NCBI RefSeq assembly: GCF_026914265.1
Contig: NC_069134.1
Location: 15,965,205 to 16,029,204, forward strand
Source of the DNA: Mya arenaria
Taxonomy: Eukaryota; Mollusca; Bivalvia; Myida; Myidae
DNA: 64,000 nt
Direction of reading: 5' to 3'
Shown: piece after piece, positions 1 through 64,000 of the stretch
Layout of the letters: each line of letters starts with the position of its first letter
How positions within the stretch are numbered: the first letter of the stretch is position 1
Notes under the pieces: model-generated
Told to the model about the DNA's origin: nothing
The model's database searches: none
Seen by the model: only the letters and a program-made list of their open reading frames with translations
Made by a program: the position numbers and the translations under genes

Positions 1-2723
1 CTCAGTCTTGGAGAGTTCCAGCGCATCATCAAACTTCTTCCAGTCAATGTCGTCACCCCATCCTGAAAATGAACAAAAAAACACTTATAATTGTGCAAAT
101 AAGCCAGACTTTTAAAACAATGATTATTAAAAAAGTGGTAGAAATTGGGCTAACTGCATTGCTTACTGTAAACACTATACTATTAAATGGAAGGTATTTA
201 CAACAGTCTGTTAACAAAACAATAAAGGAAAATGATAAAAAAATATATAATAACTTTCAGGTTTGACAGTTTGTGAATTTTGCAAAGGTTTTTTTTTGCA
301 ATTGTAAATGAGGCCCAATACTATTATCCACGTTTCATCCAGGTATGTGTACAAAGAAGAAGTTTCAAATGGCATGTAAACAGGCACAAGGGAAAGAAAT
401 AATGTGAGTTTCATGAAGCCTACATGTTAAACAGAAAATTTGCAAACTACTTATAAAGTCAACTTCCATGTGTACATGTACGAATATATTTGACGTTAAT
501 TTGTGGACCACTAAGTCTTAGAAGTCACTAGACCTGACCATGGATCAACTAGACCAAACTTCTTAAGACCAATAATGCCATAATGTATTACTTTTTCGTT
601 ACCCTCAGAATTTATATTGCCTAAATGAAGTAGGTAAACAATATTTTATTAATAAACACAAACAATCTCATGTACAGTTTTTGTTATTTCTTATTTTCAC
701 AAGGTGTTTGCTATATTATATGTCATGCACATTGTACACAATGCATAGCAGTCACCATTATTTTACTATCACCAGGCAGTTAGCAGTACAACATACAGCA
801 TGATCTGATCAAGTAAGACATAAAGTAACAATTGTCTTGATATTTTTTAGTTTTGATTTTACTCATTTTAAGTCAAAACTATTATTTATAAGTCGGCAGG
901 TAATTAGTTTGTATCTGTAAGTCTCTATTAACAGTCTCTTGCCTTGAACAATGTAAAAAAACAGCCTTTTGCGCTTTTTTTTCCGTACGTTTGTCTTGAC
1001 TCTTCCTTGCCTTTTCTTTTCTTCGACTTATCACTCTCAGAGGGCTCTTTGTCCGATGAAAACCAATATTTACGCAGGTCAATTTAAAGAATTTTGTCTG
1101 CTTAAAAGCAACATGTAATCAATTCGTAAACCTTTATGAGTGTCGTAGTATTTGGGGAAACTTGGACAGTAACTGCTCACTTATGTAGATACTTACGTTT
1201 TTTCGCTAAATTTAATTCTTGTCACAAGAAAACACCATAAACCATGGTTAAAAACTGAGACATGGCTTTTTTTTCGCAAATCGGTCTAAACTGATTTATG
1301 AAATATTACATGTATAGTGTGCAGCGCGCACTAGTCTAAAATAATAGATGTGTTATACAGGATTCTTCCAATCCCTAACGTCTAAACGGGTAAGTGCAAA
1401 AACATTGAAATTGCATTAAGTAAAGGATTTTATGTTTGAAATGGATAATAAAGGTTTATATTCATATTTTACCATGTAAGTGCAAAGCTTTGCACACAAT
1501 AAGCATTAAATGCATTAAAACACATGATTTACCTTTCCAATAAAATGTAACTTGACTGACACAGACAACAATTATGCCAAGCGGAACAACTCGACCCAAT
1601 CGTAATGACTCGGCCACCTCCGACAAGCTTCGAGATAGACCTCGTAAATACAATCGTAACAACTCGGCCATGGCCGAAGTGTTCCAATTTATGTAAAACT
1701 GTGAACTGCAGCCTTGCATGTATATATCGTTATGTTTTGACAGAATGAAATGAAGAAAAACCCACCAAACTCATAATTACTCGTTGAATATTTATGTTTT
1801 TGTGTACGGAACTAATATAAAATCACATTATCTGGTAATATTTCTTGTTTTTATGATGTTTTATAGATGCAATATGCTTTAACCCGGAATCCCGATCGGA
1901 ATAACTACCAACTTTTGGTACAAAGCAATTTGTACGTGAAGGATTTGCCATATCAAAAAGCGTGAGAAAAATCCGTCAACGTACAATTATTTGGACTACA
2001 GCGTGCACCTGCATGGGTGTAAATATCGCTAAGCGTCAATCAAATTGCTTCATTGATCCACTGCGGATGATGTCATGTCTAATGATAGAACTGGGATTTT
2101 CCGTCTTAAACATAAATAAATGATTGATGCGTTTGGTTAAATTAAATCGTATACAAGCTACAATTAAAAAAAAACACTCAAAATTTATCAACACGACCAG
2201 TCGGGCTAGCTAGACATGAGTTCACTAGACAGGAAAAGCTGTTAGATAGACACATGAGCTAGTGTTAAACCTTGCTTTTCATACGTCTCCCTTCCCAAGA
2301 CCTGAAACATATATGCTTTAAATGTGGGAAGGGAGGTTTGGGAGTCCTCAACATTGAATATTTTGGACATTTTTAGTCTGAGATGGTGATTATTTTTCCC
2401 AGATGTTGACATAAAAAAACTACTTGGACGTTTTCAGATTTCACTTCTCCGCTAGTGAAATAAATGCCAGCTATACACTTATTTAATAGGGTAACAATTG
2501 GTACTGTGTAACCTAAAGTATCCGAATGGTCATACATGATCCGAAATATAAACAGTTTTAAAAATCAAAATACTGGTGGTCGCTTAACAGTAACTACAAA
2601 AGTCATTTATGTTTTAAACAACTAATTCTTATTACCGTTATCAAGATCACTTGCATAGAGGAATGATACAGAAGAAAACAGAAAACACGAAAATAATAAT
2701 GCAGACATCATTTTCCGGTCCAT
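1..2723 (-). CDS. TXNDC12/anterior-gradient-like thioredoxin-fold protein, 5' part
   Basis: Two coding exons are visible on the minus strand: 2723-2636 and 62-1, the second running off the window. Exon 1 starts at the ATG at 2723 and encodes MDRKMMSALLFSCFLF followed by SSVSFLYASDLDN, a short basic start and a hydrophobic stretch that reads as a secretory signal peptide. Its donor (G|GTAAT) is in phase 1 and joins an acceptor TTTTCAG at 69-63, giving GWGDDIDWKKFDDALELSK. That WGD-I-W block after the signal peptide matches the start of the mature TXNDC12 and AGR2/AGR3 proteins, which are small ER-resident oxidoreductases of the protein disulfide isomerase family. The active-site CxxC or CxxS lies beyond the window, so TXNDC12 and AGR cannot be told apart. 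The gene is divergent from MTR4, with 205 bp between start codons. The 2.57-kb intron (2635-63) shows no recognisable gene. Confidence 0.72.
63..2635 (-). other. Intron 1 of the TXNDC12-like gene, no recognised content
   Basis: This is AT-rich intronic sequence. The short open frames inside it show no codon pattern, domain or splice context that would support a gene. A segment near 1560-1690 repeats short words such as AACTCG and ACTCGGCCA and may be an old repeat fragment. I saw no clear transposon ends. Confidence 0.5.
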
Positions 2724-2928
2724 TTTCACCGACGTGCACAAAAACCACTTAATATAAAAATGTTCATCAATTTAATAAGACATGGGTAAATATTTTTCAT
2801 TATTTTTTTAACATTATGTTAATAAATAAATAATTTTGTTTTAATTTTTGTCTGGCACAAAAATTCTACTTTCGGTTTTGTTTATTTGCTGCAGGCTTAA
2901 AAACACGTTGAGATTACTTCCGGTTACA
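2724..2928. promoter_or_regulatory. Compact bidirectional promoter between TXNDC12-like gene and MTR4
   Basis: Only 205 bp separate the two divergent start codons (2723 minus, 2929 plus), so both 5' UTRs and core promoters must fit here or overlap the coding starts. An ETS-type word ACTTCCGG lies at 2916-2923, and no convincing TATA box for MTR4 is evident. ETS sites are common in TATA-less bidirectional housekeeping promoters. The promoter role is inferred from geometry and not demonstrated. Confidence 0.65.
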
Positions 2929-4903
2929 ATGGCAGATGCTTTCGGAGAGGATCTTTTTAATGTTTTTGACGAAGACAACTCGTCTTCACGCCCAATACCG
3001 GAGCTCGAGTCATCATCATTAAAGACTGATGATCGTGAAATAGATCCAACTAAACGTGACGACACTCAAAGGTTTCAGTATAGTTAAAAAAAAACAATTT
3101 TCTGTCTAGTTTTCAAAATGTTATAATAGTCCACTTTTGTTTTTAAGACTTAAGCTAAACATTACGTCCGATGAGAGTTACGCAGGATTAATCTTCCGTG
3201 TACATTAGTCTGATCAATGAGTCATGTTCGATCTTGACCCAAAGAATTAATTATAACAATTCCACATATTCAGGGTTCGAATTTAACTTTTGCAAGTGCA
3301 TTTTGAGGCAACTCGCAAAATGAAAAATCAACTTGCATTTTTATTATATGCTTTATTCCCTTTAATAAAAGTAGAAATTTACACCTAAGACATATTATGA
3401 ATATTAAAAAGTATCAATCTTGAGTGACTCGACTACTGTAACTTGTTGATGGCTTATTCTATTTGGGGGATATGGAAAGACTGATCACATGCTGGCAGCT
3501 TTTTGATAACAAAGCTGTCCAATGATTTGACATTGTTCACTTTGTATATTTACCCTCGCCATCGGGTAATTTTATACCCATTCAACAAGCACGCTACAGA
3601 TTTCATTAAGTCTATAAGTATTAAAAACAATAACATTATAAATTTAAAATAAATAAAAGCAACAGTAAATGTAGCGTGGATGCTTTGGACAGTGATTTTT
3701 TTTCAAAATAAAATTTTACTGCCTGTGCCTTTTCAGTTGGGAAAATTAGCGCGAAAAGTCCAAAAATTGGGAAAATTTTAACATGGTAATTTTACTTATA
3801 AAATATTTAATTTTCTGCTTTTACTGAAATTATTATATATAATGTGTGTCCATACAGACTTTTTCTATAACATGGTGATGCAAGACAACTTGTCCTGTGT
3901 TTTTTTATCTTCTTATATTAAACATTGATGTTTAATATGAATACTGTACTGATAAAAGCATTTTTGAATTCAAAACAATACTCACAACAACATGTTTAAA
4001 CTGGTTGTCAATTGTGTGTCCATGTAGTAGTGATGTTCCGATGATCGATTATAATCGAAAATCGATTGGTTGGGCCTGAAATCAGCGACAATCGATTGTA
4101 TTTGGTTATAATCGATCATCGAAAAAAAATTGAAAAAAATAATTAGTAAGGCCACAACAAATTGATCATTTGTTCGTCGGATTTGCCGCACCTAAAATTC
4201 GAAAAACGAAAAAAAAATAAAAAAACTTTTTTTTTGCGCCCGCACTTACTATTTGGCCGCGCATATTATTTATTTTTTTAACTTCTGAATTTCCTCTAGT
4301 TTCTGAAGTTTTTTTACTTAAAATTTGAACCTGCAACGTCGACTTCGCCTTTTTTGAAGGTATTTCCATGCTTTACATTCTCCGCGAGCAAACTTTCCTC
4401 GTGTCAGGACAAAATCAGGTCCGGGTAACCGCAAAACAGCCGATATTTGTTGACAGTCTTTTTTGTCGGAAATATTTTGCAGGACGCACCGTTATTATCT
4501 ATTTCCGGTATTAATTTGCAGGATACTTTCAGTCTTCGTTATTGTAAAATACACATTTTTAATTGAAAATCAGTGTCATAGTCAATGGATTATAGTCTTC
4601 AGTAAACAACAACAGTTTCAGAGCGTCGAAGGCAATAATTATTTATGGGTGTTTTAAGTAATTCATTGTTTTGTACTCAAAATTTAGTGTTAAATAATAA
4701 CTAAATCAGATTTTGAGTGCAAAACTTATATTAAAATACACGGACACTCGACTTACAACAAATGAACATGTTTTCGTGAGTTATTTTTTAAATTCCAAAA
4801 TGCATTTCTCAGTTTTATACTCATAATTGATAAAAATAGAAGGACTTGTAAATGTTTCAGAAACAGTGTACATGTGTATTTATGCACCATTCAATTGTAA
4901 CCA

Positions 4904-4935
<32 letters not shown>

Positions 4936-7900
4936 GGACTGGGGGTATACCGGAGATAGCCGGTGAAATGGGCCGTGTTTTCACCTTCCAGGTGGCCCCG
5001 CAGTGCCGTTGGTTTTACCTGGAGTTGGCTGGACCGAAAGTCAAAGTCCCCGCTATTCCCCGGACCATGGGGGTCGTGGTTACAATTGACTAGTGCATTA
5101 CACATACATGTACAGTATAAAAATAATATCAGTAAAATCAGAAAATAAAACCTTTTATAAGTAAAATGACTGTTTTAATTTTCTCAATTTTTTGTTCTTA
5201 TCCATTTGTTTTCTTTGATCGATTTGTAGTAAAGTGGCCTGTTATTAAAGGGGCCTGTTTCTTACGGGCATTGAAGCTATGGAGGGTGTCATGATTTTTT
5301 TTCAAGGCACGGACCTATAAACCTATTGTTCGTGGTAAAGGCGAGGTCTTGAAAGGGAAACATCTTTATTCCACCACCTGCTGTAATATAATGACCGGTG
5401 CCACATTTGCAGATTTGATTAATACTGCTTCAATTGTGTTTTCCCGCAATTTAATCGGGATATATTGAGACAGATTTTCATGTGATACAATCAAAACCGT
5501 TTCATTTATATTCAAACTTCATTTATATTTAAACTAAGAACCTATGTTTGCAATTAAAAAGCATTTCTTGACATATTGCATGATAAATTTAGTAAGAAAT
5601 AAACTTTTTAATTTTTATTTTATTTTTCGCCTTGCGCTCGCCTCTGAATTGCCTTAAATTTAAAAAAAAGTATTTTAATTTTTTTTTCGCTCGCTCGCTC
5701 CTACTTTTTTTGGGCAAAATCCGTAGAACAAATGATCAATTTGTTGTGGCCTAAGTGTTCAGATGTTATCTTTAACAAAATAGCTGATGAAAGCCACAAT
5801 GAGCAAGTAAAAATAACCTATTTTTTATACAACAACACTTAATAACTTTAATCATAGACATAACGTATATGCATATAATGATTAAGAGTTTAATAATGTG
5901 CATGAATAAAACTTCACTTTAGGTTTTATCTAGTATTTTAAAAAAACGATTGTACTATGGATAATCGGTTACTTGAGTGGAACCGATTATCAATAGTAAA
6001 ATTGGAACTGATTCACAACACTACCATGTAGTTGCATGAAGTCTGTGTATCAAGTTTTGCACTCTAGAACTAAACAGTTGAGTACAAAACATTGATACTT
6101 AAAACAGACATAAATTCCCTTCTACGCTATGAAACTGCTGTTGTTTACTATTAAAGTACCATACTTTATTGACTATGGCAACAATTGTCCGGTTGATCGT
6201 GTATTTTGCATTACGAGAAACTGAAAGTAAACTGATAATTAAAACCGGAAGCTGGAAAATAACGGTGCGTCCTGCAAAATGACCCTGGCAAAAAAGTTTG
6301 TAAACAAAAATTGGCTATTTTGCGGTTACCTTGACCGGATTTTGGCGGATACGAGGACTTCTTATATCTGAAATATTGCTATCAAAAAATGTATAAAATA
6401 GAAGTAGCTTGAATGAAATGGGAAATTATCTTGCAGGTTTATATTGTAAGTAGAAAGAAACTCAGGAAAAAGGGGAAAACTGAATTCTGTTTTTGGGAAA
6501 AACTGGCGATTTTTGGGGAAAAATGGAGGCTTTTTGGCGAGGGGAAAGGGCCGATATTCGTACCTAAAATTAGCCAAAAAAAATCACTGTTGGACCATGA
6601 AATAAATCGATCAACGAAGTCTATTCATTTTGACAGTTGGACGGAAATATATTCAAAGGTTAATGGGGTTTACATATAGTGCGCGAAAGCGCTAAATTTA
6701 GCCAATGATTGAGCTAGGTGATTACGTCATTTGTATTCACTTTGTACTATGCACACCTCGAAGCATCCCGGAAAGATTCGAGAAAAAACTCAGCCTTTTC
6801 CGTATTTGTTCAATTTTGGAAAACGTACTAGAGCGTGACTACGTACTGTCTTCTTTATACTGGTAGTGTAAACATGCCGCTTATTTTGCGAGCTTGAATA
6901 AAAGTCACTCGCAATTTGCAAATGTCGCTCGCATTTTGCGAGTATGCGAGTCTAAATTCGAACCCTGATATTTGGGACTAAAATTTTAAATGTGTGAGAC
7001 CACAGGTGACAGTTACGTTGACAGGACCAACCCTATTTGCCATGCCTCCAAACCCATTTTTTTTTGTGAATGGAAACCACACTAGTAAAAATGTCGCATA
7101 AAAGCTAGTTTTATTGTGGAAAAATCAGAAAAAAGGGGTTTCCAAGTAGTGCATCTTGGCCTCGGATAAAAATTGACGATGCTGATGTTCAAACTTCTGT
7201 AGCTGCAACAACAACTTCTTGCATAATCATCTGTCAAGTGGTAAAAATATATTTATATAATAACATTATAAGCGCAGAAATTTGGTAAAATTCAGATTTC
7301 CATACTATAAGAGCATTGGTCTTATACATTTTTGACTTTTGAAACATTTGATTGGTGAAAACCATGTTTTGTCATATATTTCTAAACTTAAGATAGAAAA
7401 GGAGCATGTTTTACATAAAATTTAGATGAAAAAGCTTGTTCTCTGTAACATTATACGGCAATGAATTGATTCCTCCCGCTATTTATAGTTCACCTTGTAT
7501 GATAAGGCCAGCCAGCCAACACAGGTGGTCAGTTTATCTCTAGCAGTCAGAGCTGTACCATCCTCACCAATATCATATGTATCAATAATAAATAGTTAGA
7601 ACACATACAGTCGTTCTTCATAACATTACACTTTCAACCTTAAAAATTTCAAAAGCTTGATGCGCTGACATGGGTGAAAGTTTTCCGGTTTATGCCGGAT
7701 TTCCGGTTTTTCCTGATCCAGAGGGGTCATTTTTCCAAATCGTTTAAATCAGTTGAGATTTTCAAAGGGGGGTTAGGGGTATGACCCAACTCCTCCTCCG
7801 AATTTCGATCATATTTGGCAGAGGTCAACAATAAGTCCGATTTCACAACCTCCATTTTTGCGATCAAGCAGGTGCACGCTTGAGCAAGTGCGCGTTTTTA

Positions 7901-10900
7901 TATCATTTACGGAGATAGCTGATCTTTTGTTCGCTTACAGCCAAACAGACTCGGTATGCGATCCACATTCATCGAGAATCGCTGAATCGTAATTCCAACA
8001 AACGAGGTCAAGGAAAACCCTATACGTCATTCGTGTGAAAGGATACTTTTGATTGGCTTACTCGATTCTGCCCTCCAATGAAATAGCGTGTCTTTTATTA
8101 CTTATGGACGGCACATAAAGATGGCCGACATTGTTATTATTAGCAACTGTCATTTAATGCAGACGATTGTTGATCAAACAAAATAGTTCTGAAAATGAAG
8201 TTTTTGCGACCGGTTATAATACGCATGACTTAGAAAAGGAAGTAAAAAAAAGAGTGGAGGTGGGAATGTTTGTCTGAGGTTGACAAAAACGGTGATAGAT
8301 AGGGAAATCACTCTGCGGATCGTAATCATTTGGCGAATAAATCATGTGTAAAAACCAATCATGTAAATAAAATTTATTAATTATAGTTTGTTGTGGTTCA
8401 CTCTTATTGTAATGATTGTGTCTATGTATGACAGATATATGTACAATTTAGGCTTGTTGATTCATTTCCTACCAAACGAATCAGTTTAGGAATAAAATTC
8501 ATTAATGGTATCATTTTCTTGTATTAGTATTTTTTTTCTTTTTAAGAGTGTAGAAAATATATTTTAGCCATACATTAAAGTAATTTAAGACAGGCTTCAT
8601 TTGTATTTCATAGTCAATTTATACTCTGGAATGGCATTTTATACCCTTAAAATTCTTAAATCTCAGGAGCTTCCGGGGGCCTCTGGCCCCCTGGACCCCC
8701 TGCCAGGGCTTTGCCCTGGACCCACTGGGGGCCCTGCGGCCACCAGGCACCCAGCAAAATATTTCAGGTTTTTTAAAATTTCCAACTTTCACCCATGTGC
8801 GCAGCAGAACACTTCTTCCGTTAGGTTTTTTTACAACGTAAATTTTACCAATTTGGCGTGGGTCTTTTTCACAAAATACACATAAAGAGCCCTGGCATCG
8901 GGGTTAATGTATCCAAAGTTACACATTGTAATGATAATGTATTATATTTCAATTTTTTATAAGTAACAATTTTATCTGGCAACCAAAAGAAATGTGAGAG
9001 TTCTTCACATCAAGTGCATGGTGCTTTCATGTGGCTAAAGTGTGTTGCTTACAGTCATGCAAGTGATACCCTTGCTAGTTATTGCAATGTTTGTGTTTTC
9101 AGTTGCTTATTTCACAATAAATTCATAATGAATATAATTTATAGAAATTCACATTATGTATAAAGCTTGAATGGACGTGCATTCACATTGTTGTCGATTT
9201 TATGGAGATAAGTAAACTTAATCGTTGTGTATTTCACAATGTTTAACTGTTGCATTTTAAAGTAAACAGTCTCTTAAGTGTACAGTGACAATCATTGAAA
9301 TTAGACTTTTGGATGCACAGGCCCGATTTCTAACACTAGTGCATGGTGTAAAACAAATAAGAAAAGCTCTGCTCTTTAAAAATCCACACGTTGAGCAAGC
9401 CAGGAGAATGTTTTGCCACCACAGGGCTTGCAAGCTTATGCTAAATTCGACCCCTGCAGAGGGGGGGTATTTTAAAGGTATAGTTACTGTTCAGATTATT
9501 AAGTGTTTTTATATCTTTAAACACTTGTGTATAAATGTATTTAATTTGTTTCAGAGCTGATGACTTGTTGAAGAGTATAGTTGGAAAACGCCAGGCTGAG
9601 CAATTAGAAGATGAAGACCAACAGACGAAAAAAACAAAGACTGACGGAACTGGGTATGCTCATATATGTCAAGATTAATAAATAAAGTTAAATTACAGTT
9701 TTGAGATTGAGAAATGAGATGGAAGAGCATTATGACTTTTGGCATTTCATTCAACTACAATTTCCATACTCAACTGAAGTTGTGATATTTGACACCCTGT
9801 CCATACAGAGACTGTTACATGTGCCCAAAACTAAAAAGCATTAATAGTTAAAAATTATAGAGCTGAAATTATTGAGGCCACAATACTATACACATATGAT
9901 ACACATATGAAACACATATGATCTGCTTTTGGATTTCAGGTAGTGTGTGAATGACTTTACTCAGTGTTTAGTTTGGAGTTCGACCACTTTGACTGGCCTT
10001 GCATTATTCTGTTAACCAAGAACTTACATTGAATGATGCATGTTGGCGTTACATAGGGAATCGAGAAACCTAAATTTCAAGACCAGTATCGACCTCCTAG
10101 CATTTTTGGTTACGGAGATATCTTCAAGATTAACTCCCCCTTACAAGCTACAATGTATATGGGAGCACGTTAAAAGTATGTCATGGAAAAGAACCTGAAC
10201 AGATCATGCCAATGTTATTAAGTTGTTGTATTTCAGTCGTCTGGAGGTGATGCAGAGGATCCAGGTTCACACTGTGGAAACTGTCGAGGCTTGTCTCCAT
10301 GAGGTACACACTGGAGTTTCATGAAATCTTACATTTGGATTGCTTTCCTGATTTACGTCTCATTTTGTTTCATAGTACCAGGCAAGTATTAAAAATTAAA
10401 CAAGTCAGAATACAATAATTGTAAATTTATGTTCATATTATCAAAATAGCCCACAAGCCTAAATATATGAGCATATTAACAGACCCAAATTTGTTTACAA
10501 GCTTGAACTTGATTTGAACTTGCTGGGTTGTTCTTATCCATCACTACAAGGTAGTGAATTGGCAATTTATTCTGGTTTATGATTGTAAATTCTTTTCAAA
10601 CTTCATGCATATTGTGAATTTCAGAACCTGCTTACACTCCCACTTACACTTCTTAATATAAAAATTGTTTAAAAGACGGTTATTAAAATTTTATTAACAT
10701 CTTCCCAGGTTGCCATCCCACCGGAAACAGAGTTTGTTCCCCTTCAAACAGTGAGCACAGAGCCAGCCAAGACGTACCCTTTCATCCTCGACCCGTTCCA
10801 GAAGGAGGCCCTTCTGTGTCTTGAGAATAATCAGTCTGTCCTCGTGTCCGCTCACACATCTGCCGGGAAAACAGTTGTGGCAGTGTGAGTGGGATCATGT

Positions 10901-13900
10901 GTATAATTGTTAATATGTTGTAATAATTGTGCACTTGTTATTTCTTAACTCATAATTTTGCATGTGGTTGTTTTTTATCTGTTTTTTTGTGCCACAATTA
11001 ATGAAACTTGTTTTATTGTGTCTTTCAGCTATGCCATAGCAATGTCACTTCGCGACAAGCAGCGAGTCATCTACACAACCCCGATCAAGGCCTTGAGCAA
11101 CCAGAAGTACCGAGAGTTGTTTGAGGAGTTCCAAGATGTCGGTCTTATGACGGGAGATGTAACGATCAATCCCACCGCAAGTTGTCTAGTCATGACCACT
11201 GAGGTATAGTTTCGTCCCTTTTAAACTTATTTCAGGAATTTAACTAAAAATTACTTCTGTAATTATTAGCTCAGCAGTTTAAAGAATAATGAGGCTTCCG
11301 GTTTAAGTTAAAAATAGAAAATAGTTGGAACTGAATGACTAAAGTTAGGGTTGACATTTTGAGATTAAAATGGTATGTAGAAAGAGTTAATGGAGACCTT
11401 TGATGGGATTGCGGTAGGGGCCCCATGGGTCAAGGTCAAGTTCACTGCTATTAAAAATAGATAACTGTTTGGTACTGAATAACTTTAGTTAGGGTTGACG
11501 TATTGTGATCAAACTTGGTATGTAGGAAGAGTTTATGGAGGACTTCAAATGGATTGCATTTGGGACCCCAAGGATCAAGGTCATGGTAACTGTTACAAAA
11601 AATAGTAAAAAAAACTTAGTAGAAACTGAATCTCACAACGAACGGCTGAAGATCTTCTATCAATCATTGAAACCTGGTTTGGTCGCATTGCAGCGTTTCT
11701 TGTTTACTTTTTAATTTGACTTTTCTATTTCTTTGACAGGCACATATAACATCATTATTGTATTCACTTTTAGACAAATTGTCATATAGTTGAGCGCCCT
11801 GTCTTATGACAGCTCTTGTTGAATTATATACTTATAAAAGTCAGTTGAAATATAATAATTTTTGCTTTAAAAACTAAAATAGGGAGTTTTAATTATTACT
11901 CAAGGCTTTTTTGGATTTTTTTATACCTGTTACCAACTATGTTCATAATGCCAAAAAGTATATATTAAATGGGGAAAAAAGCCCTGTGTCTTGATTTCAT
12001 TTCATAAAAAGTTTGTCACAATAATTGAATATACACAAGTACAGAAAGTCCCTATGCAACTTACAGTTGTTGAAATTAGCACAAGCCTGCACAGGTAAAA
12101 TGCATTAGAGAGTAGTTCTCTATTAGTGGCAACTGACTCGCATTGTTATTTATATTTATATGTAATATCAAGCTCACAAACCCAATGTTTGCTTACATTA
12201 TGAAAGGTTATTCTTAGCTTTATTTTTTAATGTTTGATGTGTTACATGTGTAAACACTTGATATCTGCAGATCTTGAGGAGCATGCTTTACCGAGGCTCA
12301 GAAATCATGCGGGAAGTGGGCTGGGTTATTTTTGATGAAATCCACTACATGAGGGATAAAGGTAACTTTGTTATATAGAGGATATTGCCTGAGTGGTCAA
12401 TCAATACAGAATATTATCCCCTCTCCCTCCTGCACCTTTCACAAGATATGTATTTTGATATAAATCACATTTATGTAAATTATATCTTCGATGCATGTGG
12501 GAAATAATGTTGAATTCAAATATATTGCATACAGTATAGTGGAAAAATATATCTAAGATGTAAAATTCAAGAAGTTTTTCCATTTTTTTAAGAATCTAAA
12601 ATACTGGATCACTTTCAGAAAACTTAAATTGTTTTTAACCCATGTACCTAAATAATGTGATTTTGTTAAATTTGCTTTTCATTATTACTATAGGCAAATT
12701 CATATAGATAGTGTCCAAGGTTCTTATTAGCCTTTTTACCATCTTTTAACCTATTGTGCATTTATAACTTGCATATTAACAAGAAGACATCCCTCTAATG
12801 TTATTATCTTTATCCAGAGCGTGGTGTGGTCTGGGAGGAGACTATAATCCTACTGCCAGACAATGTGCACTATGTGTTCCTGTCTGCCACTATCCCAAAT
12901 GCCCGCCAGTTTGCCGAGTGGATCTGCTACCTGCACGACCAGCCCTGCCATGTGGTGTACACAGACTACCGACCCACCCCTCTTCAACACTACCTCTTCC
13001 CCTCCGGTGGGGATGGCATCCATCTTGTGGTCGATGAGAATGTAAGCTTATAACATTTGACAGATTGGTAGTTGTCAGGCAAATATTTGGTTGACCTAGA
13101 AACATATTTTGTCAGTGGTAAATCTTCATATATGGCTCTATTATGTAGTAAAATAAAATAAAATCTCAAAACTGATTTTACACACCACAAGCATCTTGCA
13201 TGTGGCATTTTGTACAGGCTGACTACTAGATTCCCAGTTGTTAAATGTGTTTGACCTATATATGGTGAAAACATTGGCATACAAGTGCTTAGTAATGACT
13301 GGCTAAAGGCAACTTGATAGTTTGATCATACACACATCTGCTATGTTTCAGGGTGAGTTTCGGGAGGAGAACTTTAACACAGCCATGTCTGTTCTGAAAG
13401 ACGCTGGGGATGCAGGCAAGGGAGATCAGCGCGGGAGAAAAGGGGGCTTCAAACGTAAGTTTGGCTCTTATACGTAAATGTGTATGATCAGTTAGGATGC
13501 AATGTGTGATAGATTAAAAAATGGTTGTTTGTGTATTTTTTACGTTATGAATGTATTCAATTGGGGTAAGTAATATGTAGTTTGTTTTATTGCTTGTCTT
13601 TGGCTCTTTTTAACACAATTTCTATATTGTGACAACTCACATCTCATTTAATTGCATGGACAGTGTACATGTAGGTAGAAAGAAGGGATATAATTTTGCA
13701 ATTTAATTAACCCAGTGTTTGTTTAACCTTTTTGGGCCAGGGCTCCTAAAATTGTGAAATTAGCGACAAAATGTCTAGTTGTGAATTCTCCATGGTATAT
13801 TTCAAACTAAGAAACAAAGCAAAGTCTGCTGCAAGATCCTGGGTTTGAAGAATTTTAAGTGAATAAGTCGGAATTTAAACATATCTGTCTTAGTTTTAAA

Positions 13901-16900
13901 AAAAATCCTTAAGCATTGTGAATTTTGAGATCTTTTTTGTTTGTAAAAAAGTACCGGTACCCTTTTGGGGATTTTGATTAGGGCAATCAACCTAATTTTT
14001 CGTTTGAAAAAAACAAACACTAAACATCAACAATATCATCCCAAAAATTACTATATTTCCAGAGCAAGAAAGCAATTGTTACAAGATTGTGAAGATGATT
14101 CTGGAGCGCAAGTTTGCCCCGGTGATTGTATTCAGCTTCAGCAAGAAGGACTGTGAGGCGTACGCCATGCAGATGACGAAACTCGACTTCAACACGGATG
14201 AGGAGAAGAACCTCGTTCAGGAAGTGTTCAACAATGCCATTGATGCACTGTCTGATGAAGACAAGAAACTACCACAGGTACGATGCATCATGTTTATGCT
14301 TGTTGAAATGTAAAGTAATGTAAAATACAACTTAAGTAACAAACCTCAGAAAGAAGGGTGATTACGCTGCATATGTACATGCAGATGCCCTTTGTTCATA
14401 GTTAATAATGCATAGTATTATTGTGTTTAACCTATAGTTTCAGGAGAGAAATATAATTTGCTTTCATTAGATTAGATGGCTTCTTTGTTCCTTTTGATGA
14501 GGAGGTTTTTATTACATTTTCCTTTTTTAGCTCGACTATTCGAAGAATATGGAGAGCTATACTACTCACCCAAAAGTTGGCGTCGGTTTCACCCCTTGGT
14601 TAAGGTTTTGCGTTCAAGCACATATAGGTTAATATCTCAGCAACTACTTGAAGTATTGCATTGAGACTTTATACATTGGTACTCAACCATCCAACCTACT
14701 TAATTAACCAAGTTTGATAACTCTACTTTGCATTTAATGCCAATAATAGGCCTTTATTATTTGACATAGAAATTCTTGTTAAGGTTTTGTATGCAAGCAC
14801 ACATAGGTTAATATCTCTGCAACTACTTGAGTTATTGCATTGAGACTTGATACATTGGTACTCAACCATCCAACCTACTTAATTAACCAAGTTAGATAAC
14901 TCTACTTTGCATTTAATTCAAATAATAGGCCTTTATTATTCCACTTAGAAATTCTGGTTAAGGTTTTGCGTGCAAGCACACATAGGTTAATATCTCTGCA
15001 ACTACTTGTGGTATTGCATTGAGACTTGATACAATGGTACTCAACCATCCAACCTAATTAATTAACCAAGTTAGATAATCTATTTTGCATTTAATGCAAA
15101 TAATTGCCCTTTATTATTCGATTTAGAAATTCTGGTTAAGGTTTTGTGTGCAAGCACACATTATTTTAATATCAAAGCAACTACTTGATGTATTGCATTG
15201 AGACTCGATGCAATGGTACTCAACCATCCAACCTACTTAATTTACCAAGTTAGATAACTTTAGTTTCATTTAATGCAAATAATTGCCCTTTATTATTCGA
15301 CATAGAAATTCTGGTTAAGGTTTTGCGTGTAAGCACACACAGGTTAATTTCTAAGCAACTACTCGATGTATTGAATTGAGACTTTATAGAATGGTATTCA
15401 ATCACTCAACGTAATTGAATAACCAAGATATATAACTGTATTTTGCAAATAATTGACATTTATTATTAGACTTAAAAAATCTGGTTGAAATTTTCCATGT
15501 AACCACATTTATGTTACTATCTCAGCACATCATGAATTGCATTGAAATCTAATCTAACAGTGATCCATGCATGTTTGGCCAAAACTTTTCAATCCTTACA
15601 CTAATAAGCGGCGGAATAGTCGAGCGCGCTGTGACAGCTCTTGTTATATCAAGTATAGCTTTGGATCTGGGCTTTTAAAAGAACTGTTTGAAATATTTGT
15701 TACCCCCTCACTTGAACCCCAGGTTGAACATGTGTTACCACTGCTGAAGAAGGGTATAGGGATCCATCACGGCGGTCTCCTGCCCCTGCTCAAAGAAACC
15801 ATCGAGATTCTCTTCTCCGAGGGGCTGATCAAGGTATGGTACTTAGTAGCATATGTGTTGGATAATAGTGAAATAACACCCTAGTGATGATGGAATATTA
15901 ACAAATACAGTAAAACTGCGATTGCTCGAGGACGCCGGGGACAGGGCAAAAACCTCGAGGGAACCAATGTTTCGAAAGCCCTGAATTTCAATTTTCCAGT
16001 CTGTTATGAAATATCTTTAGTTTATTTTAAGTTTGAAGTCTTGCTTATATGTTCAAAGGCTGTGGTATACGAAATGTATACTAAATGTAAAATGTAAAAG
16101 AAATATCAATTAACCCTTTAGCGCATGTATACGAGATAGGCCGACATAGCTCATTAGCAGATGTAAACGCATCTGGCCGACCCTATACACTACTGGATGT
16201 AAACGCATGTCCCGCATATTTCAATAGGGTCATTTCAATACTTCAATATTGCATCTTTCTTTTTGTAAACAATATCCCGGATGTTTTTAAAGCTGAAGAT
16301 TAACCTTTTGTGTATTGATTTTCCCTCGAAAATGTTGTCTGCTAAAACTTGAAGGTCATTATTTATACTGCCAATCACAGGTGTGAGATCCTACTGTGAC
16401 GTAATAAAACCTCGAGGAATGGCAGTACTGTACAGTATGGAATTTCCCCCAAAACATTGATGCGTAAATCAATGAAATTATTATGTCAGATTAATTTACC
16501 ATTGAAATCAATAAAGATAATAATTATTTGTAGATAATATTTTGTGTTACAAACAATAGAAACAATAAGTAGCTGAGAAAATGATGAGTAAATTTTCTGC
16601 TGAGCTAATCGATGGCCAGCATGGTTCCGGTCGTAAAATAGGTCAAGTAAACAACATTTGTGCAAGCGCTTGATGATTTAGATCTTTTTATTCATTACTT
16701 GGAAAACATTTATCGGCTTTCTTTTTGTAAAGAATTTTATGAGGGGGTAATAAAGTTAAACAGACACTCTGGACTGGATCTCTCAGCTGGATGACACCGG
16801 ATATTCCTGCCACATTTCTGTGTATGTTATACACAAGAACATCAATTGTCGTTTTTTTAATCCAGATGTGTCTTTTTTATGATAGGGGTAATAAAATTTA

Positions 16901-19900
16901 GATCGATCCCAGCATATTATTACCCTTTGATTTAATGCAATTATGATATTTCAATGAAATGTTACAATTCCATCTTGGAAATGCATTCACAGATGAAATA
17001 AAAGAATTTTATATTTCATCATTGACACCATTTATTAGATAAATTAATTACCTATAAAAAAATGTATTTACATAAAAAAGATTTGGAAACAATTATTTGG
17101 AGTAATATTGATTTTAAGGTCATACTGCTGTATTCATTTGCACATTTTCGAATATCCTGAAAAGTACCTATACAGATAAGGACTGCTTATCAGTAAGATG
17201 GCTATTGACTGGGAGGTGTAATCTGGCCACTTGTCTATGTGCTAAAGGGTTAATGAATAAATAGAAATGTTTATTTTTACAAAATTGCCATATTTCAAAG
17301 CAAAGTGACAAGAAGGAATTCTTTTCAGAGATTCCGATGTTGGATCGATATGGTAGTGTTTATTCATATTTTTATTACTCATTTACATTTCTCACAATTA
17401 ACGTCTCATAATTATCTTCTCAAATGCCAGTTTCAACTACTATCGGTCATACGAAACAGTTATGAACGGTTTTTTACACCTTATCTAATTGCCTTCCAAC
17501 TGTCATTGCAATTTTTACAACTTTTGAAAATATTAACACCTAGCAATTGTTTGTTTATTTTGGAACACTCGTTTGGGAAATCGTGTGAAATTATGACCTC
17601 GAGGGAGCCACAAGGCTTTGTGCATGATTTGTGTACTTGGGATCGACTATATTTCTTGACTCCTCGACATATTTAGGTTGCGATGCAGCGTAGGTATATT
17701 TTATATGAAAATAGAAGGAAAAATGTTTGGGACCAAGCTCCGACCTCGAGGGACTGCCTGTTCTGGAACGACCGCTTGTTTTCGAACGACCACAGTTTTG
17801 CTCTAATTGTCAGTTTGACCTCAACATTGGCCATATTCGATTATTATCATGCAAATTCAAACTTTTTTTCCCTAAAAAATGATGAAACACAAGGATGATG
17901 GTATTCAAGTTTAACCTATTGCATGTTCAAGATTGATAGCTTATTGGTTCAGATAAATGAGACATTCATTGTACTGGAGAAGCATTTGTGTCATGTCCTA
18001 GCCATCAATTGGAAATGATCCATCAATGAATTTTGCACAGACACGATCTAAAATTGATCTGTTCATGCAGTAGAGTTGTTCATGAAAGAAGTGTTACATT
18101 TCAATTGTCATCAAATATATCTGGAAACTCAAAAGATTCAAATTTTACTTCAAAAGGGGAGAATAGGCTGCAGTTATAGCAAAGGAAGGAAAATGATATG
18201 GTGATGATTCTACTCTAATGGTGTAAATGAATATTTTGCAGGCGCTGTTTGCCACAGAGACATTTGCCATGGGCCTGAACATGCCTGCCAGAACTGTGCT
18301 GTTCACAAATGCCAGGAAGTTTGACGGCCAGGACTTCAGATGGGTAAATACTTTTGTTAGGGAACCTCTTTAAGAGATTGGCTTAAGATTGGTACACAGT
18401 TACAAATTAATAAATGTTATTCTGGTTACTGCTGACATTTGGTAAATTAAACATAGCAAAAGTTTTCCTTGTCTATACAGCTTTTTATGCCCCCGAAGGT
18501 GGGCATATTAAAATCGCACCGTCCGTCCGTCCGTCCGTTTGGCTCTATAACTTTCCCTTGTATGGACAGATTTTAAAATAACTTGCCACATGTGTTCCAC
18601 ATACCAAGACGACGTGTGGTGTGCAAGACTCGTGTCCCTACCTCAAAGGTCAAGGTCACACTTAGTGTTTATTCACAATGGAGTGCTGCATATAAGGACA
18701 TAGAGTATAGGTTGTCGTGTCCGGGCTGTAACTTTTTCTTGTATGGACAGATTTTAAAATAACTTGCCACATGTGTTCCACATACCAAGACGACGTGTCG
18801 CGTGCAAGACTCGTGTCCCTACCTCAAAGGTCAAGGTCACACTTAGTGTTTATTTACAATGGAGTGCTGCATATAAGGACATAGAGTATAGGTTGTCGTG
18901 TCCGGGCTGTAACTTTTCCTTGTATGGACAGATTTTAAAATAACTTGCCAAATGTGTTCCACATACCAAGACGACGTGTCACGTGCAAGACCTGTGTCCC
19001 TACCTCAAAGGTCAAGGTCACACTTAGTGTTTATTTACAATGGAGTGCTTCATATAAGGACATAGAGTATAGGTTGTCGTGTCCGGGCTGTAACTTCCCC
19101 TTGTATGGACAGATTTTAAAATAACTTGCCACATGTGTTCCACATACCAAGAGGACGTGTCGCGTGCAAGACCCGTGTCCCTACCTCAATGGTCAAGGTC
19201 ACACTTAGTGTTTATTCACAATGGAGTGCTGCATATAAGGACATAGAGTATAGGTTGTCGTGTCCGGGCTGTAACTTTCCCTTGTATGGACAGATTTTAA
19301 AATCACTTGCCAAATGTGTTCCACATACCAAGACGACGTGTCGCGTGCAAGACCTGTGTCCCTACCTCAAAGGTCAAGGTCACACTTAGTGTTTATTTAC
19401 AATGGAGTGCTTCATATAAGGACATAGAGTATAGGTTGTCGTGTCCGGGCTGTAACTTTCTCTTGTATGGACAGATTTTAAAATAACTTGCCACATGTGT
19501 TTCACATACCAAGACGACGTGTCGCGTGCAAGACCCGTGTCCCTACCTCAAAGGTCAAGAACACCCTTAGTGTTTATTTGCAATGGAGTGCTGCATATAA
19601 GGACATAGAGTATAGGTTGTCGTGTCCGGGCTGTAACTTTCCCTTGTATGGACAGATTTTAAAATAACTTGCCAAATGTGTTCCACATACCAAGACAACG
19701 TGTCGCGTGCAAGACCCGTGTCCCTACCTCAAAGGTCAAGGTCACACTTAGTGTTTATTCACAATGGAGTGCTGCATATAAGGACATAGAGTTTAGGTTG
19801 TCGTGTCAGGGCTGTTACTTTCCCTTGTATGGACAGATTTTAAAATCACTTGCTGCATGTGTTCCACATACCAAGACGACATGTCGTGCGCAAGACCCAT

Positions 19901-22900
19901 GTCCCTACCTCTAAGGCGAAAGATAAAGAAAGTGTTTATTCACAAGGGAATTCTGAATATAAGGGCATAACAGTGTAGGTTGTCAAGTATGGGTGGTATT
20001 TTTTTATGTTCAGAGGCAATTTAAAATAACTTGCCATATGTATTTGACACGTAAAGGCAAGATCAACTTTTCATGTACTGACCTTGTTCGTAGGTCAATG
20101 TCACATTCGGGGGCATTCGTCACATACTGTGACAGCTGTTGTTTATTGATTCTAGATCACGTCAGGAGAGTATATCCAGATGAGTGGGCGAGCAGGAAGG
20201 CGTGGCCTGGATGACCGTGGGATCGTTATACTCATGATTGATGAGAAGATGCCCCCTGCTGCTGGCAAGGCTGTTCTCAAGGTTAGATACCTTTGCTGTA
20301 CTCCTATATGAATTATATGTCTACAAATTAGGTGTAAATCTTATATGGTTACTTTGGAAATGTACCTAGCATGTACAATACACTAAAGGGGATTGAAGAA
20401 TGCTATTATCCAGATTATTAAAGATATTGATAAATCAAAAGCAAGTAAAATCCCCATGGCTTAAACTAAGTCAGAATTTAGTGAAAATATTCAGTTTAGT
20501 TTGTCTTGGATCATTATCAATTTTTAGCTCAATACATTTCGTGTCAACATGTTCTCGTATCTTAATAATGATAAAACTATTAGCATGGTAAAACTAGTGC
20601 TCTTGCTGTCAAGCCAATTAAAGAGTGATTGGCTGTGTTCCAGGGTGCAGCAGACTCCCTGAACAGTGCATTCCATCTGACATACAACATGGTGCTGAAC
20701 CTCCTGAGAGTGGAGGAAATCAACCCAGAGTTTATGTTGGAGAGATCCTTCTACCAGTTCCAGAACTACGCCGCAATTCCCGGCCTCATTGATAGTATGT
20801 TATTGATGGCATTGATATGTTTCAGAATGTTGTTGATGACATTGATGTGTTTCAGTATGTTATTGATGGCATTGATGTGTTTCAGCATGTTATTGATGGC
20901 ATTGATGTGTTTCAGCATGTTATTGATGGCATTGATGTGTTTCAGCAGGTTATTGATGGCATTGATGTGTTTCAGCAGGTTATTGATGGCATTGATGTGT
21001 TTCAGTATGTTAATGACGGCATTGATGTGTTTCAGTATGTTATTGATGGCATTGATGTGTTTCAGTATGTTATTGATGGCATTGATGTGTTTCAGTATGT
21101 TATTGATGGCATTGACAGGGGTTGACACTAACCATTTTCCCAAGGGATCCCAAAGGGACACCAACATTTGAAATCAGGTGTCCCTTCCTGAAATTAAGAG
21201 TCCCTTCCATTTTTTACATTTTTTTTTCATTAATGAGCCTGTTTTAATATTAAATTGAACATACAAATCCAGTGCCTTTTACTTTTCAATTTGTAATTCA
21301 AGTATACACCATATTATACATGTTTTCAACAGCATGCAATGACAAGTTAGTTATAGCACTATGTCACCCATGTGAACCTCTGGCAATGGCAAAGAGGAAG
21401 ATTTGGGTCTTAAGTCAGTAGATTGGGTTCAAAAGTGGTAGAATGTCTAAGTCACACAATGGGTACAATGTAAACAAAAACTTGATGTTGTTACTGTTTT
21501 TAGATTTTCGGAAAATACGCATTCAAAATGCCATGGTTCAGGGTCTTGTCAGATGTCATTGCTTTTGATTGAAAAACAGTAGGAATATAACATCTGGCTT
21601 GTGAATCAATCAGACTGCCCAACAAGTGTAGTGCATACTGGAAGAGCAGACAACTGGAAAATAGTGTATGTTTATTTTCGCGCCAAAATGTCATAATTTT
21701 TTTATCAATTGATTGAAGATAAATAATAAAACTTTGGGAATTTTATTTCTATAATGTTTTGATCAAGGCATAAAACAAAGAATGCTGAATAGTAGGATGG
21801 CTTCCCAGTAAACTAGTTCCGTAGGATGCCAGTCTTTTGTGCCGTAAATGTTACTGTAACAACTTGATGGTCGCATCATTAAGGCATCAAAGTCAGCAGT
21901 TTTGGCATCTTTTTGGGCGGTTCTGACACATGAGCAAACTAGTTCACCATAATTATTGTACCGATTATAAGTCTGTCACCTCTGACACCTTAATTATTGT
22001 ACCTATTATTAAAGTCCGTCACCTCTGACCTTGTTGATAACGTAAACAACACAGCGGAAGCGTTAACCCGCATGCGCACTGTGAAATGACCTGTTTATTT
22101 ATAGATTCATGACGTAATTATAGTGAAAAGGTCAGCCATACTTTCGCTTTAGTGCGTGCGACGTATTAATATTAATATCTTGTTTACATGCACTGTCAAG
22201 AAAGTTAGGGGAACCCAAATTTAGGTAATTAATTCATGAAACGCTATTTATTTATTGATATTTAGCTTTTATCGGTCAAAATTTAAGTGTCTCGACGGAA
22301 TACAGGACTTTGAAGTTCAGGTGTTCCTCCCGAAAAATTGGTGTCCTCGGGATCCCGGGACCCCGTTAGTGTCGAACACTGCATTGATGTGTTTCAGTAT
22401 GTTATTGATGGCATTGATGTGTTTCAGTATGTTATTAATGTTCATGAAGAAAATCATAGATGTCACATTGATATTATATTTTAATGTCAACCAATAGTTG
22501 CTGCATAAGAAAGATGACAACATTATTTTTAAAAATAGAAGAAACATTTTACTGAACATAACAATTGTTATATTTGTTAAAAGAACAAAACATGTTCACG
22601 CATGTCACTGGTAATGGCGTTTGATAGATAAGATAACCCATTTGGAGGTTAAGGGTCCATCACATTGCTGAAAGTCTTGATAGCTATACATCATAAGTTT
22701 AGCAAGTATATATGTCAATTTTCGTTCTCAGAGATGAAGAATACTGAGGACCGGTACAACCAGTGTGTGGTGCCAAATGAGGACCAGGTGTCAACATACT
22801 ACAAGATACGACAGCAGCTAAACCACCTTGGACGTGAACTGCTCACATACATTCAAAAACCGCAGTACATCTTGCCGTTCCTGCAGCCGGGCAGGCTCGT

Positions 22901-25900
22901 GCACGTGAAGAACGGGGAGGATGACTTTGGCTGGACCATGGTCGTTAACTTCCAGAAAAAGGCTAACCAGAGCAAGGTTAATATTGATTACTTAAAAGTG
23001 TTTTAGAATTTTGAATGTTCTTTTGTCCGAGAATTTTGGTCATGTATGAAAAGAAACCTTTTGACACTCAAGCAGCAACAGTTTCTGCTAATTTTCCAAA
23101 AACGATATGTATTGGTAATATTCCATAAGAGAATATGCAGTGAAGGTAAGTATGAACCATTTAAATTTATAAAGTAGGACTGTATGCTATTAAAAGGCTT
23201 ACATTAATTTGTCATTATTTTATGATGGAGCAAACTTTCCCTGTACAGAGATTTTGTTCCAACAGACTTCAGATGAGGGCCCAGTATATGTGTGTGAGGT
23301 GCTAGCTAACTTGACAAAGGATTCAGCCAGGAGTCGCAACTCAGCACTAATCAAGCCTCAACAGCCTCCGAGCACACTCGGCGAAATGCAGGTTTGTGAC
23401 TATATCTGTTGAATCCCAATACTAGTTGTTTGTGTTGTTTTCCCTATGTTGTTATCTCAATTCGTGAAGCATTCATTAAACATTAAATTTAGATAGACAA
23501 ACACAAGTTCTTGCATTGGCTCTGTAGGGTATTACAGAGACAAATATTAGGATGTTTTCGTGCCTTGCAGAATGAATGCAACTTGAATGACATAAAATTG
23601 AGGAGTCATTAAGTGTAACAGGTGTGCCTTTCCTTGTTTCAGGTGATTCCAGTGATGTTACACCTGATACATGAGATCAGTGCTGTCCGACTATACCTAC
23701 CTAAAGACCTTCGTCCTCTCGATAACAGACAGAGTGTTGGCAAGTCCATACAGGTAAGTGAGTAGTAATAGTCACTATAGCCGTACTGAAGTTTGGCAGG
23801 TGGGAGCATATAGTTAAAGAATGTAAATCCTTTAACATTCAATAATCTAATGCCTTATTCAATTTTGCAAATGAGAAAATACTCCAAATTTGACTGAAAT
23901 CTAGATACCAAATTTGACTGAAAAATCTAGATACCAAATTTGACTGAAATCTAGATACCAAATTTGACTGAAATCTAGATACCAAATTTGACTGAAATCT
24001 GGATGTTACATGTTGTTACCGTTGTTTTATGTACTATTGTTTTCAGGAGGTTCAGAAAAGGTTTCCTGATGGTCTGCCCCTGTTAGATCCGGTGGAGGAT
24101 ATGGGTATTAAAGAAAAGTCCATGAAAGATGTTGTCAAGGTCAGTCAGTTTTTGAAAATGTACACGTTTCTGTCTGTGCTATGGAGAAAAAGGCCTTAGC
24201 CCCTCTACTTTGTAATCCTGGAAACTGAACTTCTAAATTCTGTGGATTTCAAAAAAATTTAGAGAAGAAGATATATATAATCGCTGAAAATTATTATTTT
24301 TTCTTGTAAAACTGATGTTTGTTCAGTTGCCAGTTTCCCGAAAAGAAACACTTTTTTTCTTGTAAAACTGACGTTTGTTCATTTGCCAGTTCCCGAAAAG
24401 AAACACTTTTTTTCTTGTAAAACTGATGTTTGTTCATTTGCCAGTTTCCCGAAAAGAAACACTTTTTTTCTTGTAAAACTGACGTTTGTTCATTTGCCAG
24501 TTCCCGAAAAGAAACACTTTTTTTCTTGTAAGACTGATGTTTGTTCAGTTGCCAATTTCCCGAAAAGAAACACTTTTTTTCTTGTAAAACTGATGTTTGT
24601 TCAGTTGCCAGTTTCCCGAAAAGAAACACTTTTTTTCTTGTAAAACTGACGTTTGTTCATTTGCCAGTTCCCGAAAAGAAACACTTTTTTTCTTGTAAAA
24701 CTGATGTTTGTTCATTTGCCAGTTTCCCGAAAAGAAACACTTTTTTTCTTGTAAAACTGATGTTTGTTCAGTTGCCAGTTTCCCGAAAAGAAACACTTTT
24801 TTTCTTGTAAAACTGACGTTTGTTCATTTGCCAGTTCCCGAAAAGAAACACTTTTTTTCTTGTAAAACTGATGTTTGTTCATTTGCCAGTTTCCCGAAAA
24901 GAAACACTTTTTTTCTTGTAAAACTGATGTTTGTTCATTTGCCAGTTCCCGAAAAGAAACACTTTTTTTCTTGTAAAACTGATGTTTGTTCAGTTGCCAG
25001 TTTCCCGAAAAGAAACACTTTTTTTCTTGTAAAACTGACGTTTGTTCATTTGCCAGTTCCCAAAAAGAAACACTTTTTTTCTTGTAAGACTGATGTTTGT
25101 TCAGTTGCCAATTTCCAATAAGAACCCATAGACAATACTTAAGCAAAATATAGATCCGTACGGTTTGTGAGCTTTAATTTGCTTTACAGCCATTATGAAT
25201 ACATGATTTCATTTAGATATTATCAAATGATGAATGTTATAAATACATGTACCAGCTTACTGAAATAGTAATATCAACACATTTAAGCTCTGATTACCTA
25301 TCAAATTGTATTTCTTATTTCAGAAAATCGAGGCATTTGAACACAGACTCTTTTCACATCCATTATCCAAAGATCCTAACTTGGAAGAGTGGTTTGACTT
25401 GTATGATAAGAAAGTAAAGGTAAGATCATTTATCTTCAGACGTATTTGCCCCAAAAAGGGCCTTTCATGTGTTACTTGCCATTGTTTTTTTTAACCACGT
25501 TTTCACAGAGTGAAATCTGGTTATAAGAATGATGAATGTCGTTGTTCATGCGGGCTGGGCGGCCGGGCTGCGTCAAACTCACCTATGAAACTGAATAACT
25601 TTAGTTAGGGTTGACATATCTTGACCAAACTTGGTCTATAGGAAGAGTTTATGGATACTTTCATGGGATTGCGTTTGGGGTCCCTAGGGTCAAGGTCAAG
25701 GTCACTGTTACTAAAAATAGAAAAACAGTTGAAACTGAATAACTTTAGTCAGGGTCCACATATCTTGACCAAACCAGGTATAAAGGAAGAGTTTATGGAT
25801 GCTTTTCATGGGATTGAGTTTGGGGTCCCTAGATTCAAGGTCAAGGTCACTGTTACTAAAAATAGAAAAATGGTTAAAACTGAATAACTTAAGATAGGGT

Positions 25901-28900
25901 TGACATATCCTGACCTAACTTGGTATAAAGGAAGAGTTTATGGAAACCTTTCAATGGATTGCATTTGGGATCCCTAGGGTCAAGGTCACTGTTACTAAAT
26001 ATATAAGAACAGACACAGGCTGAAGTTCTTCTGTCAATCATTAAAAACCTGGTTTCGTCACATTGCGGCGTTTCTTGTCAGATGCTGAAATTTTGAGGTA
26101 TTTCAGCAGTAAAAAGACTTATACTTTTATTACGAACTTTTCATTGGCTTGTATTTCAGCTATTGAAAAAGCAAGAGATGGATTTGTAATTAAAAAACAA
26201 TCTCTTAACTTTTATTGATTTTCAGATTGGTAATGAAGTAAAGTCTATAAAAGCTGAACTTAAGAAGAAAAAGTCTTTGTTACAAATGGATGAGTTAAAG
26301 TGTCGTAAGCGTGTGTTGAGAAGACTAGGGTACTGTACAGCGTCCGACGTTATCGAGCTGAAAGGCAGAGTGGCTTGTGAAATAAGCAGGTCAGTCAGGA
26401 TATTTTGATTAAATTGTAGAAATTACAAAATGTAAAAAAGAAGAAACTATATAGTACATTATAAATAGAGAAAAGGAAGTTTGCAATCTACACCTGTGTT
26501 CTTAAAGAGAAATGTTAGTTGCTTATTATCTTTACATTTATGGTAAATATATTTCTGATCATTTGTTTTGCATCTAATAAGCTGAAATGCTTAAAATTAT
26601 ATTGAAGTAAAAATGTATACTAGTTGAATTATCAAAACTCAATTTAAATGTCTTCATAATTTGCACATAATTCATTCTTTTAGTGGAGATGAGCTGATGA
26701 TAACGGAGCTGCTGTTTAATGGCGTGTTTAACGATCTCACCCCACAGCAAAGTTGTGCACTCCTCAGCTGCTTCGTGTTTCAGGAAAATGCGGGGGATGG
26801 TAATATGAAACTCACTGAGCAGCTTGCAGGACCATTACGATTGTTACAGGTATGTTCATGTTTTAATTTGTGTGTAGATTATTCATTCTGTGGTTCATGT
26901 TATCAAAAATTGTAAAATTGTCAGTAAGTGGTTTATTATATAAAAGCTGATTCACTGCATTCATCCCAGCTACAATTATGCTAAAATCTCTTTGTAACAG
27001 ATGGAACAGGTATCAAATTAGCATTATTTATAGACCATGAAAATGAGTAAGGCAAAAGCAAAATTCATAAAATGTTAAATATTTTTGAACCAATGAGAAA
27101 CTGTCTTTTTATTGGTCATAAATGAAAAATATTAACTATATGAAAGGTATAATATACAATTTTTATGCCCCCAAAGGTGGGCATATTTAAATTGCACCGT
27201 CTGTCCGTCCGTCCGTGTGTCCGGCTCAATAACTCGTGTCCAGGCTGTAACTTTCCCTTGTATGGATAGACTTTAAAATCACTTGCCACATGTGTTCCAC
27301 ATACCAAGACGACGTGTCACGTGCAAGACCCGTGTCCCTACCTCTAAGGTCAAGGTCACACTTAGTGTTTATTCACAATGGAATGCTGCATATAAGCACA
27401 CAGAGCATAGGTTGTCGTGTCCGGGCTGTAATTTTCTCTTGTATGGACAGATTTTAAAAAAACTTGCCACATGTGTTCCACATACCAAGACGACGTATCT
27501 GTGCAAGAACCGTGTTCCTACCTCTAAGGTCAAGGTCACACTTAGTGTTTATTCACAATTGAATGCTGCATATAAGGACATAGAGTATAGGTTGTCGTGT
27601 CCGGGCTGTAACTTTCCCTTGTATGGACAGATTTTAAAATAACTTGCCACATGTGTTCAACATACCAAGACGACGTGTCGCTTGCAAGACCGTTTTCCTA
27701 TCTCTAAGGTCAAGGTCACACTTAGTGTTTATTCACAATGGAGTGCTGCAGATAAGGACATAGAGTATAGGTTGTCGTGTCCGGGCTGTAATTTTCTCTT
27801 GTATGGACAGATTTTAAAAAAACTTGCCACATGTGTTCCACATACCAAGACGACGTATCTGTGCAAGACCCGTGTCCCTACCTCAAAGGTCAAGGTCACA
27901 CTTAGTGTTTATTCACAATGGAGTGCTGCAGATAAGGACATAGAGTATAGGTTGTCGTGTCCGGGCTGTATTTTTCTCTTGTATGGACAGATTTTAAAAT
28001 AACTAGCCACATGTGTTTGACATACCAAGACGACGTATAGCGTGCAAGACCGATGTCCCTACCTTTAAGGTGAAAGATTCACTAAGTGTTTATTCATAAT
28101 GGAATGCTGAATATAAGGTCATTAGAGTGTAGGTTGTCAAATATGGGTGGGATTTTTTATGTTCAGAGGCAATTTAAAATAACTTGCCATATGTACTTGA
28201 TGTAAAGGCAAGATCAATTTTTTCATGTACTGACCTTGTTCATAGGTCAGTGTCACATTCGGGGACATTCGTCACATACTGTGACAGCTCTTGTTTTTTT
28301 TCAATATGAGTGTTTGTTGCTTCTACTTACAAAATGTAAATGTTTATGCTGAAAATAAAGTGGTAAATCTGAAAATAAATTTCATAGGACACAGCGAGGC
28401 GAATTGCTCGCGTGAGTAAAGAGGCAAAGCTGGAGATTGATGAAGAGAATTACGTGGGCTCATTCAAGCCGGAGATGATGGACATTGTACATGCATGGTG
28501 TAACGGCTCATCTTTCTTTGAGATCTGTAAGATGACCAACATATTTGAAGGTAGGTAACCTTAGTGGGTGAATGCATCTTGTAAAAACTTCTCGCCTTCA
28601 TGCTTTGCAGAGAAGCTTATACCGTAAATGACTGGGTATTAGACGCCCTTTTTTCCCTAAGATTTCGATGCAAAAAAATGCCTGCGTAAAATACCCAGTA
28701 ACAATTTTTTTAACTTTTTTTCTGAGGTCGATTTCAAGCCGAGAGTTTGTTTAGATTTATGTAGAAAGGGATGTTACTCGCGTCATATTGATCGAGTATA
28801 TACGAGTTAAAACGGCACTTGAAGATTGGGATACGGTATATCGTAAGACGTTTATAATTTAAACAAAAATATTTTTCGATTAAAGTTATTCAATATTATT

Positions 28901-30774
28901 TTGAGTAATAAATTGAATTGAACAATAATTAAACTTGCATATAAAAAAGCGAAGTTTGGCTCTGTCAAAATATTTTTTATCAGTTGTACAAGAAGGTGTG
29001 AAAAACCCGACTGCCTTTAACCTGTTTAACATACCAATACTACAAACTGTTGCGATAATGGTCTTGTTTTTTCGCACTTTGTCACATTCTTTATTCTTTT
29101 CTGTAGGTGTTGACATTTTGAGAACAAACCCGTACAATATAAGGTTTTTGCATAACTTAACTTTTCAGTCTCGACAGTTTATCATTGTTTGGTTTTAAAG
29201 ATAACCGTCGCCATTTTCACGAAAAAAAACCTATCGTCTTATACCCAGTCATTTACGGTAGTTATTTCTTTAGATTTCAAATAAAAAAATTATAAGCTTG
29301 TATGTCTTATGAAGAAAAAAGTTGGGATATTGCAATAGCCATGGTTTCGTTGTTGTCATCATGCAAAAAATTCAACCTTTGACATAAATAAAATGTTAGA
29401 GAACTTTAAATGAAACTTGGCAGACATATTGCCAGCGACAATGTTAACATGTCAAATAAGGCCCATAAATCTGTCTTATACATTTTAAAATATGCCCCTT
29501 TTTTAACAAAAGAATTGGCAAAAACTAGCTTTTGACGTGACTCAAGAATTGTTTAAGATATTCAAATGAAACATGGTACAGATGTTGTCAGAGAAATAAC
29601 AAAAGTCCATAACTCTGATTTTAAGGATTGACCAACTATGGCCCTTTTTAAACAAAAAAACAGACGAGCATTTGATATTCTCTTTGCGGTGCTCTTGTTA
29701 TTGTTTAAGAGGTCATTACAAACCAAGAAGGTCAAGTAGTATTCTTTTGTAAAATTGTAAGCCATATCAGTCTTAACATTTATTTCCCACATATAAACAG
29801 GGAGTATAATCCGATGTATGCGACGTCTTGAGGAGACCTTACGACAGATGGTCCAAGCCGCCAAGGCCATTGGAAACACTGAGCTCGAGAATAAATTCAA
29901 TGAAGGTATGTTGCAGTTTTGTGTTAACTTTTACTGCTGTTGAAATAATTGTTTAATGAAGGTAATAAAGGCTTTCTCTTATTTATTTTAACTTTTACTG
30001 ATTTGGTAATGAAGGCTTTCTTTTACTTATTTGGTAATAAAGGCTTTCTTTTACTGATTTGGTAATTAAGGCTTTCTTTTACTGATTTGATTATGAAGGC
30101 TTTCTTTTATTTATTTGGTTATAAAGGCCTTCTTTTACTTATTTGGTAACAAAGGCTTTCTTTTAGTAACTTGATAATGAAGGCTTTCCTTTACTGATTT
30201 GATAATGAAGGCTTTCTTTTGTTTATTTGGAAATGAGGGCTTTCTTTTACTGATTTGGTAATGGACGCTTTCATTTAATTATTTGGTAATGAAGGCTTTC
30301 TCTTATTTATTTGGTAATGAAGGCTTTCTTTTAGTAATGTGATAGAGAAGGCTTTCTTTTACTGATTTGATAATGAAGGCTTTCTTTTGTTTATTTGGCA
30401 ATGAGGGCTTTCTTTTACTGATTTGGTAATGAAGGCTTTATTTTACTTATTTGGTAATGAAGGCTTTCTTTTATTTGTTTGGTAATGAAGGCTTTCTTTT
30501 AGTAACGTGATAATGAAGGCTTTCTTTTATTTATTTGGTAATGAGGGCATTCTTTTACTAATTTGGTAATGAAGGCTTTCTTTTACTATAACAATTAATA
30601 ATGAAGGCTTTCTTTTTTAATTCTATGGTAATAAAGGTTTCTTTTACTGATTTAGTAATTAATGCTTCATTTTACTGATGTGTCAGGTGATATTTTTATT
30701 CATGTTCGTTTCCTTCTGCAGGAATAAGGAGCATGAAGAGAGACATAGTGTTTGCAGCGAGTTTGTACTTGTAG
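2929..30774 (+). CDS. MTREX: Exosome RNA helicase MTR4 (SKIV2L2/MTREX), complete, 23 coding exons
   Basis: MTR4 is a nuclear DExH-box 3'-5' RNA helicase that unwinds RNA for the exosome in TRAMP and NEXT complexes. Exons: 2929-3071, 9555-9653, 10237-10303, 10709-10884, 11029-11203, 12271-12361, 12818-13041, 13352-13454, 14063-14277, 15723-15833, 18242-18343, 20156-20281, 20644-20794, 22732-22976, 23266-23391, 23643-23753, 24047-24139, 25324-25419, 26226-26389, 26684-26849, 28388-28550, 29801-29905, 30722-30774. All introns are GT-AG and phases agree. The sum is 3105 nt, 1034 residues, close to the roughly 1040 of vertebrate MTR4. It begins [13 protein letters not shown]. Visible motifs: Walker A AHTSAGKT (151-158), DEIH box (242-245), SAT (273-275), [10 protein letters not shown] (510-519), the arch/KOW region around [11 protein letters not shown] in exon 14, and the DSHCT C-terminal domain in exons 19-23 ending FAASLYL. 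The start codon is supported by matching the known N-terminus. No broken exon was found. Confidence 0.97.
4884..5096. mobile_element. 213-bp GC-rich MITE, innermost of the intron 1 nest
   Basis: The inverted ends are GCACCATTCAATTGTAACCA and the reverse complement of GTTACAATTGACTAGTGC, flanked by AT on both sides. A longer relative with the same ends lies at 45817-46127 in the C1q cluster. The strongly GC-rich body contains a 28-C run. Open frames across it on both strands are composition artefacts. Confidence 0.7.
4906..4933 (+). repeat. Poly(C) run of 28 bases
   Basis: Twenty-eight uninterrupted C residues lie within the MITE and are absent from its relative at 45817-46127. The exact length is the least trustworthy part of this assembly region. 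Confidence 0.9.
7670..8796. mobile_element. Possible TIR element in MTR4 intron 1
   Basis: The left end ACATGGGTGAAAGTT (from about 7668) and the reverse complement of the right end AACTTTCACCCATGT (to about 8797) match over 15 bp. Flanks are similar (TGCGCTG left, GCGCAGC right). The right half has a GC-rich block of CCTGGACCCCCTGCC-like words. No transposase is visible. The family is uncertain. Confidence 0.45.
11310..11819 (+). mobile_element. CTCTTGTT-ended repeat element in MTR4 intron 5
   Basis: Two to three diverged copies of a unit of about 130 bp (words ACTGAATAACTTTAGTTAGG, GTTGACATAT-like, AAGAGTTTATGGA, TCAAGGTCA) are followed by a hairpin CTGTC-TTAT-GACAG and the end GCTCTTGTT at 11819. 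The same unit family occurs in intron 18. The 5' boundary was not found. Confidence 0.55.
14529..15645 (+). mobile_element. Helentron-like (HINE/pearl-type) element with 179-bp tandem repeats, intron 9
   Basis: It starts AGCTCGACTATTCG at 14529 and ends GAATAGTCGAGCGCGCTG then TGACAGCTCTTGTT at 15645, so CTCGACTATTC is repeated inverted near the two ends. Between them lie about 5.5 tandem copies of a unit of about 179 bp (each starting near GGTTAAGGTTTTG; at about 14600, 14779, 14958, 15136 and 15316, with a degenerate copy after). A subterminal inverted repeat, internal tandem repeats and a fixed 3' end resemble non-autonomous Helentrons. Classification is inferred. Confidence 0.65.
15908..17803. 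mobile_element. TA-flanked (Tc1/mariner/pogo-like) element in MTR4 intron 10
   Basis: The left end CAGTAAAACTGCGATTGCTC and the reverse complement of the right end (GAGCAAAACTGTGGTCGTTC) match imperfectly and are flanked by TA. CTCGAGG words are repeated near both ends. No intact transposase frame is recognised. The piggyBac-like element 16114-17249 lies inside it. Confidence 0.6.
16114..17249. mobile_element. piggyBac-like non-autonomous element
   Basis: TTAA flanks both sides (16110-16113 and 17250-17253). The inverted ends are CCCTTTAGCGCATG and CCCTTTAGCACATA. A TTAA duplication with CCCTTT-starting ends is typical of piggyBac. The 1136-bp body has no transposase, so it is a derivative moved in trans. 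It is nested in the 15908-17803 element. Confidence 0.78.
18482..20143 (+). mobile_element. Helentron-like element with eight 181-bp tandem repeats, intron 11
   Basis: The start is ATGCCCCCGAAGGTGGGCAT, itself an imperfect hairpin, followed by CCGTCCGTCCGTCCG. The end is GGGGGCATTCGTCAC-ATACT-GTGAC then AGCTGTTGTT. ATGCCCCC is thus repeated inverted near the 3' hairpin. Between lie eight copies of a 181-bp unit (CTTGTATGGACAGATTTTAA at about 18556, 18738, 18918 and so on), each with AAGGTCAAGGTCACACTTAG. The open frames in it are products of the repeat. The related element at 27160-28295 carries the same unit. The end lies 12 bp from exon 12. Confidence 0.75.
20795..21116 (+). repeat. 30-bp minisatellite built on the MTR4 intron 13 splice donor
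   Basis: Ten full copies and a partial one of GTATGTTATTGATGGCATTG + ATGTGTTTCA begin exactly at the exon 13/intron 13 junction (20794/20795). Every copy ends TTTCAG. Copies starting at 20795, 20855, 21005, 21035, 21065 and 21095 keep a GTATGT donor; the others read GAATGT, GCATGT or GCAGGT. The unit is divisible by three and has no stop in the exon 13 frame. Two further copies lie at 22381-22440 beyond an inserted element. Confidence 0.93.
21117..22380. mobile_element. hAT-like non-autonomous element inserted into the minisatellite
   Basis: The left end reads CAGGGGTTGACACTAAC and the right end, reversed, CAGTGTTCGACACTAAC. Both continue with GGGATCCC then GGACACCAA or GGGACACCAA words. The flanks share CATTGA, or GCATTGAC/GCATTGAT if the boundary is shifted by one base, consistent with a 6-8 bp target duplication. 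The repeat array resumes in phase after it. The 1.26-kb body has no recognisable transposase. Confidence 0.75.
22381..22440 (+). repeat. Distal two copies of the intron 13 minisatellite
   Basis: The 30-bp unit (CATTGATGTGTTTCAGTATG) is repeated twice just after the inserted element. This shows that the element split a longer array. Confidence 0.9.
23881..24006 (+). repeat. 24-26 bp minisatellite in MTR4 intron 16, five copies
   Basis: The unit CCAAATTTGACTGAAATCTA + GATA is repeated five times, one copy having two extra A residues. It ends 40 bp before exon 17. Confidence 0.9.
24295..25118 (+). repeat. 57/58-bp satellite-like array in MTR4 intron 17, about 15 copies
   Basis: The monomer runs from TTTTTTTCTTGTAAAACTGA through TGTTTGTTCA and GTTGCCAGTTTCCCG to AAAAGAAACAC. 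Two main types differ by TTTCCCG or TTCCCG (58 or 57 bp), by ATG or ACG, and by CAG or CAT. They often alternate, a higher-order pattern. A third type (GTAAGACTG…CCAATTTCC) occurs at copies 5 and 15. Open frames on both strands come from the repeat. Confidence 0.92.
25500..26080 (+). mobile_element. Tandem-repeat element in MTR4 intron 18, relative of the intron 5 element
   Basis: Three copies of a unit of about 145 bp (ACTGAATAACTTTAGTTAGG, TTGACCAAACTTGGT, GGAAGAGTTTATGGA, CAAGGTCAAGGTCACTG) are followed by CATTGCGGCGTTTCTTGT, which also occurs near 11690 in intron 5. The 5' limit is uncertain. Confidence 0.55.
27160..28295 (+). mobile_element. Helentron-like element with 181-bp tandem repeats, intron 20
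   Basis: The 5' end ATGCCCCCAAAGGTGGGCAT and 3' end GTCAC-ATACT-GTGAC + AGCTCTTGTT match the 18482-20143 element. It has about five tandem units, several with a CGTATCTGTGCAAGA variant not seen in the intron 11 copies. Two independent insertions of one family in one gene are the simplest reading. Confidence 0.75.
28622..29258. mobile_element. TA-flanked MITE in MTR4 intron 21
   Basis: Inverted ends CCGTAAATGACTGGGTAT continue as TAGACG on the left and AAGACG on the right, and are flanked by TA on both sides. The 637-bp body has no coding capacity. TA target duplications point to Tc1/mariner-type mobilisation. Confidence 0.72.
29340..29699 (+). mobile_element. CTCTTGTT-ended repeat fragment, intron 21
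   Basis: Two diverged copies of a unit of about 180 bp (words ATGAAACTTGGCAGA and ATGAAACATGGTACA, then CCATAA-TCTG, then TATGCCC or TATGGCC) are followed by GCGGTGCTCTTGTT at 29699. The 5' start is not visible. It is grouped here with the Helentron-like elements because of the shared 3' end. Confidence 0.45.
29955..30690 (+). repeat. About 29-30 bp minisatellite in MTR4 intron 22, roughly 24 copies
   Basis: The unit is close to GGTAATGAAGGCTTTCTTTT + ACTGATTT with many variants. The array begins about 50 bp after the exon 22 donor and ends about 30 bp before exon 23, so most of the intron is minisatellite. Confidence 0.9.
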
Positions 30775-31400
30775 TGAACCTCAACACAGCACCACAGTTA
30801 CTGTTATAGTTACAGTGAATGTAAGCTAGCTATGATCTCAAGAATATCGTAGATGGAATCTAAGACCAGTCCATATGTTGGTCCCACATGGATTTCAATA
30901 TTGCAAATGACAGCAGCTACCAGAACACTATTATACATTTGTTGGGTCTCAATTTTTCCTCATTTGTGCCAGTACCCAAGAAGGTATTAATTTTTAGGAC
31001 ATGACTTTAGTTGTGAAGGGAACCAGTCAAACAATTGTACATTATATCATTGAAAGTTGCTGTCTCTTATGGAGAAACAGTAAGACACGGACAAAAGATA
31101 TAAGCCATTGCAGTAGTGAACGTTATGACTTGATGTTCTCATTTGCATTTTGTGTGCAAGTGATTGTTATGTCATAGTTTCATCTACATGTTTTACATGT
31201 ATGTATCATAGAATTTCAATCATGCCTCATTTCTAAGGTGATATTATCACCCGTTTTCTCATTTGTTTTTCACTGCAAATGATAATGTCTTTAAAATGTA
31301 AATACGCTTCTGTACATACTGTAACATACTTCACCCTTATGTTAATGTATAGTCGATGTTATGGAATCTGCAAATAAAGTGAATGCATAAAAAAGTTACT
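30775..31400 (+). terminator. MTR4 3' UTR and poly(A) signal
   Basis: After the TAG stop at 30772-30774 an AT-rich 3' UTR of about 600 bp leads to AATAAA at 31373-31378, preceded by CTGC and followed by an A/T-rich stretch. This is the first canonical signal on the plus strand after the stop that is well placed for a 3' end. Part of this UTR (about 30966-31056) has a diverged second copy at 36479-36563. Confidence 0.7.
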
Positions 31401-31625
31401 TTTTTATATCATTTTATGTGTTTTTGAGGACAAATTGAGATATACAGTTGCTAAGCGTCCAACACATATAAAAAACATTATACTACACTTTGTTAACATT
31501 TATTTAGAAAGTATTTATACATTTTTTATTCCAATTACTCAAAATATCTTTAGATTTACAATTGTGTGATAAGGAAATCCTTTAGTGCTTGTTTAAAACA
31601 AATTTAAAGAATGGAAGCATGTTAT

Positions 31626-33063
31626 TATGCCCCCCTTCGAAGAAGAGGGGGTTTATTGCTTTGCACCTGTCGGTCTGTCTGTCGGTCAGTAGACCAAAGC
31701 TTGTCCGAGTGATAACTCGACAATTCCTGGACCTATGGTCATCAAACTTGACATGAAGGTTGGGCCTGATCAGTAGATGACCCCTATTGATTTTGGGGGT
31801 CATCCGGTCAAGGTCACAGTGACCTTTAATGGTAAAAGGTTGTCAAAGTTTGTATAGTGATAACTCAACAAAGCCTAGACCTATGGTCATCAAACTTGAC
31901 ATGGAGGCTGGGCCTGACCAATAGATGACCACTATTGATTTTGGGGGTCAAAGGTCAAGGTCACAGTAACCTTTAATGGTAAAATATTGTCAAAGTTTGT
32001 CATCAAACTTGACATGGAGGCTTGGCCTGACCAATAGATGACCACTATTTATTTAAGGGGATATCGGGTCAGAGGTCAAGGTCATTGTGACCTTTAATGG
32101 TAAAAGGCTGTCAAAGCTTGTTCGAGTGATAAATCAACTATGCCTAGACCTATGGTCATCAAACTTGACATGGAGGTTGGGCCTGAACAGTAGATGACCC
32201 CTAAAGATTTTAGAGGTCATTGTATCAAAGGTTGACCTTGAACACAAACTCGACAATTCCTAGTCCTATGGTCATCAAACTTGACATGAATGTTGGGCCT
32301 GATCAGTAGATGACCCCTTTTAATTTTAGGGGTCATCGGGCCAAAGGTCAAGGTCACAGTAACCTTTAACGTAAAAGTGCAAACAAAGCTTGTCCGAGTG
32401 ATATCTCCACAATGCCCGGACCTATGATCATCAAACCTGACATTGAGGCTATGCATGACCAATAGATTACCTCTATTGATTTTAGGAGTCATCGGGTCAT
32501 AGATCAAGGTTAAAGTGACCTTATATGGGAAAAAGTTGTTCGAGTGATTATGCCTGCACCCATGGCCCTCAAAATTGATTTGGGGATTGGGCCTGACCAG
32601 TAGATGACCCCTTTTGATTTTAGGGGTCAAAGGTCAAGGTCCCATGACCTTGAACGCAGCTTTGGTGATAACTTGACAATGTCTCCACACATGGCTTTTA
32701 AACTTGACATTTAGGTTTTTGGTGACCTGTTGATGACCACTATTGATTTTGCGGTCATAGAGTCAAAGGTCAATGTCATAACTCATTCATCATTAAAATT
32801 TATGTCATATTTACTTATTCCCTGCTGCTAAGAGGATAAATTTTTATCTGCAAATATCAGTCATCATCTGAACATGATTAAAAACTGTACCATCTATATT
32901 CACACTTTGAATGTTCATAATCTTAAAACTGCCTCAAAAGCATCCAATGTCAATGACAAATCAGCAATCATTTCGGTCCATGCATACTTCATTCAATTGT
33001 CCAAATAATCCTGACAACATGGCGCTCAGGTTGGGGCATAATGTTTGACAAACATCTCTTGTT
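31626..33063 (+). mobile_element. Helentron-like element with about 145-bp tandem repeats downstream of MTR4
   Basis: The start is ATGCCCCCCTTCGAAGAAGA, then GGGGG and GTCTGTCTGTCGGTC. The end is GGGGCATAATGTTTGACAAA then CATCTCTTGTT. ATGCCCC is repeated inverted near the end, where GTTTG-A-CAAAC can form a hairpin. About eight diverged units contain CCTATGGTCATCAAACTTGA and TCAAGGTCACAGT. Minus-strand open frames here are repeat artefacts. Confidence 0.65.
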
Positions 33064-33886
33064 TAAACTATGTTTTTTACATGTTTGTCAAAAAGCTATG
33101 AATTATTACATAATTTTTTATAATAATTTTGATTCTACACTATTCGTTAACACTCAAATTTAGTCCTTGTATTATGCTATCAAAACGTCTAAGATTTGAT
33201 ATGACTGTGAGCATAACTGATAACAATGTAACTGGAAACAGCGGATGACCGAGGAAATGAAAACAACTTGCGGATGGTTTTGTCGTGAATTACCACGAAC
33301 TACTAAAATAGGCCTATATATATATATGTTCATGTAATTAATTTAAAACCATTACTATGTTCCAGACAGGAAACTAAGTTGATTGTCTGCCTTTTATTGT
33401 CAATGCCTTACTCTGTTATACATTGCCCCCCCCACCCCCTTGGGTAGTATGGACAAAATGCATTTCCTTGCTTTGCTACGCTATTGTACGAGTACATTTT
33501 GTACTTGGACCCTCCTTCGCTATAACTGAACTATTGTCGTTTATGGGCAACATTGTGTTAAACAAGACACACATTTTTTTGAATGGTAAGCATAATTTTT
33601 TTTAAGATAAAGTATTGTTTAATACTTTGATTTATGTCAGTGACATTTTTTTAAGAATCTATATTGAAGAGGTAATCGAAACTAGGAATGTTTTTGTATA
33701 TTTATTGTGATTATTTAAGGATGCTGAAATTTCAAAAGTATTTCAAAACTTAATATTGCAATACCGGTTCTATAATTGTGATAAATACTAAAATATATCG
33801 ATAAATAGAGTGTTATAAACCCAATATAAAAGTCACATGTGTTGAGCAGTCACTTCAAAAATGATTGACGCATGTTATAGGTGTCT
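33064..33886. other. Intergenic DNA 3' of C1q copy A, duplicated near copy C
   Basis: No gene was recognised. Much of it aligns with 43797-44598 downstream of copy C (shared words TATGTTTTTTACATGT, AGATTTGATATGACTG, ACTTGTGGATGG-like, GGTTTTGTCGTGAA, ATATCGATAAATA). A C-rich stretch lies at 33426-33440. Confidence 0.6.
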
Positions 33887-34084
33887 TGGGCCGGTTTCAG
33901 ATAAGTACTTTAGTCGTAACTTCAATGGTCTTAAAACTATAAACGCTAGAAATGACCACACGTCATGTTTATTACTGGCTAAATTTCGATTCTCTCAAAT
34001 ATATTGGAACATTATAAAACAAAGACACAAAAGTAATTTCAATACGCTTAAAATCGACTTGGATCTTGTTTGAAACGTGCCCCA
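33887..34084. mobile_element. 198-bp MITE just beyond the stop codon of C1q copy A
   Basis: The ends TGGGCCGGTTTCAGA and the reverse complement of TTTGAAACGTGCCCCA form an imperfect inverted repeat. GGTGTCT (33880-33886) and GGTGTTT (34085-34091) flank it. Copy B lacks the element and has one GGTGTCT at the same place, so the 7-bp duplication is confirmed by an empty paralogous site. Copy C carries the same insertion at 44599-44767. Confidence 0.78.
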
Positions 34085-34089
34085 GGTGT

Positions 34090-35530
34090 TTACAATTGCC
34101 ACAGAAGAATACCACTGAAAGCAGAGTAGCTATCTCCTATGTTTTCGTTGCTATTGTCGATGTTTCTGATCCAGACTTCTTTGCCAGCGTTCACTTGTAT
34201 CACGACAGTCTGGCTGAATTGCTCCCATCCGGTGTTTCCATCAAATTTTGCAATTATTTTTCCTTCATGAATAATTGCCGCGTGCATGTAAGTTGACTGT
34301 GCCGTATGAAGCAAACTTGCGGTAAATAGATAAATTCCCGACTGAGGAGCGATAAAAACTCCATGATTGGAATGAAAGCCGTTGCCTTGGTTTAGTATGA
34401 CGTTTTCAAATGTTCTGATTAATCCCCGTACCGGTTTGGGTCGCAACTTTCACTGCGGTAAAAGCGACGGCTATTTCCGGTGGCGACCGTCTTTGAAAGA
34501 TACCTGCAATAATAAGGTTGGTGAGAACTTGATGACAGTTCAATCATATTGACAGCATCATTAAGTTAAGATTATTGTGGAGCAATATATTTCACTTATG
34601 TAGTCAGTGAAATATAATCAACATAGTTGTTTATACAAGATTACATCAGTATCAATGTTACAAAAATACCAGAGTTTTTTGTTTTCAAATTCCGAGGAGC
34701 TACAGACTTCCCCGTGTCCTGCATGTTTTCGCCTAGTTCATTTTCATCCGATTTTGGTTCCCGACTTGCGCCCTCAAGCTCGTTTATTCTCAACTCCTGC
34801 ACCCTCACTGTCGTCTGTAACCCCTCAATGTGATTGTTTTGATGCACAACGGTATCTTGGAGTTCTTCAATCATCTTTCTCTGTTTTTCAACAACAACTT
34901 CAATGTCACGCAAGGCAGTTCTCTGACCTTCATTGTCCTTCTGTAGGTTCATTTCTGAAACATATTGTAAGTTACTAATATCATCATATGTAAGGTTTTG
35001 GTAAAGTTAAACGAGAGTCGATGGTGTACAATGTGTGTGTTAAGTGCGAGTGAAAGGAAGAGGAGTTATGGACACGAACAAAGTTGATGGATGTTAATAG
35101 TCTTGACAAAGTGTCTTAACGGCTCGAACATAGATGTAATGATATTAACCCCAAACATAAGACATTGTCCTAGAAGCATCGTGATAGGAAAATAATCTCA
35201 TGTTTGTCATCTCAATGCGGTTGTTATTTTAGGTATGGAAATGTCATTAGTATCTTTTCTTTGACGATACATGTGACAATTTGGCTTGACCAGGCGCTCT
35301 GCACGTCAGCTCGGTATGGTATCTTAACTTGTTCATCATGAGTAATGATTGGGTCACTTATAAGATGGCGGCTCTTTGTGAGAAAATATATATAAAAATA
35401 TGTATTCAATAACGATACCTCTCGTAAGAACTTCGTTAAGTTGTTTTTCCATCAGATCAAATCTCATCTCAATGGTCCTGGCCTGCGCCGCACCACATAT
35501 GGTGATTAACAACGATATAAACAACAACAT
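34090..35530 (-). pseudogene. C1q-domain gene copy A, frameshifted
   Basis: It has three exons, as in copy B: 35530-35419 (signal peptide MLLFISLLITICGAAQA), 34954-34670 (coiled-coil stalk, KDNEGQRTALRDIEVVVE then heptads) and 34503-34090 (C1q domain, ending SGILLWQL). Splice sites and phases are preserved. Compared with copy B, exon 3 lacks 5 nt near 34406-34411, within the FENVILNQGNGF block. The frame stops about 30 residues into that exon, before most of the C1q domain. The rest of the domain remains readable in another frame and is well conserved, so the break is recent, polymorphic, or a sequencing or assembly error. A TATATATAAT box lies at 35578-35587. If intact it would be a secreted C1q-like recognition protein. 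Confidence 0.8.
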
Positions 35531-35577
35531 TGTGTTCTTAATTGTCTTCTCATTGTGAAGCGTTCATTTGAAATTAT

Positions 35578-35587
35578 TATATATATG
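35578..35587 (-). promoter_or_regulatory. TATA box of C1q copy A
   Basis: On the minus strand TATATATAAT lies about 50 bp before the ATG at 35530. Comparable TATA words lie at the same distance before copies B and C. Confidence 0.55.
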
Positions 35588-35744
35588 GTAAAGTTAAAGG
35601 CACATACGATCCAATGGGTGTTAACTGGTAAAGTGTTTTGGAACTAAAATAACAACGCGGCAAACAGTTATGTTGTTATATGATACGCTACATTTGAAAA
35701 GATATAAAAAATTATAACGTGATTCGAGGAATAACACAACAACG

Positions 35745-35885
35745 AATATCTATGCAGCGATAATTGGACCGAAACATAAATAATAATGGAGCGATTATTG
35801 GACCGATACACAAAAATATCCATACCGATACAAACATACCCATGAAGCGATTGTTGGACCGATACGATTATTAAACCGGTACAAA
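35745..35885 (-). repeat. GGACCGATAC repeats upstream of C1q copy A
   Basis: Four to five diverged copies of TTGGACCGATAC (also ACCGAAAC and ACCGGTAC) are spaced roughly 30-40 bp apart and start about 215 bp upstream of the ATG. The same kind of cluster lies upstream of copies B and C. Confidence 0.6.
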
Positions 35886-36478
35886 CATAACAAGACAAAC
35901 TCTCAGAATAAACCCGTATAAAAGAATCATTTAATAGTAAATACTGTTGATACTTTTAACTCATCTTTCCATGGAATTCTAAGGAGTTTTTAACATAAAA
36001 TAGAAGGACTCGGACTAAATGTCATTAATTGAATACGTGAATATATGTGATGACAAGAATTATGGCGTAATCATATCATCCCTTTTAAAGTTTCATTTTG
36101 ATTAATAGACCTCGAATGTTCCATATCTTGTTTAAGTAATAGCTCAACAACTTTGTTGGTCCTTTAATAGCTTATGCAATACACAAAAAGTACAAAAGAT
36201 AAGACTTGTTCGTCTAGCGAAGTCGTAGTGGAATTAGTACAGAAATGACGATAATGAATCTTTTAGTTTATGAGTTGTTATTTAAGTGATATAACTAGTA
36301 GATGTTTGTATGAGTGCAATGATGGGTACGGTTGTTAGACGCGAACATAATCTTACTTTAATCCCATCGCTATCACCAGTGCCATAGATCGGTCACACAT
36401 CCTTTGTTTAAACTATTTAACTTGTACTAGACTTCCTGTCACTGCTTTTGGAAAACATAAAATGTCCACTTAAGATGT

Positions 36479-36563
36479 TCCACAGTACCCAAGAAAGCAT
36501 TTATTCTTAGGAAATGACTTCAGTAGTGAAGGGAAACAGTCACACAATTGTACATTATATCAG
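36479..36563 (+). pseudogene. Fragment resembling the MTR4 3' UTR
   Basis: The words CAGTACCCAAGAA, ATTCTTAGGAAATGACTTCA, TAGTGAAGGGAAACAGTCA and ACAATTGTACATTATATCA match 30966-31056 in the MTR4 3' UTR with scattered changes and the same orientation. No MTR4 coding exon accompanies it. Confidence 0.75.
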
Positions 36564-36646
36564 CCCTTCAGTGACTCGAAATATCTCAAACTAGAATGCA
36601 AGTTAGTCATGTTGTGTCGAATACTGGTCTTGATTCTGTAGTTTTT

Positions 36647-36650
<4 letters not shown>

Positions 36651-36679
<29 letters not shown>
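36651..36679 (+). repeat. (TA)n microsatellite
   Basis: About fourteen TA dinucleotides in a row lie between C1q copy A and the fourth C1q remnant. Confidence 0.9.
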
Positions 36680-36681
<2 letters not shown>

Positions 36682-37007
36682 AACTTGAAGTAAATTAAGA
36701 AGTGGGGAAAGTTATTGGGCTTATAGGTTTCTTTGATGGATATTTTCATTGCAACACATAACGATTGCGAACTGATGATAATAACAACTAGTTCATGGTC
36801 CCATGCCTTTCCTATAGTGTAATATATCAATATATAAACCCATCACACGTATCTTATAACATTCATATACTTCCAAACAAATATGGTGTACTTGCTATAA
36901 CTGCCACAGACTAATACCGTTGAATGTTAGCTATCTCCATGTACGAGTATCAGTGCATGTTCAATGTCGCGGTTACTGACCCAGACCTTTTTGCTGACAT
37001 TTACTTG

Positions 37008-38578
37008 CAGGGGCGTAGCTAGGCCTAAAATCTTGCAGGCCTGATGGTTCTACAGTCAAACCTGGTTGAACGGTCACCTGCTTTAAATGGCCACCTGCCT
37101 TATTGGGCCACTCCAAATCCCCCCGTACGTTTTTACTATATAATGTACATGCATTAAGCGGCCAACTGTCTAACGCGGCCACGGCCACTAATTTTTGTCC
37201 CCATGAAGCCATAAAATCACTAATTAGCGGCCACTAATCACCTGTCACTGACACTTCCCCTTATAAATTTTTCCAATACACAGCTTTAATTGCGTATTGA
37301 AGTTTACGAAAAATAACGACGGCCTCGGGTATCTCCGTCATCCAATGAAAATGAATATTACATCACACGATTGACATGCGTGTTTACTCATCGAGAAATC
37401 ATGTTTATCACACGTCGGCGAATGTTTTGATCAGAATTGACACAATTAATGACACAATTAATACGATAATTAAATCATTAAGAAGTTAACTATTAAATAC
37501 CGACAAAAACACCGGTTATTATAAATTCACAGTTTGCATTGTCATTCGACGGCGTGAAACAAGTTACGATTTTCTATTCACTTCAATATTATTTTTTTAA
37601 AGTGCACGGATTTATGTTTTTACGAACTGATATTTACAATGCATTGTTCTTGATATTTCTTAAGGTTGATTATGGCTGAAAAAAGAAAGACTAATCGAAA
37701 GTGTTTGACTCTAAAAGAACGGGTCGAGTGTATAAATTTATTAGAAAATGGCCGCAGTGCAAGGAGTGTTGCCAAGGAATTTAACTGTTGACGAACTCAA
37801 ATCAATTTCTTACTTAAGCGTAAGCGCAAATTGTGGAGGAATATAAAAGCAATGGAAATCCAAACGCAAAAAGACAGAGGAAAATTACAGGAACTGTGTA
37901 TGCACATGTAGTTGTGTAAATGTGTAGACTGATCTGTGGTGTGTTTTGTTTATGCTATGCATCAACATTTATTTAATGTACGGACTACTTTAAAAAGTAA
38001 ACTAAAAAAATGTGTATGTACGTGTAGTCGTGTAGATGTGTAGACTGATATGTGGTGTGTTTTGTTTATGCCTTGTATCAACATATATCTGATATATTTT
38101 AATTACAAATTTGAAATAAAGTTATTTTATATATACAAATGTATTTGTATTAAACCTTCTTCAATAATATTGATACAGATGTTATTGATTGTGGTGTGAG
38201 GTGGTGGTTAAGATACATACTCCATCTCTGAATAAAGCTAAAGTGGCGGAAATGGCAAACCTGGATTAAGTGGCCACCTGTCTTAAGCAGCCACTTTGAT
38301 CTTTTCCCAAGGGTGGCCACTTAATACAGGTTTGACTGTATATGATTTTGGGGACTTTAATATGCACATTACACACACTTAATTATATTTGCAATGGTTA
38401 CAATAAAATCAAGCAATCCACCATGCACGTAGTTAAAATAAACACTTCACTTGCTTTAGTTAAAAATAAAACCAAAGTGTTTGAGTAGCTATTTTTATTG
38501 CATTTTAGAGCCATATATGTATGTGTGTGTGTTTTTAAAAAAAAGTTGTATGCCCAGGCGTACAAGGCTACGCCACTG
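37008..38578. mobile_element. hAT-like element inserted in the decayed C1q exon
   Basis: The ends CAGGGGCGTAGCTAGG and (reversed) CAGTGGCGTAGCCTTG are flanked by ACTTG on both sides (37003-37007 and 38579-38583), a 5-bp duplication confirmed by the C1q exon continuing across it. Most of the interior is the pogo-like element 37053-38338. Confidence 0.72.
37053..38338 (+). mobile_element. Pogo/Tigger-like transposon relic
   Basis: The inverted ends CAGTCAAACCTGGTTGAACG and (reversed) CAGTCAAACCTGTATTAAGT are flanked by TA. From 37673 the frame reads MAEKRKTNRK then LTLKERVECINLLENGRSAR and SVAKEFN, the N-terminal helix-turn-helix of pogo/CENP-B-type transposases. A stop follows at once. A shifted frame then gives QIVEEYKSNGNPNAKRQRK. 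The DDE catalytic domain is missing. A duplicated segment of about 120 bp (near 37899 and 38020) fills much of the rest. It is dead and internally deleted. Confidence 0.75.
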
Positions 38579-38886
38579 ACTTGTATCACGACAGTCTGGC
38601 TAAATTAATCGAATTCATTGTTTAGAAGAAACTTAGCGACCATGTTGCCGTCGTGCATAATTGCAGCATGCATGCATATGATATGTGTCTCTTGAAGTAA
38701 CTTGAACTGGCACCGTAAACATATAAATGCCTGACTTGAGCTTGGAATGAAAGCCGTCGCCTTAGTTTAGTTTGACGTTCTCAGATATAATGATCTGGTT
38801 GACCCCTAATACAGACTGAGTAGCACTTTTTACCTCGGTAAAAAGGACGGCGACTTCTAGCGGCAACCGAGGTTTTAGGATGCCTT

Positions 38887-39920
38887 GAAATATAATATAA
38901 AATAACAGTCTTGTCCGATTGAATGATACACTCTTTGTTCAAAACATTTCTTTCCGATTTCCCTGAAAAACAGTGTTGGTAGGTCGATTTTATCTTTTAG
39001 ATAATGCTGTTAACGTTGACTAGAGCGCTCCATGAAAACAGTACTTTAATGCGTATTTCCAGTGTAATAATATACCATAAATGTATATCCTTAAAGGAGA
39101 AAATATAAACAAAATCGGATCGGATGTAAAAAAGGGTCGGTCGGAAAACCGGAAACATTTTTTTTTTTGATAATCCTTATCTTTAGTTATGTTACAATAT
39201 GTAAAATATATATAAGTCATTCTCTCCAAATATGGTACGACTTTGATTGGAATACGACTTCCTGTTATCCATTGTATAGTTATTCTCACTGTCTTCTGGT
39301 TATTCGAATTGTCCATTTGAAAACAGAATAACACTTGACCAGGAGCTAAGCGGCGTTGATAGTGTTAATTTCATACCATTATGTTCTTTATGTTTGAATA
39401 TTTCGTGCATTGGTCTGGCTTAATCTTGATGTTTCCAGACAAATTCGTTAATTAATGATATGCCAAAACGTTCACTGTATTGTAAACTTAAAGAAAACTT
39501 TTCTTTTGAAAATTATCTTGTACAAATTAAAAATCATAGATGAAGAAAATATATATGACCTGTTTAGATTACTTATGGCAAAATCAGTTTCCCTTTGAAC
39601 ATATTGACACTGACTTTTTATTTTTATGCATATATGTTGTCCACATCGACATAGTTTCATAACAAAAACGCGGTTTAAGATAAATTAAAAGTAATCAAAA
39701 CTGATAATGTGTTTGTGCATTTTCTCTGGTGATAATTAAGATATCCTGATATTTCCAGAAACAACGTATATCGCAAACATTACATAACGAGTTCTAAAAT
39801 TGTGAAATACTATACATATCAATTTAGAAACCCAATATCAATGTCAATAACAACGCCAAATTCACATGTGTATAACAGTCACTTTAAGAATGGTTTACAC
39901 ATGATGTATGTCTCTGGTGT
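38887..39920. other. Intergenic DNA 3' of C1q copy B
   Basis: No gene was recognised. Words GGGTCGGTCGG and ACCGGAAACA at about 39124-39150 recall the ends of the TTA-flanked element at 62127-63485, so a fragment of that family may lie here. From about 39690 the sequence aligns with the 3' flanks of copies A and C. Confidence 0.45.
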
Positions 39921-41400
39921 CTACAATTGCCACAGAAGAAAACCACTGAAGGCAGAGAAGCTATCCCCATGAATGTTTTCGTGCTCATAATCGATTGTGC
40001 TGACCCAGACTTCTTCGCCAGTGTTCACTTGAATCACGACAGTCTGGCTGCTTTGCGTCCAGTCATTGCTCCCATCAATCTTTGTAACTATTCTTCCTTC
40101 ATGAATAATCGCCGCGTGCATGGCAATTGACTGTGCCTGATGAAGCAAACTGGCGGTGAATAAATAAATACCTGACTGAGGTGCGATAAACACTCCATGA
40201 TTGGAATGGAAGCCGTTGCCTTGGTTTAGTATGACGTTCTCAAATAAAATGTTCTGGTTTATCCCCGTACCGGTTTGGGCTGCAACTTTCACTGCGGTAA
40301 AAGCGATGGCCATTTCTGGGGGAGACCGTCTTTGGAAGATACCTGCAAAAATAATGCTGGTGAGAACTTGATGACAGTTCAATCACATTGACAGCATTCA
40401 TTCAGTTTTGGTGATTGTGAAGCAATATATTTGACTTCTGTAGCCGGTGAAATATAATAAATAGGTGTTTAAGAAACTGTTTATGCAAGATTACAGCAGC
40501 AACGTTAGAAAAAATACCTGAGTTTTCTGTGTTCAAATTACGAGGGACTACAGACTCCCTCTTGACATGTATGTTATCGCCTAGTTCATTTTCTTCCGGA
40601 TTTGGTTCCCGACTTGCGCCCTCAAGCTCGTTTATTCTCAACTCCTGCACCCTCACTGTTGTCTGTAACCCCTCAATGTGATTGTTTTGACGCACAACGG
40701 TATATTGGAGTTCTTCAATCATCTTTCTCTGGTTTTCAACAACAACTTCAATGTCACGCAAGGCAGTTCTCTGAGCTTCATTGGCCTTTTGTAGGTTAAT
40801 TTCTGAAACATATTGCAAGTTACTAATATCATCATATCTAAGGCTTTGGTGAAGTTAAACGAAAGTTGATGGTGTACAATGTGTGTTTATGTTCGAGTGA
40901 TGGGAAGAGGAGTTATGGACACGAACAAAGTAGCTTGATGGATGAGAATAGTCTTGGCAAAGTGTCTTAACAGTTTGAACATGGATATATGAATATTAAC
41001 CTTAAACATAAGACGTTGTCCTAGAAGCATCGTGACAGGTAAATAAACACGTGTCAACGTGGTTAATATCTCATCTTTGGAAACGTCTTTATTATCTAAT
41101 CTCTGACGATAAATTTGACATTAACCGTGAAACAATTTGGCTTGACCAGGCGCTCTGCACGTCAGCTCGGTATGCTTAAGGTATCTTAACTCGTTCATCA
41201 CTAGAAGAGTAAGGATGGGGTCACTTATAAGATGGCGGCTCTTTGTGTGAAATATATACAAAAATATGTATTCAAACTATAACGATACCTCTCGTTAGAA
41301 CTTCGTTAAGTTGTTTTTCCATCAGATCTAGTCTCATCTCAATAGTCCTGGCCTGCGCCGCAACACATATGGTGATTAACAACGAAATAAACAACAACAT
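39921..41400 (-). CDS. Secreted coiled-coil C1q-domain protein, copy B (intact)
   Basis: There are three exons: 41400-41289, 40802-40518 and 40342-39921. All introns are GT-AG, phases agree, and the total is 819 nt, 272 residues plus a stop. Residues 1-17, MLLFISLLITICVAAQA, form a signal peptide. Exon 2 encodes a leucine/glutamate-rich coiled coil (about 38-110: EVVVENQRKMIEELQ, VRVQELRINELEGA) and a linker. Exon 3 holds a full C1q domain (about 138-272) with FENVILNQGNGFHSNHGVFI, APQSGIYLFTASLL and the end SAFSGFLLWQL. There is no collagen repeat, so it belongs to the non-collagen secreted C1q-domain proteins expanded in bivalves, where they act as multimeric, lectin-like immune recognition molecules. 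The specific ligand is unknown. It is the only intact member of this cluster. A TATA word lies about 50 bp upstream. Confidence 0.9.
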
Positions 41401-41446
41401 TTTGTTCTTAAATTTTCTGTGTGGCCTAAATTTGAAATCCAAGTTC

Positions 41447-41454
41447 TATATATG
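41447..41454 (-). promoter_or_regulatory. TATA box of C1q copy B
   Basis: CATATATAGA on the minus strand lies about 50 bp before the ATG at 41400, at the same relative place as in copies A and C. Confidence 0.5.
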
Positions 41455-41579
41455 ATAAAGTTAGATAAAGGCACAAGATCCTAAGCGTGTCCGTTATTAA
41501 AGTCGAGGCATTAAGGAACAATGAGAAAACGGGGGCGAAACGCCATGTTGTTATAAAATACGCAACATACTCAGTGTCC

Positions 41580-41710
41580 ATGTAGCACTTATTGGGCTGA
41601 TACAAAACTATCCATGTAGCGAGAATTGGACCGATACCATAACACCAATATTGCGAGTATTGAACCGATATAAAAATACCCATGTGTCAATTATAGGACC
41701 GATACGAAAA
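41580..41710 (-). repeat. GGACCGATAC repeats upstream of C1q copy B
   Basis: Four diverged copies (TTGGGCTGATAC, TTGGACCGATAC, TTGAACCGATAT, TAGGACCGATAC) lie about 180-310 bp upstream of the ATG, matching clusters upstream of copies A and C. Confidence 0.6.
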
Positions 41711-44598
41711 TATACATGTCGCAAACCAACGTGTGTTGCACAAACACAATAATACTCATGTAGCGAAATAAACAATTCGAAATTAAGTCACCATTAGCGT
41801 TGACGCTTATAAAATGTGTGGTCTTCAAAGACGATATTTGAGCAAATACCAACATTTTTGCTGAAGGGTTCTACCGATCGGTATCATAGTTTTGACTCTC
41901 ATAATGAGCTGCCACAGTTTATACAAAAAGTGCATTTTACACAAACTTGAGCGAGTACCTTTAATAGCTTATGAAATACAGTAAAATTTCTTTAGATAAG
42001 ACTTGTTCGTCTTCCGGTGATTTAAGTACAGAAATGACATTTCCGAATCTTTAAGTTTATGATGAGTTGTTTATTTGATGTTACTTAAGTGAATGTTTGA
42101 ATAAATGTAAGAACGGATACAGTTGTCGATTCGCAAAATGCTTTTTACTCTAAGAATCGGTTACACTTCCTTTTTAGAACACATGTCGGGAAATATCTAA
42201 AATTTTAACATGAAAAGAGTTCTCCTTTAATCACACACGCGTGCAGAAATGTACGCTCTCGCGGGCACAAACACATAGCAAGTTTGGTTTATACAATTGG
42301 CTTCAGACGTCCAAGATAAAAACCTAAAGATACTCAAGCCCAAGTTGTCAACTACCGCTCCTCTGCTACTCCTTACTATACCACAAGTTGCGTAGTAGAC
42401 CTAACATATTCAATAACTACCTAAGACGTAACTTAATTTTAAGAGTAAATTGTTTTCATTCTATTGTAAATGAATCGAATCACTAATACATGTCTAAGAA
42501 TCAGTTTGAGAACTATAATAAGTTCAGTCCAAATATTCTGGGACGTTCAATAGTTCACTGAAATATGACAGTGCTATTCACCGGTGCACGTTAAAGAACT
42601 AGAATATATCTCTAACAATGGATATATTCTGTTTCAATACCATGGACCACAACAAAACAAGACCAAAACACTCCCTGAGTCTGACGACGATGGACTAATT
42701 TCAAACATGGATAAAAGCCAAAAGACATTGAAGCCCTACATTCGCTTCTTCCCTGCTCCTTTCAATAGTTAAAGTTGTCAAGCAGACCCTACATGCCCAG
42801 TATTAACATACAGCAAGCCAATGACAAACATTTGGGTCTCTCAATTGTGTATGTTTATCACTTACATGATAGTTTGGGACAATTCGAGGTACATCAGAAC
42901 ATTAATACTTATTAAAGAATCAAATAGTACGAACCTGTGAAGGGTCTGAGGGGCAAGACGAAATGTAAAAATTACGGCTAACACATCTACAGAAGATATA
43001 ATACAACCTAAATATTCATTAAATGAAATTGCAGATAGGCAATCATTAAGTAGTGGGCTTGATAAGTAAAAAGATCAACTTTCGCAGGTGTTTAACATTT
43101 CTGTTACACTAGGGCCGCGTTTCCATGGCGTCCAAGAAAAATCTAGAACGGCGATCTGCGCGCGGTTGAATAGCAAGCATCGCCTCGGCAACGCAGTGGC
43201 ATCGCAAATGCACGCGACGAAAAACATGTAGACAGTTGCTTAGTGTCCAACACAACTAAAACTCATTTTACTATACTTTATATGAACGATTATTTAGAAA
43301 GTATTAATACATTTTTTACTCCAGTTACTCAAAATGTATAAGATTTACAATTGTGTGATAAGGAAATCCTTCTTTAAAACTAAGCAATAAGGGAAGCGTT
43401 AAAGTGGCACTCTAATTTAAAATCAATATATACATTACAAACATCAATTTTGACAGTTAAACCTTTACTTAATTATTAAATAATGCATTTGTGGAAAATT
43501 TTATTTACTGAAAACAAGATTGCAACTGTGTATCTAATAGTAGAAAGCGCCAAATTATTAAATGATTGGTGAATACTAAAAGATTAATCATTTTTAGTGG
43601 TCTACTATAGTCCCATAAGGTAGAAATACCATGTTTTATGCTCATTTATTTCAAGTCAAACTCGTTATCCTTCATAAGAACCATTGGTTTTGAAATTAAT
43701 TTATCCTTTTTGGAATATTAAAACAATATTACTAAATTTGGCAATTTTTTTTTGGGGAGTAAGAGTGCATCTTTAAGTGGACTTCCACTTTATATTGTTT
43801 GAGTTATGTTTTTTACATGTATGTGGAGAACCTATAAAACAAGGGTACTTTTTTAATTAGGCTGATTCCATCCTATTCGTAAAACACTCAAATTGAGTCC
43901 TTGTAATGCTATCCAAACGTCAAAGATTTGATATGACTGAGGGCTTAACTGATAACAATGAAAATGGAAACAGAGTATGACTGAGGAAAACAACTTGTGG
44001 ATGGTTTTGTCGTGAACTACCACGAAACACTAAAATGGGCCTATATGTATGTCTATGTAATTAATTTAAAACCATTACTTTGTTCCAGACTAGGTTGATT
44101 GTCTTCCTTTTATTCCCTATGCCTAACTCTGTTACACATAGGCTCCCTTTGGGTAGTAAGCAAAATGCATTTCCTTGCTTTGCTACGGTATTGTACTGTG
44201 ATGCTCCTTTGCTCACCCGTGAACAAATATCGTTTAAGGGGAATACAAGACACATTTCCTTGAATGGTAAGAGCGAACATTTATTAGATAAAATATTGTT
44301 AAAGGCTTTGGTTTATAACAGTGACATTTTTCATGATTCTGCACTGAAGAAATCATTCATGAATACAAGTCAAATACATCAGTGATTTTAAGTAATCGAA
44401 ACTGAGAATGTGTCTGTGAATTTTCTCTGGTGAAAATGTAAGGATCTTGGCACTTCCGTAACAAAAAAGTCACAACTAAACTTTGCATCACGGATCCCAA
44501 AATTGTGATACATACTAAATATATCGATAAATAAACGCAATGTAACAGACACACGTGTTTAGCCGTTTAAAAATGGATGACGCATGTTGTTGGTGTCT
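41711..44598. other. Intergenic DNA between C1q copies B and C
   Basis: No gene is supported; the short open frames lack codon bias or domains. 43231-43374 aligns with 31447-31580 just beyond the MTR4 poly(A) site (shared TTTAGAAAGTATT, ACTCAAAAT, TACAATTGTGTGATAAGGAA). 43797-44598 aligns with 33064-33886. A GC-richer stretch at about 43113-43230 (AGGGCCGCGTTTCCATGGCG) may be a transposon end. Confidence 0.55.
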
Positions 44599-44767
44599 TG
44601 GGGCAGGTTTTAAAAAAAGCTTTCAGTCGTTACTTCAATTGTCTTAAATCTGTATAAACGCTAGAAATGACCACACATCATGTTTATTACTGGCTAAGTT
44701 TCGATTCACTCAAATGTATAGCAAAATATATATATAGTGACTAAGATCATTATCAAAACATAAACAA
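44599..44767. mobile_element. MITE beyond the stop of C1q copy C, orthologous to 33887-34084
   Basis: It shares TGGGGCAGGTTT, ACTTCAATTGTCTTAAA, AACGCTAGAAATGACCACAC and TGTTTATTACTGGCTAA with the copy A element and sits at the same site, flanked by GGTGTCT at 44592-44598 and 44768-44774. Its right end is decayed. Confidence 0.72.
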
Positions 44768-44772
44768 GGTGT

Positions 44773-46334
44773 CTACAATTGTCACAGAAGAATACCACTA
44801 AAGGAAAAGAAGCTTTCCACATAAATGTTTTCTTGCTCATAGTCGATGTTGCTGACCCAGACTTCTTCACCAGCGTTCACTTGTATCACGACAGTCTGGC
44901 TGAATTGCTCCCATTCGTTGTTTCCATTAAATTTTGCAATAATTCTCCCGTCATGAATAATTGCAGCCTGGATGGTATCTGATTGTGTCTGATGGAGCAA
45001 ACTGGCGGTGAATAGATAAATTCCCGACTGAGGTGCGATAAAAACTCCATCATTGGAATGGAAGCCGTTGCCTTTGTTAAGTATGACGTTCTCAAATATA
45101 ATGTTCTGGTTTATCCCCCGTACCGGTTAGAGCGGCAAATTTCACTGCGGTAAAAGCGACGGCCATTTCGGGTGGCAATCGTCTTTGAAAGATACGAGCA
45201 ATAATAAAGTTGATGAGAACCTGGTGACAGTTCACTTAGATTGACAGCATTCATTAAGTTTAGGTGATTATGGAGCAATATATTTGACTTTAAAAGTCAG
45301 TGAAATATAATCAACATAGTTGTTCACGCAAAGATACGTCAGCAGCAGACATAAATACCCGAGTTGTCTGTGTTCAAATTCCGAGGAACTACAGACTTCC
45401 CCGTGGCCTGCATGTTTTCGCCTAATTCATTTTCTTCCGGATTTGGTTCCCGACTTGCGCCCTCAAGCTCGTTTATTTTCAAGCCCTGCACTCTTACTGT
45501 TGTTTTCAACTCTTTAATGTGATTTTTTGACGCACAACGGTACCTTGGAGTTCTTCAATCATCTTTCTCTGGTTTTCAACAACAACTTCAATGTCAAGGC
45601 AGTTCTCTGATCTTCATTTTCCTTCTGTATGATGATTTCTGAAACATATTGTTAGTTACTGATATCAATATATGTAAGCCATTATAAGGCTGCGTAATAT
45701 GCTCTCGTTACTTGATCGAAACATTTTGTAGCTAAACAAGCATACTGACATTTAGTTGATGGTGTACCGTGTTTGTTTAAGTTCAAATGCCTACAAGCGA
45801 TAGGAAGAGGAGTTATGCACCAGTCAATTGTAACCACAGCTCCCAGGTTCTGGGAATAGCGGGGATTTTGACTCTAAGTCCAGCTAGTCACAGGTAAAGT
45901 CTCTGCCCTTCGGGGACAGAATGCTTGTAAAATCCTCGCCAAATGCAACCGCTACCCCGGGTCATTCTAGGTAAGGCACTTTTCCCCGCTACGTTCGGCA
46001 TGGAAATCCCACCCATCGCATTCACTCGGCACTGTAGGGCCACCTGGAAGGTGAAACGACTGCCCATTCCCCCGTTATCCCCGGTATACCACCGGACCTG
46101 GGGGCCGTGGTTTCAACTGACTGGTGCATGGACACGAACAAAGTCGTTTGATGCATTCGAGTAATCTTATTTAAGCATATGAGCGGCTGGAACATGAACA
46201 TATGCATATTAACCCCAAATATAAGACCTTGTCCTAGAAGCAAGTTGTTTTTCCATCAGATCTAGTCTCATCTCAATAGTCCTGGCCTGCGCCGCACCAC
46301 ATATGGTGATTAACATCGAAATATTCAACGACAT
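44773..46334 (-). pseudogene. C1q-domain gene copy C, multiply broken
   Basis: Remnants of all three exons are present: exon 1 from 46334 (MSLNISMLITICGAAQA), exon 2 about 45638-45359 and exon 3 about 45193-44773. Compared with copies A and B, a deletion has removed the end of exon 1 with its donor and part of intron 1. Exon 2 has lost 4 nt within the ALRDIEV block. The exon 3 acceptor reads CTCG where CAGG is expected. An extra G shifts the frame near 45115. The tryptophan codon of the final WQL is a stop. The gene cannot make the protein of copy B. The MITE 45817-46127 is inserted in intron 1. Confidence 0.88.
45817..46127. mobile_element. 311-bp MITE in C1q copy C, relative of the intron 1 MITE of MTR4
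   Basis: The ends GCACCAGTCAATTGTAACCA and the reverse complement of GTTTCAACTGACTGGTGC are flanked by AT on both sides. Copies A and B at the same place read GAGTTATGGACACGAA without the element, so they are empty sites that fix its borders and show it arrived after the duplication. Confidence 0.82.
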
Positions 46335-46380
46335 TTTGTTCTTAAATGTCCTCATATTGTGAAGCATCTGAAATCAACAT

Positions 46381-46387
46381 TATATAG
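46381..46387 (-). promoter_or_regulatory. TATA-like word of C1q copy C
   Basis: CTATATAATG on the minus strand lies about 50 bp before the former ATG at 46334. It is a relic of the promoter seen in copies A and B. Confidence 0.45.
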
Positions 46388-46549
46388 GGCAAGGTTAAAG
46401 GCACATACGATCCAATGGGTGTTAAATGGTCAAGTGTTTTGGAAAAAAAAACAAAGCGGAAAACAGTCATGTTGTTCTATGATACGCTTCATTTGAAAAT
46501 ATATAAAACAAATATAGCGTGATTCGAGGAATAACACAATAACGAATAT

Positions 46550-46680
46550 CCACGCAGCGATTATTGAACCGAAACAGAAATAATCATGAAGCGATTATTG
46601 GACCGATACACAAACATATCCGATACAAAAATCTCCTTGAAGAGATTGTAGGACCGATACGGTCATTTGACCGGTACAAA
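46550..46680 (-). repeat. GGACCGATAC repeats upstream of C1q copy C
   Basis: Four diverged copies (TTGAACCGAAAC, TTGGACCGATAC, TAGGACCGATAC, TGACCGGTAC) lie about 215-345 bp upstream, most like the copy A cluster. Confidence 0.6.
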
Positions 46681-48079
46681 TATAACAAGACAATCTCTCA
46701 AAATAAAGCCGAACAAAAGAAATATTCAAAAGTGCATACTGTAGTTACTTTAAACACATCTTTCCATGGAATTCTAAGGAGTTGCTAACATAAAATAGAA
46801 GAACTAGGACTAAATGTCAATTTTTGAATACGAAAATATATGTGATGACAAGAATTATGGCATAATCATATAATTCCTTTTAAAGTTGTTTTTTAGTAGA
46901 CCTCGAATCTTCCATATCTAGTTTAAGTAATAGCTCAACGACTTTGTTGGTCATTTAATAGCTTATGTAATGCACTACAAAGTACATTAGATAAGATTTA
47001 TTCGTCCAGCGAAGTCGTAGAGGAATAAGTACGGAAATGACGATAATGAATCTTTTAGTTCATGTTCATGCGTTGCTATTTAAGTGATATACAAGTTAAA
47101 GTTTGTATGAGTGCAAGGATGAGTACGGTGATAAAAAAGTGGCTCCGATAGAAGATGGTACGTTGCTAGGTTTAGTTTTCATGAAAGTCTTGATTAATAT
47201 TTATGCAAAAAGCTTCAGAAGCAAGCCCAGTAGCAAAACGTTTAAACATAAACCCGGTTTAATGGCACTGGGTAAACGCCAAAGAAATAAAACATAAAAT
47301 CACAAACAATAAACATGGAAGAACGGCAAAAAAACTCCGCAAACAGCACAGTGCATACATACTATATATAAAAATGGGTATGTTTATCAAGAATTTTTAG
47401 GTACCGATCTAAACGGTCAGTAAAATGTAAATTTTCTGGGGGTTTAAACCAGTTTACGTGCACAAACCTCACTTTTATCCCAACAGACCTTAATAAAGAT
47501 AAAAACACAAAAGGTAAATCTTATCAAAGTATGCATTAAATATAGGAAACTTATCAACACAACAAATAATAATAAACGTATAGGTAAACCCTAAGTACTT
47601 CTATGGTTAGAAATCACAACGCAATCTGCAGACGGAGGAATACAATTCAGAGCACCTAATGTAAAATCTTTTCAAAGATATTCGATTGTCTTTAATATCT
47701 GTTAGTGGTCAGAAAATACAAATGAACGAAGATTTAGATAAGGAGGTTACAATAGCTAAAGCTATGGTAAAAAGAATATCGTTATATCACCTAAAACTAT
47801 AGACAATGTTAATTGGAATGTAAAGGGAACTCTGAAAACATTTAGAACATTTAGTATTAACCAATAAGTCATGATAGTTTGTTGATTCCTGAAGTTATTC
47901 AAATGCCAAGCAGGTGATATTGGCTGTTCTTAATCTAACTATTATACATGTATATGTAAAATTGAAGATAAGATAATCATATAGGGTATACTGAGGAGGT
48001 ACAGGTGCTGCTAAAGGTACCCGAAGAGATTTCGGGTCAACATGTGTTCAAAGTTAATTGAGATGTAAGTAATACACCA
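46681..48079. other. Intergenic DNA upstream of C1q copy C
   Basis: 46681-47130 aligns with 35886-36340 upstream of copy A (shared TTCCATGGAATTCTAAGGAG, GACAAGAATTATGGC, AATGAATCTTTTAGTT, TTTGTATGAGTGCAA). Beyond that point no gene was recognised. Confidence 0.5.
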
Positions 48080-48330
48080 GTAAAATAGCATATACCTACG
48101 AATTTTTACGCACGCTAATTGGGCTATTTTGGCTCCATCGACCTATTCTAAGACGTTGAATCTGGTTCTGTGTGGACTGAATTGGAAAACGCTGTTCTAT
48201 TTTTTAGATGATATCTTTCGAGAAGTTTCTGAAATGTTTCGTAGTAAACAGTTGAAATTGAAACCTAAAAAATGTTTCATTTGTCAACCTAAGGTGGAAT
48301 TTCTAGGTAGATATTTTCACTAGGCTTTGA
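48080..48330 (+). mobile_element. Ty3/gypsy-type LTR retrotransposon fossil (reverse transcriptase fragment)
   Basis: A short stretch reads LNLVLCGLNWKT, then FLDDI, then LKLKPKKC and VEFLG. Together these are the order of blocks in the Ty3/gypsy reverse transcriptase after the catalytic motif. No LTRs, integrase or other parts were identified with confidence nearby, so it is a small, old, broken remnant. Confidence 0.6.
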
Positions 48331-49380
48331 TAATATTTAACCAGAAGAATAGTGGTCTACCGAAGGTATACGTGGTGATGTAAAGTTTGGCTTGTATCAG
48401 GATTCCTGTTATTCTTTTTATTTGGGATCAAAACGAAAACGAATGTGGCAATTTGTACCGAAGATGTAAAGATATCGTCCGTAATAGTTGTTATACTGCC
48501 AGAAATCAACCTTTTCACTTACATTGCTTCAAGTGTAACAACCGTAGCCATGCGAAGTTGGATATCTGAATTTCTAAGTTAATTTGACCCGAATGGTCCG
48601 TTTATTTGACAACTACCAACACGCAGCACTGCAGAAAGTCCGGTCAGATCGGTAATTAGTTGAAACTGATTCTCCATATCTGAAAGTGTCCTAGGCTGCA
48701 AGTATGAATACAGTGCATATGAAAGGCTGCTTCAGAGTCTTTTGACGATTTTTGATTTGGCGACTCTACGCGTCCATATCCCACTTGTTGTTTTCCTAGC
48801 CAAGAATGACAAATCCCAGCGCTAGGTATATTGTGTGGAAAGATAACGGCACCTGCTAGATAGTGCTGAAATGGCGATGCTTTCTTGACAGAGGTCGATC
48901 TGAATTAGTGTTTCATGAAACACGTACATGTAATAAGAGAAATGTACTGGCTAAAAATTAATAAATTTGTAACTTTTGTGTTTTTATTTATAAATGAAGT
49001 GTTAAGTTCTGTGGAGTTACAGTTGAAGAACATTGGTATGAATAAGTCTTGTGGCGTTCAGGGAACAAAAATATTCACATGTTATAAAAGGTCCCTAAAC
49101 GCGCATAATAGTGGCTAGTTTGAATACTCCCAAGTTTATTGGGGATGTAGCTGCAGAAAAAGCCAAAGGCCGAAACTCGACAGTGAATCACATCTATGCC
49201 ATAACCATCGAACATACCAAACGTCGTCCATATTAATTGAAGAAATAAGGTGGACTTGGAGACAGATTAAAAAGGTTATAACTTTAATTAATATAAGAGT
49301 CATTACTCAGATTGTTACATTTATTGTTCGTTTATAATTAATATGTACATGGGTGTTGATGCAAATGAATATTCAAATGT
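48331..49380. other. Unassigned AT-rich DNA
   Basis: Several short open frames exist, but none shows a domain, signal or splice context I recognise. Parts may belong to the same retroelement remnant. Confidence 0.4.
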
Positions 49381-49391
49381 TATGGGATACA

Positions 49392-49502
49392 ACCCAATGG
49401 TTGGGTACATTTCAAGTGAGTAATTCAAGGAGTAACCTGTTAGATATATAAATGTTTATATCTAACATGACAGATTTATGGGCTATCACCCAATGGTTGG
49501 GT
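49392..49502. repeat. Duplicated ACCCAATGGTTGGGT hairpins around a 10-bp-stem palindrome
   Basis: ACCCAATGGTTGGGT (6-bp stem, TGG loop) occurs at 49392-49406 and 49488-49502. Between them GTTAGATATA (49439-49448) pairs with TATATCTAAC (49457-49466). Confidence 0.8.
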
Positions 49503-49899
49503 GAATTTGAGTAATATTTTAAAAAGTAATTTGTGAAGTTAACACATTAGATCTCCCAAATGTTTGAATACATATTAGCTTTATAATTATAAAATTAGGA
49601 ATGATATACAATTTCATATTTTTCCATGGGTTATGAAGCATCTTGAAAAATATAATGGCTAAGGGTGTTGTTTGTGATCTGGGAACGAGTCACTTTATCT
49701 TTTTTAATAAACCAGTATAATATAAGCTTAATAAACGCTTATGTAGGGAACAAGCTAACAGAAATTGGGCATACTTTGACTGACGACCGACTAGACGACA
49801 CATTTTTGACGTTCCTGATATCTCGTATTATTAATCCACCTACATCTGTTTGACATTCGATGCTTGAGCTCATCTTTAACAAGACTTAGTAATAGTATT

Positions 49900-50340
49900 T
49901 AATTGGATGGTATATTATTTGTCTGGATCACAATATTTTTCTATTAATTAACTATTAGGTATTCTATATTTGATTAAAACACATTGAAAATGTTTACCTT
50001 ACCTTATAATTGAAGCTTATTCCCCTTTTTAAATTCATTCAAGAATTCCTCTTTTCTAGATTAGACCTGTCTGATTTTGGCGAGTTCCGACAGCCAATAA
50101 AAATGGTCCATATTTATATGAAAAACCACTCCTCGAATCCCGTATTAGGCGAGTTTGGTAGCAAATAAAAACGACAGAAGCTCGTATAAGCTGACTTTGG
50201 TCCGTATTTGGCGAGTTTTTGCATATACTGTCGTCAATTAAATGTATTAGTGGTATGATTGTTCCACAATCGCCACAAATACGTGCTAATTTATCAATGA
50301 ATTAATGTTATTAATTAGGACATTTCTTAGGATTCGTATA
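49900..50340 (+). repeat. Partial copy of the roughly 780-bp repeat unit (copy 1)
   Basis: The words TCTTTTCTAGATTAGACCTG, GGCGAGTT, CAGCCAATAAAAATGGTCCA, TCGAATCCCGTATT, TACTGTCGTCAATT and TGTTATTAATTAGG match copies 2 and 3 at 52367-53150 and 53143-55165. The upstream half is shortened. The LINE relic separates it from copy 2. Confidence 0.65.
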
Positions 50341-50429
50341 CATACAGGTTGAAAATTCACCAGCTTTAACGTAACGAATTGTAACCTATTTCAAATGTTA
50401 AAATCTGATATAACAAATTTTAAACAACT

Positions 50430-52350
50430 TGGAAAAGTTTATGTAGGCGGGGATGTCAACGGTCGAGTGGGCCTTTAAAAGGATTTCATAGATTTTGATG
50501 CACCAAATGTACGGAACATGGAGCAACAACTATTGAAAATGTTACCACACAATTCACTAACCTAATTAATGATATAGCGAGTCCGTTATTTAAAACTTGT
50601 TTTCGGAGAGTAAATAACAACCAAGTACTTGCTAAAACTTAAGACATTAAAACAAAAGATTGGTTTGATGGTGAATGCTGTACAGCTAAACACGAGTACA
50701 ACGTAGCGTTAAATGACGTTCATAGAATAAATTTATTCTAGAAAACCGCTTTACAAACTGTAAGGTCTCCGTAATGGTTTTTCAACAACTGATGCCATAT
50801 TCTTTTTAAAATCCTTAATTGATACTAGGCTAAATCTTGGACTTCGTCTATATTGCGCATGCATGGACATGAAGAAATGTTTTGACAGCGTGAACAGAAA
50901 TGCTCTGTGGTTAAAGATATCTAAAATATAAATAAATAGTAAAATGCTTAGAACAGTGAGATGTATGTATGCTTTTGTTAGATCTTACGTTAAACATTGC
51001 AATCAATATTCAGATTTTTATCGAAATATATGTCGGTTTAAAGCAAGGTGATATTTGTTCTCCTCTTTTCTGGTCCATCTTCATAGAAGACCTGGAACTA
51101 TATCTACTGTCAAACATTGATAGTGGGATAACAATTGAGGAAATCAGTCTTATTTTAATGTTGTATGCTGACAAAAAGGTGATTCTAGCCGAAACAGTAG
51201 AAGACATGCAGCGCAGCTTGACAATTTTGAGGCATACTGTGAAAGAAGTTGACTTAGAAGCGTTAATGCTGATAAAACAAATAATATTGTGTTAAGACGT
51301 CGCGGTCGTTTACGAAATGATGAATACTGGATGTATGGTGACACTTCTCAACATATTGTAGACAACGTTAATTATTTAGGAACGATTTTAAACCGTTATG
51401 GGTCATTCAATTCAAATGTACATCTATTGTGTGGAAAGGCCTTAAAAGCCTTAAACGTGTGTAATTTAAGAGTTTAGTTTTACAGCGAAGACAAAATGCC
51501 AATTGTTTGATGTGTTTGTAGTGTCTATACTCAATTATTCATCTGAAGTTTGAGGCTTTACAAAATCCAAAGAAAATGAGCGTATACATGTTTCTGTAAA
51601 CGAGTTTTAGGTGTTAAATTGTCTGCAAGTAATGCTACTATTTATGGTGAACTGGGAAGACGCCCGCTATTTATAAATATATATTATGGAATAATAGAGT
51701 ACTGGTTTAAGTTTCTGTGTTCAGAGAATTGCATAATGAAAACATTGTATGTATGTTCCTTGAATGATTTACTGAATAACAAAAATAACTGGTTGTCAAA
51801 TTTGAAAAACTTGTTGTAAATAAATGGTTTTGGTGAGGTGTGGGAACAGCCTTATTTAGTTGATTAAGGTATATTTTTACTAAGCTTTAAACAAAGATTA
51901 TATGGTTGTTTTATGCAAAACTCGAGAGATGATATAATGAAAAATTCGGTATTAAATGTGAATAAGGAAATTAAGGTTAGCTTTGAAAACGAAATTTATC
52001 TTAATAGTAATATTCCCCACTATTTGTTAACATTATTTACACAAATGATAATATCATGTCACAGTCTAAGAAATGAAACTGGGCAATATGGAAGAAATCT
52101 AAGATACTGTGAACTATGTGGTACTGTACTGTGACAAAGAAGATGAGTATCACTTCTTGTGCATTAATAATAAATATAAAGTTATTCGCATGTTATTTGC
52201 ATGTTGTCCTTAATAATACATGTAGTATATCTATTTGATATGTTTGTAATGTATTCTAAATCTAATACTAAATGGTATATTGACTATTGTTTATATGTAT
52301 GATCATGTTGATGGATGATGAACTGTATGTTTAAATCCAAATAAATTATT
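50430..52350 (+). mobile_element. Non-LTR retrotransposon (LINE) relic
   Basis: Broken frames read in order: endonuclease-like VYVGGDVNGRVG (about 50438), an inter-domain KDWFDGECCTAKHEYNVAL block (about 50660), then reverse transcriptase blocks CMDMKKCFDSVNRNALW (about 50862), VGLKQGDICSPLFWSIFIED (about 51032) and ILMLYADKKVILAE (about 51150). C-terminal blocks follow (NYLGTILNRYGSFNSN, KALKALN, ATIYGELGRRPLFINIYYG, NETGQYGRNLRYCELCG, DEYHF). The catalytic YADD is YADK, and stops and frameshifts separate the blocks. It ends with AATAAATTATTCTGTTCTGT, an AATAAA plus a TTCTG-like tail. The first part of the endonuclease is missing. The clade was not determined. Confidence 0.85.
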
Positions 52351-52366
52351 CTGTTCTGTTCATATT

Positions 52367-53150
52367 AGGCCCCGATATTTGTCTGAGATAAGCTGTATTG
52401 GTGTGAGCCCGAAGGGCGAAGGCCAATACTGCTGACTGAGGGCAAATAACTCGGCCGATAAGAAATCACAAAATTATTTTATTAATTAACTTTTCGACAT
52501 TTTGGTTAAAAGTATTCAAATTCCTTACCTTAAGTTATTCTTAAAGCTTATCATGGATTCTTCTTTTCTGGACTTTGATGATTTTGACATGCATCATTTA
52601 TATTTACATTGCACAGACTTATGAATAAAGTCTATCGCACTGTACAGTCTAAGGACGCATATATTTTCGTTAATCGTTTGCCATAAGTTCAAGTTCTTTT
52701 TGCGACTGTTTTTACCTTCGTGGTCCATTTTGTCGGTTTAAAAAAAATAATTGTCATAAAATCCACCAAAGTTAAATACAACTTAAACTCAAACCGTACA
52801 AAAAAGATATTAGAGGCTATTAATTCCAAATACTTTAAAAACAAGGCACACACTTTTCAAAACAGTCGGTAAAACGGAAAACAAAACAAAATGCCTGCCT
52901 TTTAAAATTATTAACAGTATTCTAATATAAAGGCAAGTTTTAAAAGCCAATTAAAACGGTCCGTTCGTCGAATCCCGTATTTGACGAGTTTAGTGGCCAA
53001 TCGAAACGGCAGAAACTCGGATTGGCCAATTCTGTCGATATTGGGCGAGTTTTGGCGTATATTGTCGTCAATTGTCAAGTATTAGTACTGCGATTGTCCC
53101 GGTATCACATCAAATACGTAATAGTTGATTAGTAATATAATGTTATTAAT
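52367..53150 (+). repeat. About 780-bp tandem repeat unit, copy 2
   Basis: It is adjacent to and homologous with copy 3. Shared words include GAGGGCAAATAACTCGGCC or GAGGACAAAGAACTCGGCC, ATTAATTAAC, TTTTGACATGCATC, ACTTATGAATAAAG, ATCGTTTGCCA, CGGAAAACAAAAC and TATTGTCGTCAATTG. There is no coding capacity. Whether it is a transposon or a satellite is not clear. Confidence 0.7.
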
Positions 53151-53268
53151 TAGGTGATTTCATATTGCCCAAGTTATTTGTCCGAGGTTAGCTTTACTTT
53201 AGGGCTCAGGTAAATACAGCTGACCGAGGACAAAGAACTCGGCCAATATGAAATCACCTAATTAATAA
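53143..53268. repeat. Long near-perfect hairpin, arms about 40 bp
   Basis: The left arm TTATTAATTAGGTGATTTCA + TATTG pairs perfectly with CAATATGAAATCACCTAATT + AATAA at the right end. Pairing continues inward, imperfectly, through GCCCAAGTTATTTGTCC and GGACAAAGAACTCGGCC, leaving a loop of about 40 nt. Confidence 0.9.
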
Positions 53269-53366
53269 GTGTTTAATTAATTAACTATAACGTATGGTAC
53301 GACATTTTCGTTAAAAACATACAAATATTTTACCATAAGTTCATATTGAAGCCGTATGTATTCCTT

Positions 53367-54588
53367 ATTATCCCCCGCCTTAAAAAGGCGCGATTCCGTG
53401 CGTGTGTGTGTGCGTGCGTGTGTGCGTCCGTCCGTCCCACATTCATTTCTTTGCATCTCCTCTTACATTTCTCATGCGATTTCTACCAAACTTTCACAGA
53501 TTGATTATCATAAAGTGAAGCAGCGCACATTGTCGGGCTTTAGCGATTCAACCATTTTTAAAAGAGTTATTGCCCTTTGCTTATTTTACAGTTAAAATTG
53601 GTTTCTTCGCAACTCCTCTTACGTTTTTCATGCGATTTCTACCAAACTTTCACAGATTGATGATCATAAAGTGAAGCAGTTCATATTGTCGGGCTTTCCC
53701 GATTTGACCATTTTTGAAAGAGTTATTGCCGTTTGCTTATTTTACATTTAAAATTGGTTTCTTCGCAACTCCTATTACGTTTGTCATGCGATTTCTACCA
53801 AACTTTCACAGATTGATGATCATTAAGTGAAGCAGCGCATATTGTCGGGCTTCCCTGATTTGACAATTTTTGAAAGAGTTATAGCCGTTTGCTTATTTTA
53901 CATTTAAAATTGGTTTCTTCGCAACTCCTCTTACGTTTTTCATGCAATTTCTACCAAACTTTCACAGATTGATGATCATAATGTGAAGCTGCGCGCATTG
54001 TTGGGCTTTCCTGATTTGACCATTTTTGAAAGAGTTATTGCCATTTGCTTATTTTACATTTAAAATTGGTTTCTTCGCAAATCCTCTAACGTTTTTCATG
54101 CGATTTCTACCAAACTTTCACAGATTGATGACTATACAGTGACGCAGGGCATATTGTCGGGCTTACGCGATTCGGCTATTTTTTAAAGAGTTATTGCCCT
54201 TTTTATATTTAAAATTGGTTTCTTCGCAACTCCTCTTACGTTTTTTGTGCAATTTCTACCAAACTTTCACAGATTGATGACCATAAAGTGAAGCAGCGCA
54301 TATTGTCGGGCTTTCGCAATTCGACCATTTTTGAAAGAGTTATTACCCTTTCTTTATTTTACATTTAAAATTGGTTTCTTCGCAACTCCTCTTACGTTTA
54401 TGACTATATAGTGACACCGCATATTGTCAGGCTTTTGCAATTTGACCTTTTTTGAAAAAGTTATTGCCCTTTCTTAATTTTACGCATTTTTTATGTTCCT
54501 GAGAAACTACCCTTACCATTGATTGGCTTTTGTTACAAAAAATGTCCCCATGAGACGGGGGATATAGCTGTCTGTGACCGCTCTTGTT
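53367..54588 (+). mobile_element. Helentron-like element with about 155-bp tandem repeats
   Basis: The start is TATCCCCCGCCTTAAAAAGG with GTGTGTGTGCGTGCG and GTCCGTCCGTCC. The end is GACGGGGGATATAGCTGTCT then GTGACCGCTCTTGTT. ATCCCCCG is repeated inverted near the end. About six units of 155 bp lie between (AATTGGTTTCTTCGCAACTC at about 53596, 53751, 53907, 54063, 54211 and 54368). Confidence 0.68.
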
Positions 54589-55165
54589 CATTCATGGTGT
54601 CTGCTTTTCTAGACTAGACCTTGCTGCTTTTGACATGCATCCTTAAAGTGACATTGCACATACTTATGAATAAAGCACTATGCAGTCTAAAGAAGCATTT
54701 ATTTGTGTCTTAATTTCGTAAATCGTTTGCCAAATCCTCAATTTTTTCACCTTCGTCGTCCGTTTTGTCGGTGTACATGTAAAAACCACCAACGGGTTAA
54801 ATACAACTGTAATATCAAACCGTACAAAGTGGTTGAAGTATTTAATGGACTAGTAATTCCAAAAAGGTTTAAACAAAGCACAACATTTTCTAAATAGATT
54901 GAAAAACGGAAAACAAAACGGCTACCTTTTAAAATAATTTCCAGCATATTTCTTATATTAGGCGAGTTTCGACAGCCAATCGAAATGGTCCATTTCTCGA
55001 ATCCGATATTTGACGAGTTTTGTAGGCAATCAAACCAGAGGAAACTCGAAAACCCGAGTTTGGTCCACATTGGCCGAGTTTTGGCATATATTGTCGTCAA
55101 TTGCTGGTATTGGTACTACGATTTCCCCGTATCGCGCCAAATACGTAATAGTTGATTAATAAAGG

Positions 55166-55516
55166 TGAATATTGCTCATCACAATTTATTTCATTCTTTT
55201 CGCAACGTATAAAGTATTTTTTTCTGAACAAGCAAAGTGTGTCACAAATGTTTACAGCCTTGACCTTCAAGTTCAAGTATTCCATGCTATTATTAAAGTA
55301 CAAACCCTCCAAGTAAATGTTAATATAATGTAACAAAATTTAAACAGTGTAATGCAGGTCGTTTATTCATCTGTCATCTGAGATATCCGAATTGTTCAGC
55401 TATTTAAGGTTGTACACTCGCTCATTATTGCAATACCGATTGGTTTTACCGACATTGAAGCTCAGATTAAGTGCCGGTAGTATTGGTTTGCGCCCACTCT
55501 ACTGCGCTTTTCAACC
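55166..55516. other. Upstream region of the unrecognised membrane-protein gene
   Basis: No repeat or gene was recognised. The last 60 bp before the ATG at 55517 are richer in GC than the surroundings and could be the 5' UTR or promoter. Confidence 0.4.
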
Positions 55517-56283
55517 ATGGCAGACGTACTGATTAAGGCGTTGAATATAGTCATTCAAGTGTTAGTATGTTTGATTCTTGTTACATTGACAATCAAAATA
55601 TGGTCTATGCCGGACAAAGGGAAAACAGACTGTGACTCAGAGGTAAGTCTGCAACAAAATAACAATTATGTAGAAAGTGGTAAACACATTGTTTTAAAAG
55701 GTAAATATTGTAAGCATTTGATTTTCAGAATGCTACTTTTTGAATAACTTTAAATATGACCTGAACTATATTTTTATTACTTTAGGTAATATTTTTGATA
55801 ACGATAGTTTTTATGTTTGCTAGCATAAACAGAAATCATAAAACTATTCCTTCCTTATGTGACCACATGATTCACCTATTCACTTCCTGGTTACATTTCA
55901 CTTGGAACCAACAAAATACATTGTAAAGAATATACGATTGTTCTATTTTTTAACCCTCTTAGGATTTTTCATCTGCACACGCTGGAGCTGAGAAACAAGA
56001 ACAAATTCAAACAGAAAAATACATAACGGGTAAGAAAGTACATATAAACATGTAATAGTTTGTGACGCAAATGCAAAGTGCGACTGTTTGCTATAAATAG
56101 TTGCCTATTTTATATACATTTACATGGTTTTGGCATTGCGCCTTTATATAGTTACTTTATTTATGTAGATATTGATATTTATGCAATCTTTTCATTATGG
56201 GGAATCACCGTAATATCTATAAAATACTTCAGTACATTCAGGGATCAATGCATGAAATCGGACTATAGAAATCTTATAGAAAG
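55517..56283 (+). CDS. Unrecognised small membrane-protein gene, first exons only
   Basis: Exon 1, 55517-55642, encodes MADVLIKALNIVIQVLVCLI then LVTLTIKIWSMPDKGKTDCD and SE, and ends at a strong donor GTAAGT. Residues about 7-29 form a transmembrane or signal-anchor segment with a short N-terminus. Exon 2, 55963-56029, reads DFSSAHAGAEKQEQIQTEKY then IT, with a CTTAG acceptor and a GTAAG donor in phase 1. A possible exon 3, 56169-56283 (DIDIYAIFSLWGITVISIKY…), is open and has plausible splice sites but is much less certain. No stop or known domain was found, so further exons would lie past the DIRS-like element, possibly beyond the window. Family and function are unknown; a type II membrane protein is one possibility. 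Confidence 0.45.
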
Positions 56284-56357
56284 GTAAACATTTTTTTACT
56301 ATATTCACTTTGATCAAATATCGAAGGTTATTAGGATAAAACACGATTTCATTTCAT

Positions 56358-59300
56358 GATTTATACTTGCCTGATGAAATATACATTAGGATATTATCTC
56401 CTTTAAACATCAACAATCCGCTATATACAGCGATCACGTGACTTACCATGGTCACGTGATTAAAGTGCTCTATATAACCACCTGTAAACCCCATATCGTC
56501 AGTTTTATTTCCGGCGTCGAAACATCAACCATGTTTTACTTTTCTTATAATTTAATGACAATTTAGTTGTGTTTAACAACTATTTTATACTTTTTGGATT
56601 ATAAATTGGATTTTTATGGTTTATTATGGCCAACGCTTCATTAGGCAACGACAGTGTTGAGAAAGACAGCTTGTCTTTAGACGGAATGGAGGAGATCGAG
56701 TTTTACACTGAATCGCGTCGGTCACATGTTTCTCAGAAGAAATCTTCTCGTACCCCGCGAGCAAGCAAGAAAGAGCTAGATTCTTTGAGGTAAGATGTTA
56801 AGTCACGTTTCGAGAGCATTGACTCGAAACTGGACAGATTCTTCAATATGATGGATACTGCTGGCTCGGCCAGGCAGAGACCAGTAACCAGTGCTACTAC
56901 TTGCACAGTAACTGATAGCACAAACCCAAAGAGGGTTGAGGGTGCGTATTTTCCTCTCACCAATACCGGAAACTGTGATCACCCATGATGTGGATGATGA
57001 CACTTTATCGTTGATGCCTGGTCAAAGAGAACGTGCGGAGTCGTAGTCGAGGATGCCGCACCGGAGAACAACAGTTGCAAGTCACACACAGTTCTAATTG
57101 ACTTTGATAGTGATGATAGTGATGCTCGTTTTTTAAAGTATAGTTCGAAAACTTGAATGTTTTGCAAGAATTATTTGGCGTAGATGCCACAACAAAGTCT
57201 GACAAAACAACAATGGTATTTTTCTAGATGACAGTCAAATATCCGTTTTAAATGAGTCCTGGAGAACAAAGAAACTAACAAAATTGTCAGCTTACAAAGA
57301 CAGTTACAGGTCAGCTTTTCCTATATAAGACAAAGCAGATGATATATTAGCAGTACCAAGTATTGACAGCATTGTTTACTCATCAAGCATCAAATTTACT
57401 ATTGAAGAAATATGGACAGAAATTTGCCGTAAAATCACAATATCTGTGACCAATGAAAGACTTGGAGAAAACTGCATATCAGGGTCAACATGCAGCCAGA
57501 ATGGGTATTGTCATCAATGTATACATGCAACAATCATTGGGTAACTTGTTGTCTAAACTTACAGACAAACATTGCAACATTGATAGTGCTGTGCAATGTG
57601 TGCGGGACAAGTTTGCCATGAATACTAAATCCCTCGACCAGGTTGCTAGGTCAGGGGCTTAACATCATTTAGTGCGGAGGAAAGCAGCTATGGCTGACTC
57701 GGGTCTGAACGATTCCAAAGAATTAAAAAATCATATTTGGAGTTTACCCTTGTCACAGTCAGGAGTCTTTGGTGTAGGACTGGAACACAAACTGAAAGAG
57801 AGACAGGGAATCAATAAACATATTTCAGATCTGCTGCCCGATTTTGACAAGCGGAACAAACGGAAAATGCCAGGTGCTTCAGACCAACACTGGAAAAGAC
57901 CTCCTTTCAGTGATGTGGAACGGCCTCAGCCATTGTATCGTAGTCAGACTCTATCATATGGCTTACATCCTGCGAGAACCGGCTACAAAGCACAATCGCA
58001 GACAAGATTTCCGAAGGCCACAGCTACAAAAACCTCTGGGGTAGGTAGCACTTTTCGTAAATCAAAATGACTTACTATTGATAAAACTAGAGATACCAGT
58101 AGGGGGCAGGATTTTTTGCAAATCAATGGGAAACAATCACAAACGATCAATGGGTGTTTTCATAAAAGAAGGTAAACAAATAGAATTCGAAGCCATCCCA
58201 AAATTCAACGGCATAAAACAAACAAATCTTCCAGTAAAAAAATGCCTATTCTATTACAGGAAATATGTATTTTGTTACAAAAACAAGCAAAAGAAACAGT
58301 AAATCAGAACATTGATCAAGGTTTTTACAGTACATTTTTTCTAGTCCCAAAAAATCAGGAGGTATGAGACCTGTTATTAATCTGAAGCCTCTCAATGTTT
58401 TTCTGCGCACTCAACACTTCAAAATGGATACAATCAAAACAGTGTTTAATCAAAAAAGGAGATTTTGCATTTTCCCTAGATCTTGCAGATGCATATCTAC
58501 ACATTCCAATCTTTCCAAGTCACAGAAAGTTTCTAAGGTTTTGTGTAAACAACCAAGATTACCAATGGCGAGTCATGGCATTTGGTCCAAAAGTAGCACC
58601 TCGGACATTTACAAAATGAGTTGCAGTAGTAGCAGCTCATGTCCGCAAACAATCTCTTCGTCTAGCTGTTTACCTCGACGATTGGTTAGGTCTAAATGCA
58701 AGCAGACAAAATCTTGTACAAGATCAAAGGACATTGCTCATTCTCCTTACCAATCTAGATTTCATAATAAACAAGAAAAAGTCTCAATTAGTCAAAAGAT
58801 CACTTACATAGGAAGTGTACTAGATCTTCAAAAAGGGTTAGTTTTTCCGACATCAGACAGAATCAAAAAGATTTTTCTAGCAGTCGAGATGATATTAGGA
58901 CAATCAAAGTCAACAGCCCAACATTATCTACATTTATTGGGCCTACTAGCATCGTGCATAGAACTGATTCCCCATACAAGACTCCGAATGAGACCAATTC
59001 AGCTGTATCTGTTACATTTTTGAAAACCCAGTTCGAAAAAAATAAGTTTTCAGATCCCTTTAAAAGCCCATCTAGTAGAACATCTGAAATGGTGGTTACA
59101 TACTCCAAATATTATACAGGGCAAATCTTTTTAACAAGTATAACAATACAGACAGATGCAAGGCAAGAAGCATGGGGGCATGCCTAGACACTCGGATAGC
59201 ACAGGAAAAGTGGTCAGTGCAGGAGAAGAAAATGCATATCAATTCTTTAGAGATTGAAGCAGTATACAATGCCTTAGTTCATTTTTTACCATTACTGACA

Positions 59301-60782
59301 AATCAGACAGTTTTGATTCGTTCAGACAACACAACAGTGGTACAATACCTGAACAAGCAGGGTGTTACCCGGTCCCCATTTCTCTGTCTACAAACATGGA
59401 AAATCTTGTCATTAGCAATTCAACACAATATATTCCTGAAAGCAGCACATATTGCGGGCAAGCTCAATATATTGCCAGACCAATTATCAAAGACAATGAT
59501 ACGTCCAACAGAATGGACACTGAACAGGTCAATCACTTACCAGATATTTTGGAAATGGGGTCAACCATTGATAGATCTATTCGCCTCTTATTTGAACAAA
59601 CAAGTACCAATATTTTGTTCCTGGATTCCACATGAAGATGCTTTAGCACTGGATGCATTGACAATTCCCTGGGAGGGGATGTTTGCATATGCTTTTCCAC
59701 CATTGTGTCTGATTCCAAGGGTAATTCAGTATATGAAAATGTTTCAATGCAGAATCATTCTGATAGCTCTCAAATGGCCGAGACGACCTTGGTACCCAGA
59801 ACTATAACATCTATCGGTTGCAGCCCCATTGCTAATTCTAAAAGAGGTACTCAATGAAAGACCACCACAGACAAAATTATTACCTGAATGGGATTTACCT
59901 TTAGGTTTGTCTATGCTCCAAAAGTACCCATTTGAACCTTTGTCAAAAACAAATTTGAAGTTCACAACTTACAAAACTGTTTTTCTTACAGCCATCACCA
60001 CGTTTCGGAGGACAGGGGACCTCCAGGCGTTAAGGTTAGATGAAGGAGCAGTTTTAGTCCAGGCGAAAGGAGTGACATTCCTTAGACATGGTTTAAGTAA
60101 ACAAGACAGGCCTAATCATATCTCAGGAAAGATGTTTGTGCCTGCATTTAAGAAAAACAAACTCTTGGACCCAAAACGAGCTTTGTATTGGTATCTGAAA
60201 AAGACTGATCAATATAGAAATGATATCGGAAAATCTGAAAATAGCCTTTTTATAGGAATAAACAAACCACATCGGAAAGTGTCAAAGCAGACTATTAGTA
60301 AATGGATTGTTAAAGTCATACAGATGGCCTATGATGACAAATCTAAGAAAGTGAAAGCACACTCGACAACTGGCATTGGGACCTTCTTGGGCCGTTTACA
60401 AAGGGGCATCTATGCTCTCTGTGTAAGAAGCTGGAGATTGGTCAAGAGAGACTACATTTGTTAGGTTTTACCTGAGGAATATTAAACCTTCAGTTTTAAC
60501 ATAATCATTTTTTACAATGTGTATAAGACTTTTTGATTATTGAAAGTTTTAATTCCCGACGGATTCCATATATAGTCATTCAAGTAGAATGATTTTGAAT
60601 GTAATATAAAGACTAAAATAATTAAGTCTTAAAGACATAACAACATTTATACAGAATGTATGAGGAAGAAGAAAGTACTTCTTTTGTACAGTATTGAAGA
60701 CCACAGAAAATACATCCTAAACCATAAGGTAATACTGCTTGGTAATCATCCTTATGTATATTTCATCAGGCAAGTATAAATC
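56358..60782 (+). mobile_element. DIRS-like tyrosine-recombinase retroelement, broken fossil
   Basis: Inverted terminal repeats of about 37 bp, GATTTATACTTGCCTGATGA and onward, lie at 56358 and, reversed, at 60782. Between them in order are a gag-like region (about 56625-58070), a reverse transcriptase (from about 58360; MRPVINLKPLN), an RNase H (about 59150-59520; HINSLEIEAVYNAL, RSDNTTVVQYLNKQG) and a tyrosine recombinase (about 59830-60465; RRTGDLQALRLDEG, KRALYWYLKKTDQYR). Inverted ends with a tyrosine recombinase in place of an integrase define DIRS elements. It keeps all parts but has several breaks. Long surviving frames suggest moderate age. Confidence 0.85.
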
Positions 60783-61757
60783 CATTCATAGAATTTAAAT
60801 TTTGTTCAAAATTTATGAATTGTAAAGCCAATCTGTATAATGTAGGGATTATCAAAAGATTAAAAGGGGAGTCATTGGATGATCATAAGGCGGAGTATGA
60901 AGCATAAATTGAGCCTAATTCGCCTAAGGCATGCACCATCAACTTAAATTAAATAGATTTGAAAACTCTACTAAACAATTGCACATGCACAACCAAAACC
61001 AAGGGCATACTTCTAATCTGACTCTAATCATTCTTGAGAGTACCAAGACTGTGACGTAAGCCGATCTCTGAGTGGATCTTAACACGAACGAACCGTAACT
61101 GATCAATATCAGATTATCCTGAAATGATTTAAAAGAAGCAAAAAAAATATAAAAAGAAATCTACAAAAACACTTCTTTTAAGTCCAAGGCAATATGCGAT
61201 GCATGTTACAATGGCTAAGACAAAGCCTATCAAAAAAATTTACAGGGTAAAGTAAAATACTATTTTAAGCGGGAACCGTATTATATTCAGGTTAATACCA
61301 TTAGCGAAATGTAATCATTTATCTATTGCAACATTATGTTCAAAATAAGACAAAAGAGACACATTCGAACTTACACATGTATTCAATACTAAATGTAGCT
61401 AAAGGCATTTCCTGTAAAATTATAATTTATCAGTGACTTTATTCTACCAAACAAAACAAATCATAAACAAACGAGCTAATCGAGGTCACATTCTACAAGT
61501 TCCAGAAATTCCCGGAACAATGGTCGACAGTACTTCACCCTTTTGTTGTCGCCGATTTAACCTCAAAATTCGCAGCGTGTTTATACCTCGCATATCTAGC
61601 TGTCATCTTAAATTAAAAATATTTAAAACACAAGGAATTGCTCGTCCGGTAGCGCGCATAAAACTTTGAGCCCCAAGAAAGCGTCCTAAAAAAACAGAGT
61701 CTTATATACTATTGGAAAATAACGTCATATTTTCATAAATAAGTATTGTGTTTAACC
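60783..61757. other. Intergenic or intronic DNA, nothing recognised
   Basis: This is AT-rich sequence without a supported gene. A 78-codon open frame at 61433-61669 lacks any recognisable feature. Confidence 0.4.
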
Positions 61758-62105
61758 TCAATACTAATTCTGGTTGTTTTTAAGAGTAATGTGTCATGCT
61801 GGTTGTTTTAAATAGCTATGTGTCATGCTGGTTGTTTTAAATAGTTATGTGCCATGCTGGTTGTTTTAAAGAGCTATGTGTCATGCTGGTTGTTTTAAAG
61901 AGCTATGTGTAATGCTGGTAGTTTTAAAGAGTTATGAGTCATGCTGGTGGTTTTAAAGAGTTATGTGTCATGCTGGTTGTTTTAAAGAGTTATGTGTTAT
62001 GCTGGTTGTTTTAAAGAGCTATGTGTCATGCTGGTTGTTTTAAAGAGTTATGTGGCATGCTGGTTATTTTAAAGAGCTTTGTGTCATGCTGGTTGTTTTA
62101 TAGCT
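61758..62105 (+). repeat. 29-bp minisatellite, about 12 copies
   Basis: The unit GCTGGTTGTTTTAAAGAGTT + ATGTGTCAT is repeated with minor variants and stops about 20 bp before the TTA-flanked element at 62127. Confidence 0.92.
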
Positions 62106-62126
62106 TAAAATAACTGTAAACTCTTA

Positions 62127-63485
62127 GGCCAAAAAAACAACCTGTGTTTCCGGTAACATGGCAAAAAAATAGGGTCGGTAGGTCGTTTTTTGTTTGTTTT
62201 GTTTTTTACACTTTCAATATCATGCAATTTTCTGTTGCATAAGATCAATGATGTTATATCTACGCGTTTCCTAATTTACAAAAAGTCTGATAAAACAGCT
62301 TTGTTTAATGCCTGAAATCATTTCCTTACCTTCGACTACCGTATTTTCCCGCCAATTTTGCCCAAGAAATCTGGGGTTTTTTGTATACAATACTCGTTTA
62401 TAAGTCGTGATCAGTTTTAAGGAAAAATCCAGCGCTTCAATTTTAACAAATCTGTGACAATGTTCTAGCCAAACAGTCAATTATCAACTAAATTTTTAAT
62501 TTGCTTGAGGAAAATCGCCGATTTTCTTGTCAACTGTGAGCTCTTTAAACTAGGCCTTCAAGCGAAGGTGGATAAATAAAAGAGTAAGTAAACGCGGATA
62601 TGGATTTATTTTACGTATCTTATTTTTCGTACATTACTACAATCAAAGTTTCATTCATATTTATAGTGAATTTAAACATTTCGGTCATTGTTTTAAGATT
62701 CCCAGATGACGATTATTGATTATAATTTTTTCGATCGTATGGTATTTCGTATCAGCCTAGACAAAATCCCGGCAATCACTGGGATCATACGGTATCCGAC
62801 TGACCGAATTAGATACAAACTATAGCCACGCGCCTTTGATCATATCTCCGCTCGTGCTCTGACGTCACAAATTGTACCGCATGATCTGCAGCCGACACAT
62901 TCCTATAAATGTGTTGTTAACTCTCGCAGTTTTTTGTTTGGATTTCAGCTGATGGCACTTAAATAAGGCGAATTAAATAACCATTGATAATTGCGGATAA
63001 ATGAATATAACGATTAATGAAATGTGTATTGTAACCTGGCAGTTAGCCTGCATGAATTTGCAAAGCCTAGTCGTAAGAAGCCTGCATGATAAACGCAAAG
63101 CCTAATCGTAAAAAAGTAAGTTTTATTTCGGACATGGATATGGATAAATAACACCTCGAACTATAATTCAACGGTGATCAACCACGTGTTTGGACCGTAA
63201 ACATGCGTTTGCCAATTTGAAGATATCGGACATTGTTCGCCGCCCTCCGCCATTTTGTTTCCGTCTCGGTAATACATAATCAGGAATGAAAGTATATTCT
63301 ATGGGGACATTGAAAGACAAACAACGAAAATAATAACAATATATTTAAAGAAATATATTTTTTAAGAAAGAATTAAAAAACCAAATATTTTTTTTTTACT
63401 TTTATGTCTAAAAAAAGATTAGGGTCGGCGAGGAAAAAATAGGGTCGGTCGGGTTACCGGAAACACAGGTATTTTTATTTTGGCC
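62127..63485. mobile_element. PIF/Harbinger-like non-autonomous element
   Basis: TTA flanks both sides (62124-62126 and 63486-63488). The inverted ends GGCCAAAA lead into ACCTGTGTTTCCGGTAAC and then GGGTCGGT-type words on both sides. A TTA duplication and GG-starting ends resemble the 4150-5751 element. No transposase frame is visible in 1359 bp. Confidence 0.72.
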
Positions 63486-64000
63486 TTAGATAAAATGAAA
63501 TTCATACCACTTTATAATTAAAGAATATGAAAATGGTGGTTTAAAAATACTCAACATACCTCTTTTTTATAAAAGCAATAAAAGCATGTTCGGTGAAAAG
63601 AATACTATAAAACAACGAATCCAAATAGGTAAAACATTGTATGCACATGATTAAGCACTTTGGAGAAGATCTAATTTTTAAAAGCTATTTGGATTCGAAA
63701 ACGATTCAAAATCTTCAAATAAAATATGTTTTTCTTCTAGAAGTTGTACAACCATGGGCACCGTTTATATATAAGACGGATGTTGCGGTAGTAGCAAAAG
63801 AAAAAAATAAGAACAACAACAAAATAAAACTACCTAATAACAAAATATCTTTTACAAAGAATGGCATGGTAGGGGTGTAAAATATGTCGAAAATGTGTAT
63901 GACTGAAGAAATATATATTTTAACGACCGACTTTAATGACTTATCGAGACTTTAATCCACGGTATTCCTGATTACTTGAAAATCCGGTTGAAAACTGAAG
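63486..64000. other. Right edge of the window, nothing recognised
   Basis: An open frame of 79 codons at 63641-63880 has no domain, and its lysine/asparagine-rich end looks like AT-rich background. No exon was supported. Confidence 0.4.

Follow-up and report, generated by a model that had tools for sequence, protein, structure and literature searches.

A probable mirage-type minisatellite at the exon 13 donor of MTR4 in the clam Mya arenaria

In the clam Mya arenaria, a 30-bp minisatellite is anchored at the donor of intron 13 of MTR4. From its anatomy and from comparison with arrays described in amphioxus, we consider it probable that the array is a minisatellite of the mirage type, anchored at the exon edge and close to neutral. 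The class of structure is already known, and the MTR4 array is an added case of it; the array is perhaps also a weak decoy ladder of splice sites. Among three further genes inspected, donor-anchored arrays are present in two (SKI2 and a TIR-domain gene) and none was seen in the part of PRPF8 covered.

The window (the whole stretch of DNA that was analyzed, 64,000 nucleotides long) lies on contig C13 of the searched assembly, which comprises 18 contigs and 1.216 Gb. The MTR4 exons were mapped with the human MTR4 sequence as a guide (Table 1; here and below a slash within a motif marks a splice boundary). The MTR4 product spliced at 20795 aligns without gaps to human MTR4 (6ro1_A) over 129 residues (E = 3.8e-60). 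Intron 13 splits the codon A/AG, and the junction of exons 13 and 14 falls at residue 127 of the 566-residue query, within PF21408, the stalk domain of MTR4, which covers residues 105-167. Processed copies of MTR4, which would record mature splicing, are absent from the 16 genome matches: 12 are MTR4 itself and 4 are its paralogue SKI2 on C17, the sole other gene matched. Elsewhere in the window, at 56605-60461, long overlapping frames follow one another in a run and have a retroelement-like appearance.

Table 1. Coordinates of the features discussed (positions are those of the window unless a locus is named)
Feature	Position	Strand	Basis or remark
MTR4 exon 13	20644..20794	+	Junction search and homology; ends ATT GAT A/, phase 1
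Authentic donor of intron 13, GTATGT	20795..20800	+	Donor scoring and gap-free spliced product
30-bp array, units 1-10 and first part of unit 11	20795..21115	+	
First in-frame decoy donor, GTATGT (+60 nt)	20855..20860	+	Others at 21005, 21035, 21065, 21095
Best-scoring decoy donor, CAG/GTTATT	20949..20954, also 20979	+	Donor scoring
Target-site duplication CATTGA, left copy	21110..21115	+	
DNA-transposon-like element, 1,266 bp	21116..22381	+	Genome matches and target duplication
Target-site duplication CATTGA, right copy	22382..22387	+	
Remaining array: end of unit 11, unit 12, partial unit 13	22382..22440	+	
MTR4 exon 14	22732..22976	+	Junction search
SKI2 23-bp array at donor	6578-6795 of joined L080+L079+L081	reverse	
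TIR gene 33-bp array	L050 8092-9075		Starts at donor ACAGA/GTAAGT
TIR gene 53-bp array	L050 4386-4652		Last copy is the TIR exon acceptor TTTATCAG/GCCGAGGG
33-bp array related to the MTR4 unit	L046 4257-4854, C16		Same orientation as the MTR4 unit, E = 5.3e-8

The unit of the MTR4 array is 30 bp long (GTATGTTATTGATGGCATTGATGTGTTTCA). TRF reports an array at 20794-21115 with 10.7 copies and 94% matches, and 2 further copies at 22381-22440; the total is about 12.5 units, split by a transposon-like element. An earlier reading of the window from its letters only (hereafter the sequence-only reading) had the array start exactly at the exon 13 donor, and it does: the array edge lies at 20794/20795 and exon 13 ends at 20794. 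The same reading counted at least six copies of a junction in which TTTCAG is followed by GTATGT. This junction, TTTCAGTATGT, has seven occurrences in the whole window, every one inside the array (GT at 20855, 21005, 21035, 21065, 21095, 22397, and 22427); the two motifs share one G, however, and therefore the acceptor and donor registers overlap by 1 base. That splice sites recur every 30 bp is true only in part, since GTATGT is kept in units 1, 3, and 8-13, whereas the GT of this register is lost in units 2 and 4-7 (the base after the unit's first G is A in unit 2 and C in units 4-7). By straight identity, the exonic sequence in the MTR4 unit amounts to 1 base at the junction; CATTGAT, on reading the two sequences, is common to exon and unit if a 7-base gap is allowed and not otherwise. 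Units 4-5, 6-7, and 9-12 form identical runs in this one assembly, which fits recent unit turnover.

The element that interrupts unit 11 ends in CAG...CTG and has at least 42 genome matches at at least 40 places, this one included (40 of 931 candidates scored); its best other copy among the matches listed is 97% identical. Target duplications of 5-7 bp flank 18 of the 20 element copies read (5 bp in 12 copies, 6 bp in 4, and 7 bp in 2), and by this test the remaining 2 have none. Because the CATTGA duplication lies inside a repeat unit, the array predates the insertion.

Donors were scored with a matrix built from 27 donors of three genes, with no array donors among them, and U1 pairing energies were also computed. 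The authentic donor ATA/GTATGT has a matrix score of 2.1; its U1 pairing energy, -2.8 kcal/mol, is the weakest among the 19 scored donors of MTR4. The next-weakest pairs at -4.1 kcal/mol, and three less certain upstream MTR4 donors pair at -4.4 or better. The in-register copies, TCA/GTATGT, have a poorer exon side than the authentic donor (matrix, -0.5; U1, -2.9), and the exon-adjacent copy is the best in its own register (2.1 versus -0.5). CAG/GTTATT, found in units 6 and 7, reaches 6.7 and -5.6 against 2.1 and -2.8 for the authentic donor. The candidate donors picked out by the sequence-only reading (20855, 21005, 21035, 21065, and 21095) are all present, but the better-scoring sites at 20949 and 20979 had been missed. 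On the acceptor side, TTTCAG sites in ten units score 5.8-8.8, within the range of 4.8-13.8 of the 19 real acceptors from which the acceptor matrix was built.

Upstream of the inserted element, the in-frame extensions that the array could offer are +60, +210, +240, +270, and +300 nt and no others, and in the model they would add 20, 70, 80, 90, and 100 residues from donors 20855, 21005, 21035, 21065, and 21095, respectively. A step of 10 residues per unit had been proposed; as the GT of unit 2 is lost, the +30-nt form is impossible, and there is therefore no +10-residue form. The expectation that later donors keep phase 1 and join exon 14 is borne out for the five donors from 20855 to 21095 but not for the two distal copies, whose use would bring in stops (24 in the model). 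Donors 20949 and 20979 are modelled to add 154 and 184 nt, shift the frame, and run into a stop after joining exon 14, and stops are present in all modelled cassette exons (33/33). The shortest possible insert would be 20 hydrophobic residues (mean Kyte-Doolittle value, 2.16) within the stalk domain. The frame was correctly described as open through the array, as far as the inserted element; this is weak coding evidence, because a 30-bp period needs little beyond one stop-free unit. Across 12 units, departures from the consensus comprise 5 synonymous and 7 non-synonymous changes and 0 stops; with shared unit changes counted once, there are 2 synonymous and 6 non-synonymous changes, and 12 of the 90 possible changes are synonymous. 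These counts give no sign of coding constraint.

As a paralogue control, SKI2 was included before anything was known of its repeats. The intron that spans 6579-7099 in the joined locus opens with a 23-bp repeat unit (GAG/GTAACACTCAACAGCTTGTATTG); the array, whose first donor is GAG/GTAACA, holds nine GTAAC or GTATC donors, the authentic one counted. The spliced SKI2 product is gap-free against human SKI2W across the array donor, and within its own register no copy outscores the first on the matrix (6.4 for the first versus at most 5.0). A partial duplicate of a SKI2 exon, seen by eye, also lies inside the preceding intron (L079, about 960-1050 versus 790-850). The TIR gene, on C16 (TIR_2 domain, E = 2e-16), was reached through its array similar to the MTR4 unit and has one array that starts at a donor and another that ends at an acceptor (Table 1). 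At its donor the first copy, with a score of 3.7, is surpassed by later AAA/GTAAGT copies, which score 7.0. Domain searches with the peptide of its exons E5-E6 and with a joined SAM-like peptide returned nothing above the cut-off. A C1 last exon resembling that of the C16 TIR gene has five strong matches on C1 (query included), one on C16, and four weak matches on C10 (E from 3e-4 to 0.24). In the 11 kb of PRPF8 covered, two arrays (one A-rich, the other of 156 bp) are unanchored and lie about 86 and about 380 bases from the nearest donor seen.

Within MTR4, one of nine arrays is anchored, and the other eight keep a distance of 86 bases or more from any donor and of 42 or more from any acceptor. 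Under random placement, 0.25 donor-anchored arrays would be expected among 17 arrays, and 3 were observed; with the starting case omitted, the chance of at least two anchored arrays is 0.022, a value that refers to few arrays and to a placement model whose overhang of up to 6 bases was fixed with the cases already in view. For this count, the large TIR intron was treated as a single intron. The count leaves out two repeats within the inserted element, small MTR4-intron arrays before 10303, TIR arrays upstream of the first mapped exon, TIR repeats with 14- and 4-bp periods, and the two PRPF8 arrays, both unanchored; the acceptor-anchored TIR array was omitted because the start of its intron is not known. 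There is thus an excess of donor-anchored arrays over random placement, which is suggestive and not proof. A genome-wide count of AGGTRAGT arrays against a mirrored control gave 3392 versus 2195 matches, a 1.5-fold excess in which the listed matches overlap heavily within single arrays, and we do not take it as proof.

A further 33-bp array on C16 is related to the MTR4 unit itself: its unit, TATTATTGATGGCATGCATTGATGTGCCTTTAG, aligns to that of MTR4 with gaps and zero mismatches. No third array resembling the MTR4 unit appears among the matches listed in the genome searches, and single matches to the unit with 1-2 mismatches exist elsewhere in the genome. A candidate exon end, GAAGTTGAT/GTGCC, contains the start of the C16 array. 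We did not accept this exon (C16 exon A) as a true exon, as its start phase is 1 versus phase 2 at the end of the upstream exon, and it stays a candidate; its peptide has no match in Pfam or PDB. Because of the phase misfit and the weak exon homology, the array was left out as a case. Kin of the candidate exon on C1 (E = 3.2) run unbroken, with no intron there, and this would fit intron gain or loss if the candidate C16 exon is real. Common ancestry of intron tails beyond the C13 and C16 arrays was rejected for want of a signal, with 24% of 300 shuffles reaching the observed score. At L046 256-2742 there is also a 54-bp array of about 45 copies, with a 685-codon open frame through most of it. 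The combined proposal that splice-site-anchored minisatellites are general in this genome and that a donor-bearing unit moved between unlinked exon edges strikes us as quite unlikely.

Several known systems invite comparison. The mirage minisatellites of amphioxus, in Adh3 and in the globin genes BflGb6 and BflGb9, are tandem repeats of an exon-intron boundary at its donor or acceptor end; the unit in Adh3 is 10-72 bp long, and many units carry splice signals (PMC3087553). In that source, regular splicing is reported to be undisturbed by mirages, and such arrays are proposed as a path to intron gain (PMC3087553). The MTR4 array likewise abuts an exon-intron boundary and has a splice signal in many units. 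Unlike the amphioxus mirages, it belongs to another phylum and is split by an insertion, and the exonic part of the clam unit is 1 base in MTR4 and in SKI2 and 4 bases, by reading, in the donor array of the TIR gene. The human minisatellite of 6-16/IFI6 reportedly lies at an exon end and has several donors that add whole codons, several of them being used. The MTR4 minisatellite is similar in offering several candidate donors; it differs in that its nearest in-frame insert would be 20 hydrophobic residues in a conserved helicase. In the Rogers model, as described for potato RdRp (PMC4974935), duplication across a splice boundary yields a new intron. Extra splice signals would arise from such a duplication in MTR4 as well, whereas here the copies sit in the 5′ part of an intron that already exists. 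Recursive splice sites require AG/GT. Acceptor-like and donor-like motifs adjoin in the MTR4 array as they do there, but AG/GT with a rebuilt donor was not found at the repeated junction, where the G is shared in TTTCAGTATGT at 7/7 sites; no donor is therefore rebuilt, except possibly at the CAG/GTTATT of units 6 and 7. In abalone, an intron with a 27-bp minisatellite has been described. The phrase "mirage minisatellites" had no match among openly licensed PMC papers, and we do not claim that mollusc arrays are unreported.

For the MTR4 array, we propose that slippage or unequal exchange may have amplified a short duplication, one of whose breakpoints lay at the exon edge, and that, with such anchoring, each new copy would bring a splice signal into the intron. 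The exon-adjacent copy would be used owing to its own exon sequence beside it; deeper copies would be ignored, or rare transcripts from them removed, and the MTR4 protein would be left unchanged. We infer this harmlessness from the amphioxus precedent and from the unfavorable products of the array donors.

The array could instead act as a decoy ladder that cuts MTR4 output, with U1 held on array copies or with 20949 or 20979 used and leading to stops, such that more copies would mean less full-length mRNA. The authentic donor is the weakest of 19 by U1 pairing, the register copies pair equally and CAG/GTTATT better, ten array acceptors score in the real range, and both frameshifting donors and every modelled cassette exon lead to stops. 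This half of the earlier interpretation fits the sequence in that the authentic donor is weak, but regular splicing is reported to be unaffected by the amphioxus mirages (PMC3087553), and we think a loss of output unlikely. The other half, in which copy number would tune in-frame MTR4 isoforms with hydrophobic inserts, found no support and appears very improbable to us. Five GTATGT donors do keep phase 1 in an open frame, and the 6-16/IFI6 minisatellite would be a human precedent; yet a +10 form is missing, the minimum insert places 20 residues of hydropathy 2.16 within the stalk domain, the register donors score below the real donor, the best array donors and the cassette exons lead to stops, and the unit differences show no sign of coding constraint.

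It is highly improbable, in our view, that intron 13 itself owes its origin or its spread to a repeat carrying splice sites, as in gain by tandem duplication. Mirage arrays have been proposed as a gain route (PMC3087553), and the related C16 array lies beside a candidate exon end whose C1 relatives are unbroken there. However, that exon is only a candidate, the donor-register units read AGTATGT and not AG/GT, with AGGT in units 6 and 7 only, and MTR4 intron 13 is probably old because SKI2 is interrupted by an intron at much the same point (following ...LDK in phase 0, versus ...ID-K in phase 1, about 4 residues apart with gaps uncounted, both read by eye). Tandem repeats are easily mis-sized in assembly. 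An assembly artefact is nevertheless extremely improbable, as the units differ among themselves and contain an insertion with a matching target duplication; the presence of the array therefore looks solid, and its copy number alone is uncertain.

For MTR4 itself, the probable mirage-type array likely has no consequence, save that a weak donor stands beside many decoys in a conserved gene. Gene predictors may set the exon end at any copy of such repeated signals. What makes the case of most interest is a hint that anchored arrays of this class are common in this genome. If they are general here and a donor-bearing unit has moved, such arrays would amount to a running natural experiment on a spliceosome that ignores tens of near-identical donors. 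Should the pattern hold across the genome, mirage minisatellites would not be a lancelet oddity, and every array would offer a natural test of how one splice site is picked from evenly spaced, near-identical donors whose number may differ from one individual to another.
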